Below, one piece after another: positions 1-64,000 of a stretch of 64,000 nucleotides of DNA (its first letter is position 1; each line of letters begins with the position of its first letter). The notes beneath the pieces were generated by a model. It worked only from the letters and a program-made list of their open reading frames with translations, was not told the DNA's origin and did not search any database. A program made the translations under genes and the position numbers. Source of the stretch: Deltaproteobacteria bacterium HGW-Deltaproteobacteria-8 (GTDB lineage Bacteria > Desulfobacterota > Desulfovibrionia > Desulfovibrionales > Desulfovibrionaceae); the NCBI GenBank assembly GCA_002840405.1, contig PHAR01000001.1:640320-704319 (forward strand), written 5' to 3'.

Positions 1-1
1 C

Positions 2-301
2 CGCCAGGCCGACGATGCCGAGGCGCTGGAAACCTATCAGGATCTGGTGGACGTCACCCGCGACTTCATCGGCATGATCAGCACCCTGCGCAGCGAATTC
101 GCCCTCAAGGACTACCGCGAGTTCATGGAAGCCAGCGACCAGCTCTCCAACCTGTTCAGCGAGATGACCACGGTCATGGGCAACGAGGACTGGATACTTC
201 TGGCCGACCTGCTGGAATACGAGTTTCTGCCCGCCGTGCACCGCTGGAAGAAGGTCGTCGCGCAGCTGCGTGAAGACGTCCGGTCATCCGGAAAGGAGTA
301 A
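2..301 (+). CDS. 3' end of a helical protein, possibly flagellar locus (partial)
   Basis: The frame is open from the first bases of the window, so the true start lies upstream. The visible 99 residues are almost entirely amphipathic helix, acidic and rich in Leu, Glu and Asp, with no membrane segment or catalytic motif. It ends three bases before the start of the next gene, and the two are surely cotranscribed. I do not recognise a named family. The pairing with a FlgN/FliT-like neighbour suggests a helper gene in a flagellar cluster, but that is inference only. Confidence 0.6.
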   Translation, partial: RQADDAEALETYQDLVDVTRDFIGMISTLRSEFALKDYREFMEASDQLSNLFSEMTTVMGNEDWILLADLLEYEFLPAVHRWKKVVAQLREDVRSSGKE

Positions 302-304
302 GCC

Positions 305-673
305 ATGCACGCGGCCTTCACCCTGCTCGACCAGGCCATTGAGATGGGAAACCAGGAACTGGCCCACCTTGCCGCTGGCGATGTGGACAAGGCCGAGGAA
401 GTGGCTTTCGGGCGCGACGTCGTCATGACGCAGGCCCTGTCCACGGACAGCCTGGGCGCACCGGAAGGGAAATGCCTGGACTCCCTGGTGGCCAAACTGG
501 AGGAGCTCAGAGCCCTCCAGGCCAGGATCATCGAAGAGGCCACGCGCCTGCGCCGGTCCCTGGGCCAGGAGATCACGCGCTCGGGCCAGGAGCACAAGCG
601 GCACCAGGGCTACGGCAGGGCCGTGCGGCCCACCCCGCGCATCCGCAGCAGCTTCATCAGCAAAAACGGCTAA
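305..673 (+). CDS. FlgN/FliT-like flagellar chaperone candidate
   Basis: A 122-residue, mostly helical protein. Two long helices (about residues 1-45 and 55-95) are followed by a basic tail with a GYGRA stretch and a C-terminal ISKNG. A helical hairpin with this kind of basic Tyr-Gly tail resembles FlgN/FliT export chaperones, which hold hook-associated or cap proteins before export. The gene starts three bases after the stop of the previous helical gene. Its last bases overlap the stop of the convergent ABC ATPase gene. The match is by general architecture, so the family name is tentative. Confidence 0.5.
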   Translation: MHAAFTLLDQAIEMGNQELAHLAAGDVDKAEEVAFGRDVVMTQALSTDSLGAPEGKCLDSLVAKLEELRALQARIIEEATRLRRSLGQEITRSGQEHKRHQGYGRAVRPTPRIRSSFISKNG

Positions 674-2310
674 ATTTTCGTGGAAGCGCGGCCCGTTCTG
701 CGGGCCGCCTTCCATGCCGCATAGGCCACCCCACCACCGCAAAACGCCACGCGCCCCGCGCGCAAGGCCAGCACACGGCTGCTTTGCCCGGACAAAAACC
801 GTCCAGGCAGATCGGCCTCGTGGTGCGTGACCATGACCAGGGGCACGCCCAGCGCGGCCAGGCGGTCGAACAGGTCCCGCGCCGCGCCGCGCGCCCTCTG
901 GTCCAGGCCCGCCATGGGCTCGTCCAGAATCAGCAGGGCCGGGCTTCCAGCCAGGGCGCGGGCCAGCAGCACCCGCCGGAACTGCCCGCGCGACAGGCTG
1001 CGCACGCGCCTGCCAGCCAGCTTCGCCAGCTCGAAGAACTCCAGCCAGCGCGCCACCAGGGCACGATTCAAGGCATCCGGCTCCGCAAACAGGTCCAGGC
1101 TCCCGTCAAGTCCGGTGGCCACGGCCTCCTCCACCCGCAGATCATAGGGGAAGCCCGCCTGCAAGGCCGCCGACACCACCCCGATGCGCCGCCGGACGTC
1201 ATCAACATTCTCGCCCGGCGCGGCAAAGCCATACTCCACCAGCCCAGGCGGGCCGTCCACGGCCGAGGGCCAGATGCTTCCGGCCAGCAGGGACAGCAGC
1301 GTGCTCTTGCCAGCGCCGTTCGGGCCCAGCACGGCCCAGTGCTCGCCCGGCAGGATGGTCCAGTCGATCCCCTGCAGGACACGCGCGCCGTCGATGTCCA
1401 CGCTGGCGTTCGTGATGCGCGCCAGGAACTCCGGGCTCGCGGCGGGCGTTGTTGCTGTCGTTGTTGCTGTGGTTGTCGGCACCGGCGCGGTCAGGGGCGG
1501 GGAAAGTGCGGCTTCGGCCTCGGCCCTTGACTCCAGAGCGGGCAGCACCTCGGCCAGGGGGCCGCTGTGGCGTGCGCGCCCGGCCTCCAGCACCAGGCCA
1601 TGCGTCAGGCAGCCGGGCAGTTCGTCCAGGCGGTGGCTGGCGAAGAGCAGGGCCAAGCGCGGGTCAGCCGTGGCCACGCGGTCGAGCAGGACCAGAAATT
1701 CGCGCCGCGCCGGGGCGTCCAGGCCCTCCAGGCACTCGTCCAGCACCAGCACATCCGGCCGGGCCACCAGGGCGCGCGCCAGAAGCAGCCTGCGGCCCTC
1801 GCCCGAGGACAGCGTGGTCATGCGCCGTCCAGCCAGGGTGGACAACCCCAGTTTCTCCAGCAGCCTCGTGGCGGCCGCAACCTGCTCCGGCTGAGGCTCG
1901 GCGTACAGCAGCGGCCCGTCGCCAAAGCCGGAGAGCACAACATCCAGGCCAGTGGCCGTCCAGTCGTGGGCCGCAAAGGCGTCCTGCATGTCGCCGCTGA
2001 CCAGCCCCAGGCGCTGGCGCAGGCCCAGCGGCGTGGGCTGCGGACCGCCAGTGCCGGGAAAATCATAGACGCGTTCACACCCCCCGCCTGTCTTGCCCTG
2101 GCCTGTCTTCCCCACATCGGGCGCAATCTCGCCGCGCACCAGCCGCAGGAAGGTGGTCTTGCCCGCGCCGTTTGCGCCCAGCACGGCCCAGCGCGCCCCC
2201 GGTTCCAGGCGGAAAGCCAGCGGATGCAGCAGCGCCATGCCGCCACGCGTCACGCCAGCCCCGCGCAGTTCCACCAGCGGCCCTGGCCTTGACCCAATTT
2301 CTCTGCCCAT
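670..2310 (-). CDS. Duplicated-ATPase ABC protein, ModF/PhrA-like
   Basis: This 546-residue protein carries two complete ABC ATPase domains in tandem and no membrane segment. The first has a Walker A of GANGAGKTT near residue 45 and the signature LSSGEGRRL. The second has GPNGAGKST near residue 335 and LSRGQFRR. They are joined by a Pro/Thr/Ala low-complexity linker around residue 280. This layout matches ModF (PhrA) of the molybdate locus, a soluble protein of about 490 residues whose role is poorly defined. The start has a clean GGAGG site. No modABC genes are in view, so a link to molybdate is only suggested by the family. Confidence 0.8.
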   Translation of the reverse strand: MGREIGSRPGPLVELRGAGVTRGGMALLHPLAFRLEPGARWAVLGANGAGKTTFLRLVRGEIAPDVGKTGQGKTGGGCERVYDFPGTGGPQPTPLGLRQRLGLVSGDMQDAFAAHDWTATGLDVVLSGFGDGPLLYAEPQPEQVAAATRLLEKLGLSTLAGRRMTTLSSGEGRRLLLARALVARPDVLVLDECLEGLDAPARREFLVLLDRVATADPRLALLFASHRLDELPGCLTHGLVLEAGRARHSGPLAEVLPALESRAEAEAALSPPLTAPVPTTTATTTATTPAASPEFLARITNASVDIDGARVLQGIDWTILPGEHWAVLGPNGAGKSTLLSLLAGSIWPSAVDGPPGLVEYGFAAPGENVDDVRRRIGVVSAALQAGFPYDLRVEEAVATGLDGSLDLFAEPDALNRALVARWLEFFELAKLAGRRVRSLSRGQFRRVLLARALAGSPALLILDEPMAGLDQRARGAARDLFDRLAALGVPLVMVTHHEADLPGRFLSGQSSRVLALRAGRVAFCGGGVAYAAWKAARRTGRASTKI

Positions 2311-2396
2311 GCCGTCCTCCGGCCCGCATCATGCCCCGTGCGCCGCACACGCGCAAGAGCTTGCCAGCCGCCTGGATTCGCGCTAACCCGCAGTGC

Positions 2397-3350
2397 ATGC
2401 TGACATCCTTGAACATCCTGCCAGATGCCCCGCGCATCCCCGTGGCCCTGCTGCGCCAGACAGGCTACGACCGCACCGCCCTGCGCGACGTTGTCGAGCG
2501 CGTGCTGGTCGCCTGCGGGCTGGACTTCGCGCGCGGGGAGCGCGTGCTGGTCAAGCCCAACCTGGTGTCCAGGAACAACGCCGTTTTGTCCTGCACCCAC
2601 CCGGAGGTGGTGCGCTCCGTGTGCGCGCACCTGCTGGACTGCGGGGCCAGGCCCATGGTGGCCGACTCCCCGGCCTTTGGCAGCGCCGCGCGCGTGGCGG
2701 CAGCCTGCGGCCTGACCGAGGCACTAAACGACCTGGACCTGCGCGTGGCCACCCTGGACCGGCCAACGCCGCTCAAGCTGAGTGACGGCGGCCATATCGG
2801 CCTGTCGCGCCAGGCGCTGGAGGCCGACCGCATCCTGAGCGTGGCCAAGCTCAAGGCCCACGGGCAATTCCGCGTCACGGCCAGCACCAAGAACCTCTTC
2901 GGCGCGGTCTGCGGCTGCCGCAAGGCCCTGGCCCACATGCGCCTGGGCGATCTTCCGGGGCGCATGGAGCGCCTGGTGCTCGACGTGCGCCGCGCCCTGC
3001 CGCCCGCCATCGGCCTGGTGGACGGCATCAGCGCAATGCACCGGGGCGGGCCCATCCACGGCCAGGCCTTTGCCCTGGGGCTGCTGGGCTGCTCGCCGGA
3101 CACGCTGACCCTGGACGCGGCCCTCTACGGCATCCTGGGCCTCACCCCAGCGGACGTGCCCCTGTGGACCGAGGCGCTCATCCAGAAGCTCCCGGGCGCC
3201 GATCCGCTCACCACGCGGTATGTGCTCGACGAACCCCAGGCCTTTGACGCCACAGGCTTCGAGGTCCAGGCACAGCTCTCGCCCATGCGCTTCGAGCCCC
3301 TGCGCTTCGTGCGCGGCCGGGTGAAGAGCCTGCTGGAATCCCTGGGCTAG
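2397..3350 (+). CDS. DUF362-family protein
   Basis: A 317-residue cytosolic protein. The VKPNLVSRN motif near residue 60, the HPEVVR stretch, and the following GDSP-like and N-terminal lysine-rich segments identify the DUF362 family, whose biochemical role is unknown. Many family members carry a C-terminal ferredoxin domain; this one has no Cys motif and ends after the core. The ATG chosen gives the family N-terminus directly; no strong ribosome-binding site is visible. It diverges from the ModF-like gene across 86 bases and precedes hypF on the same strand by 94 bases. Confidence 0.8.
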   Translation: MLTSLNILPDAPRIPVALLRQTGYDRTALRDVVERVLVACGLDFARGERVLVKPNLVSRNNAVLSCTHPEVVRSVCAHLLDCGARPMVADSPAFGSAARVAAACGLTEALNDLDLRVATLDRPTPLKLSDGGHIGLSRQALEADRILSVAKLKAHGQFRVTASTKNLFGAVCGCRKALAHMRLGDLPGRMERLVLDVRRALPPAIGLVDGISAMHRGGPIHGQAFALGLLGCSPDTLTLDAALYGILGLTPADVPLWTEALIQKLPGADPLTTRYVLDEPQAFDATGFEVQAQLSPMRFEPLRFVRGRVKSLLESLG

Positions 3351-3444
3351 GACCAGGCCAAACGCCGGCATTTTGCCCGGCGGGCTTGCCACGCGCCCCG
3401 GCCTTGGCTATCACCTTCGGGACGCAGCCAGCCAAGGAGAGCCC

Positions 3445-5877
3445 ATGCCCGAGATTTCCCCCCGCCGCCGCATCACCGTCACCGGCCAGGTGCAGGGCGT
3501 GGGCTTCCGTCCATACATCTACAGGCTGGCCCTGGACGTGGGGCTGGCTGGCATGGTGCGCAACGCCCCCGAGGGCGTCATCATCGAGCTCCAGGGCAGC
3601 GCGCGGCGCCTGGACGAGTTCCTGCGCCGCTTGGAGCCGGAGCAGCCGCCGCTTTCGCGCATCATGCGCGTCACGACCCAGGACATCCCCTCCCTGGCCG
3701 AGGCCAACGGCTTTGCGATCCACAAGAGCACCGGCGGCAGCGGACACGACGTGCTCATCAGCCCGGACATCAGCACCTGCGCCGACTGCCTGGCCGAACT
3801 GACCGACAAGAACGACCGCCGCTTCCTGTACCCGTTCACCAACTGCACAAACTGCGGCCCGCGCTTCACCATCACGCGCTCCATCCCCTACGACCGCCCG
3901 AACACGTCCATGGGCTGCTTCCCCCTGTGCCCGGACTGCCAGCGCGAGTACGACGACCCGGCCAACCGGCGCTTCCACGCCCAGCCCAACGCCTGCCCGG
4001 TTTGCGGCCCCAAGGTCTGGCTGTCCGACCGCTCGGGGCTTGTGGTGGCCCGGCGCGACGAAGCCATGCGCAAGCTGGCGGCCATCCTGATGCAGGGCGG
4101 CATCGCCGCAGTCAAGGGCCTGGGCGGCTTCCACCTGGTCTGCGACGCCACCAGCCAGGAGGCCGTGCGTGAGCTGCGCAGGCGCAAGCACCGCCCGCAC
4201 AAGCCGCTCGCCGTCATGGTGCCGGACATCGAGACCGCCCGGCAGATGGCCTACGTCGGCCCGGCGGAGGAGGCCTGGCTCACGGGACACGTGCGGCCCA
4301 TCGTGCTCTGCCCCAGGCGTCGCGGAGCGCCCCTGGCCGAGTCCGTGGCCCCGGACGCCGACCAGGTGGGCTTGATGCTGCCGTACACGCCACTGCACCA
4401 TGTGCTGTTCCGGCGCTTCGGGCGGCTTTTGCAGCAGGAGCGCCAGAACATGCCCGCCGCCCTGGTCATGACATCGGGCAACGCCAGCGACGAACCCATC
4501 TGCCTGGGCAACCGCGAGGCGCTCTCCCGCCTGGCCGAGATCGCGGACATCTTCATGTTCCACAACCGCGACATCCTCATCCGCACCGACGACTCCGTGC
4601 TGCGCATCCTGCCGGGAACCGACCAGCCCATGTTCCTGCGCCGGGCCCGCGGCTTCGCGCCGCAGCCGGTGTTCCTGCCGGAGTCCGGCCCGAGCGTGCT
4701 CGGCCTGGGGCCGGAGCTCAAGTGCACCCTGACCCTGACCAAGGGCGACAAGGCCTTTGTGAGCCAGCACCTGGGCGACATGCAGAACATCGAGACCCTG
4801 GGCTTCCACCACGAGATCACCGAGCATTTCCAGGACATCCTGCAGACCGAGCCGGTGCTGGCGGTGCGCGACCAGCACCCCAACTACCTGACCACCAGCG
4901 TGGCCCAGGAGATGATGCGCACCACCGGCATCGAGTCCACCTTCCTCCAGCACCATTTCGCCCACGCCCACGCCGTGCTGGCCGAGAACAAACACAAAGG
5001 CCCGGCCATCTGCCTGGCGCTGGACGGCACGGGCTTCGGCACCAGCCAGCCCAACCTGGGGCTCGCCGCCAGCTGGACCATCTGGGGCGGCGAGTGCCTG
5101 CTGGTGGACACCCAGAACCTGCGCCACAGCCGCCTGGGGCACCTGGCCGAGTTCAGCCTGCCCGGCGGCGAGGCCGCAGTGCACGAGCCCTGGCGTCTGG
5201 CCCAGGCCCTGCTCTGGGAGGTGGACATTGAACAGAGCGGCCAGGACAACACCCCGGACTGGCCCTGGCTGCCGGAATACGAGCAGACCAGCCGCTTCTT
5301 GCCGCAGCTCCTGCGCCAGAGCCTGAACTGCCCGCTGACCTCCAGCTGCGGGCGGCTGTTCGACGCGGTGTCGGCCATGCTCGGCCTGTGCCTGAAGACC
5401 ACCTTCGAAGGCCAGGCGGCCATCATGCTGGAGCAGGCCCAGGACCTGAGCATCCCCTTCGGCGACGCCGTGGTGTACCCCGCGCCGCTCCTGAAGCAGG
5501 AAGGCACCGGCCGCCTGGGCGCTAACGAACTGCCCCGGCAGCTCGACATCTACGGCATGTTCCAGGCCCTGCTGGGCGACATGCAACAGGGCACGCCGCT
5601 GCCGGTCATCGCCCGGCGCTTCCACGCCAGCCTCATCACCGGCCTGGCCCACATGGCCGCGCACTTCGCCAAGCGCGAGGGCGTCGCCCATGTGGCCCTG
5701 TCCGGCGGGGTCATGCAGAATATGACCTTTGCCGTGGAGCTGCCCAAAGCCATCGCAGCGCGCGGCCTGATCCCGCTGACGCACAAGGACCTGCCCCCAA
5801 ACGACGCCTGCGTGTCCCTGGGCCAAGCCGCCTTTGGCCAGCGCCTGCTGAACCTGCGCAAGGAGCGTGGCCAGTGA
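3445..5877 (+). CDS. hypF: HypF, [NiFe]-hydrogenase maturation carbamoyltransferase
   Basis: HypF uses carbamoyl phosphate and ATP to place a carbamoyl group on the C-terminal Cys of HypE, the source of the CN ligands of [NiFe] hydrogenase. All parts are visible in 810 residues: an acylphosphatase domain with QGVGFRPY at 17-24, zinc-finger pairs CADC (from 112), CTNC, CPDC and CPVC, a YrdC-like domain, and a Kae1-like domain with HHFAHAHA near 503. The ATG follows AAGGAG by six bases. The stop overlaps the next gene by four bases. No other hyp gene is present in the window, so the maturation genes are scattered. Confidence 0.97.
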   Translation: MPEISPRRRITVTGQVQGVGFRPYIYRLALDVGLAGMVRNAPEGVIIELQGSARRLDEFLRRLEPEQPPLSRIMRVTTQDIPSLAEANGFAIHKSTGGSGHDVLISPDISTCADCLAELTDKNDRRFLYPFTNCTNCGPRFTITRSIPYDRPNTSMGCFPLCPDCQREYDDPANRRFHAQPNACPVCGPKVWLSDRSGLVVARRDEAMRKLAAILMQGGIAAVKGLGGFHLVCDATSQEAVRELRRRKHRPHKPLAVMVPDIETARQMAYVGPAEEAWLTGHVRPIVLCPRRRGAPLAESVAPDADQVGLMLPYTPLHHVLFRRFGRLLQQERQNMPAALVMTSGNASDEPICLGNREALSRLAEIADIFMFHNRDILIRTDDSVLRILPGTDQPMFLRRARGFAPQPVFLPESGPSVLGLGPELKCTLTLTKGDKAFVSQHLGDMQNIETLGFHHEITEHFQDILQTEPVLAVRDQHPNYLTTSVAQEMMRTTGIESTFLQHHFAHAHAVLAENKHKGPAICLALDGTGFGTSQPNLGLAASWTIWGGECLLVDTQNLRHSRLGHLAEFSLPGGEAAVHEPWRLAQALLWEVDIEQSGQDNTPDWPWLPEYEQTSRFLPQLLRQSLNCPLTSSCGRLFDAVSAMLGLCLKTTFEGQAAIMLEQAQDLSIPFGDAVVYPAPLLKQEGTGRLGANELPRQLDIYGMFQALLGDMQQGTPLPVIARRFHASLITGLAHMAAHFAKREGVAHVALSGGVMQNMTFAVELPKAIAARGLIPLTHKDLPPNDACVSLGQAAFGQRLLNLRKERGQ

Positions 5878-7136
5878 CCAATCCAGACGACCAAAACGGG
5901 CAGACAGGCCAGCCAGGCCAGATGGGCCAGACGAGCCTGCCCGTGCTGACCCTGCGCAAGGGCGAGGAACGCCGCCTGTCCGCCGGGCATTTGTGGATCT
6001 TCAGCAACGAGGTGGACGTGGCCAAGAGCCCGCTGACCTCGTTCACCCCGGGCGACTGCGTGCGCGTGGAGTCGTCCCAGGGCAGGCCGCTGGGCAGCGC
6101 CTACGTCAACCCCGGCGCGCTCATCGCCGGACGCGTGTACTGCCAGGACGCCACCCGACCGCTGGACGCCGAGCTGCTGCGCTCGCGCCTGGCCTCGGCC
6201 CTGGCCCTGCGCGAGAGCCTTTTCGACCAGCCTTACTATCGCCTCGTGTTCGGCGAGGGCGACCAGCTGCCCGGCCTGGTGGTGGACCGCTTCGGCGATG
6301 TGCTGGCCGTGCAGATCGGCACCGCAGGCATGGAGCGCCGACGCGAGGACATCATCAGCATCCTGACCGACCTTGTGCGGCCCACGGGCATCCTGTTCAA
6401 GAACGACCTGCCGGGCCGCGAGCTGGAGGGCCTGCCGCGCGTGGTGGAGGTGGCCGCCGGGACCGTGCCGGACGAGGCCGAGATCCAGGAGAACGGCTGC
6501 CGCTTCGTCTTTCCCCTGGCCGGGGGCCAGAAGACCGGCTGGTTCTACGACATGCGCGCCAACCGCGCCCTGGCCGCCAGCCTGGCCAAGGACAGGCGCG
6601 TGCTCGACGTGTTCTCCTACGCCGGGGGCCTGGGCCTGGCCTGCGCCAAGGCCGGGGCGGCCTCGGCAACCTGCCTGGACGCCTCGCGCACGGCGCTGGA
6701 ATACGCTGCCAAGAGCGCGGAGCTCTCCGGCCTTGCGGACCGTGTGGAGACCCTCTGCGTGGACGCCATGGCCGGGCTGAAGGACCTGCGCGCAAAGGGC
6801 CAGAGCTTTGGCCTGGTGAGCGTGGACCCGCCCGCCTTCGTCAAGCGCCGCAAGGACATGGAAAAGGGCCTGACCGCCTACCGCACGGTGAACCGCCTGG
6901 CCCTGGAGCTGACCGGGGACGGCGGCTTCTTTGTGTCCTGTTCCTGCTCCCAGCACGTGGGCCGCGACGATTTGCGCAAAGTGCTCTCCGGGGCCGCGCG
7001 CGACGCCGGGGTGCGCCTGCAGATCCTCACCAGCTGCCATCAGGCGGCGGACCACCCCATCCACCCGGCCATGCCCGAGACCGAGTACCTGAAGGGATTC
7101 CTGTGCCGTGTCACCCGGCCGGGTCGTGGGCTCTGA
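5874..7136 (+). CDS. RlmI-like 23S rRNA (cytosine-C5) methyltransferase
   Basis: A 420-residue class I SAM-dependent methyltransferase starting at a GTG that overlaps the hypF stop, so the two are translationally coupled. An N-terminal PUA-like domain (roughly residues 23-100) is followed by the RlmI-type middle domain, then a Rossmann fold with the motif LDVFSYAGGLG and the catalytic loop VDPPAFVK. The C-terminal Cys-rich strand SCSCSQ is also typical. RlmI methylates C1962 of 23S rRNA in E. coli. The first 20 residues are Gln/Gly/Asn-rich and unlike the family. Coupling to hypF has no obvious functional reason. Confidence 0.85.
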   Translation: MTNPDDQNGQTGQPGQMGQTSLPVLTLRKGEERRLSAGHLWIFSNEVDVAKSPLTSFTPGDCVRVESSQGRPLGSAYVNPGALIAGRVYCQDATRPLDAELLRSRLASALALRESLFDQPYYRLVFGEGDQLPGLVVDRFGDVLAVQIGTAGMERRREDIISILTDLVRPTGILFKNDLPGRELEGLPRVVEVAAGTVPDEAEIQENGCRFVFPLAGGQKTGWFYDMRANRALAASLAKDRRVLDVFSYAGGLGLACAKAGAASATCLDASRTALEYAAKSAELSGLADRVETLCVDAMAGLKDLRAKGQSFGLVSVDPPAFVKRRKDMEKGLTAYRTVNRLALELTGDGGFFVSCSCSQHVGRDDLRKVLSGAARDAGVRLQILTSCHQAADHPIHPAMPETEYLKGFLCRVTRPGRGL

Positions 7137-7229
7137 AATATTGCGCGCAGAGTGCGCAGGATTTTCACAGTGTTCCATTCCTGCGGCCAGGCGATATTTT
7201 AATCCATAACAATTCTTTGATGTTATGCG

Positions 7230-7245
7230 TGGCACAGCCTTTGCT
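7230..7245 (+). promoter_or_regulatory. Sigma-54 (-24/-12) promoter
   Basis: The sequence TGGCAC-N5-TTGCT matches the RpoN consensus at every conserved position. It lies 66 bases before the start codon of the small secreted protein at 7311, with an AT-rich stretch upstream. An activator-binding site was not identified. Confidence 0.8.
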
Positions 7246-7310
7246 TATCATTGGTGCCAGGGCAGGAGCGCTTGCGCACTCCGGTACCTGCGTTCACGGA
7301 GGAGGATGAC

Positions 7311-7601
7311 ATGAAGAGGTTCGCATTGGGTCTGGCCCTGGTGCTGGCGTGCACGGCCATGGCCTTGGCCGCCACCAAGACAGACGACACCGCCGCTGAC
7401 AACAAAGCAGACAAGGCCGCCAGCACGCAAAAGGCCCCGGCCAAGGGTCAAGCCGTGATCGTGCGGGACATGGCGGGTGAGGACTCCAAGACCGGCGACA
7501 TCACCATCAAGGGCAAGGCCGGCTCCGTGACCCATGTCACCTACGGCAAGAGCGAGAAGACCGAGACCAGCGCTGGCGGCGGCAAGGCCGTCGGCCAATA
7601 A
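7311..7601 (+). CDS. Small secreted, charged protein of unknown function
   Basis: A 96-residue protein with a clear Sec signal peptide: basic start MKRF, hydrophobic core, cleavage probably after ALA near residue 19. The mature part is short, Lys/Asp/Thr-rich and low in hydrophobic residues, followed by a small beta-like segment and a Gly/Lys tail. It resembles no enzyme I know. The ATG was chosen over an upstream in-frame one because of the GGAGGA site just before it and the signal peptide. It is a single-gene transcript driven by the sigma-54 promoter at 7230 and followed by a strong hairpin. Confidence 0.75.
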   Translation: MKRFALGLALVLACTAMALAATKTDDTAADNKADKAASTQKAPAKGQAVIVRDMAGEDSKTGDITIKGKAGSVTHVTYGKSEKTETSAGGGKAVGQ

Positions 7602-7621
7602 GCCCCCCCGAAAGGTGGGGC
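7602..7621 (+). terminator. GC-rich hairpin after the small secreted protein
   Basis: The stop codon is followed at once by an eight-pair G/C stem with one mismatch, closed by a GAAA tetraloop. There is no T-tract, so it may stabilise or process the mRNA rather than terminate by itself. From 7622 to 7917 I see no gene, only GC-rich sequence. Confidence 0.5.
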
Positions 7622-7917
7622 ACGGAGAGAGGCGCGGATTGTCCATCGCGCTTGCCGCCCTGCCTGTCGTCCTGCCGCAACGGCCCCGACCACACCGCCC
7701 TTGCTCCCCGCAACCGACCTGGACCGCCTGGGCGCTTCCGCCGGACGAACCCGGCCGCCCTTCCGCGCCTGCACTCCAGTCTGGCACTCCAGTCAAACAT
7801 TGCGCCCCACCAGCCCAGGCCGCAGCCGCAAAGCTGCGGCGAGGCTTGACGCGGCGCGCCGGAATGGGCCAGGAAGGGGCGACACATCGCCCAGCGCTTT
7901 TCAGGGAGACACCACGC

Positions 7918-8217
7918 ATGCAGCCGAGCCGCGACGACCAGAACACCAGCCGCACACCCGACCGCCCGGTCATCGACCTGCGCGAGGTCTGCTGCGGGCT
8001 GGTGCCCGCCATCCTGGCCGAGCTGGCCAAGGTCCAGACCAACGAGGTGGACGTGCTCGTGCGCGCGGGCATCGAGCCGGAGATCATCAGCGGGTTCGGT
8101 GCCGGCGGAAAGTGGCGGCTCACCTTCCAGGCCAGCTTCGGGCACGGCCTGGCGCGCTTCACCCGGCTCAGCACCGACTCTCTGCCCGAGGTCCGCCTGG
8201 ACACCCTCGACTACTAG
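7918..8217 (+). CDS. Hypothetical protein, 99 residues
   Basis: A short protein with a polar N-terminus (about 20 residues), a helix containing CCGLVPAIL, and a C-terminal half that alternates as beta strands. There is no signal peptide, membrane span or recognised motif. A GGGAGA sequence lies a few bases before the ATG. It stands alone between a gene-free stretch and a convergent polyferredoxin gene. I do not recognise the family. Confidence 0.55.
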   Translation: MQPSRDDQNTSRTPDRPVIDLREVCCGLVPAILAELAKVQTNEVDVLVRAGIEPEIISGFGAGGKWRLTFQASFGHGLARFTRLSTDSLPEVRLDTLDY

Positions 8218-8235
8218 CCTTCCACACAGTCAGCT

Positions 8236-9225
8236 CTAGAAATCGGGCGGCTGCCCCAGCAGAAGCATGTGCATGCGCCGGACCATCCGCGCAGGCAGGG
8301 GCGACTGCCAATAGCCCAGCCAATCGGCCGTCAGGGACGCCAACACCAGCACGCCCAGGCACCCTGCGGCGATGGACCACCACGGAATCCGCCAGCCCGC
8401 CACGCGCAGGCCCAGGCAGCCCGGCACCGGGCACGCGCCCACGCACTCCGCGCAGCCCTGGCAGTCCGGCGAGGTCACGCGCATGGTCTGGTCCACGGGC
8501 AGGCCCACGGGACAGGCGCGCGCGCAGCGGCCGCAAGAAATGCAGGAATCGGCGTCGCGGGTGATGGCGCTGGGCGAGAGCCAGGACGCCAGGCCCAAAA
8601 GCGCGCCGTAGGGGCACAGCACCCGGCACCAGAAGGCCGGGATGACCACGGACAAGGCGGCCAGCACGCCGAGCACGGCCAGGGTCACGACGCTGGGGTG
8701 CTCGAAGAAGAGCAGCATCCGCGTGTCCGCCACCATGTTGAAGGGCGCGCGCAGGAAGGCCTCGGCCTCTGCGGGGCTCATGCTCAGGGCCACCCAGCCG
8801 AAGCCCGCCAGGAGCAGATATTTCGGCACCCCCATGAGGCGCCGGGCACGCTGACTCGTCTGGCGGGTCAGGCCCAGCCTGCGGCCCAGGCGCTCCAAGA
8901 GGTTTGACACCAGCCCCACGGGACAGAGCTGGCCGCAAAAGCCCTTGCGCCACAGGAAGCTCATGGCGATGAGGGCCAGGAAGATGGTGAGCCCCGCCGG
9001 GTGGACCGGATCAAAGGAGCCGGTGGAGAAAAAGCGCCGGGCCGCGATGAGCGCACTGATGGGCAGAAAGCCCTCCACCGCCGGGGGCTTGGCCGTCCAT
9101 ATTTCGGTCTGGCCCATGGCCCAGCGCACATGCGCCAGGAAACGAAAGGCCGTCCAGGCGAGAAACAGCGTGAAAGCCCCCTGCACGGCAAGGCGCAGGC
9201 GGGCGGGCGTGAGGATTTTGCGCAT
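8236..9225 (-). CDS. NapH/CcoG-like membrane polyferredoxin
   Basis: A 329-residue membrane protein with several transmembrane helices: one near residues 12-32, one near 80-95, a pair near 130-190, and one at the C-terminal end. The loop after the second has the Cys motif CGQLCP typical of NapH/NosR-type proteins. Two further [4Fe-4S] motifs follow, CISCGRCARACP and CQGCAECVGACP. Such proteins move electrons between the quinone pool and a periplasmic or cytosolic partner. No nap, nos or cco genes are nearby, so the partner is unknown. It is probably cotranscribed with the upstream coiled-coil protein, whose stop is 19 bases before this start. Confidence 0.85.
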   Translation of the reverse strand: MRKILTPARLRLAVQGAFTLFLAWTAFRFLAHVRWAMGQTEIWTAKPPAVEGFLPISALIAARRFFSTGSFDPVHPAGLTIFLALIAMSFLWRKGFCGQLCPVGLVSNLLERLGRRLGLTRQTSQRARRLMGVPKYLLLAGFGWVALSMSPAEAEAFLRAPFNMVADTRMLLFFEHPSVVTLAVLGVLAALSVVIPAFWCRVLCPYGALLGLASWLSPSAITRDADSCISCGRCARACPVGLPVDQTMRVTSPDCQGCAECVGACPVPGCLGLRVAGWRIPWWSIAAGCLGVLVLASLTADWLGYWQSPLPARMVRRMHMLLLGQPPDF

Positions 9226-9244
9226 GGGATGTAGGAGCCGGGGG

Positions 9245-9619
9245 CTAGCCCCAGCTGCGGACCTCGGCCACGTAGAGCTCCAGGTCGTTGGGCTGGCCCG
9301 GCTGGTGCTCGTCGGGATACAGCAGCGCGGACATGAAGAAGGGGCTGCCGACCTTCAGGGAGGTGGCGGCGCTCTGGGAAAAGCGTTCCAGGCGCTCGTC
9401 GGCGGTTTCGGACAGCCGAGGCTCCAGCGCCAGCACCAGGGGCCGGGCGTCTGTGGCCAGGGCGGCCAGCAGCGCGGCCTTTTCGCGCATCTTGTCCACG
9501 TACCCGGCCTGATCTGCCTGGCCGTGGATCACGGCCTCGGCCTCGGCCTCGATGGCCCGCACGGCCTTGGCCCGCTGCTCCAGAAAATCAGCCAGTGCGC
9601 TCGCTGCGTTTTTGCTCAT
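9245..9619 (-). CDS. Hypothetical helical protein upstream of the polyferredoxin
   Basis: A 124-residue soluble protein. Residues 1-60 form an Ala/Glu/Arg-rich helix that could be a coiled coil; the rest includes a short beta segment with FFMSALLYPDE. GGAGG precedes the ATG. It is the first gene of a two-gene unit with the polyferredoxin. No family recognised; there is no Cys, signal peptide or membrane span to suggest a direct electron-transfer role. Confidence 0.65.
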   Translation of the reverse strand: MSKNAASALADFLEQRAKAVRAIEAEAEAVIHGQADQAGYVDKMREKAALLAALATDARPLVLALEPRLSETADERLERFSQSAATSLKVGSPFFMSALLYPDEHQPGQPNDLELYVAEVRSWG

Positions 9620-9792
9620 GGATGTGCCTCCGATGTCGTTCAAGTCAGTGTCTAGGTAAGCGCGCCAAGCGGCCTTGGCAAGGGCCTCCCCCCCAGGCCC
9701 GGCCCCCAAGCGCATGCGGGCGTCTGGACAGCGGCCCCGTTTCCCGATACCCCCATGCCCTTGACCCGTACCGAACATCCAGGAGGCCACCA

Positions 9793-10410
9793 GTGGCGAT
9801 ACTTTCCACAAGCCTCGGCCTGACCCGCTACCGGGTGGTCGAAGCAATCCCCGACTCCCTCTGGCGGGAGTCCCCCAAACGCCTGAAGGACAACGCCTTC
9901 CGCGACATCGACGCCACCACCGACGAGCGCAGCTGGGGCTGGTGCAACATCGACAACATGCTGGACATGGAGTGGGCCGAGTCCCCGCCGGAGAAGGGCC
10001 ACTACCTCTGCTTCTCCTTACGCCTGGACACCCGGCGCATCCCGCCCGCTGTGTTCAAGAAGCACTGCATGATCGCCCTGGCCGGCGAGCTGGAGCAGGC
10101 CAAGGCCGAGGGCAAGGCCTTCATCTCCAAGGACCGCCGCCGCGAGATCCGCGAGATGGTCATGCTGCGCCTGCGCGCGCGCAGCCTGCCCGTACCCGCC
10201 GTGTTCGACGCCGTCTGGAACATGCAGACCGGGCGCATCCTCTTCGCCAGCACCAACGCCAAGGCCAAGACCCTGTTCGAGGACCACTTCAACCTGTCCT
10301 TCGGTCTGACCCTGGAGCCGCTGACGCCCTTTTTCCTGGCCGCGAGCATGCTTGGCGGAGACGCCGCCATTTCGCGCCTGGAAGCCCTCGAATCCTCGAA
10401 CTTCGTCTAG
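9793..10410 (+). CDS. RdgC-like protein, N-terminal part
   Basis: A 205-residue protein starting at a GTG seven bases after a perfect AGGAGG. The central segment WNMQTGRILFASTN, followed by a FEDHF helix and FGL, matches the middle of RdgC, a ring-shaped DNA-binding protein that restrains RecA-type recombination. E. coli RdgC is 303 residues; this protein stops after the part corresponding to about residue 200. The missing C-terminal third appears to be supplied by the next gene, 15 bases downstream. The family assignment is fairly firm; the split is my inference. Confidence 0.7.
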   Translation: MAILSTSLGLTRYRVVEAIPDSLWRESPKRLKDNAFRDIDATTDERSWGWCNIDNMLDMEWAESPPEKGHYLCFSLRLDTRRIPPAVFKKHCMIALAGELEQAKAEGKAFISKDRRREIREMVMLRLRARSLPVPAVFDAVWNMQTGRILFASTNAKAKTLFEDHFNLSFGLTLEPLTPFFLAASMLGGDAAISRLEALESSNFV

Positions 10411-10425
10411 ACCAGGAGCATACGC

Positions 10426-10959
10426 ATGGACCTTGCACTGGCAGAACGCGAAAACACCATCCTGGGCCAGGATTTCCTGACCTGGCTGTGGCACGCCACC
10501 GAGGCGAGGCGCGGCGTATTCAAGGACAAGGACGGCCGGGAGTTCTCCCTGCGCATGGAAGAGCGCCTGAGCGTCCAGGGCGGCGACGGCGAGGGCATGG
10601 AGTCGGCTGTGGTCAAGAGCCCCAGCGGCGAGCTCACCGAGGCCAGGAGCGGCCTGCGCTCTGGCAAGAAGGTCAGCCGGGCGCAGCTGCGTTTCGAGCG
10701 CGACCCCGAGGCCTGGCAGGTGACGGTGAAGGACAACGACTTTTCGCTCTCCGGACTCAAGACCCCGAAGATCGAGACCAATGACCGCGACGACGTGGAC
10801 CCAGACGCCCGCGTGCTGGAGAAGCTCTTCCTCGTCGAGCAGTGCCTGGAGCTCTTCGACGGCGTGTACCAGGAGTTCCTGGCCATGCGCATGGGCGCGG
10901 CCAAATGGACCGAGGAGCTGCGCACCGTGCGCGACTGGATCGGCCAGGGCCAGCGATGA
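10426..10959 (+). CDS. Possible RdgC C-terminal part encoded separately
   Basis: A 177-residue soluble protein with no membrane segment. Its second half lines up by eye with the last third of E. coli RdgC: an ELT motif, a GKKV motif followed by alternating strands, an SGLK stretch, an acidic patch (DRDDVD) and a closing hydrophobic helix. The first 55 residues are extra. It follows the RdgC-like N-terminal gene by 15 bases and overlaps the esterase gene by four. A stand-alone hypothetical is the alternative reading. Confidence 0.5.
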   Translation: MDLALAERENTILGQDFLTWLWHATEARRGVFKDKDGREFSLRMEERLSVQGGDGEGMESAVVKSPSGELTEARSGLRSGKKVSRAQLRFERDPEAWQVTVKDNDFSLSGLKTPKIETNDRDDVDPDARVLEKLFLVEQCLELFDGVYQEFLAMRMGAAKWTEELRTVRDWIGQGQR

Positions 10960-11588
10960 GCCCCGCGCGCGTCACCATCGCCGCCTACGGCGACAGCCTC
11001 GTGGAAGGCTGGGGCCTGAACACGGCCGACGGCCTGCCTGCGCAGCTTGAGGCCGCCCTCATCCGCGCCGGGAAGAACGCCCGGGTGCTCAACTTCGGCG
11101 TGGCCGGAGAGACCGCCCCGGAGGGCCTGCTGCGGCTGCCCGAGGTGCTGGAGGCCATGCCCCAGGCCGCCATTCTGGAGTTCGGCGCCAACGACTGCTA
11201 CCAGGGCGTGCCCGTGGAGGAGACCGAAAAGGCCCTCTCGGACATGATCCATGGCCTGCTCGGGGCCGGGGTGGCCGTGCTCATCGCGGGCTGGCGCACC
11301 CGGGAGGACCTCTTCTCGCAGTATGCCGACGACCCGATGCTGGCCGGTATGGTCCCGCTGGCCCCGCCGCTCTTCACCCCGGACTACGTGCAGCGCTTCA
11401 ACCAGGTCCACAAGACCCTGGCCGAGCGCCACGGGCTGCCATTCCTTCCGCACATCCTGGACCCGCTGGGCGAGCCGTTGCCAGGCCAGGCCAGCCATTT
11501 CCAGGCCGACGGCGTGCACCCCAGCGCCACTGGCGCGCGCATCCTGGCCGAGGTCCTGGCCAAGGCCCTGCTGCCGATGCTGCCCTAG
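10956..11588 (+). CDS. GDSL-family esterase (TesA-like)
   Basis: A 210-residue SGNH hydrolase. Block I is AYGDSLVEG near residue 10 (nucleophile Ser14), block II has NFGVAGET, block III is FGANDCY, and block V is DGVHPSATG with the catalytic Asp/His. This matches TesA-type lysophospholipase/arylesterases. TesA of E. coli is exported, but this protein has no signal peptide and is probably cytosolic. Its ATG overlaps the stop of the RdgC-part gene, and transcription ends at the strong hairpin that follows. Confidence 0.9.
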   Translation: MSPARVTIAAYGDSLVEGWGLNTADGLPAQLEAALIRAGKNARVLNFGVAGETAPEGLLRLPEVLEAMPQAAILEFGANDCYQGVPVEETEKALSDMIHGLLGAGVAVLIAGWRTREDLFSQYADDPMLAGMVPLAPPLFTPDYVQRFNQVHKTLAERHGLPFLPHILDPLGEPLPGQASHFQADGVHPSATGARILAEVLAKALLPMLP

Positions 11589-11616
11589 CCAAAGGCGATA
11601 CCCAGGCCCTGACCGT

Positions 11617-11656
11617 GCAAAACGCGGGCTCCCGACAACGGGAGTCCGCGTTTTGC
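11617..11656. terminator. Bidirectional terminator between convergent genes
   Basis: An 18-base inverted repeat with one wobble position and a four-base ACAA loop. The outer arms are AAAA/TTTT rich, giving a U-tract on both strands. It lies between the esterase (+) and the convergent monooxygenase (-) and can serve both. Confidence 0.85.
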
Positions 11657-11674
11657 GTGCGCGACGGGACGGGC

Positions 11675-11977
11675 CTAGGCCAGGCGCTTCCAGAAACCCA
11701 GCGCCCCCGGGGCCGCAAGGCGCGGGCCGACAGCCGCGCGGAACGCGGCCAGGTGGGCGGTCTGGTTGTGCGCGTCCAGGGCGGTCTGGTCCTGCCAGCG
11801 CTCGTAGAAGAGCACCTTGTGCGGGTCCGTTGCGCTGGTGTGGGCCACATACTCCAGGCAGCCCGGCTCGGTGCGCGTGGCGCCGACCACGGCGGCCAGG
11901 GCGGCTAGCTCGGGCCCGGCCAAGGGCTCGGCAAAGGTCAGTTCGGCCAGGAGGGTGATGCTGTTCTGTTCAGGCAT
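11675..11977 (-). CDS. ABM-domain (YgiN-like) monooxygenase
   Basis: A 100-residue protein of the antibiotic-biosynthesis-monooxygenase fold, a small cofactor-free ferredoxin-like barrel. Family marks include TRTEPGCLEY, the FYERWQD strand with the conserved Trp, and an HNQTAHLAAF helix. E. coli YgiN acts on quinols; the substrate here is unknown. AGGAG precedes the ATG. It is monocistronic and ends at the shared hairpin. Confidence 0.85.
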   Translation of the reverse strand: MPEQNSITLLAELTFAEPLAGPELAALAAVVGATRTEPGCLEYVAHTSATDPHKVLFYERWQDQTALDAHNQTAHLAAFRAAVGPRLAAPGALGFWKRLA

Positions 11978-12183
11978 GGGGGGAACTCCTGCTTGGATTT
12001 TGGCAATGCAGCCGTCGAGGATCAGGGCCGCCGTGGCGCGAACCCTATGCGCACCCCGCGCGCAACGTCAACCAGCGCAGCCTGAACCCAGACAACGCAA
12101 ACCTACACAACGCCAATCCGGGCCGCGCAAGCCCGCACGTCCCCTGCCCTTGCTTTTTGCTGGCGCATTGCCTACCTACGCTC

Positions 12184-12813
12184 ATGGACTGGCGCGAAAG
12201 CATTCTCACCCTCTACAGCTCGAACCTGTCCATCAAGGTTCTGGCCTACCTCCTGACCCTGGCCCTGATCACCATCTTCTCCGGCGGCCTGCACGGCTTC
12301 CTGTTCCTGCTCGTGCCCTTCGGCCTCGACTTCATCGGCGCAGGCTACATCAGGCTGAACCACCAGGCCTTCCAGGAAGACGTAATGGGGCTCCTGGAGG
12401 CAGACTGCCTGCGCGCCTGCGGCATCGACAAGGCAAGCCCCCACTTCACGCATGTCGAGGTCACCGGCAAGCTCGACCACTGGCGCCTGGGGGACCTGAA
12501 GACGGACATCGCGTACGGCATGATGGCGCCCAGGGTGGACTTCGTGGTCATCGCCTCGCGCACGGGCCGCATCTTCCCGCTCAAGAGCTACTTCAAGGTC
12601 GCCTACCAGACCGAGGACGCCGGGACGCGCGACGTCTACTACAGCGACATCACCAGCGTCGAACTCTCGGGCAAGGTGCTGACCATGACCACCGCCTCTG
12701 GCGACTCCGTGCCCTACACCGCCCAGGGCGACAAGGCCGAGGAGGCCGCCGCGCTCCTGCGCCAGCGCCTGCGCGAGTTCAAGTCGCGCCGGGGCGATGC
12801 CCCGGACGAGTAG
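12184..12813 (+). CDS. Membrane-anchored protein of unknown function
   Basis: A 209-residue protein with two closely spaced hydrophobic helices at about 14-32 and 34-56, then a cytosolic domain of about 150 residues with alternating strands that resembles a PH-like or YcxB-like fold. No catalytic motif. The ATG at 12184 was preferred over an upstream TTG. It is followed 100 bases later by a diguanylate cyclase on the same strand; whether they are cotranscribed is unclear. Confidence 0.65.
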   Translation: MDWRESILTLYSSNLSIKVLAYLLTLALITIFSGGLHGFLFLLVPFGLDFIGAGYIRLNHQAFQEDVMGLLEADCLRACGIDKASPHFTHVEVTGKLDHWRLGDLKTDIAYGMMAPRVDFVVIASRTGRIFPLKSYFKVAYQTEDAGTRDVYYSDITSVELSGKVLTMTTASGDSVPYTAQGDKAEEAAALLRQRLREFKSRRGDAPDE

Positions 12814-12915
12814 CCCCCCGCTTTTTCCCTCCAGGGCCTTGCGCAACACCGCGCTTGTCGCTAAAGAGGTACTCCCCCTGCGTGACATCGTCCCCTGGCA
12901 CGAGGAGCACACCTT

Positions 12916-13857
12916 TTGGCGAAGCAAAGCATCCGCACCCGCCTGCGCCCCAGCCATCTTGGGCTGCTGGGCCTGTTGCGCCTGTACAGCCTGTTGCTGC
13001 TCCTTCTGCCCGCCATCCCGGCCGGGCTGCTGCTTATCTACACCGACGCGGACCTCCTCCACAGCCGCTTGAACCTGCTGCTCCTGGCCAGCCTGTGCCT
13101 GCCTGTGGTCGCCTCCGCCGTCCTCGGCCACGCCATCGTGCGCGCGCTGCTCGGGCCGCTCAAGCTCCTGCTGGAGGGCGCGGAAAGGGTCGAAAACGGC
13201 GACTACGGCCACACCATCGACCTCTCGAACAACCCTGGAGCACCAGAGGAGATGGTGCATGTGGTCGGGGCCTTCAACCGCATGTCCGACACGGTGCGCA
13301 GGCACGTGGACACCATCCAGGCCACCTCGCGCACGGACCAGCTGACCGGGATCTGCAACCGCAGGCACCTCCTGGCCGAAGGCTACCGCCTCGTCAACAT
13401 GGCCATCCGCAGTGGCAAGCCCTGCTCCTGCCTGATGGTCGACATCGACCACTTCAAGCTGGTCAACGACGAGCACGGCCATCCCGTGGGCGACCGTTTC
13501 CTCATCCACCTCGCCGGGTGCATCGTCACAGCCACACGCGACTCGGACCTGACCGCACGCTACGGCGGCGAGGAGTTCGTGGTCCTGGCCCCCAACGCCA
13601 ACCTCGAAGAAGCCCGCATCCTGGCCGAGCGCATCCGCAAGGCCGTGGCCGATTCTCCGCTCAAGGTGCCCACGGGCGTTTTGAACAACACAGTGAGCAT
13701 CGGCGTGGCCGAGTACAGCATGGAGCCGGAGTTCGGGGCCAACATCCTTGAGGACATGATCGAAAAGGCCGACAAGGCCCTGTACCGGGCCAAGCAGTTC
13801 GGCCGCAACCGCGTGGAAACCTGGCCCTTCGCCCAGGAGCCAAGCCACGCCCCCTAG
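12916..13857 (+). CDS. Membrane diguanylate cyclase (GGEEF)
   Basis: Makes cyclic di-GMP from two GTP. The 313-residue protein has two transmembrane helices (about 17-37 and 50-78), a HAMP-like linker, a short coiled coil, and a GGDEF domain with the active-site variant GGEEF at 217-221 and DIDHFK metal/substrate residues. An RxxD product-inhibition site (RDSD) lies five residues before GGEEF, so feedback inhibition is expected. There is no periplasmic sensor domain of note. The start is a TTG after GAGGAG. Confidence 0.92.
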   Translation: MAKQSIRTRLRPSHLGLLGLLRLYSLLLLLLPAIPAGLLLIYTDADLLHSRLNLLLLASLCLPVVASAVLGHAIVRALLGPLKLLLEGAERVENGDYGHTIDLSNNPGAPEEMVHVVGAFNRMSDTVRRHVDTIQATSRTDQLTGICNRRHLLAEGYRLVNMAIRSGKPCSCLMVDIDHFKLVNDEHGHPVGDRFLIHLAGCIVTATRDSDLTARYGGEEFVVLAPNANLEEARILAERIRKAVADSPLKVPTGVLNNTVSIGVAEYSMEPEFGANILEDMIEKADKALYRAKQFGRNRVETWPFAQEPSHAP

Positions 13858-13876
13858 CCCTCCCCAGGCCCAGTCA

Positions 13877-13905
13877 TTGAACTTGCGCCGCAATTGGCCT
13901 AGAGT
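13877..13905 (+). promoter_or_regulatory. Sigma-70-type promoter for the YcaO gene
   Basis: TTGAAC, 17 bases, TAGAGT. It lies about 80 bases before the ATG at 13987. Spacing is ideal; the -10 matches four of six bases. Confidence 0.5.
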
Positions 13906-13986
13906 CCGCCAGCCCAGGGCGGACATGCCGCCCATTTCTGTCTGATATACCCGCGCCCAGAAACCCCCAGGCTTTCAGGAGCATCA

Positions 13987-15681
13987 ATGCGCTACGAACT
14001 CCGCCTCATGGACACCCTCTCCGGCGTCGGCTGCTTCGCCGCCCACCCCGGAGCAAACCTCTCCTTCGCCGAGATGCTGGAGCACCTGCGCCGACACCCG
14101 CTGGACGACTTCATGCACCAGCACCTGTTGTTCAAGCTGGGCGAGCACCGCACCAAGAAATTCGAAAAGCTCATCGAGGAAGTGCAACAGGACGGATGCT
14201 GCACCGACCCTGCCCTGGCTGCGCTTTTGGTGGAAGCCTGCCTGGGCCACGAACGCTTCGCCCACCTGCTGCCGCGCCTGGCTGGCCTCGACCTGCGCGA
14301 GATCTCGCGCCACACCCCGGCGGTGCACATCCGCTCCTATCTTTTGGCCGACCAGCCCCTGCACAACGAGTGGACCATGCGCATGCAGAGGAACATCGTG
14401 GCCCACGAGGCGCTGGCCGCGCCGACCGGACTGGACCTGGCCGCGCCCTACGCCAAGGACGCCCTGCCGCCCGCAGCCACGATCACGGCGGCGGAGATGC
14501 GCCAGCGCCTGGCCCCGGTGCTGCCCAAGCCCAAGGCCCGTCGCCCAGCCCCGGAGACCTCGGCCCTGGCCCTGGAGAGGCTCACGGAAAAGAACGTGTT
14601 CATCGGCCAGGAGATGCGCCACAAGGCCTCGCTCAGCCCCATCGCGCTGTTGCGCATGTGGCTGGTGGAGCTCTCTGTCACAAGCGGCGCCATGAGCTAC
14701 AGCCTCTCGGGCATGCAGACCAGCTACGGACGGGGCCTGGACATCGAGGCCGCGCGGGCCTCCTACCTGATGGAAGTGGCCGAGCGCGTGTCGTCCTACG
14801 CCAGCATCGGCAGGCAGGGCGTCCTGGGACTGGCCCGGCCCTGCCCGCTGACCTGCGGCTCCCTTGATGAAGTTTCAGCAGGCGGCCGCGCCCTGGACCT
14901 CTCGCGGGTGCGCCTGGAGGTGCCCTACGAGGGCCAGCGCATCCACTGGATGCCTGGCGAGGAGCGCTTTGAGGGTGGCCTGCGGCCCATCCTGGTGCCG
15001 GTGCAGTTCGTGTACCTGTTCTGCAACCTGGAGGAGCAGAGCCTGTTCAGCGCCCTGGGCTCCACGGGCCTGGCCTCGGGCAACACCCTGGCCGAAGCCA
15101 AGGCGCACGCCCTGGGCGAGGCGCTGGAGCGCGATGCCGAGGCCGTCACCCCCTTCGACCTGTCGCGCTGCTTCCGCCTCGCCGCGCGCGACGAGCAGGT
15201 GGCCCGGCTACTCGCGGACTACGAGAAGGCAGGCCTCCACGTATGGTTCATGGACTGCACCTCGGAGTTCGGGGTGCCCTGCTACAAGGCCATCGTGACG
15301 GGTCACCATGGCGATGTGAACAAGGGCATGGGCGCGCACCTCTCCGGCCCCAGGGCGGCGGTCTCGGCCATGACCGAGATCCCCTTCCCCTTCCCCGGCC
15401 CTGCCACCCTGCCCGTGCCCGAGGGGCTGCCCGTGCGCGTGCTGGAGGACCTGCCCGATCACTCCACAGGCAGCGCCGAGGGCGACCTCCTAGTGCTGGA
15501 GCAGGTGCTGGTGGAAAACGGCTACCCGCCCTGCTACGTCGAACTGACGCGCGCGGACCTGGGCATCCCGGCCGTGCGGGCCATGGTGCCGGGCCTGGAG
15601 TGGGTGGCGGACTTCGACCGCTTCTCGCGGCTTTCGCCCCGGCTGTACGCCAATTACCTCCGCCAGTTCGAGGCGCTGTAG
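13987..15681 (+). CDS. YcaO-domain ATP-dependent enzyme, stand-alone
   Basis: YcaO proteins activate a backbone amide by phosphorylation, for azoline or thioamide formation; E. coli YcaO helps RimO modify ribosomal protein S12. This 564-residue protein has a 200-residue helical N-terminal region I do not recognise, then the YcaO fold. The two ATP/Mg-binding glutamate motifs are present as EVAER (near 260) and EALER (near 378). The end is not the Pro-rich PxPxP of azoline cyclodehydratases. No TfuA, E1-like partner or precursor-peptide gene lies next to it. AGGAG precedes the ATG. Its target is unknown. Confidence 0.85.
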   Translation: MRYELRLMDTLSGVGCFAAHPGANLSFAEMLEHLRRHPLDDFMHQHLLFKLGEHRTKKFEKLIEEVQQDGCCTDPALAALLVEACLGHERFAHLLPRLAGLDLREISRHTPAVHIRSYLLADQPLHNEWTMRMQRNIVAHEALAAPTGLDLAAPYAKDALPPAATITAAEMRQRLAPVLPKPKARRPAPETSALALERLTEKNVFIGQEMRHKASLSPIALLRMWLVELSVTSGAMSYSLSGMQTSYGRGLDIEAARASYLMEVAERVSSYASIGRQGVLGLARPCPLTCGSLDEVSAGGRALDLSRVRLEVPYEGQRIHWMPGEERFEGGLRPILVPVQFVYLFCNLEEQSLFSALGSTGLASGNTLAEAKAHALGEALERDAEAVTPFDLSRCFRLAARDEQVARLLADYEKAGLHVWFMDCTSEFGVPCYKAIVTGHHGDVNKGMGAHLSGPRAAVSAMTEIPFPFPGPATLPVPEGLPVRVLEDLPDHSTGSAEGDLLVLEQVLVENGYPPCYVELTRADLGIPAVRAMVPGLEWVADFDRFSRLSPRLYANYLRQFEAL

Positions 15682-15761
15682 CCTGCCAGCGGCACCCGGC
15701 AGAAGCCCTCGGGCTGGGACGGGGGATCGTCTCGCGGCAAATGCACCCGGGCAGTTTCGTG

Positions 15762-15790
15762 TTGCGCGGATGGTGCGGCTAGGGCAGAAT
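15762..15790 (+). promoter_or_regulatory. Sigma-70-type promoter for tRNA-Leu
   Basis: TTGCGC, 17 bases, CAGAAT, with the -10 ending eight bases before the mature tRNA 5' end. The spacing is ideal and the -10 matches four of six bases. Confidence 0.5.
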
Positions 15791-15798
15791 GCCGCCGT

Positions 15799-15885
15799 GC
15801 CGGGGTGGCGAAGCTGGTAAACGCGGCGGACTTAAAATCCGCTACCGGGAACGGTTCGCGGGTTCAAGTCCCGCCCCCGGCACCA
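15799..15885 (+). tRNA. tRNA-Leu (UAA)
   Basis: An 87-base class II tRNA. The acceptor stem GCCGGGG pairs with CCCCGGC, the discriminator is A, and CCA is encoded in the DNA. The anticodon loop CTTAAAA carries TAA at 15833-15835, reading UUA/UUG. There is a long variable arm and a standard GGTTCAAGTCC T-loop region. Confidence 0.97.
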
Positions 15886-15916
15886 CCTCGGCGGAGAGCT
15901 CTGCCCCGCCAACGCC

Positions 15917-15959
15917 AAAAGTCCCCTTCCGGCTATATGCTGCCGGAAGGGGACTTTTT
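15917..15959 (+). terminator. Rho-independent terminator after tRNA-Leu
   Basis: A 17-base perfect inverted repeat with an eight-base loop, ending in TTTTTCTT. The A-rich outer arm on the left lets it also end the convergent oxidoreductase transcript. Confidence 0.92.
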
Positions 15960-16009
15960 CTTGATGAGCAGGGGCCTGGGGTTTGCTGCCCCCCAGGCCG
16001 CCTCGTGAT

Positions 16010-18109
16010 CTATTCGGGCTGGGCCTCAATGCGGCGCACCTTGACGAAGTGCTCCTGCATGCAGATGCCGCCACCGGCCTTGTCCCAGTTGTCCATGCCG
16101 CCGGGCATGAGGTCGTTGTCCGACACGCCACGGCCCTTGGCGCGGCTCTCCACCGGAAGGGTGTGGCCGAAGCCGTGGACCATGAACACCGCCTCGGGGT
16201 GGATGAACTCGGTGACGTAGGCGCGCAACTGGCCGCCCTCGCCCCTGGACGAGGAGACCTCCACCATGTCCATGTGCTCGATGCCAAGATCCTTGGCCCT
16301 GGCCTTGTTCAGCCAGAGCACGTTCTCGGGCATGAGCGCGAACAAAAGCGGGTTGTTCACGGTGTGGCCCTGGGTGTGCAGTCCGCAGCGGCCGAAGGTG
16401 ATACGGAACTGGTCCTTGGGCGCCTTGGCGGGCGAGACATAGGGCGGCAGGGACGGCAACTGGACCTTGTCGAGCTTGTCGGCCAGGAGTTCGATCTTGC
16501 CCGAGGCAGTCTTGAAGGACACAGGCTTGTAGGTGGGCTTTGGGGCCAACTCCACGAAGCCCTTGGCCGCGAAGTCCTCGACGCTGACGCCGGTGCCCTC
16601 CAGCTGCTTGGCCCAGAGCTCCTCCGGCCTGTCCACCGCGAGGGGCTCCATGCCCAGGCGCTTGGCCAGACCGGCGATGATCTCCCAGTCGGCCTTGGTG
16701 TCGAAACGCGGCTGCATGGCGCGTTGGCGCAGGAAGAACTGGGGCTTGAGTCCGCCCTTGCTGGCGATGATGCTCTCACGCTCCAGGTAGGTGCTCATGG
16801 GCAGCACCACGTCAGCGTTCCAGGCCGTGTCAGACCAGGTGAAGGTGATGGCCACGAAGAGCTCCAGCTTCTCCCAGAGCTTCTTCACGGCCGCCGGGTC
16901 GGGGAAGGCCATGAGCGGATCGTGGCGATGGGCGATGTAGGCCAGGATGGGGTACGGTTTGCCCGAGGCGATGGCCTCGTAGGCAAGGTTCACCAGGCCC
17001 GGACCAGCGTCAAAGTGGGTGCGGCCCTCGGCCCAGCCCGCGCCGTCCACGCGCTTCTTCTCCGGCTTGGGGAACAGCTCCGTGAGCTGCTTCAGGCCCT
17101 TGCGGCCCACGTCGCCGGCCTTGCAGGACAGCGGCAGGCCGCCCTTGGCCCCGATGGCGCCCATGAGGGAATTGATAATGTATGCCGTGCGGCAGACGTG
17201 GAACGAATCGCCATAGCGCGCAACCATCCAGCCCGGATGCCAGACAACGGAGGGCGCGGCCTTGGCGAACTGGCGCACAAATTCGCGGATGGACTCAGCC
17301 GTGGCCCCGGTCTCCTTTTCGGCGAACTCCGGGGTGTAGGGCTCGATGAACTCCTTCAGAATGTCAAAATCCTTGACCCATTCCTTGACGAACTTGCGGT
17401 TGTACAGCTTCTCCTTGACGATGACGTTGATCACCGCAAGGTTGAAGGCGTAGTCCGTGCCCGGGCGGATGAGGAAGAAATTATCGGCCTTGGCCCCGGG
17501 CACGTTGGCCCGGATGTCGATGACCGTGAGCTTGCACCCGGCGTCGCGCGCGTCGAGCAGGTCATTGACCTCCTTGACGTTGATGCCTTCCAGGATGTTC
17601 CTGGTCTGCAGCACCACGTGCCTGGCATTTTTCAGGTCGTAGACCAGTTCCTTGCGCCCGCAGCCGAAGATGGACAGGGAGGCGTGCTGCACGTTGCGCG
17701 CGCAGGAGGTGTCGTGGTTGCAGTAGTTGGGCGAGCCGAAGCCGCGCACAAAGGCCTTGCTCAGGTCCATGTACGGGCCGCCTCGGTCTGACCAGAGCAG
17801 GGCCTCGGGACCGTGCTTGGCCTTGATGTCCTTCAACTTGTCAGCCACGTAGTCCAGGGCTTCGTCCCAGGAGGCGACGCGCCATTTCCCCTCGCCCCGC
17901 TTGCCCGTGCGGATGAGCGGAGTCTGCGGGCGCTCGTCGTCGTAGAGCAGGGCCGGCCCGGCCGCTCCGCGCGCGCACAGTGCGCCCTTGAGCCCGGCCG
18001 CGTGCGGATTCCCGAAAACGCTGGCCACGCTTCCATCTTCAACGTCGACAGCGATGGGGCAACGAACACTACACATCCCACACACGCTGAAGACCTGTTT
18101 CCTCTCCAT
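16010..18109 (-). CDS. Molybdopterin oxidoreductase, PhsA/PsrA-like
   Basis: A 699-residue enzyme of the DMSO-reductase superfamily. An N-terminal CGMCSVRC plus a later GALCARG gives one [4Fe-4S] cluster; the molybdopterin-guanine-dinucleotide domains follow, with TRNILEGINVKEVNDL and GRCGLHTQGHTVNN near the end. The stretch NHDTSC near 157 offers a Cys that could ligate Mo or W, as in PhsA/PsrA-type enzymes. There is no Tat signal, so it should be cytosolic, unlike classic PhsA/PsrA. AGGAGG precedes the chosen ATG. The likely electron partner is the ferredoxin gene diverging from the same control region. The substrate cannot be told from sequence. Confidence 0.85.
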   Translation of the reverse strand: MERKQVFSVCGMCSVRCPIAVDVEDGSVASVFGNPHAAGLKGALCARGAAGPALLYDDERPQTPLIRTGKRGEGKWRVASWDEALDYVADKLKDIKAKHGPEALLWSDRGGPYMDLSKAFVRGFGSPNYCNHDTSCARNVQHASLSIFGCGRKELVYDLKNARHVVLQTRNILEGINVKEVNDLLDARDAGCKLTVIDIRANVPGAKADNFFLIRPGTDYAFNLAVINVIVKEKLYNRKFVKEWVKDFDILKEFIEPYTPEFAEKETGATAESIREFVRQFAKAAPSVVWHPGWMVARYGDSFHVCRTAYIINSLMGAIGAKGGLPLSCKAGDVGRKGLKQLTELFPKPEKKRVDGAGWAEGRTHFDAGPGLVNLAYEAIASGKPYPILAYIAHRHDPLMAFPDPAAVKKLWEKLELFVAITFTWSDTAWNADVVLPMSTYLERESIIASKGGLKPQFFLRQRAMQPRFDTKADWEIIAGLAKRLGMEPLAVDRPEELWAKQLEGTGVSVEDFAAKGFVELAPKPTYKPVSFKTASGKIELLADKLDKVQLPSLPPYVSPAKAPKDQFRITFGRCGLHTQGHTVNNPLLFALMPENVLWLNKARAKDLGIEHMDMVEVSSSRGEGGQLRAYVTEFIHPEAVFMVHGFGHTLPVESRAKGRGVSDNDLMPGGMDNWDKAGGGICMQEHFVKVRRIEAQPE

Positions 18110-18133
18110 GACGACCTCCTCGGAGTACACTTC

Positions 18134-18366
18134 GTACCCCCTGCGAACGTTATACCCCCCCCATACTACAGGTCGTTTAAAATGGCTAGTGGCTGGGCAC
18201 AAACACAGTTATGCCGGGAGATAAGAGCCGTAAAACGCTATCCCCCTGTTAAGGTAGGCAAAACCGCAGCATGGGAAAAAAAGAACGAGCAGTCTCCAGG
18301 TATTGACAGCGGGCCTTGCTTTATGGTCTACATTTCAAAGATTAGGGTACCGTTCAGGGGTATACT
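18134..18366. promoter_or_regulatory. Divergent control region with matching GGGGTATA boxes
   Basis: On the minus strand a GGGGTATAAC box (18150-18159) lies about 40 bases before the oxidoreductase ATG. On the plus strand an AGGGGTATACT box (18356-18366) lies 45 bases before the ferredoxin ATG. Each contains a good -10 (TATAAC, TATACT) but no -35 at normal spacing. The sequence CGTTC, a short gap, AGGGG, TA occurs on both strands. A separate TTGACA at 18303 with TCTACA 18 bases later is another plus-strand promoter candidate. This suggests one activator serving both genes. Confidence 0.45.
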
Positions 18367-18410
18367 GCGGCCGGGCAATCCCGTGCCAGTTGTAAAGTCA
18401 GGAGAAGAGC

Positions 18411-18866
18411 ATGAGCCTCTACCGCATCGCGCTGAACCCCAACCGCTGCATCGGCTGCAAGTCCTGCCTGGTGCACTGCAACGTCAAGAACAAACTGCCA
18501 GCAGGAATCTCTTTGAACCGCATTAAGGCTCTGGGGCCCTTCAGCGGCCCGGACGGTAGCCCACGAATGGAGTTCGTGTATCAGAACTGCCTGCAGTGCG
18601 ACGAGCCGTTCTGCGTCAAGGTGTGTCCTTCCGGCGCACTGGTCAAGCGCCCTGAAGACGGCTTGATCACCTTGGACATGGAGACCTGCATCGGCTGCCA
18701 CCGCTGCGAGAAGGCCTGCCCCTGGGACGTCCCCGTATTTCTTGAAAGCGTGGGCAAGACCACGAAATGCGACTTCTGCCTGGACCGTCTGGAACGGGGC
18801 CTGGATCCGGCATGCGTCACCGGCTGCACGTCAAAGGCCCTGACCTTCGTGCGCCTGGCCAAATAG
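18411..18866 (+). CDS. Four-cluster ferredoxin, DmsB/PhsB-like electron-transfer subunit
   Basis: A 151-residue cytosolic protein with 16 Cys in four groups: CIGCKSCLVHC, CLQCDEPFCVKVC, CIGCHRCEKAC and CDFC with a late CVTGC. This is the standard four [4Fe-4S] electron-transfer subunit of DMSO-reductase-family enzymes, passing electrons to or from the molybdopterin subunit. It diverges from the oxidoreductase and is followed after 69 bases by a TSUP permease. No membrane anchor (NrfD/PhsC type) is present, so the pair probably uses a soluble electron donor. Confidence 0.9.
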   Translation: MSLYRIALNPNRCIGCKSCLVHCNVKNKLPAGISLNRIKALGPFSGPDGSPRMEFVYQNCLQCDEPFCVKVCPSGALVKRPEDGLITLDMETCIGCHRCEKACPWDVPVFLESVGKTTKCDFCLDRLERGLDPACVTGCTSKALTFVRLAK

Positions 18867-18935
18867 CACCGCCCCAGCACCACACACGCTGGAAGCACAA
18901 TACCTAACCCCCAAACAACAGGAGGAACACGGCTC

Positions 18936-20225
18936 ATGAAAAAACGTTCCCTCATCGCCTGCGCCATCGCGGCCCTTTCCCTCTGCCTTTGGCTCGGCGT
19001 TGCCGTGGCCCAGCAGGCCCCTGCGACCCCGGCTTCCGATGCTGCCAAGGCCGCGAGTGCCGTGGCTGGAGATGCCGCCAAGACCGTTGATGCCGCCGCC
19101 GCTGACGCCTCCAAGGCAGTGGAAGGCGCTGCCAAGGCCATGGACAGTGCGCCCAAGAGCATGCTGGCAGCAGCCATTGCCAAGGCCCCGCGCGGCTCGG
19201 AAAAGGGCATGATCGATGAATCCAAGCCCGTTGGATTCCTTGGCATTCCCGGAGCGCCCCAGGTCAACCCGATCCTGGCCTTTGTCTGGGCCGTGTGGGT
19301 CGGCTGGATTTTCTCCACTGTCGGCGCCTTCGGCGGCGTCATGTCGGGAGTGGGACACATAACCATCTTCGGCCTTGGAGCTTATGCGGGCAGCCTCAAA
19401 AAGACCGCCCCAGAGCTGGGCCGCGTCATCACCGACTCCATTAAGGCCTCCAACCAGTTCCTGGTGGGTACCTCGGCCGCCATCAGCTCCTTCAACTATC
19501 TGAAGATGGGCCGCCTGGTCCTTCCGCTGGCCATCAGCCTGGGGCTGGGCTCACTGCTCGGCGCCTATGGCGCCGCCACCCTGTCCGCTGGCAAGCTCGA
19601 CTTCAAGTCCTACCAGGGCTACTTCGGCCTCTTCGTCCTGGTCCTGGGCTGCTGGCTCCTGTACGAAACCACCCCGGCCGGCCAGGCCAAAAAGCAGACC
19701 GCAAAGGCGGCCGCCAAGGCTTTTGAGGACGCCGTCAAGAAGCTCAAGGGTGGCGAAGTCGTTGAGGAAAGCAAGCTTGGCCTACACATCCAGAAGTTCA
19801 ACCTTTCCACCTGCGAGTTCATCTTCTACGGCGTGCCCTTCAAGTTCAACCCGCTGATCCCGTTCCTTGGCGGCATCGTCATCTCCGCCGTGGCGGCCTT
19901 CCTGGGCGTGGGCGGCGGCTTCCTGCTGGTGCCCTTCCTTACCAGTGTGACCCAGCTGCCCATGTACCTGGCCGCTGGCACCTCGGCCCTGGCCGTGCTC
20001 ATCAGCATGGTCACCAGCATCATCACCCTCATGACCAAGGGCACCCCCATCGAGTGGACCCTCATCGGCATCGAGCTGGTGGGCATCACCGTGGGCTCCA
20101 TCGTCGGTCCCATGACCTCCAAGTACCTCTCCGACAAGCTGATGAAGCGCCTCTTCATCGTGCTCTCGTTCTACATCGGCCTGCGCTATCTGCTCAGAGG
20201 CTTCTTCAGCATCAATCTCATTTAA
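18936..20225 (+). CDS. TSUP (TauE/SafE) permease with Ala-rich N-terminal extension
   Basis: TSUP proteins carry sulfite, organosulfonates or related sulfur anions. This 429-residue member starts with a hydrophobic signal-like segment ending VAQQA (about residue 26). An Ala/Lys/Asp-rich region to about residue 85 follows, then eight or so membrane helices in two halves with a charged loop of about 45 residues in the middle. The family glycine motifs are GGVMSGVG and GVGGGFLLVPF. The extra Ala-rich region resembles a periplasmic spacer. GGAGG precedes the ATG. It follows the ferredoxin gene, suggesting that the oxidoreductase acts on an imported or exported sulfur compound. Confidence 0.88.
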   Translation: MKKRSLIACAIAALSLCLWLGVAVAQQAPATPASDAAKAASAVAGDAAKTVDAAAADASKAVEGAAKAMDSAPKSMLAAAIAKAPRGSEKGMIDESKPVGFLGIPGAPQVNPILAFVWAVWVGWIFSTVGAFGGVMSGVGHITIFGLGAYAGSLKKTAPELGRVITDSIKASNQFLVGTSAAISSFNYLKMGRLVLPLAISLGLGSLLGAYGAATLSAGKLDFKSYQGYFGLFVLVLGCWLLYETTPAGQAKKQTAKAAAKAFEDAVKKLKGGEVVEESKLGLHIQKFNLSTCEFIFYGVPFKFNPLIPFLGGIVISAVAAFLGVGGGFLLVPFLTSVTQLPMYLAAGTSALAVLISMVTSIITLMTKGTPIEWTLIGIELVGITVGSIVGPMTSKYLSDKLMKRLFIVLSFYIGLRYLLRGFFSINLI

Positions 20226-20242
20226 TCCTCGCGAACCAAATT

Positions 20243-20270
20243 GGCCGGGCTCCCGCACGGGAGCCCGGCC
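20243..20270 (+). terminator. Hairpin after the first TSUP permease
   Basis: A perfect 12-base G/C-rich inverted repeat with a GCAC loop, followed only by TTAT. It could attenuate expression of the small membrane protein gene 25 bases downstream. Confidence 0.55.
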
Positions 20271-20295
20271 TTATCCCACAACAAAAGTACCTGCC

Positions 20296-20787
20296 ATGAC
20301 CCCCTTCCAAGCCGTCGATGCCCTCTTCATCATGCCCTTCCGGGTTCTGTCGAACCCCGAGGCCGGGTTCTATTTCGGCATCTGTGTGCTGGCCCTGGCC
20401 AGCGCCGCCCTTGGCCGGGCTTGCTCACTACTCGTGGGCTGGGTCCAGCGCAAACGGCGCGCCCAGGAGGACGGCGGAGCGCAGCACCGCAGCGAGCTGT
20501 CCTTCCAGGCCCTGCAGATGCAGGACAAGGAGGCCTACCTGGCCCAGAACCACCTGGCCCAGGAGCACTACGGCAACTCCCTGGCCCTGTCCGCCGGACG
20601 CGGGGCCGCCCTGCTCTGGCCGGGCATCATCGCCCTGGCCTGGCTGTCCATCCGTTTCGAGGGCGTGCCCGCGCCCTATCTCTGGGCCAGCGCCGGGCCT
20701 GTCACGGTATTTTTCCCGCCGTACATCCTTGCCTTGTTGGCGTTCTCTCGCATCAATCCCTCGCCGTCCAATCCCTACGCGGCCTGA
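20296..20787 (+). CDS. Small membrane protein downstream of the TSUP permease
   Basis: A 163-residue protein with a transmembrane helix at about 25-48, a polar Gln/Arg/Glu-rich middle (about 50-95) that may form a coiled coil, and two more helices at about 105-150. The C-terminus is Pro/Asn-rich. I do not recognise a family. Its place after the permease, with only a hairpin between, suggests an accessory subunit or a gene expressed at lower level from the same transcript. Confidence 0.65.
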   Translation: MTPFQAVDALFIMPFRVLSNPEAGFYFGICVLALASAALGRACSLLVGWVQRKRRAQEDGGAQHRSELSFQALQMQDKEAYLAQNHLAQEHYGNSLALSAGRGAALLWPGIIALAWLSIRFEGVPAPYLWASAGPVTVFFPPYILALLAFSRINPSPSNPYAA

Positions 20788-20830
20788 GGCCCCCCTTTCC
20801 ATCCGCCCTGCCCTGCCGTAAAGCAGGGGC

Positions 20831-21946
20831 ATGGCCCCTGACCGCTTCACCGAGCACGCCCGCTTCATCGCGCACATCGACAGCGACGGCCCACGCTCGG
20901 TGGTCTCGGCCGCGAGCTACGCCATCAGGAAGTTCGGGGTGCGCTCGGCAATGCCCGTGGCCCAGGCCAAAAAGCTCTGCCCGCACGGGCTGTTCGTGCC
21001 GGTGCGCATGTGGCGCTACAAGGAGCTTTCCCGGCGCGTCATGGCCGTGCTCCAGCGCTTCTCGCCGCTGGTGGAGCAGGCCTCCGTGGATGAGGCCTAC
21101 CTCGACGCCACGGGCCTGGAACGCCTGTTCGGACCGCCGGAGGAGCTGGCCGCCACCATCCGCGCCGAGGTTCGCCGTGACACGGAGCTGACCTGCTCGG
21201 TAGGCATCGCGCCCGTGCGCTTCCTGGCGAAGATCGCTTCGGACTACAACAAGCCTGACGGCCAGACCATCATCTTGGAGCATGAGGTGCACGCCTTCCT
21301 GGATGCGCTGCCGGTGCAGAAGATCCCCGGCGTGGGTGGGCGGACCCTGGAGATATTGAACGGCCTGGGCGTGCGCCTGGCGGGCGATGTATTGAAAAAG
21401 CCCCAGGAATTCTGGCGCCATAACCTCGGCGAACGCGGCCTGTGGCTCTTTGAGCTGGCCCAGGGCCATGACGACCGCCCGGTGACGCCCTTCACACCGC
21501 CCAAATCCTCCAGTGCGGAGAACACCTTCGCGCGCGACACCCGCGACCCCGTTGTGCTGCGGCGCTGGCTCCTGCTGCAGGCTGAACGCGTGGGCGCGGA
21601 CCTGCGCGCCCAGGGCGTGCGCGGCCGCACCGTTACATTGAAGGCCACCTTCGCCGATTTCCGCAAGCTCACGCGTTCACGCACGCTGAACGAGCCGGTG
21701 AACGACACCGTGAGCATCTTTGAGACGGCCCTCGGCCTGTTGCGGGAGCTGAACCCGCGCCAGGATCTGCGGCTCATCGGGGTGGGCGTGTCGCAGTTCG
21801 GGGAGCGGCCCAAACAGCTCTCGCTGCTTGCCCCGGAAACGCCAGCCAGGCCCAAGGCCGCACTGGACCAGGCGCTCGATGCCGTGCGCGGGCGCTTCGG
21901 CAAAGGGGCCATCGTGCGCGGCGACCTTCTGGATTTCGATGAGTAG
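20831..21946 (+). CDS. DinB-like Y-family DNA polymerase lacking part of the palm
   Basis: A 371-residue relative of translesion polymerase Pol IV. The SVDEAYLD motif with its two catalytic acids, the RKFGVRSAMP helix, the IPGVGGRT helix-hairpin-helix and a C-terminal QLSLL clamp-binding motif are present. The N-terminus reads HIDSD and then passes directly to GPRSVVSAASY. Compared with E. coli DinB this skips about 25 residues, including the steric-gate Phe13 and the first palm helix, without breaking the frame. The enzyme may be inactive or altered. The start lies 43 bases after the previous gene. Confidence 0.85.
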   Translation: MAPDRFTEHARFIAHIDSDGPRSVVSAASYAIRKFGVRSAMPVAQAKKLCPHGLFVPVRMWRYKELSRRVMAVLQRFSPLVEQASVDEAYLDATGLERLFGPPEELAATIRAEVRRDTELTCSVGIAPVRFLAKIASDYNKPDGQTIILEHEVHAFLDALPVQKIPGVGGRTLEILNGLGVRLAGDVLKKPQEFWRHNLGERGLWLFELAQGHDDRPVTPFTPPKSSSAENTFARDTRDPVVLRRWLLLQAERVGADLRAQGVRGRTVTLKATFADFRKLTRSRTLNEPVNDTVSIFETALGLLRELNPRQDLRLIGVGVSQFGERPKQLSLLAPETPARPKAALDQALDAVRGRFGKGAIVRGDLLDFDE

Positions 21947-22039
21947 GCGGGGGGAGGCGGCAAGAATCTGCCGTCAGCCAAGCCTGCTTGTCCTCGCAAA
22001 CGCCCTTCCGGGCTGATTCGGCCCCTTGGCGGCCGAAAA

Positions 22040-23086
22040 TCAGAGCTTCATCTTGTACTGAGCCAGCTTGTGCCGCAGGGTGCGCGGGCTGATGCCGAGC
22101 AGCTCCGCCGAGCGTTGCTTGCTGCCGCCTGCGGCCTTGTAGGCGCGCTGGATGGCCCTGGTCTCGGCCTCGCGCACCACGGAGTCCAGGTTCAGGGCCT
22201 CCACGCTGTCGTCGCCCTGGGGGCACATGGTGTCCATGCCGATGCCCAGGCGCATCTCCAGGGGCAAGTCCTCGGGCTTCACCAGGCCCTCGCCCTTGTG
22301 CAGCAGCACGGCGCGCTCCACGAGGTTCTTCAGCTCGCGCACGTTGCCCGGCCAGGAGTGGCGCAACAGCAGGGTCATGGTCTCCGGCGCCAGGGACAGG
22401 TTCGGGCGGTGGTACTGGCCGCCAAAGAGCCACAGGAAATACTCGGCCAGGGGCGCGATGTCCTCGGGCCGCTCGCGCAGGGACGGCAGGGAGATGGGGA
22501 TGACGTTCAGGCGGTAGAAGAGGTCGGCTCGAAAGCGCCCGCCGCGCACCATCTCCGGCAGCAGGCGGTTGGTGGCGGCCACGATGCGCGCGCGGAAGCC
22601 CTGGTCCTTCTCACCGCCCAGGCGCTTGAAGGTGCGCTCCTCCAGCACGCGCAGGAAATCCACCTGGTTGGACAGGGGGATGTCGCCCACCTCGTCCAGA
22701 AACAGGGTGCCGTCCCCGGCCAGCTCAAAACTGCCCTTCTGCAACCGGAGCGCGCCGGTGAAGGCCCCGGACTCGTGGCCGAAAAACTTGTCGGCAAAGA
22801 GCTCGCCCGTGAGCACGCCGCAGTTCACCGGCACAAAGGGCCGCCCGCTGCGGTTGCTGAGGGTGTGCAACAGCCGGGCAAAGAGCTCCTTGCCCGTGCC
22901 GGATTCGCCCGTGAGCAGCACCGGGGCGTCGGACCCGGCCACCTGGATGGCCACGTGGTACAGGGCGCGCATGGCCTCGGAGCGGAAAAGCAGCCCGGCC
23001 TCGTGCATGGCCGAGCGCGCCTCCGGATCAGTGGCCACGCCTTGCGGCAAAAACGTGCCGCCGTTCATTCTGGGGTCAACACCCAT
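22040..23086 (-). CDS. Sigma-54-dependent activator
   Basis: A 348-residue enhancer-binding protein. After a short N-terminus of about 35 residues with no recognisable sensor domain comes a complete AAA+ domain: Walker A GESGTGKE, the sigma-54-contacting GAFTGA loop, Walker B TLFLDEVGD and the arginine-finger region RADLFYRL. A Fis-type helix-turn-helix ends the protein (AELLGISPRTLRHKLAQY). With no receiver or PAS domain it may be controlled by another protein or be constitutively active. It diverges from the second TSUP permease, whose upstream palindromes are its likely binding sites. Confidence 0.92.
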   Translation of the reverse strand: MGVDPRMNGGTFLPQGVATDPEARSAMHEAGLLFRSEAMRALYHVAIQVAGSDAPVLLTGESGTGKELFARLLHTLSNRSGRPFVPVNCGVLTGELFADKFFGHESGAFTGALRLQKGSFELAGDGTLFLDEVGDIPLSNQVDFLRVLEERTFKRLGGEKDQGFRARIVAATNRLLPEMVRGGRFRADLFYRLNVIPISLPSLRERPEDIAPLAEYFLWLFGGQYHRPNLSLAPETMTLLLRHSWPGNVRELKNLVERAVLLHKGEGLVKPEDLPLEMRLGIGMDTMCPQGDDSVEALNLDSVVREAETRAIQRAYKAAGGSKQRSAELLGISPRTLRHKLAQYKMKL

Positions 23087-23180
23087 CCATTCCCCCTGGT
23101 CAACTGGTGGCGAATTCGCCTCACCCTGCGCCCGCGCACCGGCTTTTCCCCTTGTCCGCAGCCGCGCACCCAGCAATAAA

Positions 23181-23196
23181 GGGCAAAATTTTGCCC
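23181..23196. promoter_or_regulatory. Perfect palindrome, candidate enhancer site 1
   Basis: A 16-base perfect palindrome, GGGCAAAA followed by its complement, located about 140 bases upstream of the candidate -24/-12 promoter. That is the normal range for a sigma-54 enhancer site. It lies between the activator gene and the permease. Confidence 0.6.
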
Positions 23197-23236
23197 GTCA
23201 AGACCCTTTGGGACAAATCATGCCGCCATGGGAAGA

Positions 23237-23260
23237 TTCTTGCCGCTTTTGCGGCAAGAA
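23237..23260. promoter_or_regulatory. Perfect palindrome, candidate enhancer site 2
   Basis: Two ten-base arms, TTCTTGCCGC and its exact complement, around TTTT. A third half-site CTTGCCGC follows at 23261-23268. It shares TTGCC/GGCAA half-sites with the 23181 palindrome. It is centred about 72 bases upstream of the -24 element. Confidence 0.65.
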
Positions 23261-23319
23261 CTTGCCGCACAGGCTGCGGAGTGAACCGTATAAATCAAAT
23301 AATGACAGCATATTACCGT

Positions 23320-23336
23320 TAGGCACGGATATTGAT
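23320..23336 (+). promoter_or_regulatory. Candidate sigma-54 promoter for the second TSUP operon
   Basis: AGGCACG, four bases, TTGAT: the invariant GG and the spacing are right, with one mismatch in each element. It lies 84 bases before the permease ATG and downstream of the two palindromes. Confidence 0.55.
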
Positions 23337-23419
23337 AAGAGAGGGGTATCCCTGCGCCGGGCCGGTTCCGGGGCGTACAAGGGCGCAGTGCAAATCCAAC
23401 GATGATCAAGGGAGCGGGA

Positions 23420-24427
23420 ATGACGATGAATCGGAAACATGTTCTGGCGGGCTCCGCCTGTATTGTCCTGATGGGTGTGCTGCTCTTCGCGGCCTTCGCC
23501 TGGGCCTCCAACGCGGGTACGGAAGCCGTAGCCCAGGTCGGCGCCGACATAGTCAGTGCCGGCGCACATCTTGGCGCAAACACCGGCGTGGCCTGGTGGG
23601 TCTGGCCGCTGGTGCTGCTGTTCTTCTGTTTTGTGCTCGGCATCATCGCGGTGCTGGCTGGCGTTGGCGGCGGCGTCCTCTACGTGCCCCTGGTCAGCGG
23701 GTTCTTCCCCTTCCACCTGGACTTCGTGCGCGGCGCGGGCCTCATGGTGGCCCTGGCCGGAGCGCTGGCGGCCGGTCCCGGTCTCTTGAAACGAAATTTT
23801 GCGTCCCTGCGCCTGGCCCTGCCCGTGGCGCTCATCGCCTCCAGCTGCGCCATTCTGGGCGCGTTCCTGGGCATGGCCCTGCCGACCCAGGTTGTGCAGC
23901 TCTTTTTGGGCATCACCATCATGGGCATCGCCATCCTGATCCTGTGCTCCAAGAATTCCGCCCGCCCGGTGGTGACCAAGCAGGACGCCCTGGGCATGGC
24001 GCTCGGCATGAACGGCGCCTACAACGACCCCGCCACCGGCGAGCTGGTTGAATGGAAGACCCACCGCACCCTGCCGGGCCTGCTGATGTTCATCATCATC
24101 GGCATCATGGCCGGCATGTTCGGCCTGGGCGCGGGCTGGGCCAACGTCCCGGTGCTGAACCTGATGATGGGCGCACCGCTCAAGGTGGCCGTGGGCACCA
24201 GCAAGTTCCTCCTGTCCATCACCGACACCTCCGCCGCCTGGGTCTACCTGAACAAGGGCTGCGTCATCCCGCTCATGGCCATTCCGAGCATCATCGGGCT
24301 CATGCTGGGCTCCTTTGTCGGCGTGCGGCTGCTGGCCAAGGCCAAGCCCACCTTCATCCGCTACATGGTCATCGGCGTGCTGCTCTTCGCGGGCGGCAAG
24401 GCCCTCTTGAAGGGCCTGGGCGTCTAG
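23420..24427 (+). CDS. TSUP (TauE/SafE) permease 2
   Basis: A 335-residue polytopic permease with a first hydrophobic helix at about 10-30, a short Gly/Ala periplasmic loop, and the family halves marked by LAGVGGGVLYVPL and GMFGLGAGWANVPVLN. A cytosolic loop of about 35 residues separates the halves. TSUP members move sulfite, sulfoacetate, taurine products and similar anions. It is distinct from the permease at 18936, which has a long N-terminal spacer. AAGGGAG precedes the ATG. It heads the same-strand run of signalling genes up to 31.5 kb and is the probable target of the facing sigma-54 activator. Confidence 0.9.
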   Translation: MTMNRKHVLAGSACIVLMGVLLFAAFAWASNAGTEAVAQVGADIVSAGAHLGANTGVAWWVWPLVLLFFCFVLGIIAVLAGVGGGVLYVPLVSGFFPFHLDFVRGAGLMVALAGALAAGPGLLKRNFASLRLALPVALIASSCAILGAFLGMALPTQVVQLFLGITIMGIAILILCSKNSARPVVTKQDALGMALGMNGAYNDPATGELVEWKTHRTLPGLLMFIIIGIMAGMFGLGAGWANVPVLNLMMGAPLKVAVGTSKFLLSITDTSAAWVYLNKGCVIPLMAIPSIIGLMLGSFVGVRLLAKAKPTFIRYMVIGVLLFAGGKALLKGLGV

Positions 24428-24483
24428 CCCAAAGCGGCAGTTCTAGGATACAACGCGAAAGAGCACATCCAAGGAGAAACGCC

Positions 24484-24912
24484 ATGAGCGATCAAATCAA
24501 AGTCACCGGAAAGGCCTCCGCCGAGCAGGTCACCTACGCCAACATGCTGTTTTATGGTTCCTGGACCGGCCTGGGCCTTATGGCCCTGACCTACCTTTTG
24601 TACGTCTTCGGCATCATCACCCCGCACATCCCGCTGGACCAGGTGCCCCTGATGTGGTCCCAACCCGTGGGAACGTACCTCGAGCTGGGCAAGGTCCCCA
24701 CAGGCTGGGGCTGGTCCGTCCTCATTCTCAAGGGCGATTTCCTCAATTTCCTGGGCATCGTGCTCCTGGCGGCCATGACCATTGTCTGCTATATTCCTCT
24801 CATTCCGGCGTTTATCAAGCGCAAGGAAATGCTCTTCGCCGGGCTGGCCCTGGCTGAGATCCTGGTTCTCATGTTCGCCGCTTCCGGCATCGTGGGCGGA
24901 GGCGGGCACTAG
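24484..24912 (+). CDS. Small membrane protein, TSUP partner
   Basis: A 142-residue protein with three to four hydrophobic helices (about 25-45, 83-108, 118-136) and a tail GGGGH. AAGGAG precedes the ATG, which is 57 bases after the permease stop. It resembles in size and topology the DUF1634-type proteins found beside TSUP permeases, but I cannot confirm that family. The glycine-histidine tail might bind metal; that is speculation. Probably an accessory subunit of the permease. Confidence 0.7.
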   Translation: MSDQIKVTGKASAEQVTYANMLFYGSWTGLGLMALTYLLYVFGIITPHIPLDQVPLMWSQPVGTYLELGKVPTGWGWSVLILKGDFLNFLGIVLLAAMTIVCYIPLIPAFIKRKEMLFAGLALAEILVLMFAASGIVGGGGH

Positions 24913-24972
24913 CCTCTGCCAGCCCACCGGGGAGGCGGCGCAGAGCATTCGTTTCCCCAGGGAGGACGCACG

Positions 24973-26241
24973 TTGGACCAGAACATACTTGAGAGCTTGA
25001 GCGGACTGGACAGGGCCGACCTGCCCCGCATCCTGAGCGCGCTGCCCTTCGGGGTGGCCGTGCTGGATGCAGAGAGGCGCACCCTGTTCCTGAACCGCGC
25101 CTTGGAAAGCCTCACAGGCTTCTCCACCGCAGACGTGGCGGGCGTTTTCTGCCGCCACGTGCTGCGGGGCAGCTTCTGCCTGCACGGCTGCCCGTGCCTG
25201 TCGCAAGGCAGGGACTGCGCTCCCGGCGCTTGCAGCGAAAGCCGCGAGGGCACGCTCATCAACCGCCACCGCCGCAAGATTCCCGTGCGCCTGACCAGCC
25301 TGCCCATCCTGGACCGCGCGGGCAATTTCCTGTGCACCCTCGACGTGCTGGAGGACCTCTCGGCCCTGAAGGACATGGAGACGCGGCTGTCCATCTCCGC
25401 CAGTCCGGGGCAGATGGTGGGCCGCTGCGCGGTCATGGAGCATCTGCTGCGCATCCTGCCCGCCGTGGCCCAGAGCGACTCCCCGGTGCTGCTCACAGGC
25501 GAGTCCGGCACGGGCAAGGACCTGCTGGCCGAGGCCCTGCACCGCTTCAGCCCAAGGGCGCGGGAAAGCTTCGTGCGCGTCAACGCCACGCCCATGCCCG
25601 AGGCCCTGCTCGACGCCGAGCTCTTCGGCCAGTCCGAGGGACCGGGCGGCGTGCCCCGGCCGGGCAAGTTCCAGCTGGCCCAGAACGGCACGCTCTATCT
25701 TTCGGAAATCGCCGACATGCCGCTGGCCCAGCAGGGCCGCCTGCTGCGGCTGCTGGACGAGAAGGCCGTGCTGCCAGCCGGCGGCGACCGGCCCATGCAC
25801 CTGAACGTGCGCGTGGTTGCGGCCACGGGCCGCGATCCCGAGGAGATGGTCAAGGCCGGGGTCCTGCGCGACGACCTGTTCCACCGCCTGAACGCCGTGC
25901 GCCTGCACCTGCCGCCCCTGCGCGAACGCGGCGAGGATGTCGGCTTCCTGCTGGCGCACTACCTGAAGATCTTCGCGGCCAAGTTCCGCAAGCAGGTCCT
26001 CGGCTTCTCCGACGAGGCCCTGTCCCTGCTCACCTCCTACGACTACCCCGGCAACGTGCGCGAGCTGCGCAACATGGTCGAGTACGCGGTGATGGTCTGC
26101 GCCGGGGAGACGGTTCAGCCCGAGCATCTGCCCGCGCATCTGCGCTTCCCCCTGGCCGCCGGGTCCTCGGTCGCCACACAGGCTTCCCAGGCCCAGGGCA
26201 AACCCTCCGGCGCGCTCAAGCCCGCCCGGAAAAAGGCGTAG
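24973..26241 (+). CDS. Cys-rich PAS protein with degenerate sigma-54-activator AAA domain
   Basis: A 422-residue protein with a TTG start after GGAGGA. Residues 20-135 form a PAS domain with six Cys at 60, 69, 73, 75, 82 and 87, likely a metal, [Fe-S] or thiol redox sensor. The AAA domain keeps Walker A (GESGTGKD, 176-183) and the sensor-2 region GNVRELRN. In place of GAFTGA it has GPGGVP at 223-228; Walker B reads LYLSE instead of LFLDE; and the C-terminus is a basic tail with no Fis helix-turn-helix. It is therefore unlikely to open sigma-54 promoters or bind DNA by itself. It may act as a sensor or regulator of another AAA protein. Confidence 0.85.
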   Translation: MDQNILESLSGLDRADLPRILSALPFGVAVLDAERRTLFLNRALESLTGFSTADVAGVFCRHVLRGSFCLHGCPCLSQGRDCAPGACSESREGTLINRHRRKIPVRLTSLPILDRAGNFLCTLDVLEDLSALKDMETRLSISASPGQMVGRCAVMEHLLRILPAVAQSDSPVLLTGESGTGKDLLAEALHRFSPRARESFVRVNATPMPEALLDAELFGQSEGPGGVPRPGKFQLAQNGTLYLSEIADMPLAQQGRLLRLLDEKAVLPAGGDRPMHLNVRVVAATGRDPEEMVKAGVLRDDLFHRLNAVRLHLPPLRERGEDVGFLLAHYLKIFAAKFRKQVLGFSDEALSLLTSYDYPGNVRELRNMVEYAVMVCAGETVQPEHLPAHLRFPLAAGSSVATQASQAQGKPSGALKPARKKA

Positions 26242-26250
26242 GGGGCAGTC

Positions 26251-26601
26251 ATGGGCAAGAAGATTCTGGTCACGCTGTATCGCGACGAGGTGGCCCCGCG
26301 CTTCGACCTGTGCTCCGAGGTGCTGCTGGTCACGGTGGACGCCACCGGGCATGAGGTGCGCAGGCAGGATCTGGTGCTGGCCAATTCCAGCGCCGACGAC
26401 CTCTGCGACCTGATCCTGGACCGCGAGGTGGCCGCCGTCATCACCGGCGGCATCGAAGAGGAGCACTACCACTACCTGCGCTGGAAGCGGGTGGAGGTCA
26501 TCGACGGCGTGGCCGGCCTGTCCGGCGAGGCCCTGGCCCTGTATCTGCGTGGAGAGCTTGAACCCGGCGCCATCCTCTTTCAGAGGCTAAGCCATGAGTA
26601 A
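26251..26601 (+). CDS. NifX/NafY-like (dinitrogenase FeMo-cofactor family) protein
   Basis: A 116-residue protein matching the small alpha/beta domain of NifX, NafY and the C-terminus of NifB. Marks are ILVTLYRDEVAPRFDLC near the start, a central VITGGIEEEHY and an EVIDGVAG strand. Family members bind or carry FeMo-cofactor or related Fe-S clusters. No nif genes are nearby, so here it may bind a small cluster or anion as a ligand-sensing part. It starts nine bases after the PAS/AAA gene and overlaps the kinase gene by eight bases, so it belongs to the signalling operon. Confidence 0.8.
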   Translation: MGKKILVTLYRDEVAPRFDLCSEVLLVTVDATGHEVRRQDLVLANSSADDLCDLILDREVAAVITGGIEEEHYHYLRWKRVEVIDGVAGLSGEALALYLRGELEPGAILFQRLSHE

Positions 26602-28318
26602 ACTCACCGACATCCTCAAGCACCCGTTGAGCGGATTGCAGAACGACGTGGACGAGGCCGAGTCGCCGGTGCGCTACACCCTGCTGCGACAGAAGATCTT
26701 CGCCCTCATGGCTGCGGCCACCCTGATCCCGCTCTTGGCCATGGCCGTGCTGAACTACTACGAGCACCAGACCACCATGGCGCGCGAGATTCAGAACCCC
26801 CTGCGCGTGCTGGTGAACAAGACAAAGAACTCCTTTGAGCTGTTTTTGACCGAGCGCTCTTCCACCGTGAGCCTCATCGCCTCGGCCTACACTTATCCTG
26901 AGCTGGCCGATGAAAAGAAGCTCGTGCGCATCTTCAGCGTCATGAAGAAGGAGTTCAAGGGCTTCGTGGACCTGGGGCTCATCGACGAGCACGGCACCCA
27001 GGTGAACTACGTCGGCCCTTACTCCCTCAAGGGCAAGAACTACGCCGAGCAGCGCTGGTTCCAGGAAGTGCGGATCAAGGGCAAGTACGTCAGCGACGTA
27101 TTCATGGGCTTCCGCAAGTTCCCCCACGTCATCATCGCCGTGCAGCACATGACCGAGGACGGACGCACCTGGATCCTGCGCGCCACGCTGGACACCCACC
27201 AGTTCGAGCGCATCATCGCGAGCATGAGCCTGGAGCCGGACGCTGACGCCTTCCTGGTCAACGGCCAGGGCATCATGCAGACCAGTTCCAACAACTACGG
27301 CAAGGTGCTGGAGAAGATGTCCTTCAGCCTGCCGCCCCAGACCTACGAGCCGGCAGTGCTGACCATGCTCGATCCCCTGGGACGTGATGTCTACCTGTCC
27401 TACGCCTACTTCCCGGACGCCGACTTCGTGCTCATGGCCGTGAAGCCGCGCGGCTCGCTGCTCAAGAGCTGGTACACCGTGCGCGGCGACCTGCTGTTCG
27501 TCTTCGCCCTGGGCGTGCTGGCCGTGTTCGTGGCCGCCTACCGCGTCACCGACGTGCTCATCGGGCGCATGAAGGAGTCCGAAGAGCGTCGCGAGATGGC
27601 GCTCAGGCAGGTGGAGCACTCCCAGAAGCTCTCCAGCATCGGGCGCCTGGCTGCGGGCGTGGCCCACGAGGTCAACAACCCCCTGGCCATCATCAACGAG
27701 AAGGCCGGGCTCATGAAGGACATCATGGACCGGGAGGCCGACTTCCCGGCCAAGGCCAAGATCGAAGCCCAGGTGGACAGCATCCTGCGCGCCGTGGAGC
27801 GCTGCCGGGGCATCACCCACCGCATGCTCGGCTTTGCCCGGCGCATGGACGTGAGCATCGAGGACTTGGACGTCGGCGAGATCATCAAGGAGACCTCCGG
27901 TTTCCTCTCCAACGAGGCCATGCACCGCAAGGTCGACGTGCGCCTGGAGATCGACCCCGAGCTGCCGCGCATCAACTCGGACCGCAGCCAGCTCCAGCAG
28001 GTCTTCCTGAACCTCTTCAACAACGCCCTGGCCGCCGTGGCCGACGGCGGACGCATCGTGGCCATGGCCCGCGAGGTCGGGGACTTCGTGGAGATCACCG
28101 TGCGCGACAACGGCTGCGGCATGTCCGACGAGACCCTGAAGCACATCTTCGAGCCCTTCTTCACCACCAAGAAAGGCAAGGGCACGGGCTTAGGTCTGTC
28201 CATCACCTACGGCATCATCAAGCGCCTTGGCGGCGACATCGCCGTCGAGAGCGAGCAAGGCGTGGGCACCACGCTTACCATCACCCTGCCCAAGGGGCAG
28301 CGGGAGGCACTGGCATGA
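26594..28318 (+). CDS. Cache-domain sensor histidine kinase
   Basis: A 574-residue membrane kinase. One transmembrane helix lies at about 34-55 and a second at about 300-320, enclosing a periplasmic double-Cache domain of about 240 residues, the usual site for sensing a small ligand. The cytosolic part has an H-box GVAHEVNNPL (His near 356) and an ATPase domain with NNALAA, DNGCGM and GKGTGLGL boxes. It overlaps both neighbours: the NifX-like gene by eight bases and the response regulator by four. It should be the main input of the relay controlling this locus. Confidence 0.93.
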   Translation: MSKLTDILKHPLSGLQNDVDEAESPVRYTLLRQKIFALMAAATLIPLLAMAVLNYYEHQTTMAREIQNPLRVLVNKTKNSFELFLTERSSTVSLIASAYTYPELADEKKLVRIFSVMKKEFKGFVDLGLIDEHGTQVNYVGPYSLKGKNYAEQRWFQEVRIKGKYVSDVFMGFRKFPHVIIAVQHMTEDGRTWILRATLDTHQFERIIASMSLEPDADAFLVNGQGIMQTSSNNYGKVLEKMSFSLPPQTYEPAVLTMLDPLGRDVYLSYAYFPDADFVLMAVKPRGSLLKSWYTVRGDLLFVFALGVLAVFVAAYRVTDVLIGRMKESEERREMALRQVEHSQKLSSIGRLAAGVAHEVNNPLAIINEKAGLMKDIMDREADFPAKAKIEAQVDSILRAVERCRGITHRMLGFARRMDVSIEDLDVGEIIKETSGFLSNEAMHRKVDVRLEIDPELPRINSDRSQLQQVFLNLFNNALAAVADGGRIVAMAREVGDFVEITVRDNGCGMSDETLKHIFEPFFTTKKGKGTGLGLSITYGIIKRLGGDIAVESEQGVGTTLTITLPKGQREALA

Positions 28319-28728
28319 ACGCTAAAGACTGGAAGATCCTGCTCGTGGACGACGAGCGCGAGTTCATCACCACCCTGGCCGAACGCCTGGAGCTGCGCGG
28401 CATCCCCGCACGCGTGTGCTTTGATGGCGAGAGCGCGCTGGAGGCCATCGCCGCCGAGGAGCCGCACGTGGTCGTGCTCGACGTGCTCATGCCGGGCATC
28501 AAGGGCCTTGAAGTTCTGGAGCGCGTCAAGCGCACCAACCCGGGGGTGCAGGTGCTGCTCCTGACCGGCCACGGCAGCACGCGCGACGGCATCGAGGGCA
28601 TGCGCCTGGGCGCCTACGACTACATGATGAAGCCGCTGAACATCGACACGCTCATCGAGAAGATGGAGTCGGCCATCGACTATGCGCGCAAGGCCTCCGC
28701 CCTGCCGGGCAAAAGCGACGGGCAGTAG
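28315..28728 (+). CDS. Single-domain response regulator 1
   Basis: A 137-residue receiver domain with nothing attached. The acidic pocket VDDE is near residue 12, the phospho-acceptor Asp is in VLDVLMPG near 57, the conserved Thr is in LLTGHG, and the Lys is in MMKPLN. A short Pro/Gly tail follows. Its start overlaps the kinase stop, so they are translationally coupled and the kinase is its likely donor. With no output domain it probably passes the phosphate on or acts by protein contact. Confidence 0.93.
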   Translation: MNAKDWKILLVDDEREFITTLAERLELRGIPARVCFDGESALEAIAAEEPHVVVLDVLMPGIKGLEVLERVKRTNPGVQVLLLTGHGSTRDGIEGMRLGAYDYMMKPLNIDTLIEKMESAIDYARKASALPGKSDGQ

Positions 28729-28741
28729 GAGGGAAGGCACC

Positions 28742-29368
28742 ATGCGCGACGCACTCTTCATGGGCCGAATGACGGCTTCGGCCACCCACGAGTTGCAGAA
28801 CATCCTGGCCACCATCCGCGAGTCCTCCGGGCTCATGGAGGACCTGCTGGGCATGAGCAGCGAGGGTTTCGCCCATGCCGAGCGCTTCAAGAAAGGCTTG
28901 AGCGTGCTGGCCGAGCAGGTGGAGCGCGGCATGATCCTGACCGAGCAGCTCAACTTCTGCGCCCATGCGCCTGAAGCAAGCCCGGCCGGTGCCGACGTCA
29001 ACGAGGCCGTGCGCGCCCTGGCCGGGCTCGCGCGCAGGAGCGCCGCGCGCCGCAAGACCACTCTTGTGCTGGCTCCCGGACGCACGGGCCTGCGCACCTC
29101 CCTGCGCGCAGTTGAAGTCATGAACGCTGTGGACGCGGCCCTGGAAGCGGCGCTGGACGTGCTGCCCATGGGCACGCAGCTGATGCTCTGCGTGGAGGAG
29201 CATGGCGGGCTTGGCGTGGTGCGCCTGGACTCCCCGGGCTTTGATGCGCTGCGGCAGACCCCGGGCTGGAGCGAGCTCGCCACCCTGGCCAAGACCCTGG
29301 GCATCGGCGTGAGCGCCGGTCCTGCGGGCCAGGGAGTGGTGCTGGCCCTGCCTCGGCCTGCGGCCTGA
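28742..29368 (+). CDS. Histidine-kinase-like protein with H-box but degraded ATPase domain
   Basis: A 208-residue soluble protein. The first 80 residues form a typical dimerisation/phospho-acceptor helix pair with the H-box SATHELQN (His16). The rest has the length of a GHKL ATPase domain, but the N-box Asn is replaced (VDAALEAAL) and the glycine-rich lid motifs are gone, ending in GQGVVLALP. It should not bind ATP. By analogy with ChpT-type phosphotransferases, it could take a phosphate from one receiver and hand it to another. It starts 13 bases after response regulator 1, with GGAGG nearby. Confidence 0.75.
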   Translation: MRDALFMGRMTASATHELQNILATIRESSGLMEDLLGMSSEGFAHAERFKKGLSVLAEQVERGMILTEQLNFCAHAPEASPAGADVNEAVRALAGLARRSAARRKTTLVLAPGRTGLRTSLRAVEVMNAVDAALEAALDVLPMGTQLMLCVEEHGGLGVVRLDSPGFDALRQTPGWSELATLAKTLGIGVSAGPAGQGVVLALPRPAA

Positions 29369-29485
29369 GGCCCGCCACGGTCTCTTGATTTTTGGGAAAA
29401 GAAGAGTAGCATTCAGAGTAGCAGCTTGATTCACCATGTTTCGCAGGCGGAGTGCACGCCCCCTGCGGACAGCAAGGAGGACGCT

Positions 29486-29773
29486 ATGCTCGGGATGCTC
29501 AAAACGCTTGAGGACACCTTCGCGGCTTTGGCTTTTGCCGACGCCGGGGAGCGGCAGGAGGCCATGCAGATGGCTGGAGTGGAGGAAACGACGGTGTCCG
29601 TTTCGGACGTATATGCCGCCGTGGCCTTTGCCGAGGTCGGCTGCGAGGCCGAGGCACGCGAGATGCTGGGGATTCGCCCGGTCCGGCTCGTGCCCACGCC
29701 CAAGGTCTGCGGATTCCTGGAATCCGTCGGGCTCACGGGAGTGCGCGTGGCCTACGGACTAGCCGAAGCCTAG
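29486..29773 (+). CDS. Small protein of two helical repeats (AFAxxG motif)
   Basis: A 95-residue soluble protein with AAGGAGG five bases before its ATG. It contains two copies of a 22-residue unit: one with AALAFADAG...EAMQM near residues 12-32, one with AAVAFAEVG...AREML near 40-60. The unit looks like a TPR-like helix hairpin. A third copy lies at the C-terminal end of the neighbouring response regulator (29873). A closing 30 residues is Val/Gly-rich. No known family. It is probably a partner of that response regulator. Confidence 0.7.
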   Translation: MLGMLKTLEDTFAALAFADAGERQEAMQMAGVEETTVSVSDVYAAVAFAEVGCEAEAREMLGIRPVRLVPTPKVCGFLESVGLTGVRVAYGLAEA

Positions 29774-29788
29774 CCGGAAAGGCAAACA

Positions 29789-29856
29789 CCGGGGGGCCGG
29801 GACCGTCAGCCCTGACGCCTAAGTCCCGGTCCCCGGAACCGCGCAAGACTGCGCGG
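29789..29856 (+). promoter_or_regulatory. Two hairpins ahead of response regulator 2
   Basis: A long G/C stem with one bulge (29789-29803 with 29823-29836) is followed by a CCGCGC/GCGCGG hairpin (29839-29856). This ends just before the AAGGAG of the next gene. There is no T-tract, so mRNA processing or stability control is more likely than termination. Confidence 0.45.
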
Positions 29857-29872
29857 AAACAAGGAGTGCACC

Positions 29873-30331
29873 GTGAGCAAGAAGATCAAGCTGCTGCTGG
29901 TCGACGACGAGGAAAATTTCATCAACACCCTGGCCGAGCGCATGAAGATGCGCGACATGGGTCCCAATGTGGCCCATGACGGTGAGACCGCGCTTGAGAT
30001 GGTCAAGGACGAGGTTCCTGACGTCATGGTCCTCGACCTGCGCATGCCCGGCATCGACGGCGTGGAAGTGCTGCGCAAGGTCAAGAAGGCGCATCCGAAC
30101 GTTCAGGTCATCATCCTGACCGGCCACGGCAGCGAGCAGGACCAGGAGCTGTGCATGCAGCTCGGCGCGTTCGAGTACCACAAGAAGCCCGTGGACATCG
30201 ACCGGCTGGTCAAGAGCATCAAGGGCGCCTACCGTCAGAAGATGGAAGACATGATGGTGGCCGCAACCTTTGCCCAGGCCGGAGACTTCGACGACGCCGA
30301 CCAGGTCATGCACGAGCAAGACAAAAAGTAG
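29873..30331 (+). CDS. Response regulator 2 with C-terminal AFAxxG tail
   Basis: A 152-residue protein starting at GTG after AAGGAG. Residues 1-120 form a receiver domain with VDDEE, the phospho-acceptor in VLDLRMPG, LTGHGS and KKPVD. Instead of a DNA-binding output it ends in a short helical unit with MVAATFAQAG...ADQVM that matches the repeat in the small protein encoded just upstream. The tail is probably the contact surface for the output. Follows the two hairpins and precedes the hybrid regulator/kinase by 13 bases. Confidence 0.92.
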   Translation: MSKKIKLLLVDDEENFINTLAERMKMRDMGPNVAHDGETALEMVKDEVPDVMVLDLRMPGIDGVEVLRKVKKAHPNVQVIILTGHGSEQDQELCMQLGAFEYHKKPVDIDRLVKSIKGAYRQKMEDMMVAATFAQAGDFDDADQVMHEQDKK

Positions 30332-30344
30332 CCCGGGGGCAGCC

Positions 30345-31541
30345 ATGAACGCTGTCCTGCTCGTCGACGACGAGCGTGACTTCGCCGATCTTCTGGCCGA
30401 GCGGCTCCAGGCGCGGGGTTTTGAGGTCCGAACCGCCTACGACGGTGAGGAAGCCCTGCGCCTGGCCGCCGGATACGATGTCGACGTGGCCGTGCTCGAC
30501 GTGAACCTGCCGGGCATGGACGGGTTGGCCCTGCTGCGCGAACTGAAGCTCGTGCGGCCCCAGGCCGAGGCCCTCATGCTCACCGGCCAGAACGATCTGG
30601 CCACCGCCGTGGCCGGCATGAAGCTCGGCGCCACGGACTACCTGGTCAAACCCGTGCCCATCGACCGGCTTGTGGAAGCCATCACCCGCGCCCAGGACCG
30701 TCGCCAGGAACGCCAGGAAGGCCTGCGCATGGCCGAGACGGCCAAGATGGCAGCCCTGGGGCAGATGGCCGAGGGCGTGGCCCACGAGATCAACAACCCC
30801 GTCAATGTCATGGTCTCCCTGGCCGGGTGGATGGACGACCTGGTGGCCGACCTGGCGGCAGCTCTCAAGACGCCTCCAGAAAGGGTCTCCGGCACCCTGA
30901 CGGAACTCTCCCAGAGCGCGACCAAGCTGCACGAGCACGGCCTGCGCGTGAAGCAGCTGACGGCCAAGCTGCTCTGCCTGTGCCACAGGACCAGCCCCGG
31001 CTCCCGGCTCGACCCCAACACCCAGAAGTCCCAAGGCCTCACCCCGGAGCCCCACATGGCCGACCTGGGCGCCCTGCTCAAGGGCCTGCTGGCCGAGCGC
31101 GCGCCCCGCATGGCCGAAACCCACACCAAAGCTCTTCAGGAACTCGCTCTGGACCTGCCCGCCCTGAACGTGCCCCAAGCCTCCCTGCCCGGCGCCAACC
31201 TGGGCACCGCCCTGGGCAACATCCTGGACAACGCCCTGGACGCCATGCCGGTTGACGGCACGCTCAGCGTCTCCACCCAGTCCGAGGCGGGCGAGGTCGT
31301 CATCGTCATCGAGGACACCGGGCACGGCATCAGCCCGGCCCACCTGCCGCGCATCTTCGAGCCCTTCTTCTCCACCAAGGACGTGGGCCAGGGCACAGGG
31401 CTCGGCCTGTCCGTCAGCTACGGCATCATCAAGGGCCTGGGCGGCGACATCCTGGTGGACAGCCACCAGGGGCAAGGCACCAGAGTCACGATACGGCTGC
31501 CCGTGGCCCAGTCTCTTGGCGACGCCCCGTACCTGCGCTGA
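30345..31541 (+). CDS. Receiver-histidine kinase fusion (soluble)
   Basis: A 398-residue cytosolic protein. An N-terminal receiver (residues 1-120; acceptor in VLDVNLPG near 51, LTGQND, VKPVP) is fused to a kinase core with the H-box GVAHEINNPV near 150 and an ATPase domain with DNALDAMP, DTGHGI and GQGTGLGL. A stretch of about 60 residues between the phospho-acceptor helices and the ATPase is longer than usual. With no membrane span it takes its input from its own receiver. It is the last gene of the 23.4-31.5 kb run and faces the convergent hybrid kinase. Confidence 0.92.
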   Translation: MNAVLLVDDERDFADLLAERLQARGFEVRTAYDGEEALRLAAGYDVDVAVLDVNLPGMDGLALLRELKLVRPQAEALMLTGQNDLATAVAGMKLGATDYLVKPVPIDRLVEAITRAQDRRQERQEGLRMAETAKMAALGQMAEGVAHEINNPVNVMVSLAGWMDDLVADLAAALKTPPERVSGTLTELSQSATKLHEHGLRVKQLTAKLLCLCHRTSPGSRLDPNTQKSQGLTPEPHMADLGALLKGLLAERAPRMAETHTKALQELALDLPALNVPQASLPGANLGTALGNILDNALDAMPVDGTLSVSTQSEAGEVVIVIEDTGHGISPAHLPRIFEPFFSTKDVGQGTGLGLSVSYGIIKGLGGDILVDSHQGQGTRVTIRLPVAQSLGDAPYLR

Positions 31542-31622
31542 CCCCGGCCGACACCCCGCCCCTTCAGGCGCGCTTGCCGCGCCCAGTCAGCTCACCCCAC
31601 TCTCCCGCCATTGCCGAGGGGC

Positions 31623-34600
31623 CTATTCCGTTGTGCCCAGACGAGTGAGGCGGGCGTTGCGGATGCGCCCAAGGATGCGCGCCAGATCCTCAAAGGAAAA
31701 GGGCTTGGCAAGATAGTCGTCCATACCCGCGGCCAGGAAGCGCTCGCGGTCGCCAACCATGGCGAAGGCCGTGAGCGCGATGACCGGGATGTTTGCGCAG
31801 TCCTTGAACTCAGGCCGGGTGCGGATGGCCTGGGTGGCCTCCAGGCCGTTCAGGCCAGGCATCTGGATATCCATGAGGACGCAGTCGAAGGTGCTGACGC
31901 GAAGGGCGGCCAGGGCGGCCTCCCCGTCGGAAGCGCAGGTCACCAGCAGACCCTGCCGCTCAAGGCCGGTGCGCAGGGCCAGCTGGTTGATCTCCTCGTC
32001 CTCCACAAGCAGCACGCGCAGGCCGAGAAGTGAGGGCGCTTCGGCCTGGGCGCCGGAATAATCGCCGGACAGATCGCCGGGCAAAGCGCTCTCCCGGATG
32101 GCGTCCGGCTCGGGCACGCCAAAGGGCAGCACAAAGGAGAAGGTCGTGCCCGTGCCCACTTCCGAGGACACGTCTATGCCCGGCCCGCCGAGCAGCGACA
32201 CCAGCTGCCGGACGATGGCCAGCCCCAACCCGGCTCCCTGGTGCTTGCGGCTGAGTGAGCCCTCCACCTGGGTGAACATCTGAAAGGCTTGGTCCAGCGA
32301 CTCAAGGGGGATGCCCACGCCAGTGTCCGAGACCACGAACAGAACCCGGCATTGCGTCTTCGAACACGACCTCAGGCCCTGCACCTCCACCAGGATTCCC
32401 CCGGACTGCGTGAACTTCACGGCGTTGCCCACGAGGTTGGAGAGCACCTGGCGCAACCGGTGGTCGTCGCCCGAAAGCCACCTCGGCAGGTCCGGGTCCA
32501 GGCGCAGGTCCAGCTCGAGGCCCTTCTGCCCTGCCGGGAGCCGGTAGAGCGTGTCCACAGAGTCCAGGATGTCACGCAGCATAAAGGGCCTTTGCATCAG
32601 CACGAACTTGCGGGCCTCGATGCGCGAGAGGTCCAGGATGTCGCCCAGGAGGCTGGTCAGCCGCTGGCTGGATTGGATGGCCGCCTGGGCGTAGCGCTTC
32701 TGCTCCCCGGTAAGAGCCGAGCCGTCCAACAGCTGGATCATGCCCACGATGCCGTTCAGCGGGGTGCGGATCTCATGGCTCATATTGGCCAGAAACTCGC
32801 TCTTGGCGCGGTTGGCTGCGTCGGCGGCGTCGCGGGCCTGGGTCAGGGCCTCCTCGTACATCTTGCGCTCGGTGTTGTCGCGGTAGATGGACAGGTTCAT
32901 GGGCCTGTCGCCCTGCTGCATGCGCCTGCCGGTGACGTCCACCCAACGCACGTCACCACCCTTGCGGATGATGCGGAAGCTGTAGCGCGCATCGTCCCGG
33001 CGCCCTGCCATGCGGTCCGTCAGGCTCTGGCGCACCAGGTCACGGTCGTCCGGGTGCACCAGCCTCCATATGTCCCCGGTCGAGAGGGCGTACAGCTCTT
33101 CCGGGCTGTAGCCAAAGAGCTCGCAAAAGGCCGGATTGACCCAGGAGAACACCGGGGACAGGCCCTCCTGGATGGCGATGGCGTCCAGGGACTGCTCGAA
33201 GAGGGTGCGGTAGCGTTCCTCGCTCTCGCCCAGAGCCTGCTCGGAGCGCTTGCGCTCAGTGATATCCGTGCTGGTCCCGACCAGCCTGACGGGCGCGCCC
33301 AATGCGTTGCGGTCCACCACCCGGCTGCGCGTGAGGATCCACTTCCATTCGCCGGACTTGGCGCGCATGCGCAGCTCAAAGGTGCTGGTCTCGGTGTCCT
33401 TCAGGAAGGTCTCGGCGGCCGTGCTTATGGTCGCCAGATCATCCGGGTGCAGGAGTTTTGAAAAGCTCGCAAAGTCAGCCGGGAACTCGCCAGGCTTGTA
33501 GCCCAGCAGGGTGTAGCAGCGCGGGCTGAAGTAGACCTCGCCGCTGTCCACCCGCCAGTCCCAGAGCCCGTCGTTGGCCGCGTCCAGGGCCAACTGCAGG
33601 CGCTCGCGGCTCTCAAACAGGGCCTCCTCGGCCTTCTTGCGCTCGGTGATGTCCCGGAAGGTCCAGATTCTTCCATAGTTGACGCCGTCGCGCGACAGAA
33701 CCGGCCCGGAGTACCTGTCCAGAACCGTGCCGTTCTTGAGTTCAACCTCATCACGGCTGGTCTCGCTGGGGTGGCTGTAGAGGTAGTGCACCTTCTCCAG
33801 AAACTTGTCCGGATGTTTCGTTATGGAGACAACATAATTGAGCAGCTCGGTATCATCCGTCGTGTCGAGCAGGGATAGGGGGGCGTTGAACAGCTCAAGG
33901 GTCCTCTGGTTGATCAGGACCCGCTCCTGCTTCTCGTTCACCACAAGAATCCCGTCGAGAGACGCGTTCGTCTGCGCCTCAAGCAGGGCCGTCTTCGCCA
34001 GCAGGGCCTCTTCGGCGCGCTTGCGCTCGTCGATGTCGCGGCAGGAGACCAGGATGCGCTCCTGTCCCAGGACCAGGGCCCGGCGGATGGAAACATCGAC
34101 CCAGAACAGAGTGCCATCACGCCGCTTGGACAACCACTCGGCCACCTGGGGCGTCCCCTCGTAGGCCTTGCGCATGAGCTCCATGGCATGGACATTATCA
34201 TAGGGCGGGTATCCGGCGCTGGTAATCTCCACCGGGAGGCTCAGCATCTCCTCGCGCGTGTAGCCATATACCTCGCAGGCCCGCTGGTTCACGTCCAAGG
34301 TGCGCCCGGACGGCCAGGCGTGGATGAAGATGAGGTCGCTCACGGAGTTGAAGATGGTGCGGAAGCGCTCCTCGCTCGTGCGCAGTTCGCCCAGAGTGGC
34401 GCTGAGCTCGGCCACCTTGGCGCGCACCCTGCGGCGCAGGAGGATGTTGAGGAAGCCAAGGACCAGCGTCACGGCAGCGATGCCGCAGAACACGAGGAAC
34501 ACGAGGCGCAGGTTGTACCGGCTGACGATGGGCGCGCCCAGCCACTTCTCCTCAATGGCCTTGCCTTCCTCGGCCGGAATGGCGGCAAAGCCCTGCTCGA

Positions 34601-35318
34601 CGAGGGCAAGCAGGCCGGTGTCGCCCTTTTTCACGGCCCGGTGGAAGGCTCCGGAATAAAGCACAAAGCCCTGCCGGAACTCGGAATCCAGATTGTACTT
34701 GTACAGGTAGTACAGGGCAGGCGGGGCATCGATGGAGAAGATGCGGATGTCGCCCGTGCGGGCCGCGTTGATGATGCCCTCGTAGCTGTCGAACTCCTTG
34801 AGTGAGTGGATGCCGTAGCGCTCAAGCACGTCAATGACCGCGTCCCCGGCCTTCACGCCAACAGTGAAGCCGCGCAGGGCCTGGACGTCATTGATGCCGC
34901 CCAGGCTTTTGTGGAAGAACACGGGCACGTCGAGCTGGGCGTAGGGCTTGGTGAAATCATAGATCTTGGCGCGGGCTTCGTTGTAGAAGATGGTGTCGAT
35001 GACATCGGCGTGGCCCGCGCGCATGAACCGCTGAGCGGCATCCCAGTCCATGGCCTGCAGGACCACGCGCACGCCCGTGGCCTTTTCCCAGGCCTTCCAC
35101 TGGTCCACCACGATGCCCTGGACCTGTCCTTCGTTGTTGCGAAAGATGTACGGCGGGTAGTTGTCGTCACAGACCACGGTGATGGACGCCGGGCGCACAA
35201 AGCCCGCGCCTTTCTGGACGCCATCCTGAACAGCTCCGGCCTGTTGGGAAAGGCCGCACAGCAGCAGGACGGCGGCAAGGACCGCCGGCCACAGGCAGCG
35301 TCGTTTTATGTGCTTCAC
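31623..35318 (-). CDS. Hybrid histidine kinase with periplasmic solute-binding domain and multiple PAS domains
   Basis: A 1,231-residue membrane kinase. A signal peptide is followed by a type 3 solute-binding domain (about 40-265, with DNYPPYIF and [15 protein letters not shown]), a transmembrane helix near 275-295, four PAS domains, and a dimerisation domain ([11 protein letters not shown]). An ATPase domain (NAVKFT, DTGVGI, GLGLAI) and a C-terminal receiver (acceptor in VLMDIQMPG) complete it. The binding domain should sense an amino acid or similar solute. The adjacent liv operon, read in the same direction, makes a branched-chain amino acid plausible but not shown. Start GTG was chosen for the better signal peptide; a TTG lies five codons upstream. 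Confidence 0.93.
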
Positions 35319-35447
35319 CGGGCAGTGGCTCAAAGCGCACCAGAACCAATCAATGCGGTTATTCGAACGGTATCAACGTAATCCAGTTTTCCGGGCAGGA
35401 GCAAGGGGAATGTTCTGGAGGGCGCAAACCGCTTTGACCGCGCGCTA

Positions 35448-35482
35448 AAAGCCCCCGGCACCTCTGCGGCGCCGGGGGCTTT
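35448..35482 (-). terminator. Terminator of the liv operon
   Basis: A perfect 12-base inverted repeat, AAAGCCCCCGGC and complement, 33 bases after the livF stop on the minus strand. It leaves UUU in the transcript. A weak tract, but the stem is very stable. Confidence 0.75.
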
Positions 35483-35514
35483 GGTTGTTTGAACAGGCTG
35501 TGGAATTCTGTGGA

Positions 35515-36234
35515 CTACTCGCCCAGGTAGGCCTTGCGGATGTCCGGGTTGGCCAGAAGGGCGCCCGCCTCGTCCTCCATGACCACGTTGCCGGTCTCCA
35601 GCACGTAGCCACGAGTGGAGGCCTGCAGGGCCAGATTGGCGTTCTGCTCCACCAGGACCACGGTGACGCCGTCGGCCTCGTTGATCTCGCGGATGATGCG
35701 AAAGATCTGCTGCACGATGAGCGGGGCCAGGCCCAGGCTCGGCTCGTCCAGCAAGAGCAGGCGCGGGCGGCTCATGAGCGCGCGGCCCATGGCCAGCATC
35801 TGCTGCTCGCCGCCGGACAGGGTGCCGCCATGCTGCCTGCGGCGCTCCAGGAGGATGGGGAAGAGCTGGAACACGCGGTTCATGTCGTGGGCGATGCCGG
35901 CCTTGTCCTTGCGGAAGAAGGCGCCCATGTCCAGGTTCTCCTCAACAGTCAGGCGGGGGAAGATGCGCCGGCCCTCGGGCACCTGGCACAGGCCGCGTGC
36001 GGGCAAGAGGTCCGCCGCGATGCCGTCGATGCGCGCGCCGTCGTAATAGATCTCGCCGCCCGTAAGCGGCAGCACGCCGGAAATGCTCATGAGCGTGGTG
36101 GACTTGCCCGCGCCGTTGGCTCCGATGATGCTCACCACCTCGCCGGGATACACCACGAGCGAAATGTCCTTGATGGCCTTGATGCGGCCATAGGCGGCCG
36201 AGACGTTCTTCAGTTCGAGGATGGGTTCGCGCAT
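35515..36234 (-). CDS. livF: LivF, branched-chain amino-acid ABC transporter ATPase
   Basis: A 239-residue ATPase of the HAAT uptake system. Walker A is GANGAGKST near residue 38, the signature LSGGEQQML near 139, and the Walker B LLLDEPSLGLAP is the LivF form. It couples ATP hydrolysis to uptake of Leu, Ile or Val with LivG. Last gene of livGKHMF, starting three bases after the livM stop and followed by the operon terminator. Confidence 0.96.
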   Translation of the reverse strand: MREPILELKNVSAAYGRIKAIKDISLVVYPGEVVSIIGANGAGKSTTLMSISGVLPLTGGEIYYDGARIDGIAADLLPARGLCQVPEGRRIFPRLTVEENLDMGAFFRKDKAGIAHDMNRVFQLFPILLERRRQHGGTLSGGEQQMLAMGRALMSRPRLLLLDEPSLGLAPLIVQQIFRIIREINEADGVTVVLVEQNANLALQASTRGYVLETGNVVMEDEAGALLANPDIRKAYLGE

Positions 36235-36237
36235 GGC

Positions 36238-37452
36238 CTAGTCCCTCTCCTCGCTGCGCGTGCCCATGCGCTTGGCGGGCCACAGGCCCTTGGGCCGGAA
36301 GATCATCATCACGGCCATGACCCCGCCGAAGACGAACATGCGGTAGAGCTCAAACCCGCGGAAGACCTCGGGCAGGGCGATGAGCGCCAGCGCCCCCAGG
36401 ATCACGCCAGGAATGGAACCCATGCCGCCCAGCACCACCATGGCCAGCACCATGGCCGACTCGATGAAGGTGAAGGACTCCGGGCTGACGAAACGCATGC
36501 GCGCGGCGAAAAAGGCTCCGGCCAGGCCGCCGAAGATGGCGCCAAGAGAATAGGCCAGAAGCTTGATGCCAAGGGTGTTCACGCCCATGAGCTCGGCTGC
36601 GGTCTGGTCCTCGCGCACGGCCTCAAACGCGCGGCCGATGCGCGAGTGGTTGAGCCGGTACACAGCCACCACCGTGCACACGGCCAGGGCCAGGATGACG
36701 TAGTAGAACTGCTCCAGGCTGCCGAGCCAGATGTGCTCGATCTTCCCGTCGCTCCACCAGTAGGCGCCCGGGGGCTTGATGCCCAGGATGCCGTTGGGGC
36801 CGTTGGTCAGGCTCATCCAGTTGTTCAGCACGATGCGCACGATCTCGCCGAAGCCCAGGGTGACAATGGCCAGGTAGTCGCCGCGCATGCGCAGGGTGGG
36901 ATAGCCGATGATGCACCCGGCGCAGGCCGAGAAGGCCCCGGCGATGGGCAGGCTGAGCCAGAAGGACAGGCCGAAGTGCACGGACAGAAGCGCGTAGGTG
37001 TACGCACCCACGCCGTAGAAGGCGATGTAGCCGAGATCCAGCAGGCCGGCCATGCCCACGACCACGTTGAGGCCCAGGCCCAGGCAGATGTAAACCAGGA
37101 CGCTGATGGCCACGTCTTGGGCGTAGCGTTCGGTGAGAAGCGGAAAAACCAAGGCTCCGGCCAGGACCAGCACCAGCCAGATCCAACTGGGCACGCGGCC
37201 CGTGGCCTTGCTGAAGACTGTGGACACAGCTTCGGCCGGGCGGGACACGAAGTCGAACACCCCGTGCTGCTTAAGCTGCCAAAAGGCCAGGAGAATGGCC
37301 GAGGCCAAGGCCAACGTGCTCCAGAGGGCAAAGCTGTCGGCGAACTCCAAGCCCTCTGGCTTGATGCCGAGAAGCGGCCACAGGAGCGCAAAAAGCCAGA
37401 GCATGGCCACGGCGTAGCCGAGCCAGAGCTTCCTAGACGCGGGTATCGTCAA
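36238..37452 (-). CDS. livM: LivM, permease subunit
   Basis: A 404-residue permease. It has the LivM-specific N-terminal extra helices (residues 10-60), then the core with LGLNVVVGMAGLLDLGYIAFYGVGAY, the hallmark of the family, and the EAA-like cytosolic loop FEAVREDQTAAELMG. It pairs with LivH to form the channel. Length agrees with E. coli LivM (425). The start is TTG after GGGAGAG, inside the livH end, giving a 20-base overlap and translational coupling. Confidence 0.95.
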   Translation of the reverse strand: MTIPASRKLWLGYAVAMLWLFALLWPLLGIKPEGLEFADSFALWSTLALASAILLAFWQLKQHGVFDFVSRPAEAVSTVFSKATGRVPSWIWLVLVLAGALVFPLLTERYAQDVAISVLVYICLGLGLNVVVGMAGLLDLGYIAFYGVGAYTYALLSVHFGLSFWLSLPIAGAFSACAGCIIGYPTLRMRGDYLAIVTLGFGEIVRIVLNNWMSLTNGPNGILGIKPPGAYWWSDGKIEHIWLGSLEQFYYVILALAVCTVVAVYRLNHSRIGRAFEAVREDQTAAELMGVNTLGIKLLAYSLGAIFGGLAGAFFAARMRFVSPESFTFIESAMVLAMVVLGGMGSIPGVILGALALIALPEVFRGFELYRMFVFGGVMAVMMIFRPKGLWPAKRMGTRSEERD

Positions 37453-38335
37453 CGTTCTCTCCCATGATGCCTGTGGGCATGAAATAGAGCACCCCGATAA
37501 GGATGATGAAGGCGAACACGTCCTTGTATTCGCTGGAGATGTACCCTGCTGCGAAGACCTCTATCATGCCGATGAGGAGCCCGCCGAGCATGGCCCCGGT
37601 AATGTTGCCGATGCCGCCAAGCACTGCGGCCGAGAAGGCCTTCACGCCGAGGACAAAGCCCATGTCGTAGCGCACGCTGCCGTAGTACATGCCGACCATG
37701 ATGCCTGCGGCGCAGGCCAGGGCCGCGCCAATGGCGAAGGTCAGGCTGATGATGCGGCTGGAGTTGATGCCCACCAGCGCGCTCATGGTCTTGTCCTGGG
37801 CCGTGGCGCGCATGGCCTTGCCGATGCGCGTCTTGAAGACCAGGAAATTCAGGCCTACAAGGAGAACCACCGTGATGCCGACGATGACGACCTGCATGTA
37901 GGAGACCACGGCCCCGCCGATCTCGAAGCCCCCCTGGACCATCTCGCCGGGGTAGGCGCGGTCGTACACACCCTGGGTCAGCATCAGGCCATTCTGCAAA
38001 AATATGGACATGCCGAGCGCGGAGAGCAGCACGGACAGTCGAGAGGAAGAGCGCAAGGGCTTGTAGACCAGCTTTTCAACGGCCATGGCCAAAAGCGCGC
38101 AGTAGCCCATGGCCAGCACCAGGGCCACGCCCAGGCAGACAAAGGGCGGATAGCCCTGGGCGACCATCCAGCTGATGAGGATGACCCCCATGTAGCCACC
38201 AGCGGCGAAGATCTCGCCGTGGGCAAAATTGATGAGCTGGATGATGCCGTAGACCATGGTGTAGCCAAGGGCCACCAGGGCGTACACTCCGCCCAGGGTG
38301 ATGCCGTTGACCAGCTGCTGGAGAAAAACTTCCAC
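37433..38335 (-). CDS. livH: LivH, permease subunit
   Basis: A 300-residue inner-membrane permease with about eight helices. Hallmarks are the N-terminal NGITLGGVYALVALGYTMVYG, the NFAHGEIF motif and the cytosolic loop KAMRATAQDKTMSALVGI. The start is a GTG; the family N-terminus begins directly there. It forms the translocation path with LivM and sits between livK and livM. Confidence 0.95.
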   Translation of the reverse strand: MEVFLQQLVNGITLGGVYALVALGYTMVYGIIQLINFAHGEIFAAGGYMGVILISWMVAQGYPPFVCLGVALVLAMGYCALLAMAVEKLVYKPLRSSSRLSVLLSALGMSIFLQNGLMLTQGVYDRAYPGEMVQGGFEIGGAVVSYMQVVIVGITVVLLVGLNFLVFKTRIGKAMRATAQDKTMSALVGINSSRIISLTFAIGAALACAAGIMVGMYYGSVRYDMGFVLGVKAFSAAVLGGIGNITGAMLGGLLIGMIEVFAAGYISSEYKDVFAFIILIGVLYFMPTGIMGENVDDTRV

Positions 38336-38406
38336 GTGATGTGCGCCTTATGAAAGGCGGGGGCCAAAGAGGCCCCCGCCAGTGCTGTCGATGCGTGCGG
38401 AGCGGT

Positions 38407-39573
38407 CTACTTCTTGTAGAGCTGGCCGTTCTCGGGATTCCAGAAGTTCTCGAACTTGCCGTCCTTGACCACCTGGATCACGTAGTTGGAGCCGGAATCG
38501 CCGTTCTCCTTGTACTTGATCTGCTTGGAGGCGCCGGCGAAGTCAAGCTTGTCCAGCTCGGCCTTGACCTTCACGGGGTCGGTGCCGCCAGCGGCCTTGA
38601 CGGCCTTCAGGTAGGCCACGGCGGAGTCGTAGGCATAGGCGGAGTAGGCGCCGGGCTCGCCGAGCTTCTTGTAGGCATCGGCGAACTTCTTGTAGGACGG
38701 GGTTTCCTTGTCGGTGTAGCCAAAGGTCAGGAACACGCCCTCGGCGTCCTTCTTGGCCAGCTCCATCAGCTGCGGATGGTACACGGCGTCCTGGGCCAGG
38801 ATCTTGGTCTTGACGCCCATGCGGGCGATCTGGATGAGCATGGGGGCTGCGGCGGCGGAATTCTGCAGGCTGACGTAGAAGACGTCGGGCTTGGCGGCCT
38901 TGACCTTGGTCAGCACGGCGGAGAAGTCCTTGTCGCCCTGGTTCACGTGCTCGTGGCCCAGCACCTTGAGACCGGCGGCCACGGCGAGCTTCTCGACGTT
39001 GTCGGCCAGGCCCTGGGAATAGGTGGTCTTGTCGTCCACGAGGTAGACGGTCTTGCCCTTCAGGAACTCCTGAATGAACTTCACGGCGGCCTTGCTCTGG
39101 TCGTCGTCACGTCCGCAGGTGCGGTACATGAACTTGTGGCCGCTCTCGGTGACCTTCTCGTTGGTGGAGGCCGGGGTGATCATGAAAATCTTGGCGGCCA
39201 TGAGCGGCTCGGCGGCCGGGATGGTGGCGCTGGAGCAGTACGCGCCGATGACGGCGGTGACCTTCTCGTTGATGAGCTTGTTGGCTGCGGCCACGCTCTG
39301 GCGCGGGTCGCAGGAGGTGTCCTCGGCCTGCAGGGTGACCGGGCCAAGGGGACCCATCTCGGGGTTCATGACCTCGATGGCGGCGAGCACGCCGTTCTTG
39401 ATGTCGTTGCCGTCAGCGGCGTACTGGCCGGTCAGGGGGCTCAGGCTGCCGATCTTGATGCCCGTGGCCTTGGGGGCCTCGGCCTTCTTCTCTTCCTTCT
39501 TCTCGCCGCCGCAGCCAACGGCCACGAACGAAACGAGCAGCAACAAGGACAGGAAATACAACGCGCGTTTCAT
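38407..39573 (-). CDS. livK: LivK/LivJ-type solute-binding lipoprotein
   Basis: A 388-residue periplasmic binding protein of the leucine-binding family. The signal peptide ends in the lipobox VAVGC with Cys21 as the lipidated residue, so it is membrane-anchored, unlike E. coli LivJ/K. A Lys/Glu-rich linker is followed by the type 1 fold: IGSLSPLTGQYAADG, the ligand-pocket CSSAT stretch near 130 and SAYAYDSAVAY. GGGGGAAG precedes the ATG. Substrate range (Leu/Ile/Val or other amides) cannot be read from sequence. Confidence 0.94.
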   Translation of the reverse strand: MKRALYFLSLLLLVSFVAVGCGGEKKEEKKAEAPKATGIKIGSLSPLTGQYAADGNDIKNGVLAAIEVMNPEMGPLGPVTLQAEDTSCDPRQSVAAANKLINEKVTAVIGAYCSSATIPAAEPLMAAKIFMITPASTNEKVTESGHKFMYRTCGRDDDQSKAAVKFIQEFLKGKTVYLVDDKTTYSQGLADNVEKLAVAAGLKVLGHEHVNQGDKDFSAVLTKVKAAKPDVFYVSLQNSAAAAPMLIQIARMGVKTKILAQDAVYHPQLMELAKKDAEGVFLTFGYTDKETPSYKKFADAYKKLGEPGAYSAYAYDSAVAYLKAVKAAGGTDPVKVKAELDKLDFAGASKQIKYKENGDSGSNYVIQVVKDGKFENFWNPENGQLYKK

Positions 39574-39597
39574 CTCATCTTCCCCCTGTTAGTAGAT

Positions 39598-40356
39598 TTA
39601 TCCGTGGCCCAGATATGCCTCAATCACCTGCGGGTCGCGCTGAATTGCTTCAGGCTTGCCCTCGGCGATCATCACACCGTGATCAAGAACGACAATGTGG
39701 CGGCAGATGCCCATGACGACCTTCATGTCGTGCTCCACCATGAGAATGCTGACGCCAAGGGAGCTGATGCGCCCGATGGTGTTCATGAGCTCCCGGCTCT
39801 CGGCCGGGTTCAGGCCCGCCGCGGGCTCATCGAGAAGAAGCGTCTGGGGCTCGCTGGCCAGGGCCCGGGCGATCTCCAGCCTGCGCTGCAGACCGTAGGC
39901 CATGTTCGAGGCCACCTCGTCCGCGAAGTCCGCAAGGCCCATGAACTCCAGGGACTCCAGGGCCTTGTCGCGGATGCGCCGCTCCTCCCGCTTTTGCGTC
40001 GGGGTGCGCAGGATGGCCCCGAGCACGCCCTCGCGGGTGCGGCTGTGCTGGGCCACCATGACATTTTCCAACGCTGTCATATTCTGGAAAAGCCTGATGT
40101 TCTGAAAGGTGCGCGCCACACCCAGGGCCAGGATCTTGTGCGGCCGCAGCGCGCGCAAGGGCTTGCCGCCGTAGCTCACCTGCCCGGAAGACGTCTGGTA
40201 AACGCCGGTAATAACGTTAAAAACAGTGGTCTTGCCTGCTCCATTGGGACCGATGAGCCCCACGATGTCCCCTTCGCTCACGCGAAAGGAAACGTCCGTG
40301 AGCGCCTGCAATCCGCCGAAGCGCACGCTGATGTCGGAAAGTTCCAAAATTGCCAT
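39598..40356 (-). CDS. livG: LivG, branched-chain amino-acid ABC transporter ATPase
   Basis: A 252-residue ATPase. Walker A is GPNGAGKTT near residue 37, Walker B is LLLDEPAAGLNP, and the LivG-specific insertion between them carries the ARTFQNIRLF and MTALENVMVAQH stretches. The usual ABC signature position reads ASNMAYGLQRRLEIARAL. It is the first gene of the operon, ahead of livK, an order less common than livK-first. No ribosome-binding site precedes the ATG, and the -10 of the promoter ends 12 bases upstream, so the mRNA may be leaderless. Confidence 0.95.
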   Translation of the reverse strand: MAILELSDISVRFGGLQALTDVSFRVSEGDIVGLIGPNGAGKTTVFNVITGVYQTSSGQVSYGGKPLRALRPHKILALGVARTFQNIRLFQNMTALENVMVAQHSRTREGVLGAILRTPTQKREERRIRDKALESLEFMGLADFADEVASNMAYGLQRRLEIARALASEPQTLLLDEPAAGLNPAESRELMNTIGRISSLGVSILMVEHDMKVVMGICRHIVVLDHGVMIAEGKPEAIQRDPQVIEAYLGHG

Positions 40357-40367
40357 AAGTGCCGTAG

Positions 40368-40397
40368 AGTATACAGAACCCCGGCGAATAAAATCAA
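40368..40397 (-). promoter_or_regulatory. Sigma-70-type promoter of the liv operon
   Basis: On the minus strand TTGATT (40392-40397), 18 bases, TATACT (40368-40373). Transcription should begin about seven bases beyond, only four or five bases before the livG ATG. Confidence 0.65.
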
Positions 40398-40591
40398 GCT
40401 CGAAGATGGAGGAAATGCGTGGCGCATGTCTCTATCCCTTTGTGGCCGGGGTTTTTCAGATGCCAAACACTTTCACACAGAATATTGTTCGGCACAGGAA
40501 CCATCAGCACGAAACCCCGCGCACGCGCACTTGCCGGTTGGCGGATTTCCGGCTAAAGGACTTTTTTACACCACACCAGAAAAGAGACCCC

Positions 40592-42235
40592 ATGACCGAC
40601 AGACCCATCAAATTCGACCGCAATGCCGAGTCCAAGCCCAGGCTTTCGCCCCTGGAAGACCTCCTCGACCTGGACTCCAAACTCCTGTCCATGGTGGCCA
40701 AGCGCTGCCGCATCGTCCAACGCGCGGCCAAGGGACGGCAAGTGCTCGACCGCGACCTGGAGAAGCAGCTGCGCCTGGGCTTCGACCTTGCCGCCAAGCA
40801 GCAGGACCTGGACCCGCGCGTGGCGCGCCAGCTCTTCCCCGTGCTCAACGCCTTTGGCCTGGAGCCCCAGGAGACCCGCCGATCCTCGGACAAGCCCTTT
40901 GCGCTCATCCCGCGTTCCGAGCCGGCCGACATCGACATCAACGGCCCGCGCTCGCTCTCGCGCACGCGCATGCTGGCCGTCATGGCCGCCGCCACCGGCG
41001 CGCCCATGCGCCTGTCCGGCGTGGTGCTGAACGACCCCCTGGTGGAGCTGGTCAAGGCCCTGAACCAGGCCGGGGCGCACCTGTCCTGGACCGCCGATGA
41101 GCTCACCAGCTCCGAGACCCAGGCCAAGGCCGAGGACTCGCCCCTGCGCTTCGAGGACGTCCTCGTCTTCGCCGGGGAGGAGCCCTTCACCCTCTATGTG
41201 CTGCTGGCCCTCGCCCTGCGCGAGGCCGGGCGCTCCAAGTTCGCGGGCGGACCGAACCTCAAGTTCCTGGACCTGCGCCACCTGGACGCCATCCTGCCGC
41301 TTCTGGGCGCGCGCCTGGCGCCCATGAACCCGCGCTCACGCGGGCTGCCCGCCAGGCTTGAGTCCGGCGGCCGCATGGCCTCGCGCCTGGAACTCACCCC
41401 CGAGACCCCGCCGCTGTTCGCCCAGGCCCTGGCCCTGGCAGCCTGGAGCTACCCTGAGGGGCTGCGCCTGGTGCTCTCGTCAGATCCCGCCGCCGCCCTC
41501 GTCCAGGCCCTGGCCCTGGACGAAGCCGTGGAAGCCCTGACCCTGTGCCAGGTATCGGCCCGCCGCAAGGGCAACGAGTACGTCATCCCGCCCTGCAGCC
41601 CGAAGGTCCCGGCGGCCCCGACGCTGCCGCTCGACCCCACGCTCTCGGCCTATTTGCTGGCCCTGCCCGCCTTGGCCGGCGGCGTGGCGCGCCTGTCCGG
41701 CAGGCTTACGCTGCCGCAGCTTGTGCGCGACGACTTCGCGGCCCTGGGCCTGCCGGTGAACATCGACGCCAGCGTGGCGGAATCCCGCAACGACAGCCTG
41801 ACAGCAGGCGTCGAGCTGTCCATGGGCAGGCAGGCCGAATACCTGCCCCTGGCCCTGACACTGGCCGTGAAGGCGGGCGGCGCACGCGTGCTGCTGCCCC
41901 TGGATCAATCCGCACGCACACGCGCGGTGGACCTGCTGGAGCGCCTGGGTGTGGAGCACGAGCTTCAGGACGAGGCCTTGGTTGTGGCCCCCGGCACGCT
42001 CAAGGGCTGGGACGGCGTCTGGACCAGCCCCGATCCGCATTCCACCCTGGCCCTGGCCCTGTTCTCCTTCCTGCGGCCAGGCATCGCCATCGACAACCCC
42101 GGCGGACTGGCCTTCCTCTGGCCGAGGTTCTGGTCCGTCTACAACGCCCTGCCCGTGGTGCGAGAGCATGCCCCCGCGCCCAAGGAACCCGAGAAACATG
42201 TCGCAGTGTCCAGAAAACAGCGCGTCCGAGTCTGA
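40592..42235 (+). CDS. EPSP-synthase-like protein with chorismate-mutase-like N-terminus
   Basis: A 547-residue protein. The first ~85 residues look like the AroQ chorismate mutase helix (LLDLDSKLLSMVAKRCRIV..., then RDLEKQL). The rest follows the EPSP synthase double fold: INGPRSLSRTRMLAVMAAATG, DPTLSAYLLALPALAGG, and a closing HSTLALALFSF. Catalytic positions are altered: the PGSKS lysine becomes Arg (GPRSLS) and the E-K-E-S-D-R motif reads LDQSARTR. It may have another activity or a regulatory role in aromatic synthesis. No other aro genes are in view. It overlaps the next small gene by 38 bases. Confidence 0.7.
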   Translation: MTDRPIKFDRNAESKPRLSPLEDLLDLDSKLLSMVAKRCRIVQRAAKGRQVLDRDLEKQLRLGFDLAAKQQDLDPRVARQLFPVLNAFGLEPQETRRSSDKPFALIPRSEPADIDINGPRSLSRTRMLAVMAAATGAPMRLSGVVLNDPLVELVKALNQAGAHLSWTADELTSSETQAKAEDSPLRFEDVLVFAGEEPFTLYVLLALALREAGRSKFAGGPNLKFLDLRHLDAILPLLGARLAPMNPRSRGLPARLESGGRMASRLELTPETPPLFAQALALAAWSYPEGLRLVLSSDPAAALVQALALDEAVEALTLCQVSARRKGNEYVIPPCSPKVPAAPTLPLDPTLSAYLLALPALAGGVARLSGRLTLPQLVRDDFAALGLPVNIDASVAESRNDSLTAGVELSMGRQAEYLPLALTLAVKAGGARVLLPLDQSARTRAVDLLERLGVEHELQDEALVVAPGTLKGWDGVWTSPDPHSTLALALFSFLRPGIAIDNPGGLAFLWPRFWSVYNALPVVREHAPAPKEPEKHVAVSRKQRVRV

Positions 42236-42491
42236 GGCCATCGCCCTGTGCGAGGCCGAGATCGCCGACTTCACCACCCAGCGCGACGACTGTCTGCGCC
42301 GGGTGCGTGAACTCATGGCGGCCGAGGACGTGGCCAAGGGCATCTTCCACGCGGAGGAGATCTTCCTGAACCAGCGCGACAAGCTGCGCCTGGAGGTGGA
42401 GATCCAGTTCCGCACGAACAAGATCAACCGCATCCGCAAGGGCTTCGCGGAATCCGACGGCGCACCCGAGGCCGGCGGATTCGTGCTCTAG
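42198..42491 (+). CDS. Hypothetical coiled-coil protein
   Basis: A 97-residue charged helical protein with no Cys motif or membrane span, probably a coiled coil over residues 12-75. Its start lies 38 bases inside the end of the EPSP-synthase-like gene, in another frame, so the two are coupled. The aconitase gene follows 47 bases on. I do not recognise the family. Confidence 0.7.
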   Translation: MSQCPENSASESEAIALCEAEIADFTTQRDDCLRRVRELMAAEDVAKGIFHAEEIFLNQRDKLRLEVEIQFRTNKINRIRKGFAESDGAPEAGGFVL

Positions 42492-42538
42492 GCCCGGCCG
42501 ACCAGAATCTTCAGGAACCCAAGGAGCACCCCCCCCAG

Positions 42539-44467
42539 ATGGCCAAGGCCCGCAACATCACCCAGAAGATCATCGCCCAGCACCTCGTTTCCGGCAAGAT
42601 GACCCCAGGCTCCGAGATCGGCCTCAGGATCGACCAGACCCTGACCCAGGACGCCACCGGCACCATGGCCTGCCTGCAGTTCGAGGCCATCGGCATCCCA
42701 CGCGTGCGCACCGAGCTCTCGGTCAGCTACGTGGACCACAACACCCTGCAGACCGGCTTCCGCAACCCCGACGACCACCGCTACCTGCGCACCATCGCCG
42801 CCAAGTACGGCATGGTTTTCTCGCCCGCTGGCACGGGCATCTGCCACCAGTTGCACCTGGAAAATTTCGCCAAGCCGGGAAAGACCCTCATCGGCTCGGA
42901 CTCGCACACCCCCACCGCGGGCGGCGTGGGCAGCCTCGCCATCGGCGCGGGCGGCCTGTCCGTGGCCCTGGCCATGGCCGGGATGCCTTACATGCTGCCC
43001 ATGCCCAAGGTCGTGCGCGTGCTGTTGACCGGCGAGCTGACCGGCTGGGCCAGCGCCAAGGACGTCATCCTGCACCTGCTGGGCCTCTTGAGCGTCAAGG
43101 GCGGCGTAGGCAAGGTCATGGAGTTCGCCGGACCCGGCGTGGCCACGCTCTCCGTGCCGGAACGCGCCACCATCACCAATATGGGCGCGGAACTTGGCGC
43201 CACCACGAGCGTCTTCCCCAGCGACGGCCAGACCAAAAAGTTCCTCTCGCGCATGGGCCGGCCTGAGGATTTCGTCGCCCTGGCCGCCGACCCCAAGGCC
43301 ACCTATGACGAAGAGGTGACCATCGACCTCTCGGCCCTGGAGCCCCTGGCCGCGGCCCCGCACATGCCCGACCGCATGGTGCGCATCAAGGACCTGGACG
43401 GCATGCAGGTGGACCAGGCGGCCATCGGCTCCTGCACCAACTCATCCTACACCGACCTCAAGGCCACGGCCGAGCTGCTCAAGGGCAGGCGCATCAACCC
43501 GGCCACGGACCTCTTGATCGCGCCGGGCTCCAAGCAGGTGCTGAAGCTGCTCACCGCCGAAGGCCTGCTGGACAACCTGCTCGACGCCGGGGCGCGCATC
43601 CTCGAATGCGCCTGCGGCCCGTGCATCGGCATCGGCGGCTCGCCTGTCAGCAAGGGCGTGTGCGCGCGCACCTTCAACCGCAACTTCGAGGGCCGCAGCG
43701 GCACCCAGGACGCCCAGGTGTACCTGGTGAGCCCGCTCACCGCAGCCCAGGCGGCTCTGAACGGCAAGTTCACCGACCCGGCCACCTGGGGCACCCCGCC
43801 CAAGAAGGCCGAACTGCCGAAGAAAGCCCCGAGCATCCGCCAGCTCTTCGTGTTCCCGCCCGAGAACGGCGCGGACGTCGAGATCCTGCGCGGGCCGAAC
43901 ATTGTGGCCCTGGAGCGCTTCGCCAACCAGCCGGAAAAGATCACGGGCAGGATCGCGCTCAAGGTCGGCGACAACATCACCACCGACCACATCATGCCTG
44001 CGGGTGCGGCCATCATGGCCCTGCGCTCGAACATCCCGGCCATCTCCGAGCACGTGTTCACCAAGGTGGACCCGGAGTTCGTGGGCCGCATCAAGGAACT
44101 CGGCGGCGGGTTCATCCTGGGCGGCGAGAACTACGGCCAGGGCTCCAGCCGCGAGCACGCGGCCCTGGCCCCGCGCCACCTGGGCGTGCACGCCGTCATC
44201 GTCAAGAGCCTGGCCCGCATCCACCGCGCCAACCTGGTCAACTTCGGCATCCTGCCGCTGCTCTTGGTGAACAAGGACGACTACGAGACCCTGGCCCAAG
44301 GCGCGGAACTTTCCATAAACGCCAGGGACATCCAGCCGGGCAAGCCTGTGGAGGTTCTGGTGGGTTCGTCGGCCAAGATCATGGTGACAAATGATTTGAC
44401 GGACCATGAGCTGAAGATTATCCAATCGGGCGGACTGCTGAACACCGTGCGCGCGCCCAAGGGCTAA
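42539..44467 (+). CDS. acnA: Aconitate hydratase
   Basis: Interconverts citrate and isocitrate in carbon metabolism. The 642-residue protein has the three cluster ligands Cys299 (in GSCTNSS), Cys359 and Cys362 (in CGPCIG) of the catalytic [4Fe-4S]. The substrate-binding SDSHTPTAGG near 120-130 and the swivel-domain GGENYGQGSSREHAALAP are also present. The short length places it with the compact 640-residue aconitases rather than the 890-residue AcnA/AcnB of E. coli. It precedes ppiD-like on the same strand by 33 bases. Confidence 0.93.
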   Translation: MAKARNITQKIIAQHLVSGKMTPGSEIGLRIDQTLTQDATGTMACLQFEAIGIPRVRTELSVSYVDHNTLQTGFRNPDDHRYLRTIAAKYGMVFSPAGTGICHQLHLENFAKPGKTLIGSDSHTPTAGGVGSLAIGAGGLSVALAMAGMPYMLPMPKVVRVLLTGELTGWASAKDVILHLLGLLSVKGGVGKVMEFAGPGVATLSVPERATITNMGAELGATTSVFPSDGQTKKFLSRMGRPEDFVALAADPKATYDEEVTIDLSALEPLAAAPHMPDRMVRIKDLDGMQVDQAAIGSCTNSSYTDLKATAELLKGRRINPATDLLIAPGSKQVLKLLTAEGLLDNLLDAGARILECACGPCIGIGGSPVSKGVCARTFNRNFEGRSGTQDAQVYLVSPLTAAQAALNGKFTDPATWGTPPKKAELPKKAPSIRQLFVFPPENGADVEILRGPNIVALERFANQPEKITGRIALKVGDNITTDHIMPAGAAIMALRSNIPAISEHVFTKVDPEFVGRIKELGGGFILGGENYGQGSSREHAALAPRHLGVHAVIVKSLARIHRANLVNFGILPLLLVNKDDYETLAQGAELSINARDIQPGKPVEVLVGSSAKIMVTNDLTDHELKIIQSGGLLNTVRAPKG

Positions 44468-44500
44468 CATCCCGACATACAAAGAAAAATCGGAGAGATA

Positions 44501-46411
44501 ATGCTCGAAACGTTACGCAGAAACGCCGGAGGCTGGGGCATCAAGATTGCCTTTGGCATCATCATCGTGGTCTTTGTCTTCGCCTTCGGCATGGGCAGCT
44601 TCACCGACAAGAAGGAGCCCATCGTCGCCTATGTGGGCGGCGAGGCCATCAGCGCCCGCGATTTCCAGAAGGCCTACGAGGACGCCATCACGGCCATGCG
44701 CCGCCAAAACCCCGGCGTCTCCGCCGAGGATCTGAACACTCCGCAGTTCAAACAGGCCGTCCTGGGCCAGTTGGTGAACACCAAGCTCATGCTGGGCGCG
44801 GCCCAGAAGATGGGCATCACCGTATCCCTGGCGGAGCTGCGCGCGGTCATCAGCAGCATCCCGGCCTTCCACAACGCCCAGAACGCTTTTGATCCGGGCA
44901 TCTACAAGAACGCCCTGGCGCAGAACCACACCACCCCGCAGCGCTTCGAGTCTGAACTTAAGGACAGCCAGATCATCCAGAAGCTCCAGGGCTTCACCAC
45001 CATCTCCGCCCTGCTCTCCGAGCCCGAGGCCAAGGGCCTGTACCAGTGGGTTCGCGAAACCGTGCGCATGGACTATGTGCTCTTCCCGGCCAAGAATTTC
45101 GAGGCGCAGGTGAAGCCCACGGACAAGCAGGTGGCCGACCAGTATGAGGCGACCAAGGACAAGTACAAGGACCCTGCTCGCATCCGTCTGGAATACCTGC
45201 CCATCACCGTGGCGGATCTGGCCGCAACCATAAAAATCAGCGACGATGACGCCAAGAAGAACTACGAGGCCAACGTCGACAGCTTCCGGCACCCGGCACA
45301 GATGCAGGCCCGGCACATCCTGCTCCCGGTGCAGCCCTCCGCGCCCCAGGACGTTGCGGACAAGGTCCTGACCCAGGCCAGGGACATCCAGGCCCAGCTG
45401 AAGAAGGGCGCCAGCTTCGAGGCCCTGGCCAAGAAGTACTCCCAGGACCCGACGACCGCGCAGAACGGCGGCGAGCTGCCCTGGTTCACCCAGGGCGCCA
45501 TGGTCAAGCCCTTCGAAGAGGCGGCCCTGGCCCTCAAGCCCGGCCAGGTCAGCGACCCCGTGCGCACCCAGTTCGGCTGGCACTTGATCAAGCTCGTGGG
45601 AAACCGTCCGGCTGGCACAGTGCCCTTCGAGCAGGTCAAGGATGAGCTGAAGAAGCGCCTGGCCGAAGAAAAGGCATCAGAAAAAAGCAACGAGATCCTG
45701 GACCAGAGCATGGACCAGATCGCGGCCGGGGTGAAGCTGGCCAAGATCGCTCAGGGCCTGGGGCTCGCAGTGAAGAAGAGCGAAATGATGGACCAGCAGC
45801 AGGTGCAGCGCCTCTTCGGCCTCAAGAAGGAGGCCGTGGATACCCTGTTCGCCCTGCCCCCGGGCAGCGGGGCCAAGACCCCCCTGGCCATGGAGCCTGC
45901 GCGCGGCTATCTGCTGGCCGAGAAGATCGAGGGCACGCCCGAGTCCATCCTGCCCCTGGACAAGGTCCGCGACAAGGTCGTGGCCGAGGTCAAGAGCATC
46001 GAGGCGCGCAAGCTGGCCATGGAAAAGGCCCAGAAGGTGCTGGCCGACTTGCAGAACCCCGAGACTGCGGCCCAAGCCCTGGCCTCGGTCAAGGCCGAGT
46101 TCAAGACCACGCCGCCTCTGGACCGCCAGGCCGCCGTGGCCCAGACCGGCGGCAACCCGCAACTGCTCATGGCCATCTTCGCCGCACCGGACAAGAACTG
46201 GCTGAAGCAGCCTTACGAGATCCCTGCTGGCGTGGCCCTGGCCCGCCTGGCCGAGCGCATCCCCGCGTCCGACGCGAACTGGGAGCAGGAGAAGCGCGTC
46301 TGGATCAGCCAGGGCGCGCGGGCCTTCAGCCAGGAGCTGTTCAACTCGCTCATGACCAACCTGCGTGAGAGCGTCAAGGTTGAGATCGTGCGCCAGGACC
46401 TGCTGAACTAG
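44501..46411 (+). CDS. PpiD/SurA-like membrane-anchored peptidyl-prolyl isomerase
   Basis: A 636-residue periplasmic folding factor. An N-terminal transmembrane helix (about 12-33, with a positive stop Lys before it) anchors a SurA_N chaperone domain that includes YVGGEAISARDFQKAYED. A single parvulin-type PPIC domain follows at about 265-360 (ARHILL, FEALAKKYSQDP, GGELPWFTQG, FGWHLIKL), then a second helical chaperone region. This is the PpiD layout. It helps outer-membrane and secreted proteins fold. Transcription ends at the strong hairpin 24 bases later. Confidence 0.93.
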   Translation: MLETLRRNAGGWGIKIAFGIIIVVFVFAFGMGSFTDKKEPIVAYVGGEAISARDFQKAYEDAITAMRRQNPGVSAEDLNTPQFKQAVLGQLVNTKLMLGAAQKMGITVSLAELRAVISSIPAFHNAQNAFDPGIYKNALAQNHTTPQRFESELKDSQIIQKLQGFTTISALLSEPEAKGLYQWVRETVRMDYVLFPAKNFEAQVKPTDKQVADQYEATKDKYKDPARIRLEYLPITVADLAATIKISDDDAKKNYEANVDSFRHPAQMQARHILLPVQPSAPQDVADKVLTQARDIQAQLKKGASFEALAKKYSQDPTTAQNGGELPWFTQGAMVKPFEEAALALKPGQVSDPVRTQFGWHLIKLVGNRPAGTVPFEQVKDELKKRLAEEKASEKSNEILDQSMDQIAAGVKLAKIAQGLGLAVKKSEMMDQQQVQRLFGLKKEAVDTLFALPPGSGAKTPLAMEPARGYLLAEKIEGTPESILPLDKVRDKVVAEVKSIEARKLAMEKAQKVLADLQNPETAAQALASVKAEFKTTPPLDRQAAVAQTGGNPQLLMAIFAAPDKNWLKQPYEIPAGVALARLAERIPASDANWEQEKRVWISQGARAFSQELFNSLMTNLRESVKVEIVRQDLLN

Positions 46412-46434
46412 CCTGCCTTCGCACCACGACACAC

Positions 46435-46472
46435 AAAGGGGGGAAGCCGTCAGGCCTCCCCCCTTTTCTTTT
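46435..46472 (+). terminator. Rho-independent terminator after the PpiD-like gene
   Basis: A 14-base stem (AAAGGGGGG arm) with one mismatch and a short loop, followed by TTTTCTTTT. Confidence 0.92.
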
Positions 46473-46475
46473 GCC

Positions 46476-46959
46476 CAGCGGTCATGGCCTCTGGTCCCGG
46501 CCCTCTGCCGGACCTCGCCTTCTGCCGGACTGTGTTTTCAGGCGGACCCAACTCTGGCAGACGGGAGCGCACGTTCTCCCCCACTCAACAGCAAACGTCC
46601 CCTTCTCCGGCCAGCCCCCACCTCGTGATGACAACAACACGGCAAGACTGCGCGGTACAGGCCGGACGACCAGCGGCAGCAGAAGCAAGCCGCCAGGCCT
46701 CCTCCTCCTTGCCTCGGCCCCTGCTTGTGCCGGTCCCTGTCTGCATGGTTCTTGGTTGTGCCGGCCCTTGCCGGGGCGAGCCCACTCGCGCCCCGCAGCG
46801 CAGGCGTGCCACATGGCCCGCTCCGGGTGCCTGGCGCAGCAATGAGCAGGCCTGGCCAGCCTGCCCCTCATGCGCGTGGAGCAGCTGGCAGACGCAAGGC
46901 GGGGCCACCGCTGCACTGGGCTTTGGCTTTCTTCTGCTAGGCTCGGCGACTGGTGCGCC
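46476..46959. other. Gene-free stretch between two terminators
   Basis: About 480 bases with no convincing coding region: the longer frames have runs of Arg/Pro/Cys typical of out-of-frame GC-rich DNA and no ribosome-binding site. I looked for tRNA, RNase P, tmRNA and SRP RNA hallmarks and saw none. A small non-coding RNA cannot be excluded. Confidence 0.5.
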
Positions 46960-46997
46960 AAAAGAAGAGGGGGAGGCCTGACGGCCTCCCCCTCTTC
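46960..46997 (-). terminator. Rho-independent terminator of the chemoreceptor gene
   Basis: A 15-base perfect stem with a TGAC loop; on the minus strand it is followed by TTTT. It lies 22 bases after the chemoreceptor stop codon. Confidence 0.9.
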
Positions 46998-47019
46998 GGG
47001 TTTTCATGATGCGTGCGGA

Positions 47020-49047
47020 CTAGGAGGACTTGAGTTCGCCGATTATGGTGCGCAGCTGTGCGGCCATGTGCGCCACCTCGCTGATGGCCATGACGGACTG
47101 GGCCATGCCCTCGGCGGTTTCCGAGGCCACGCGATTGACCTCCTCGATGGCCGAGCTGATCTTCTCGGACACCCCGGACTGCTCCTCGGCCGCGCCAGCG
47201 ATGAGCTGGACCATATCGGCGTTTGTCTTGGAGATGACCACGATCTCATCCAGGGCCTTGGCCGACTCGTCCGAGTGGTTGGTGGCCTCGCCAATGGCCT
47301 GGGCGGCCTTGTCCATGCTCTCGATATTCTTGCGGCTGGACTCCTGGATGGCGCGGATGTTCTCGCCCACTTCCTTGGTGGCGCCCATGGTCTTCTCCGC
47401 GAGCTTGCGCACCTCGTCAGCAACCACGGCGAAGCCGCGCCCGGCGTCTCCTGCGCGGGCTGCCTCGATGGCGGCGTTCAAGGCCAGCAGGTTGGTCTGG
47501 TCGGCGATGTCGTTGATGACGTTCATGACCTGGCCGATGGCCTCGGCCTGCTTGCCCAGCTGCTCCATGTTCTCCTTGAGCTGCACGGAGATGGAATTCA
47601 CATTGCCGATGGCCAACTGCGAGCGGCGCACCACCTCGGCGCCGCCGGAGGCCTTGGTCTTGGCGGCGTCAGAGCTCCCGGCCACCTCTCCGGCCTGGCG
47701 GGCCACGGAGATCACCGAGGCGTTCATCTGCTCCATGGCGGTAGCGGTCTCGCCCACGCGGTCGCGCTGGAGGTCCATGCCCCGGCTCATGACCTCCACC
47801 TGGGCGGAGAGCTCCTCAGAGGAGGAGGTGATGCGCTCCACAATCTCCTCGAGCTTGTCCGCAGCGTCAAGCATGCCCTCGCGCTTGGCCGCCTCGGCCT
47901 GGATCTTGGCTTCCAGGGCCTCCTGGGTGGCCTTCTCGGCCTCCTTGGTCTTCAGGTCGGCCTGGGAACAGCTGGTTTCGGCCTCCTGGATCTTGGCCTT
48001 GAGGTTCTTGGCCATGGTGCGCAGGGCCTCGGCCAGGGTAAGCGTCTCGTCCTTGGAGGTCACGTGCAGCTCATCGTCCAGGTTGCCCTGGGCCAGGTGA
48101 TTGGCGAAGTCGATGGTCTGCAGGATGGGCCGCACCAGCGCCTTGGAAAAGAAGTAGCCGATCAAGAGCATGAACAGGCCCACGATAATGGTGGACGCCA
48201 GAGTGGTCATGTTGGTCTCGGAGAGCACGCGCTCGATGAACTCCCGGCGCTGGCCGATGAAGAACATGCCCGCGGCCTTGCCATGCACGTCGATGATGGG
48301 CCAGTAGGCTGTGTTGTAGGCCGAGCCCAGGATGATGTTGTAGCCGATGAAGCGCTGGCTCTTCTGGAGTACCTCTTCAAGCACCTTGGGGTTGTCCATC
48401 TTGGTGCCGATGGCGCGCTTGCCCTCTTTCATGATGGTGGTGGAGACGCGCGTTTCGCCTTGGAAGATGGTGCACTCAAGGGCCAGGTTCTTCTTGATCT
48501 GGTCAACAAAGTGATCGCTGGAGAGGGTGAAGCCGGGGGTGATGCAGCCGATGACGGTGCCGTCCTGCTGCACGGGGATGCCCGCCCGCAGGGAGAACTT
48601 GACCACATTGCCCTGCTCCACGCCAACGGTAGTCTCACCCTTGAGGGCCTTCTGGATGTTGATCTGCTTGCCGACGTTGTCGCCGATCTTATCCGAGTGC
48701 CCGCGTGCGATGCAGGTGCCATCGGTGTCGGAAATGGTGATGGACTCGAGCCCCGTCTCCTCCATGACCTTCTTGGCATATTTCTGGAGCCATGCCGAGT
48801 CCTTCGCGGCGACCCTCTTCACCACCTCGGGGTTGGTGGCCATATGAAAACCGTTGGAGGTCAGCGACTTCTTCATGTCCTCGAACTGGGCGGTCACCAG
48901 GTCGGCGCGGCTGTTGATCTCCTGGATGTTCTGCTCATCCAGGGTGTTATTGAGGAAATAGCGGCTGGAGAGGTAGTTGCCGCCTCCCACCAGTACGACG
49001 GCAACGAAGACAAGCCCTATGATTTTTTTTAGCAATGTGAAATGCAT
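47020..49047 (-). CDS. Methyl-accepting chemotaxis protein
   Basis: A 675-residue chemoreceptor. One transmembrane helix lies near 8-28 and another near 283-303, with a periplasmic Cache-type sensor domain of about 250 residues between. A HAMP domain follows, then a long coiled-coil region and the signalling tip [36 protein letters not shown]. The tip matches the CheW/CheA contact hairpin of the receptor family. Ligand unknown. AGGAGG lies seven bases before the ATG. The FliA-type promoter upstream ties it to the flagellar/chemotaxis regulon. No CheW-binding adaptor is encoded nearby. Confidence 0.95.
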
Positions 49048-49191
49048 GAAGACCTCCTGGACAGAACTCAGACAGAACCGGGGAAACACGCCCCACCGCC
49101 ATTTTCATCTCTGGGTAAAACCCCAACATTAAAACTGCCAGACCCGTCGTCGCGGGCTGCTCTCACGTTGGCTGTTCATATAGTTGTGGTC

Positions 49192-49218
49192 TTATCGGCG
49201 TCTTACACGAAAAACTTA
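49192..49218 (-). promoter_or_regulatory. FliA (sigma-28) promoter of the chemoreceptor
   Basis: On the minus strand TAAG, 15 bases, GCCGATAA. The -10 matches the sigma-28 consensus exactly and the -35 at three of four bases. Transcription would start about 140 bases before the ATG. Confidence 0.75.
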
Positions 49219-49617
49219 GAAAAAGAAACATGAATTCCTCACTATTGCGTAGTCCGCTGATTTCCAGACCCGCCTTAGGGCCGTAATTTAAAGCGAATGT
49301 GCGAAAAATCACAAGCGAAAATGTCCACCGTGTGCCTCCGGGCTGCCCGGGGACTGGCCGTACGAAGCCTCCCTCCGCGCCCACGGCCACGCCCGCCGCG
49401 CCTGCGGCCGGATCAAACGGCCACGGGCCTCGCCCTCTCACACAAAGGCGAGCGGTCCTCGACACCCGGGGCTTCCTGTGAATACGTTTGGTGGTGCCCG
49501 GAGGCTTTGGGGGAGGCCTGGCTGCGGCTGCACAGGATGCGCGCGCGCCCTGTGCGCCAGGAAAGACGCCCGGAGGCGGAGCGGCCCCGCGCGCGGCCCC
49601 AAGAAAAAGGGGAAGGG
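49219..49617. other. Gene-free intergenic region
   Basis: About 400 bases between the chemoreceptor promoter and the end of the response-regulator gene. The first 100 bases are AT-rich for this genome; the rest is very GC-rich. No gene, promoter or clean terminator is apparent. Confidence 0.5.
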
Positions 49618-51063
49618 CTACTCGCCCTGATCCTTGCCGGGAATGTGGATGTTGTACTTCTTGATCTTGTAGTGGATGGCCCGGCGGCTGATGCCGAGCA
49701 GGTCCGCCGCGGTTTTCTTGACCCAGGCCGTGCGCTCCAGGGCGCGGATGATGGCCTGGTGCTCGTTATCCTCAAGGGAGAGCGAGTCGACGCCGACGGC
49801 GGGCGCGGCCTCGGCCTGGCCTGAAGCGGGCGCGGGCGCGGCCCCAGGCGTGTACGCCGGGACGACCTCGTGCAGGGTCTGGGCCTGGTCCAGCTGGATG
49901 TCACCCGGTTCCAGCACCTGGCCCCGGCAGAACACCACTCCGCTCTCCAGGGCGTGCTTGAGCTCACGCACGTTGCCCGGCCAGCTGTGGGCCATGAGCA
50001 CGCGCAGGGTCTCGGCCGAGGCCGTGACCTTGGGCCGGTTCTGGGCCAGGCTGAAGGCCTCCAGGAAGCGCTCGGTCAGAAGCGGGATGTCCTCCTTGCG
50101 CTCGCGCAGGGGCGGCACCTTGAGGGTCACCACCTTGAGCCGGAAATAGAGGTCCTCGCGGAACTCGCCCTTCTTGACCAGGGCGGGCAGGTCGGCGTTG
50201 GTGGCGGCGATGACCCGGCAGTTCACCGGGATGGCGCGGGTGTCGCCCACGCGCCTGATGGTGCGCTCCTGCAGGAAGCGCAAGAGCCGCGTCTGCATCT
50301 CGGGGCTGATGTTGCCGATCTCGTCCAGCACCAGGGTGCCGCCGTCGGCCACCTCCATAAGCCCCTTCTTGTCGCGCACGGCGTGGGTGAAGGAGCCCTT
50401 GACGTGGCCGAAGAGCTCGCTCTCGAGCAGGGTGGGCTGGGTGGAGCCGCAATCCACAATGACGAACGGCCCCTTGGCGCGCGGGCCAAAGTCGTGCAGG
50501 ATGCGCGCGATGAGCTCCTTGCCCGTGCCGGACTCGCCCAGGATGAGCACGGCCACGTCGGTGGGCGCCACGCGCTCCATGAGGGCGTAGAAATCACGCA
50601 TGGCCGGGCTCTTGCCGCCCCAAAGCTGGTCGCTCAGGCCCTTGCCCTTGGCCGGCCTGGGCGCGGGCTCTGCGGCCTTGCGGCCCAGCAGCTCGGCGAT
50701 CTTGGCCAGGAGCTGGTGCCCGTCAAAGGGCTTGGTCAGATAGTCCGCCGCGCCGGAGCGGATGGTGGAGACGGCGTCCGGGATGCTGCCATAGGCGGTG
50801 AGGAGGATGACCGGCACCTGGGGCCACTGGGCCAGCACCTCGCCCAACAGGCCCACCCCGCCCATGCCGGGCATCTTCACGTCCGAGACCACAAGGTCCA
50901 CGTGGTGGCTGGCCAGGACCTCGACGGCTGCCTCGGCGCTGCTTGCGGTGAGGGTCTTGTATTTGGCGAAGGCGAGGCGCGCCTCCAGCACTTGCAGGAT
51001 GTTCTTGTCGTCATCCACACAGAGGATGGTGGCGTTCTGGCTGGAATTCTTAGGGTGTTCCAT
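49618..51063 (-). CDS. NtrC-type sigma-54 response regulator with GSFTHA loop
   Basis: A 481-residue regulator. The receiver (VDDDKN near 17; acceptor in VVSDVKMPG near 60; LLTAYG; TKPFD) is followed by a AAA+ domain with Walker A GESGTGKE and Walker B TLVLDEIGN, and a Fis-type DNA-binding end (AADLLGISRRAIHYKIKKY). The sigma-54-contacting loop reads GSFTHA rather than GAFTGA. A Pro/Ala-rich linker joins the AAA and DNA-binding domains. It is the last gene of a kinase/lipoprotein/regulator unit, so the neighbouring kinase is its likely partner. Confidence 0.94.
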   Translation of the reverse strand: MEHPKNSSQNATILCVDDDKNILQVLEARLAFAKYKTLTASSAEAAVEVLASHHVDLVVSDVKMPGMGGVGLLGEVLAQWPQVPVILLTAYGSIPDAVSTIRSGAADYLTKPFDGHQLLAKIAELLGRKAAEPAPRPAKGKGLSDQLWGGKSPAMRDFYALMERVAPTDVAVLILGESGTGKELIARILHDFGPRAKGPFVIVDCGSTQPTLLESELFGHVKGSFTHAVRDKKGLMEVADGGTLVLDEIGNISPEMQTRLLRFLQERTIRRVGDTRAIPVNCRVIAATNADLPALVKKGEFREDLYFRLKVVTLKVPPLRERKEDIPLLTERFLEAFSLAQNRPKVTASAETLRVLMAHSWPGNVRELKHALESGVVFCRGQVLEPGDIQLDQAQTLHEVVPAYTPGAAPAPASGQAEAAPAVGVDSLSLEDNEHQAIIRALERTAWVKKTAADLLGISRRAIHYKIKKYNIHIPGKDQGE

Positions 51064-51074
51064 GGGAGTGCGGG

Positions 51075-51710
51075 CTACTCCAATCCCTTCTTCTTGTGGC
51101 TGATCTCCTGGTGCAGACGCTCCAGGGCGTTGAGCTGGCTGCGCAGGGCTTCGGCCTCGGCCGTCTTTCTGCGCAGCAGATCCTTGGTCTTGCCGGTCTC
51201 CTCCTGGCATCCGGCCAGGCGCTTGGAGCGCGCCAGCTCGCTGTCGATCTCACCCACGGAGAGCAGGGGTGGACTCGACTGGCTGCTGGAGGCCGCAAGA
51301 CGCGGCAAAAGCGGGGTGATGAGGCGCGGGTCCTCGGAAGGCAGGCCCTCGGGGGTCATCTGCACCCAGGTGTTCCAGATGCTCAAGCCCTCGCGCAGGT
51401 CCTCCGGGGTCTTGGCCATGGCCAGCCGGGAGCAGGCCAGGCCGAAATAGGCCTTGCGCGCCAGCAATGGGGCGGCCACATCGCCGGAGAGCCGCTGGAA
51501 GATGCTGGCGGCCTTTTCGTATTGCCCGGCCAGGTATGAATCCACGGCAAGAGCGTAGTCGGCTTGGGGGTCCTGCGGCGGCTGTCCATCGCCCATTCGC
51601 GGAGCGAAGAGCGAACAGCCCGCAAGGCCGAGGAGAAAGACCAACATGGCCGCCAGCCTTGCGGGGCGAGGCGACTGCCGGGGCGAAACGGAACGCTGCG
51701 TCATGCCCAT
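51075..51710 (-). CDS. Lipoprotein with coiled-coil tail, between kinase and regulator
   Basis: A 211-residue lipoprotein. A basic start is followed by a hydrophobic core and the lipobox LAGC (Cys near 32). A helical domain resembling TPR repeats (DYALAVDSYLAGQYEKAASIF) comes next, then a Leu/Glu/Lys coiled coil at the C-terminus. The start lies four bases after the kinase stop; the regulator start is 11 bases beyond its own stop. It resembles the QseG/YfhG lipoprotein placed between QseE and QseF in enterobacteria, which modulates the kinase. I infer the same role here. Confidence 0.8.
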   Translation of the reverse strand: MGMTQRSVSPRQSPRPARLAAMLVFLLGLAGCSLFAPRMGDGQPPQDPQADYALAVDSYLAGQYEKAASIFQRLSGDVAAPLLARKAYFGLACSRLAMAKTPEDLREGLSIWNTWVQMTPEGLPSEDPRLITPLLPRLAASSSQSSPPLLSVGEIDSELARSKRLAGCQEETGKTKDLLRRKTAEAEALRSQLNALERLHQEISHKKKGLE

Positions 51711-51714
51711 ACTG

Positions 51715-53151
51715 CTATACCATCGCCTGCGGCTTGGGAAGGGAAAAGCAAAAGCTCGACCCGCAGCCAGGCGCGCTGTTGATCCACATGGCCCCGCCGT
51801 GGGCCTCCACAATGCCCTTGGCGATGGACAGGCCGAGGCCGAGGCCAGCCACGCTGCCACGCACCGAGGGCTCGCGATAATACCTGAGGAAGATGCGCGG
51901 CTGCTCCTCAAGCGGGATGCCCGGACCTTCGTCCACCACGCAAAAGATCACCGAGTCGCCCGTGGGCTCCGGGGTCACGGAGAGGCGCACCACGGAGTCC
52001 GGGGGCGAGAACTTCACGGCGTTGCCCAGCAGGTTGGCCAGCACCTGGGAGATGTGCTCCTGGTCGGCCTCCACGAACACGAACTGCTCCGGCAGCTCGG
52101 TCTTCAGCGCGATGTTCTTGGCCAGGGCCGTGGACTGCAGCCGTTCCACCGCCCCGCGCGCCAGGGCCGAGGCATCGAGCGGCGCGGTGACCAGGCGCAG
52201 GCGCTGGGACTCCATGCTGGAGACCTTCATCAGCCGCTCAAGCAGGCTGGTCAGGCGCAGGGCCTCCTGCCGGGAGATGTCCAGGAAGTGGCGCTGCTTT
52301 TCGTTGACCTCGCCAAAGACCCCGTCGGTCACCAGGTCTACGGACTCGCGGATGCTGGTCAGAGGCGTACGGATCTCGTGCGAGAGCATGGCGATGAAGT
52401 CCTGGCGCATGCGCTCCTCTTCCTGGAGCCGCCCGGTCATGTTGTTGAAGGCCTGGGCCAGGTCTCCCAGCTCGTCCTTGGAGTTGACGAGCACAGGCTT
52501 GGCGGGCTCGCCCCGGCCCAGCTCGCGAATGCCCCGGCGGATCTCCGAGAGCGAGCGGTTCAGGCGGTAGGCGATGAACACGCTGCCCAAAACGCCGATG
52601 GTGATGCTGGCCACCAGGCCGATGAAGCCCAGGCGTTCCGCAGCCTGGCTCTTCATGGCCAGGTCGTTCAGCCGGGCCTCCATCTCTTCCTGGTTGCTCT
52701 GGCGCGTGTCCGAGAGGATGTCCAGCCAGCGCGTGATGGTCTTGTCCGGCAGGGCGCTGGTCTCGGGGTTGCCGCTGCGCGAGAGCACGATGGTGTACTC
52801 CTGGGTCAGCTCCTTCCAGGGCTCGCGGTAGTCCGGGTGACGCTCCAGCACGCTGGTCAACGTCTTGCCGAAGTCCTGCAGGTCCGCCAGGAAGCTCTCC
52901 ATGTACGTGTCTTTCTGCAGGATCTCGAAGCGCTTGCGGTTCTCCTCCATGGACAACAGCTGCTGGATCATGCGCTGGGCGGACTTGTCGATGTCGTAGT
53001 TGACGTTGACGATGGCGCTGGAGACCGCGACCAGGCTCTGGATGCGCAGAAAGAGCACGGTGGTGGTGGCGTAGAAGATGGCCACCAGCACCAGGCACCA
53101 GATGAGCAGCTTGCCGGTGATGCCGAGACGTCGGGAGACTGGTCTGTCCAC
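51715..53151 (-). CDS. Sensor histidine kinase (QseE/GlrK-like position)
   Basis: A 478-residue membrane kinase. Transmembrane helices at about 13-36 and 180-200 flank an all-helical periplasmic sensor of about 140 residues. HAMP (about 200-255), an H-box [13 protein letters not shown] near 265 and an ATPase domain (NAVKFS, DEGPGI, GLGLGLSI) follow. The order kinase-lipoprotein-sigma-54 regulator matches the QseE-QseG-QseF (GlrK-GlrR) arrangement. GGAG precedes the chosen GTG; another in-frame GTG lies 25 codons upstream. Confidence 0.92.
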   Translation of the reverse strand: MDRPVSRRLGITGKLLIWCLVLVAIFYATTTVLFLRIQSLVAVSSAIVNVNYDIDKSAQRMIQQLLSMEENRKRFEILQKDTYMESFLADLQDFGKTLTSVLERHPDYREPWKELTQEYTIVLSRSGNPETSALPDKTITRWLDILSDTRQSNQEEMEARLNDLAMKSQAAERLGFIGLVASITIGVLGSVFIAYRLNRSLSEIRRGIRELGRGEPAKPVLVNSKDELGDLAQAFNNMTGRLQEEERMRQDFIAMLSHEIRTPLTSIRESVDLVTDGVFGEVNEKQRHFLDISRQEALRLTSLLERLMKVSSMESQRLRLVTAPLDASALARGAVERLQSTALAKNIALKTELPEQFVFVEADQEHISQVLANLLGNAVKFSPPDSVVRLSVTPEPTGDSVIFCVVDEGPGIPLEEQPRIFLRYYREPSVRGSVAGLGLGLSIAKGIVEAHGGAMWINSAPGCGSSFCFSLPKPQAMV

Positions 53152-53262
53152 GTAGGCTCCAGGTGGGAGGTTTCGCCGTTGACCAAACCCTATCCGAGAA
53201 CGCGGCCGGGGTCCATGAAGGTCCACATGTGAACCCGCCCGGCCAAGCCCTTTACTTGAGGA

Positions 53263-54399
53263 TTACGACGCTGCAGCAGGACTCGCGGGGAGCACATCCA
53301 GCACCAATATGTCCGGGGGCGCCAGCACGCGCATGGGCGGACCCCAGAAACCCGCGCCCGCGCTCACGCCCAGGAGCGCCCCGCCCTCCTCGTACCACCC
53401 GCCCATGAACCGGTTGGACAGGCGCACCACGAGGTAGAACGGGAAGAGCTGGCCCCGGTGCGTATGGCCAGAGAACATGACCTCGATGCCAAGCGGCTGC
53501 ACGGCCTCCTGCCAAGCCAGGGGCCGATGGTTCATCAGGATGCGAAAGTTGGCGGCATCGGTGCCCGCAGCCACGTTTCGGATCTCGCGGGCGATGTCCC
53601 CGGCCACGTCCCCGGCCCGGCCCGGATCGTCCACGCCCAAAAGCTCCACCCCGGTTCCAGGCAGGATGACAGACCTGTTGCGCAAGAGTTCGGCCCCGGC
53701 CCAGCGGAAGACCTGGGCGCTTCTGGCGTCGCCCTCGTAGCGCTCATGGTTGCCGAAAACGCCGAACATGCCCAGGCGCGGCTTCATGGTCCGCAACAGG
53801 GCTGCCTGCGGCCCCAGGGTCTCAGGGTGGTCGTTGACGATGTCGCCCGCAAGAAGCACGAGGTCCGGCCCCTGGTCCTTGACCAGCCGCACCAGCGACT
53901 CCACGCGCGAATCCAGGGTCAGCGCCCCAAGGTGCAGGTCGCTCACCACCACCACCCGCAACGGCTGATGGATCTTGGCCGAATGGATCTGCCGGGAGAG
54001 CACGCGCACATTGCCGCCCTCGCGCACGCCCCAGCCCACGGTGACCAGAGTCAGGGCGATGACGGCCAGCAGGGCGCGCGGCGAACGCAATACCGTCGCC
54101 AGTCGCGGCCACACCAGCCGAGAAAGCATCTCGGCGCAGAACAGAAGCACCTGGAAGAGGAACAGGTAGGCCACCAACCCGAAGGTGCCATAGCCCAGCC
54201 ACCAGGCAGGCCGGGCCAGGTACATGGGCCAGGACTCCGGCATGAGCCGGGTGCTGGCCAGAAACAGGCTCACGAAAAGTCCGCCCAGCAGCGTCAGGAC
54301 ATAGGCGCGCCGCGATTGGCGGGCCTGGCGATGGACCTGGCACAGCACCACAAGCAGCATGAACATGAAGATCAGGGTGAAGATGACGTAGAAGCGCAT
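53263..54399 (-). CDS. Membrane metallophosphoesterase (YkuE-like)
   Basis: A 378-residue protein with about four N-terminal transmembrane helices (residues 3-125) and a phosphoesterase domain of the calcineurin type. The metal-binding motifs are in order: SDLHLG, GDIVND, GNHE, and GHTHRGQLFP, all intact. YkuE of B. subtilis acts on lipid or wall-linked substrates; here the target is unknown. The domain probably faces the periplasm. It is monocistronic, 112 bases upstream of the kinase gene. Confidence 0.9.
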   Translation of the reverse strand: MRFYVIFTLIFMFMLLVVLCQVHRQARQSRRAYVLTLLGGLFVSLFLASTRLMPESWPMYLARPAWWLGYGTFGLVAYLFLFQVLLFCAEMLSRLVWPRLATVLRSPRALLAVIALTLVTVGWGVREGGNVRVLSRQIHSAKIHQPLRVVVVSDLHLGALTLDSRVESLVRLVKDQGPDLVLLAGDIVNDHPETLGPQAALLRTMKPRLGMFGVFGNHERYEGDARSAQVFRWAGAELLRNRSVILPGTGVELLGVDDPGRAGDVAGDIAREIRNVAAGTDAANFRILMNHRPLAWQEAVQPLGIEVMFSGHTHRGQLFPFYLVVRLSNRFMGGWYEEGGALLGVSAGAGFWGPPMRVLAPPDILVLDVLPASPAAAS

Positions 54400-54550
54400 T
54401 GGGGGGGCTCCCTGGTTGGCGCTGCGGCGCAGCTAAAGTGTCCGAGGCACCCTAGAAGCGCCAGGCGCTCCGCGTCAAGTGCCGGTCGCGCAGGGCTTTA
54501 CGCGCAGGGTGGTTCTGGGGCATAGTGGCGGCACACCACCCGGAGGCCCC

Positions 54551-55048
54551 ATGCGCACGCTCTATCTCGTCTACCGCGTCACCCAGGAAGGCGAACGCCA
54601 TCCCGAAACCATCATGGCCATGGTCGAGGAAGACCTCCCCACCGCCGCCGAAGCCCTCGACCGCGTCATCCACGACGACAATCCCGAGGACTCCCTGCGC
54701 GAAGGCGAACGCTGGGAGTTCGTGCCCCAAGACCTCGCGCCCGTCTCCGACTGGGAGGAGATCGCAGTCTCTTGGCCTTTGCATCAATGCTCAAAAAAGA
54801 GGCCAACCGTGTCCGGATTTTCGAGGGTCTCCCCTCGAAAATCCGGACACATTGTTCGCGGCCAGCCCAACCTCCCCATCCGCCCAGACCACCCCGGCCC
54901 AGGCCAATGGGGGATCCCAAGGGGCCTCAGGCCCCTTGGCCGCCGGAGGCGACGTCTCCCGCCCCGCCCCGGCGCACGGACAGGGCGGCGTTGGCCAGCA
55001 CACCGCCGACGAGTCCCCAGAAGGCCGAGCCCACGCCCCAGAGGGTGA
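54551..55048 (+). CDS. Hypothetical protein, C-terminal half doubtful
   Basis: The first ~75 of 165 residues look like a real small domain: MRTLYLVYRV strand, a PTAAEALDRVI helix, and a WEFVP strand. The rest is Arg/Pro-rich and contains the translation of a perfect 42-base palindrome (54809-54850), then runs antisense over the end of the BenE-type gene. The natural protein probably ended near the palindrome and lost its stop, or the palindrome inserted into its end. GGAGG precedes the ATG. The family is unknown. Confidence 0.55.
   Translation: MRTLYLVYRVTQEGERHPETIMAMVEEDLPTAAEALDRVIHDDNPEDSLREGERWEFVPQDLAPVSDWEEIAVSWPLHQCSKKRPTVSGFSRVSPRKSGHIVRGQPNLPIRPDHPGPGQWGIPRGLRPLGRRRRRLPPRPGARTGRRWPAHRRRVPRRPSPRPRG
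54809..54850. repeat. Perfect 42-base palindromic element
   Basis: Two exact 19-base arms (GTGTCCGGATTTTCGAGGG and its complement) separated by TCTC. It lies inside the 3' part of the + gene at 54551 and beyond the end of the BenE-type gene on the - strand. A run of six A on the + side (54793-54799) sits ten bases off, so on the minus strand it resembles a terminator with a displaced T-tract. No transposase or second copy is visible in this window. Confidence 0.85.
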
Positions 55049-56165
55049 CGCCGGACACGGTGATGAGGAAGGTGACGAGGGCGGCCTCGCGTTTGGGCTC
55101 GTCGTGCATGGCCTGGGTCAGCCCGGCCATGAGCGCCCCGAAGAGCGCGAGGCCGGAGATGGCCGCGACCAGTGGTGCGGGCAGGGCCGCGAAGATTCCC
55201 ACCAGGGTGGCGCCGAAGAGTCCGACCACGAGGTAGGCCAGCCCGCACACGACCCCGGCCACGTAGCGCCGGTCCGGGTCGGTGTGGGCCTCTGGCCCGG
55301 TGCAGATGGCCGCGGTGATGGCGGCGAGGTTGATGCCGTGCGCGCCGAAGGGTGCAAGCAGCGTGGACAACGCGCCCGTGGCGGCGACCAGCGGCCCGCC
55401 GGGGGTCTTGTAGCCTGCGGTGCGCAGCACGCCCAGGCCGGTGGCGTTCTGACCGGTCATGGTCACCATGAACAGCGGCACGCCCAGCCCGATGAGCGCG
55501 CCCAGGCTGAAGTGCGGGGCGGTGAACTCAGGCCGGGCCAGGGTCGCGTCCAGTCCGCCCAGGTGTAGCAGGCCAAGCGCGGCCGAGGCGGCCAGCCCGG
55601 CGCAGAGGGTGGCAACGATGGCGTAGCGCGGCTTCAGGCGCTTCATGGCCAGGTAGCAGACCAGCATGGGCGCCACGAGCATGGGCGCCCCGCGCAGGGC
55701 CGTAAACACCTCCACCCCGAAACGGAACAGGATGCCGGCCAGCATGGCGGCCACCACGGCTTGCGGGATGCGCTCCATGAGTGCGGAGAAGAGCCCGGTG
55801 GCCCCGAAGATGGTGATGGCGATGCCCGCCAGCAGGAAGGCCCCGATGGCGTCGGGGTAGGGGTATGCGGCCCAGCCTGCGGCGAGCAGCGCCGCGCCAG
55901 GCGTGGACCAGGCGATGATGACCGGCACGCGGTAGCGCAGGCTCAAGGCCAGACCCGCCAGACCGGAGCCGATGGAGATGGCCCAGATCCAGCTGGTGAG
56001 CTGACCGGAGGTCAGCCCGGCCTTGGTCGCGGCCTGGAAGATGATGGCGGCAGGGCCGCCGTAGGCCACGATGACGGCGATGAGTCCGGCCACGCTGGCG
56101 GACACCGAGAAGTCGCGGCGCAGGTCGGTGAGGGAAAGGGTGGCTGCTTGGGCGATTCGGCGCAT
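54927..56165 (-). CDS. BenE-family benzoate/H+ symporter-like permease
   Basis: A 412-residue polytopic membrane protein of about twelve helices. BenE marks are the N-terminal DFSVSASVAGLIAVIVAYG, the IAWSTPGAALLA motif, the central GLGVPLFMVTMTGQNATG, and a later CTGPEAHTDP loop. BenE proteins import benzoate or similar weak acids with protons. No aromatic degradation genes are near, so the substrate in this organism is uncertain. CGGAG precedes the chosen ATG; a longer in-frame start would add a non-family N-terminus. Confidence 0.88.
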   Translation of the reverse strand: MRRIAQAATLSLTDLRRDFSVSASVAGLIAVIVAYGGPAAIIFQAATKAGLTSGQLTSWIWAISIGSGLAGLALSLRYRVPVIIAWSTPGAALLAAGWAAYPYPDAIGAFLLAGIAITIFGATGLFSALMERIPQAVVAAMLAGILFRFGVEVFTALRGAPMLVAPMLVCYLAMKRLKPRYAIVATLCAGLAASAALGLLHLGGLDATLARPEFTAPHFSLGALIGLGVPLFMVTMTGQNATGLGVLRTAGYKTPGGPLVAATGALSTLLAPFGAHGINLAAITAAICTGPEAHTDPDRRYVAGVVCGLAYLVVGLFGATLVGIFAALPAPLVAAISGLALFGALMAGLTQAMHDEPKREAALVTFLITVSGVTLWGVGSAFWGLVGGVLANAALSVRRGGAGDVASGGQGA

Positions 56166-56324
56166 GGGCGTCTCCGAGGTGGCCTCCTGGGGGGGAGGGT
56201 ATCGGTGATACATCCCGGTCAGGGGATGCAAGCCCAGGCGAGCGGCAGGGGACGACCCGCGCTTCCTCGTGGTTTGTTCCACGTTTCGCCAGTCACGCGG
56301 GGCGATTACGAAGGGGCTGAATAT

Positions 56325-56362
56325 CCCGGCACGGCCTGACCGTCAAGGGTCCCCGTGCCGGG
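56325..56362. terminator. Inverted repeat after the DUF4197 gene
   Basis: A perfect ten-base CCCGGCACGG stem with an 18-base loop, 16 bases beyond the DUF4197 stop on the minus strand. No T-tract follows, so termination is uncertain. Confidence 0.4.
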
Positions 56363-56378
56363 AACGGCAGTGGGAGCG

Positions 56379-57125
56379 CTACTTTCCGCCGAAGACCTTC
56401 TTCAGGATGTCCGTGGTGCGCGCCACAGGGTTCTCGCGGATGTTCTTCTCCTCCTGGGCGATGAGCGTGAACAGCCCGTCCTGGGCCTTGGCGTTGACGT
56501 AGCTGTTCAGGTCAAGCCCGTAGGACTGGGCAAGGCTTGCCGCCAGCGGGCTGGCTGTGAGGCGGTTGTAGGCCTTGGCCACGCCCACGCTGTCCATGGC
56601 CTTGGTAATGATGGGCTGCATCATCTCGCCGATCTTGGCCCCGCTGGACTTGCGGAAGTACTGCGTTGCGGAGTCCTCAGGCCCTGCGAGGATACCCTTG
56701 GCGTCCTGCACGGTCATGGCCTTCACGGCATCGCCCAGGATGTTCGCGGCCTGGGGCACGGCCTTTTCCGCCGCGCGGTTCATGGCCAGCACCAGGTCAT
56801 CCACAAGCTTGCCCTGCCCGGCCAGGCGCAGGGGGCTCTCCAGCTGTTGCAGGGACTGGGGCAGCAGGATCTTCACGGCCTGGTTGCCGAAATATCCGTC
56901 GCTCCGGCCCAGGGAGGTCACGGCCTTCTGCGTGCCCTTGGCCAAGGCCTCCTTGAGGCCCTGGGTGTAGTCCGCTGCAGGCAGGTTCGCGGCGATGGAG
57001 CCCGAAGATCCTGCCGATGTGGCCGGGAGCTGTGACTGCGCCTTGTCCAGCATGTCGGTCCAGCCGGCCAGGGCCGGGGTTGAAAGCACACTCAGCGCCA
57101 GGGCCAGAAAAATTGCTCGCTTCAT
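56379..57125 (-). CDS. DUF4197-family exported protein
   Basis: A 248-residue protein with a Sec signal peptide (MKRAIFLALALSVLSTPALAG, cleavage after ALA near 20). The mature part is helical and carries family marks: YTQGLKEALAKGT, YFGNQAVKILLP, and a C-terminal QEEKNIRENPVARTTDILKKVFG. DUF4197 proteins are periplasmic and of unknown function. The gene diverges from the EF-hand gene, and no ribosome-binding site beyond a weak GAGCC is seen. Confidence 0.88.
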   Translation of the reverse strand: MKRAIFLALALSVLSTPALAGWTDMLDKAQSQLPATSAGSSGSIAANLPAADYTQGLKEALAKGTQKAVTSLGRSDGYFGNQAVKILLPQSLQQLESPLRLAGQGKLVDDLVLAMNRAAEKAVPQAANILGDAVKAMTVQDAKGILAGPEDSATQYFRKSSGAKIGEMMQPIITKAMDSVGVAKAYNRLTASPLAASLAQSYGLDLNSYVNAKAQDGLFTLIAQEEKNIRENPVARTTDILKKVFGGK

Positions 57126-57220
57126 GACAGGCTCCGCAGTGGTGAAGGGTTCATGGGCTATTGTCCCTTCTAGCCCGCCACGCCGGGGGAGGCAAGGGAA
57201 CTTTCTGCCGCCCTGCTCTC

Positions 57221-57236
57221 TGGCCCGAATTCTGCA
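57221..57236 (+). promoter_or_regulatory. Candidate sigma-54 promoter of the EF-hand gene
   Basis: TGGCCCG, four bases, CTGCA matches the RpoN consensus except for two positions, and spacing is exact. It lies 35 bases before the ATG. No activator site was identified. Confidence 0.4.
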
Positions 57237-57270
57237 CGCAAGCCAGGCAGACCCACAAGGAGGGAAAATC

Positions 57271-58155
57271 ATGCGCATCAATCCCAAGCTGGCGAACCTG
57301 CAGTATATGTACGCGAACGGCGACGCCACTACGGGCCTGCCCGAAGGCACGTACTCCAATCTGGCCGCCAGCAAATACATCAAGGACAACGACAAGGACA
57401 AGGACAAGTGCCTGACCATCGACGAAGTCAGCCTGTCCCAGGAGGCCTTTGACAGGCTGGATGCGGACAAGAACGGCAAGATCGATCTTTCAGAGATGAA
57501 GACGGCCCTCAAGGGCCAGGACGAGGCCATCCAGGAATACTACAAGAAGAAGGGCAGCAGCACATCCGACATCACCTCAAGCCTGCTCGGAAACACCACG
57601 GACTCTCTTGCAGACATCTACGCCAACCTGGCCTCTGCAAAATACATCAAGGAAAACGACAAGGACAAGAGCGGCTCCCTGTCCAGCGATGAGGTGAGTC
57701 TCTCTGCGGAGGCCTTCGCCAGACTGGACACGGACAAGAACGGCAAACTCGACTCCGACGAGATACGGGCGGGCCTCGAAGGCCAGGAAAGCTCCATCGA
57801 GGCATTCTACGAGGGCAACGGGACCAGCAGCAGCGTTACCGCCACAATGTCGGGCCTGCTCGAAAAAGAGGTGGTCCAGGCCACACAGACCACAGCCAAG
57901 TACTCGACCATGGCGGCCAATACCTACATCGACGACCACGACAAGGACGGCGATGGCAGCCTCACCAGCACGGAAGCCAGCCTTTCCACCACGGCCTTCG
58001 ACAAGCTGGACACGGACAAGGACGGCAAACTTTCCGCAAGCGAACTCAAGGCGGCGCTCAAGGCCAAGGAAGACAATCTCGGAATTTATTACAAGAACGG
58101 CGTCTCCAGCAAGACCCTCGCCAGCTATACCTCGGGCCTGCTCAAGACCGTCTAG
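57271..58155 (+). CDS. Six-EF-hand calcium-binding protein
   Basis: A 294-residue protein of three tandem units of about 90 residues, each with a pair of canonical EF-hand loops. Examples are DADKNGKIDLSE, DKDKSGSLSSDE, DTDKNGKLDSDE, DKDGDGSLTSTE and DTDKDGKLSASE; the first loop of unit one (DKDKDKCLTIDE) has Lys and Cys at positions 6 and 7 and may bind weakly. Ser/Thr-rich linkers separate the units. There is no signal peptide or membrane span, so it is cytosolic or exported by another route. AAGGAGG precedes the ATG. Function unknown. Confidence 0.85.
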   Translation: MRINPKLANLQYMYANGDATTGLPEGTYSNLAASKYIKDNDKDKDKCLTIDEVSLSQEAFDRLDADKNGKIDLSEMKTALKGQDEAIQEYYKKKGSSTSDITSSLLGNTTDSLADIYANLASAKYIKENDKDKSGSLSSDEVSLSAEAFARLDTDKNGKLDSDEIRAGLEGQESSIEAFYEGNGTSSSVTATMSGLLEKEVVQATQTTAKYSTMAANTYIDDHDKDGDGSLTSTEASLSTTAFDKLDTDKDGKLSASELKAALKAKEDNLGIYYKNGVSSKTLASYTSGLLKTV

Positions 58156-58165
58156 ACCATAGGCC

Positions 58166-58393
58166 ATGGCCGGAAGCACCACCGAAAGCGGCCCAGTCCT
58201 CCGCATCTACGGCAAGGACGGCTGCCCGCACACCCGGCGCGCCCGCGACGCCTGGCCCGAGGCGGAGTTCCTCGACGTGCTGGCCAACCCGCTCCTGCTG
58301 GACGAGATGCTCCGGCTCACCAACGGGGTGCGGCGCATCCCGGTCATCGTGCGCGCAGGCGCGGTCGAGATCGGCTTCAAGCGCGGGGCCTGA
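58166..58393 (+). CDS. Glutaredoxin-like thiol protein (CPHT)
   Basis: A 75-residue thioredoxin-fold protein with CPHT active site at about 20-23, preceded by the first strand LRIYGKDG and followed by the cis-Pro strand RRIPVIVRAG. The one-Cys CxxT form and small size resemble the UXX-star/glutaredoxin-like (seleno)protein group, with Cys in the Sec position. It would reduce a disulfide or act as a thiol carrier. Begins ten bases after the EF-hand gene and may share its transcript. Confidence 0.75.
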   Translation: MAGSTTESGPVLRIYGKDGCPHTRRARDAWPEAEFLDVLANPLLLDEMLRLTNGVRRIPVIVRAGAVEIGFKRGA

Positions 58394-58445
58394 CAGGTCT
58401 GACCGCCCGGCCGTGCGCCGGGCCGAACCTGCCGCCATTTTCCCC

Positions 58446-59207
58446 CTACACGATCTCCACACCCACCGGGCAATGGTCCGAGCCCTGCACAGCGGGGTCG
58501 ATCCAGGCATGCTTCACCCTGCCCCGAAGCTCCTCGGACACGAAGAAGTAGTCGATGCGCCAGCCCACGTTCTTGGCGCGCGCATGGAAGCGGTAGCTCC
58601 ACCACGAGTAGTGGTCCGGACCGGGCTCAAAGAGCCGGAAAGTGTCCACGTAGCCGTGGGCCACGAAGGTGTCGAGCCAGGCGCGCTCGATGGGCAAAAA
58701 GCCCGAGGTCTTGGCGTTGGCCTTGGGGTTCTTCAGGTCGATCTCGGCGTGCGCGGTGTTGAAGTCCCCGCCGACCACGATGGGCTTGGTCTTGCGCAGC
58801 CCCTCGGCCTGGGCCAGAAACGCGTCGTAGAAGCCGAGCTTGTAGCCCAGGCGCTCCTCGTCCTTCTGGCCGTTGGGGAAGTAGATGTTGAACAGGTGGA
58901 AGTCCGGGTACTCCAGGTGGATGACCCGGCCCTCGCCCCGGTAGCGCGGGTCGTCGAGCCCGAAGGAGTGCGCCAGGGGCTCGGCCTTGTAGAGGGTGGC
59001 CGTGCCGGAATAGCCCTTCTTGCCCTTGGACCAGTTCCACAGGCCGTCATAGCCTGCGGGGTTGCGCTCGGCCTCGCTGATCTGCTCGGGCTCGGCCTTG
59101 GTCTCCTGGAGCATGACCACGTCCGCCCCGCAGGTTCCCAGCCAGTCCGTAAAGCCCTTCTGAAGCACGGCGCGGTAGCCGTTGACGTTCCACGAGATGA
59201 TGCGCAT
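58446..59207 (-). CDS. xth: Exodeoxyribonuclease III
   Basis: A 253-residue AP endonuclease/3' exonuclease for base-excision repair. The catalytic motifs are in order: SWNVNGYRA near 5, LQETK (metal-binding Glu) near 36, NIYFPNG, GDFNTAH near 147, and the closing SDHCPV with the general-acid pair. Length agrees with the family. GGAGG precedes the ATG. It is monocistronic and convergent with the glutaredoxin-like gene. Confidence 0.95.
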   Translation of the reverse strand: MRIISWNVNGYRAVLQKGFTDWLGTCGADVVMLQETKAEPEQISEAERNPAGYDGLWNWSKGKKGYSGTATLYKAEPLAHSFGLDDPRYRGEGRVIHLEYPDFHLFNIYFPNGQKDEERLGYKLGFYDAFLAQAEGLRKTKPIVVGGDFNTAHAEIDLKNPKANAKTSGFLPIERAWLDTFVAHGYVDTFRLFEPGPDHYSWWSYRFHARAKNVGWRIDYFFVSEELRGRVKHAWIDPAVQGSDHCPVGVEIV

Positions 59208-59406
59208 GAACCCTCCGTGGCCCAGGCCCCGCCTGCGGCCCTGGTCTTTCGTATACACAGGTCGCGCCGCCAAAGGCGCCGACTACCCCCTGTACAGGGG
59301 GGCGGGCCGGGAGCGCAAGCGCCCTGGCCGCGAAGCTGCGCGGGCGAGGCTGGACCGTTCCCGACGCGCCAGGACCACCGCCTCAAGAACTACCGGCCGC
59401 CGCAAT

Positions 59407-59431
59407 AAAAAAGGCCCGCCGAAGCGGGCCG
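59407..59431 (-). terminator. Terminator of the 29-residue membrane peptide gene
   Basis: Stem GGCCCGC/GCGGGCC with a four-base loop. On the minus strand it is followed by TTTTTTATT. It lies about 70 bases after the small gene. Confidence 0.85.
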
Positions 59432-59503
59432 AAAAAGAATGCGCCTCGCCGCCGCATGGGGCGGCAAGACAGCTTGCGCATGGAATCGAGCCAAGCCGTC
59501 AGC

Positions 59504-59593
59504 CTAGTGGTGCTCGTTCGGGCTCGTTTTCTTGATGACGAGAAGACCAGCGATGGTTCCCAACAACCCGGCGAAGAAAAAGAAGAAATCCAT
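59504..59593 (-). CDS. 29-residue single-span membrane peptide
   Basis: The peptide begins MDFFFFFAGLLGTIAGLL, one hydrophobic helix, and ends in a charged KKTSPNEHH tail. GAGGGG lies eight bases before the ATG, and a strong terminator follows. Too short for usual gene callers. A regulator or stabiliser of a membrane complex is possible, but there is no evidence for which. Confidence 0.6.
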   Translation of the reverse strand: MDFFFFFAGLLGTIAGLLVIKKTSPNEHH

Positions 59594-59723
59594 GACCCAC
59601 CCCTCTTGAAGTTTTCGGAGCCGCGCTCCAGCCATGTGCCTAGCACAGTCCGCAGCGGATGGGAAGGGGGAGCGCCCCCTGGCGCGGCTTGTGTTCCCGG
59701 CGCGCATCCCCTACAACCGCGCC

Positions 59724-60938
59724 ATGCCCAAGCCCAAAACACATACCGACTTCAGGCCCGACGTCCTCATCCTGGGCGCTGGCCCCTCCGGACTCCTCTG
59801 CGCCCTCACGGCGAGACAGAGGGGCCGCCGCGTGACCCTGGTCGACGCCTCGGAGATCACGGCCCGCAAGCTGCGCGCCTCCGGCGGCGGGCGCTCGAAC
59901 TGCACCAACCGCAACGCCTCGCCCGAGCACTACCTCTCGGCCGACCCGAAGTTCACGGCCCAGGCCTTGAAACGCTACACTCCGCAGAACTTCCTGGCGC
60001 TGCTCGACAGCCTTGGCCTCTCGGCCAGCGAGGAGGACTTCGGCCGCCTGTTCTGCGACCAGGGCGCGACCCCGCTCACCGACGCGCTGGAAGGGGCCTG
60101 CCGCACGGCAGGGTGCCGCTTCCTGCTGAACCGCCGGGTGGAGGACCTCACCCCTGCGGAGCACGGCTTCCATGTCGACACGGACAAGGGGCCGCTTGAC
60201 GCGCCGCGCGTGGTCCTCGCCCTGGGCAGCCCGGCCTGGCCCACCCTGGGCGGCACGGACGCGACAGCCCGGCTGGCCGGAGCCCTCGGCCTGGCGCACG
60301 TCCCGGCCCGGCCCGCGCTGACCCCCCTGGCCTTTACCGGGGCCATGCTCGCCCTGTGCCGCGACCTCTCCGGCCTGGGCCTCACCGCCTCCGTGTCGGC
60401 CCTGGACAAAACGTATACCGATGGCCTGCTGTTCACGCACCAGGGCCTGTCCGGCCCGGCCGCGCTGCAGATCTCGTCCCACTGGCGCAAGGGTGCGACG
60501 CTCACCATCGACCTCGCGCCCCAGGCCGACCTGCGCCAGGTCCTGCGCGAACCGGGGCGGGGAAAAACCATGGCCCGCACCGCCATCGCCAGCCTGCTGC
60601 CGCGCCGCCTGGCCGAGGCGCTGCTCGCCAAGCTGCCGCCGGAACTCGCCGCCGCAGCGGACCGCAAGTGCGCGGAGCTGTCCAAGGCGCAGATGGAGGC
60701 CCTGGCCCTGGTGGTGCACGCCTGGCAGATGACGCCCTCGGGCACCCTCGGCATGAGCCGGGCCGAGGCCGCCAGCGGCGGACTGGACACGCGGCTGTTC
60801 TCGCCCAAGACCTTCGAGTGCCGCAAACTGCCCGGGCTCTTCGCCATCGGCGAGGCGCTCGACGTGGCGGGTGAACTGGGCGGCTACAACCTGCACTGGG
60901 CCTGGGCCTCGGGCTTCTGCGCCGGGCAAGCGGTGTGA
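59724..60938 (+). CDS. YhiN/HI0933-family flavoprotein
   Basis: A 404-residue FAD-binding protein. The dinucleotide motif GAGPSGLLCA begins near residue 19, the family signature KLRASGGGRSNCTN near 50, and the C-terminal FAD loop AIGEALDVAGELGGYNLHWAWASG. This matches the YhiN/HI0933 family, annotated as aminoacetone oxidase-like or of unknown function. The GTG of the MATE gene overlaps its stop, so the two are coupled. Confidence 0.9.
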   Translation: MPKPKTHTDFRPDVLILGAGPSGLLCALTARQRGRRVTLVDASEITARKLRASGGGRSNCTNRNASPEHYLSADPKFTAQALKRYTPQNFLALLDSLGLSASEEDFGRLFCDQGATPLTDALEGACRTAGCRFLLNRRVEDLTPAEHGFHVDTDKGPLDAPRVVLALGSPAWPTLGGTDATARLAGALGLAHVPARPALTPLAFTGAMLALCRDLSGLGLTASVSALDKTYTDGLLFTHQGLSGPAALQISSHWRKGATLTIDLAPQADLRQVLREPGRGKTMARTAIASLLPRRLAEALLAKLPPELAAAADRKCAELSKAQMEALALVVHAWQMTPSGTLGMSRAEAASGGLDTRLFSPKTFECRKLPGLFAIGEALDVAGELGGYNLHWAWASGFCAGQAV

Positions 60939-62377
60939 GCGTCCTGGCCGGCACATGGGCCGACCGTTGGCATGGCCCCGGCGGCTACCGCGAGGCCCTG
61001 GTCATCGGCACGCCGCTCATGGTCAGCATGGGCAGCTACACCCTCATGCAGTTCACGGACCGCGTGTTCCTGGGCCGCCACAGCGTGGCCGAGATCGCGG
61101 CCTCCGTGCCCGCGGGCATCACCTCCTTCCTGTTCCAGGGCTTCTTCATGGGCGTGGCCAGCTGCGTCAGCGTGCTGGTGGCGCAATACGCCGGAGCCTG
61201 CCGCCCGGAGCGCGTGGGCCCGGCGCTGTGGACCGGCGTGTGGTTCAGCCTGGCCGCAAGCGCCATCCTGGCGGGCCTGGCCTTTCTGGGCGGGCCGCTG
61301 TTTACCTGGGCCGGGCACCCGGAGGCGGTGCGCGCGCTTGAGGCCGACTATTTCTTCATCCTGACCCTGGGCGGCGGGTTCATGATCCTCTCCACCGCGC
61401 TCTCGTCGTACTTCTCCGGCCTGGAGCAAACCGTGCCGGTGATGCTGGTGAACCTGACCGGGGCCGCGCTGAACATCCCGCTGGACTACGCCCTCATCTT
61501 CGGCAGATTCGGAGCGCCGGAGCTGGGCATCCGCGGCGCGGCCATGGCCACCGTGGCGGGCAGCGCCATCACCTGCCTGCTCTTCATCGCGCTCATCCTG
61601 CGCTCGCCCGAGGCCAGGGCGCGCCACAAGATCGCCAGCCTGCCCCGCCCGGACCCCGAGATGCTGCTGCGGCTTTTGCGCATCGGCCTGCCCGCTGGCG
61701 TGCAGTTCTTTCTCGACATCCTGGCCCTGACCGGGTTCTCGCTGCTGGTGGGCCGCCTGGGGCTGGTGGCGCTCTCGGCCACGAACATCGCCTTTTCCAT
61801 CAACTCCCTGACCTATTTGCCGATCATCGGCATGTCCATCGCCACCAGCATCCTGGTGGGCCGCAGCCAGGGCCAGAAGCGCCCGGACATCGCCCAGCGG
61901 GCCACAGGCAACATCCTGCGCCTGTCGCTGGGCTGGATGTGGGCCGTGGGGCTGATCTTCGTGCTGTTGCCCGGCCCGCTGCTGGATCTCTTCGAGACCA
62001 CGCCGGGCGTGGCCCCCCTGCCCGGCACCCCGGCCTTCGCCGACATCAAGGACATGGGAGTGGTGCTGCTGCGCTATGTGGCGCTCTACAGCCTCATCGA
62101 CGGGGTCTCCATCATCTACTTTGGCGCGCTGAAAGGCGCGGGCGACACGCGCTTCGTCATGCTGACCATGCTCGTGGCCAGCGTGGGCGTGCTCATCCTG
62201 CCCGTCTGGCTCCTGGTCCAGACCGGAACCGGCGGCATCCACGGCCCATGGCTCTGTCTCACGGCCTACATCGCCACCCTGGCGCTCTCCTTTGCCCTGC
62301 GCTTCCGGGGCGGAAAATGGCGACGCATCCAGGTCATTGAGGAAGCCCCGATGCCTGCGGGCGGCGCTTGTCCTTGA
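60935..62377 (+). CDS. MATE-family efflux protein
   Basis: A 480-residue exporter with twelve membrane helices in two halves. Family marks are MVSMGSYTLMQFTDRVFLG near the start, the ADYFFIL loop, NIPLDYALIFG in helix 5 and GAGDTRFVM in the second half. MATE proteins expel cationic or organic compounds using Na+ or H+. The start GTG overlaps the flavoprotein stop by four bases; a shared pathway, for example efflux of a product, is possible but not shown. Confidence 0.92.
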   Translation: MSVLAGTWADRWHGPGGYREALVIGTPLMVSMGSYTLMQFTDRVFLGRHSVAEIAASVPAGITSFLFQGFFMGVASCVSVLVAQYAGACRPERVGPALWTGVWFSLAASAILAGLAFLGGPLFTWAGHPEAVRALEADYFFILTLGGGFMILSTALSSYFSGLEQTVPVMLVNLTGAALNIPLDYALIFGRFGAPELGIRGAAMATVAGSAITCLLFIALILRSPEARARHKIASLPRPDPEMLLRLLRIGLPAGVQFFLDILALTGFSLLVGRLGLVALSATNIAFSINSLTYLPIIGMSIATSILVGRSQGQKRPDIAQRATGNILRLSLGWMWAVGLIFVLLPGPLLDLFETTPGVAPLPGTPAFADIKDMGVVLLRYVALYSLIDGVSIIYFGALKGAGDTRFVMLTMLVASVGVLILPVWLLVQTGTGGIHGPWLCLTAYIATLALSFALRFRGGKWRRIQVIEEAPMPAGGACP

Positions 62378-62459
62378 CAGCGCAAGGGGCCTTGGCGAAG
62401 GTGGCGGCCTGTGACAGACGGGGTTGCGCCAAGCCCTGACAGACCAAGGAGCCAGGCGA

Positions 62460-62888
62460 ATGAACCTTTGCACAACATATCTGGATGTAAAAATTCCTGA
62501 GATCTCCGAGAACTGGATCGGTGCGGAGTTCGCGGAAGCCCTGGCCTTGCGCGATTTCACCGATCCATTCACCGGCCTGCGGATTTACTTGAAAGCAATC
62601 CCTGAAGGGCTTTTGCCCTACCAGACGCCCAAACACCGCGACACCTCCAAAGGCTTCGCCATGCTTCAGTTGTGCGGCCTGAACGCCCTGGGGGCCTTTC
62701 TCACGCCGTTCATTGAACAGAGCGATGGGCAGGGCGGGTTTGAGCCCATCGTCCAGGAAGCCTTTTTCCTGCCCGTGTCCAACATCCTCGGCTATCAGGC
62801 CATGGATGCCGACAACATGGACGTGCTTTTCGGCCCGAAGCCGAGCAGGACGACTTCCGAGGATGAGACCCCCATTTGTTTTGATTGA
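62460..62888 (+). CDS. Hypothetical protein, 142 residues
   Basis: A soluble alpha/beta protein with no signal peptide or membrane span; three Cys, none in a known motif. Its base composition is visibly lower in GC in the first 80 bases than its neighbours, and codon choice is less biased, so it may have been acquired separately. AAGGAG lies ten bases before the ATG. It sits between the MATE gene and larE; no link to either is evident. Confidence 0.6.
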   Translation: MNLCTTYLDVKIPEISENWIGAEFAEALALRDFTDPFTGLRIYLKAIPEGLLPYQTPKHRDTSKGFAMLQLCGLNALGAFLTPFIEQSDGQGGFEPIVQEAFFLPVSNILGYQAMDADNMDVLFGPKPSRTTSEDETPICFD

Positions 62889-62982
62889 GGCCGAGGAACG
62901 GATGGATCAAATGGAGACCCCGCTGAGTCCCGTGCCTGCTCATGTGGCGTCCGGGCCTGCGGAGCATGGACAGGAAACACGC

Positions 62983-63786
62983 ATGGACGCACGACTGACC
63001 AGCCTGCTCGACTACTTCCGCGCCACCAGCGCAGGCCGCCCGTTGGCCGTGGCCTTTTCCGGCGGCGTGGACAGCTCGCTGGTGCTCTGGGCCGCGTCGA
63101 CCGCGCTCGGAGAGAGGGCTGTGGGCGTCACCGTGCGCTCGGAGTTCATCTGCGCCTTTGAGCGCGAGCGCGCCAAACGGCTGGCCGTGTTCCTGGCCCG
63201 CCAGACCGGCGCGCAGGTGCTGGTGCGCAACATTTCCGTTTTGGCCGAGGCAGGCCTGCGGGCCAACACGGCCGAGCGCTGCTACCAGTGCAAAGCCCTG
63301 GTGCTGGCCGAGGTGCGCGCGGCGGCGCTGGAGGCTTTGGGTCCGGGCCCTGCCCTGGCCGAGGGCACCAACGCCGACGACGACCCGGCGCGTCCGGGCA
63401 GGCGGGCCGTGGCCGAGGCCGGGGCGTACTCGCCGCTTGCCGCCTGCGGCATCGACAAGGCCGGGGTGCGGGAGCTGGCACGGCTGATCGGCCTGCCCAA
63501 CGCGGACGACCCGTCCAACTCCTGCCTGGCCACGCGGGTGCCAGAGGGCCATGAGCTGACGTACAAACGCCTCACGGCCATCGAGGCCCTGGAGCGCGCG
63601 GCGCTGGAAATGGGGCTGGTGGACCTGCGGGCGCGGCTGGCGCCCGGCGCAGACGGCACAGAGGACGGGGTGCGGCTGCTCGTGCGCCCGGCCCAGCTTC
63701 TGCTGGCCCAAAGTCTGGCCGCGCGGCTGGCCCAACGGGCTCGATTCATCGGTTTCGCACACTTTGATCTGGGAGAACGCACGTGA
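62983..63786 (+). CDS. larE: LarE, sulfur-donating enzyme for nickel-pincer cofactor
   Basis: LarE activates the carboxylates of pyridinium biscarboxylate with ATP and transfers sulfur to form the pincer cofactor of lactate racemase. The 267-residue protein has the PP-loop SGGVDSS (26-32), the RCYQCK motif near 104 and the C-terminal NSCLATRVPEG. The Cys in SCLATR corresponds to the sacrificial Cys176 of L. plantarum LarE; sulfur could also come from a cluster-bound Cys set. Its stop overlaps the larB start. An in-frame ATG 27 codons upstream has a fair ribosome-binding site and cannot be excluded. Confidence 0.9.
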   Translation: MDARLTSLLDYFRATSAGRPLAVAFSGGVDSSLVLWAASTALGERAVGVTVRSEFICAFERERAKRLAVFLARQTGAQVLVRNISVLAEAGLRANTAERCYQCKALVLAEVRAAALEALGPGPALAEGTNADDDPARPGRRAVAEAGAYSPLAACGIDKAGVRELARLIGLPNADDPSNSCLATRVPEGHELTYKRLTAIEALERAALEMGLVDLRARLAPGADGTEDGVRLLVRPAQLLLAQSLAARLAQRARFIGFAHFDLGERT

Positions 63787-64000
63787 ACGTGGACGCGCTG
63801 CTTGAGGAATTCCGCCAGGGGCGGGTGACGGCCGAGGAGATCAAGCGCCAGTTGACCGGCCACAGCTACGCCGATGCCGGGTTCGCCCGGCTGGACCACC
63901 ACCGGCTGCTGCGAAAAGGGCAGCCCGAGGTGGTCTTCTGCCAGGGCAAGACCCCGGAGCACGTGGCGCACATCTTTTCCGAGCTGGCCCGGGCCAACGG
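63783..64000 (+). CDS. larB: LarB, pyridinium biscarboxylate synthase (partial, 5' end)
   Basis: Starts at GTG overlapping the larE stop by four bases and runs off the end of the window. The visible 72 residues match the LarB N-terminus: a helix with FRQGRVTAEEIKRQL, an ARLDHHRLLRKGQPEVVFC strand and the GKTPEHVAHIF segment. LarB carboxylates and hydrolyses nicotinate adenine dinucleotide, the first step toward the pincer cofactor. The catalytic C-terminal part is outside. larC is expected downstream or elsewhere. Confidence 0.88.
   Translation, partial: MNVDALLEEFRQGRVTAEEIKRQLTGHSYADAGFARLDHHRLLRKGQPEVVFCQGKTPEHVAHIFSELARAN

Follow-up and report, generated by a model that had tools for sequence, protein, structure and literature searches.

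How is a sigma-54 activator without a sensor domain kept under control, and what might a neighbouring relative still do once it has lost the parts that contact sigma-54 and DNA? Both questions are raised by a 64,000-nucleotide stretch of the genome of Deltaproteobacteria bacterium HGW-Deltaproteobacteria-8 (the window). Our preferred answer, to which we assign a probability of about 0.55, is that the second protein (the PAS-AAA protein) would be the non-DNA-binding, sensory AAA+ half of a two-protein sigma-54 activator, acting on the first.

The PAS-AAA gene (positions 24973-26241, + strand) is an open reading frame of 422 codons with a TTG start and the sequence GGGAGGA just upstream. Pfam recognizes a PAS domain (residues 16-57 as PAS, 21-129 as PAS_4), a Sigma54_activat domain (residues 149-311, E = 4.4e-48) and an AAA_lid_14 domain (residues 317-391, 25921-26145, +); over the 422 residues it matched no HTH and no DNA-binding domain of the TyrR or HupR kind. 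The protein has the PF00158 sigma-54 interaction domain and the Walker A motif of enhancer-binding proteins and lacks two features of functional sigma-54 activators, the GAFTGA loop, replaced by FGQSEGPGGVPRPGKF, and the C-terminal HTH. The sequence-only reading had described this combination of a lost loop and a missing HTH with an intact Walker A and sensor-2 region, and our analysis agrees with it on all of these points. Walker A reads GESGTGKD (residues 176-183, 25498-25521, +), and the lid contains the sensor-2 region GNVRELRN within DYPGNVRELRN. The former L1/GAFTGA loop (residues 220-230, 25630-25662, +) reads QSEGPGGVPRP, and Walker B, GTLYLSEIADMP (residues 239-250, 25687-25722, +), carries Ser at the Asp position and retains the Glu. 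In place of an HTH there is a 31-residue tail (residues 392-422, 26146-26238, +). The PAS domain (approximately residues 16-132, 25018-25368, +) contains six cysteines, at residues 60, 69, 73, 75, 82 and 87, within a span of 28 residues. The roles given to the Walker B, Arg-finger and sensor-2 positions in our alignment are those generally ascribed to them. An AlphaFold2 model built with 16 aligned sequences gave block mean pLDDT values between 80 and 94 in the AAA part and values below 50 from residue 395 onwards, and Foldseek matched the AAA part to the AAA domains of NtrC1, FleQ and PspF with a TM score of about 0.9 by target.

Such a protein stands alone in its own genome, in which a sigma-54 gene was also found. 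PF00158 has 32 matches there, 28 of which span nearly the whole profile, and a GAFTGA-like loop is present in 26 of these 28; one further protein, L235, has a partial AYTEA, and only the PAS-AAA protein has none. L235 (C1:253949-254443) is a second atypical activator relative, with the loop VRWAYTEA instead of GAFTGA and a long N-terminal part.

The candidate partner is encoded divergently from the gene run that contains the PAS-AAA gene (22040-23176, - strand, exact start uncertain). It had been called an intact activator without a sensor, and rightly so: GAFTGA, the Walker B sequence LFLDE and an HTH_8 domain are present, and Pfam matched no sensor domain. The run itself starts with a TauE/SafE (TSUP) family permease (23402-24427, +, start perhaps the ATG at 23420) and a neighbouring small membrane protein of 142 amino acids with weak DUF1634 similarity below the cut-off (24484-24912, +). 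The PAS-AAA gene is followed by genes for a NifX/FeMo-co-binding-like protein (PF02579; 26251-26601, +), which co-occurs with it, and for a dCache histidine kinase (26594-28318, +) and a single-domain response regulator (28315-28728, +), both assigned by Pfam. The remainder of the run (28682-31541, +) encodes a protein with a sub-threshold HisKA match, a 99-amino-acid protein of no family, a response regulator and a receiver-histidine kinase. The 99-residue protein (29474-29773) is conserved at most loci of the genus and, with default thresholds, matches no family in Pfam or NCBIfam, weak matches appearing only at E up to 1. The order of divergent activator, permease, membrane protein, PAS-AAA, NifX-like protein, dCache kinase, regulators and receiver-kinase is largely alike in long loci, and some small downstream genes were undetected in more distant ones. 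Elsewhere in the window (16010-20225), a divergent PhsA-like molybdopterin oxidoreductase has as neighbours a 4Fe-4S protein and another permease of the TauE family; these neighbours recur at L023 and L024, and this group is possibly a separate unit for sulfur-compound respiration.

The divergent intergenic region contains a conserved, activator-site-like triplet, TTGCCG-N5-GCGGCAA-N4-TTGCCG (23240-23267), which is common to 12 divergent regions of the genus. In the window it is followed 53 bases on by the -24/-12-like pattern GG(C/T)(A/C)C(G/A)-N4-TTG, and the sigma-54-like promoter proposed there, AGGCACGGATATTGAT (23321-23336, +), lies upstream of the operon and has an imperfect -12 element. 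The consensus TGGC-N6-TTGCW has no match in the 64-kb window, where 1.76 would be expected by chance, and the proposed site rests on its conservation in the 12 intergenic regions, all of the genus Humidesulfovibrio. The triplet element also holds a perfect 10-bp hairpin stem (23236-23285, z -5.0 as single-stranded DNA), consistent with a putative strong dyad binding site. A pattern scan gave matches in only part of the scanned loci, and exact TGCCGC half-sites were missing from L055 and L057, both of the GAFPGA type, and from L080.

This arrangement, in which a run with a sigma-54-like promoter is divergent from a GAFTGA activator that has no sensor, is the one described for DVU2960 and DVU2956 of D. 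vulgaris, to which the PAS-AAA protein and the partner activator correspond by layout, not by sequence. DVU2956, which has no N-terminal domain, runs divergently from the operon DVU2957-DVU2967; this operon contains DVU2960, a GAFPGA protein termed of unclear functionality (PMC4641369). As in the window, a sensorless GAFTGA activator thus faces a sigma-54 operon that holds a second, loop-defective relative; the difference is that DVU2960, known by description, is reported with GAFPGA, whereas the window protein has neither loop nor HTH. Judging by the GAFPGA copies L055, L056, L057, L165 and L208, DVU2960 probably still has an HTH. A three-half-site element was described upstream of DVU2957 (Kazakov 2015, PMC4641369), and in the gel shifts with purified proteins given there this upstream region was bound by DVU2956 and not by DVU2960, for which the assay covered one promoter region only. 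These data fit the pair of an activator and a non-DNA-binding protein that had been claimed from the window. For the four sensorless activators, a partner protein or a cascade was suggested (PMC4641369), and our literature search found no named controller of DVU2956 beyond this suggestion; among the papers searched by locus tag, DVU2960 is mentioned only in the same one, and six neighbouring tags occur in three papers. DVU2958 is counted among the TSUP transporters (PMC5840216). DVU2956 is reported from Zhu 2019 to reduce and disperse biofilm and to move cells from biofilm to planktonic growth (PMC8586430), and the title of that study, as listed there, states that it regulates sulfide production.

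To place the motif losses in their evolutionary context, loci were collected with the small membrane protein as marker, for which 80 of 117 relatives were kept and which was found in 120 of the order's 297 genomes. After duplicates had been merged on the basis of identity in a part of the membrane-protein gene, 129 distinct loci remained, the window included. A PAS-AAA orthologue was present in all 14 other genomes of the genus that were searched, with 73-90% identity and one partial copy. The motif tables hold 68 PAS-AAA rows (L095, L102, L184 and L185 excluded), of which three (L088, L090 and L110) are intact, with GAFTGA and HTH, and 65 are non-intact, L066, whose frame is broken early, being left out of the latter. 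GAFTGA occurs in 0 of these 65. Five Nitratidesulfovibrio-like copies (L055, L056, L057, L165 and L208) combine GAFPGA with an HTH and are the only ones to retain this domain, six have a PW-type loop without HTH, and 53 have neither a recognizable loop nor an HTH; L052, likewise Nitratidesulfovibrio-like, has GAFPGA, and its contig stops before the point at which an HTH could be judged. Two intact relatives, 47% identical and with GAFTGA and HTH, also exist within the order (L019 in G024, L020 in G032). The concern that homologues might keep both features and the window protein be a single-strain decay can therefore be dismissed, given orthologues in 14 of 14 genomes and a loss common to the homologues; since an HTH is kept in five of 65 copies and intact relatives exist, the loss is lineage-wide, not universal.

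The nucleotide-binding site has fared differently from the loop. The Walker A Lys is found in 65 of 65 non-intact homologues, the Walker B Glu in 59 (with Asp in the other six) and the sensor-2 Arg in 64, the remaining sequence being cut off there. The first and second Arg-finger positions are kept in 53 and 58 of the 65 and lost in some genera, with Asp at the first (7/65) and His at the second (6/65). The change at the Walker B Asp position, which the sequence-only reading had counted among the losses, is real but is not supported as a mark of lost function, and we rejected it as a functional lesion: Thr stands there in the intact L088, L090, L110, L019 and L020, and Ser, Ala, Thr or Pro elsewhere, so that the Asp change preceded the loss of loop and HTH. 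The six PAS cysteines, too, are present here and not a conserved feature as a set; residues 60, 69 and 73, candidate ligands of a possible Fe-S or metal centre, recur in 61, 60 and 58 of the 65 homologues, the other three are not conserved, and PAS cysteines are lost in some genera.

By sequence, these relatives form a series that leads from one-piece PAS-AAA-HTH proteins through GAFPGA copies with an HTH to copies without HTH and loop. In a tree of 51 of the 61 alignment rows (the partner activator, L066, L052 and seven near-duplicates were left out), the four loop/HTH states require three changes, which is the minimum possible. Support is 100/99 for the grouping of the GAFPGA copies having an HTH with the intact rows and weak for the other two groups, lost (64/76) and PW (70/91), and the order from intact through GAFPGA to lost presumes a root on the intact side. 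AAA-HTH proteins with damaged or missing loops and a retained HTH also occur at or near the loci of the permease and membrane protein. L095, L184 and L185 have no PAS domain, and their loops read EAFTTV, no GAFTGA and EAFTGA, respectively; L078 has no loop, and L102 has a GSFTGA loop with an HTH. L184, L095, L185 and L078 are possibly separate, DNA-binding cases of GAFTGA loss, and because L184 and L095 are loop-damaged as well, loop loss there does not require the partner activator, which counts against our preferred reading.

The distribution of loop and HTH bears on two readings in which the PAS-AAA protein would itself still regulate promoters. It might activate sigma-54 transcription and reach DNA through a partner, for which the HTH and GAFPGA loop of the Nitratidesulfovibrio-like copies could be cited, as could the suggestion of Kazakov et al. 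that some operons without predicted sites might be part of an unidentified DVU2960 regulon (PMC4641369). We regard this as very improbable, because the loop is unrecognizable in 53 of 65 homologues and of PW type in six, and single GAFTGA changes mostly abolish activation, the Thr to Pro exchange having inactivated B. japonicum NifA (PMC3162934, PMC4641369). Hardly credible, and the least probable of the readings considered, is a conversion into a regulator that, like TyrR or HupR, binds DNA and works independently of sigma-54; these two are GAFTGA-defective relatives as well (PMC3162934), but the window protein has no HTH match, only five of 65 homologues have an HTH, and the operon promoter was not shifted by DVU2960 (PMC4641369).

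Could the protein simply be a relic that is losing its function and persists only as a part of the operon? The stepwise loss of loop, HTH and some Arg fingers would agree with this, as would a mean PAS-AAA distance of 0.78, the largest among the six locus proteins compared, and the early stop in L066, whether real or an assembly error. The selection analysis argues otherwise. Among 15 genomes of the same genus (105 pairs, Nei-Gojobori), median dN/dS was 0.17 for the AAA domain, 0.26 for the lid and 0.40 for the PAS domain, compared with 0.85 for the tail (61 of 105 pairs usable) and, from the 83 usable pairs, 0.68 for residues 221-229 of the former loop, a rough value that rests on nine codons. 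The partner activator gave 0.12 for AAA and lid and 0.06 for its loop (13 genomes, 78 pairs, of which 68 could be used for the loop). Purifying selection thus holds the AAA domain of the PAS-AAA protein while loop and tail drift. Together with the invariant Walker A Lys and the presence of a PAS-AAA gene at every fully flanked activator locus, this makes a relic improbable.

That the PAS-AAA protein belongs with the activator is suggested by their joint distribution. Of 79 distinct loci from genomes of the order, 18 with short flanks were left out; in the remaining 61 fully flanked permease loci, activator, PAS-AAA and NifX-like genes were all present in 44 and all absent from 15, and the other two (L184, L185) carry a different AAA-HTH gene without PAS. 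Over all 129 distinct loci, 36 of them short-flanked and left out, 49 of 93 had all three genes, 38 had none and six were exceptions: L095, L184 and L185, and L088, L090 and L110, whose PAS-AAA protein is intact and which have no divergent activator (a NifX-like gene being present in L088 and L090 only). No activator-bearing, fully flanked locus without a PAS-AAA gene was found, and beside degenerate PAS-AAA copies a divergent, sensorless and complete activator is always adjacent if the flank extends far enough for it to be seen. The loop of the partner reads GAFTGA in 57 of 63 rows and GAYTGA in five, and that of L053 is interrupted by N. At E of 1e-100 or less (next match 1.5e-87), an activator orthologue occurs in 61 of the order's 297 genomes, 60 of which, G272 being the exception, also belong to the 120 genomes that have the membrane protein. 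The other 60 membrane-protein genomes have no activator at that threshold, although in at least one, G296, it is present but interrupted (locus L053). The genomes of the intact L019 and L020 have neither the membrane protein nor an orthologue of the partner (best E 1.1e-78 and 4.3e-81, the level of paralogues, with orthologues at 1e-100 or less), and no permease pair was found within the 1.5-kb flanks of either gene.

The proposal of a two-piece regulator is therefore borne out to the extent that a protein devoid of loop and HTH travels with a sensorless activator. At the level of sequence, the PAS-AAA protein has lost its sigma-54 and DNA contact elements, retained its nucleotide site and been co-inherited with an intact activator. 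Co-occurrence with a partner is a supporting, and not by itself a defining, mark of a hetero-oligomeric activator pair, and co-occurrence and gene order fit equally well a function of the PAS-AAA protein beside the activator. The NifX-like gene (26251-26601; 2868-3191 in L019) is tied to the PAS-AAA gene as tightly as the activator gene is, and it also lies beside the intact one-piece activators L088 and L090, where a kinase gene is found downstream as well, and immediately downstream of L019. The protein with which the PAS domain really exchanges its signal may be the NifX-like one.

These observations speak against the activator as partner and give some substance to an alternative in which the PAS-AAA protein, as a sensory AAA+ adaptor, acts on the NifX-like protein, present even where the partner activator is not, or on the kinase and response regulators directly downstream in its own run. 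PAS-AAA and kinase distances do covary: over 52 loci with all six proteins (L052, L053 and L066 left out), the partial r of the PAS-AAA protein was 0.30 with the kinase and 0.20 with the activator when the other four were controlled, and 0.34 with the NifX-like protein and 0.29 with the activator when kinase, permease and regulator were controlled. Distance covariation does not discriminate between partners, and we rejected it as a means of picking one. The kinase is separable, since six loci (L067, on a short contig; L114, on a contig titled Desulfobulbaceae; L179, L180, L183 and L187) have it directly after the permease pair and lack activator, PAS-AAA and NifX-like genes. The retained activator-type AAA+ fold would moreover point to an AAA+ partner, and we consider an adaptor with such other targets unlikely, though the strongest of the competing readings.

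We therefore return to the activator as the favoured target. The PAS-AAA protein is expected to bind ATP and to oligomerize through its AAA+ surfaces with the partner, probably by co-assembly into a ring, either as a mixed ring or by capping of a ring. A signal perceived by the PAS domain, perhaps redox, a metal or a sulfur compound, would make the activity of the partner dependent on it, with the NifX-like protein perhaps being accessory to this signalling. The likeliest sign of the effect is negative, with the PAS-AAA protein as a feedback anti-activator, because it would contribute neither sigma-54 loops nor DNA contacts and because its gene lies in the operon that the partner reportedly binds; our second choice is a co-activator that is obligatory, as in the FleQ/FleT pair. 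The loss of Arg-finger positions in some genera weakens a single ring mechanism for the whole family, and this loss or that of the PAS cysteines suggests that the mechanism may differ among genera.

With the odds somewhat against it, we further suggest that the series of relatives in sulfate-reducing bacteria shows a split enhancer-binding protein caught in stages, in which a PAS-AAA-HTH protein became a sensory ring subunit that gates a second, sensorless activator. If so, sensing would reside in one subunit type of a single AAA+ ring, and sigma-54 remodelling and DNA binding in the other. The PAS-AAA protein provides a named candidate controller for the sensorless activators of the DVU2956 type, and at those loci of the order that we examined the two are inherited together as a unit. 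The relatives also supply natural intermediates of a transition from one piece to two, and the working of a mixed AAA+ ring is testable in an existing model strain.

TyrR, DhaR, HupR and VpsR act through DNA binding, and PspA is not an AAA+ protein. The former four share a defective GAFTGA with the PAS-AAA protein (PMC3162934), which differs from them by having no DNA-binding domain; TyrR, DhaR and HupR are, in addition, sigma-70 dependent (PMC3162934). PspF and PspA, named in PMC4641369, offer the likeness of a sensorless activator under control in trans. Interacting activators on record comprise HrpR/HrpS, FleQ/FleT, RedR1/RedR2 and the VnfA paralogues (PMC9542535, PMC4145663). HrpR/HrpS of Pseudomonas syringae and VnfA1/VnfA3 of Azotobacter are interacting, co-dependent paralogues, but they are described as activating together, and the accounts of them in PMC9542535 and PMC4145663, as far as they concern these pairs, mention no loss of GAFTGA or of the DNA-binding domain. 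Closest is FleQ/FleT of Rhodobacter (Cereibacter) sphaeroides, a hetero-oligomer of two activator-type AAA+ proteins, one of which has no DNA-binding domain (PMC3162934, PMC9542535, PMC7277832). FleT lacks both sensor and DNA-binding domains (PMC3162934), whereas the PAS-AAA protein has a sensor; the complement of FleT would be a subunit that carries a sensor and lacks both GAFTGA and a DNA-binding domain.
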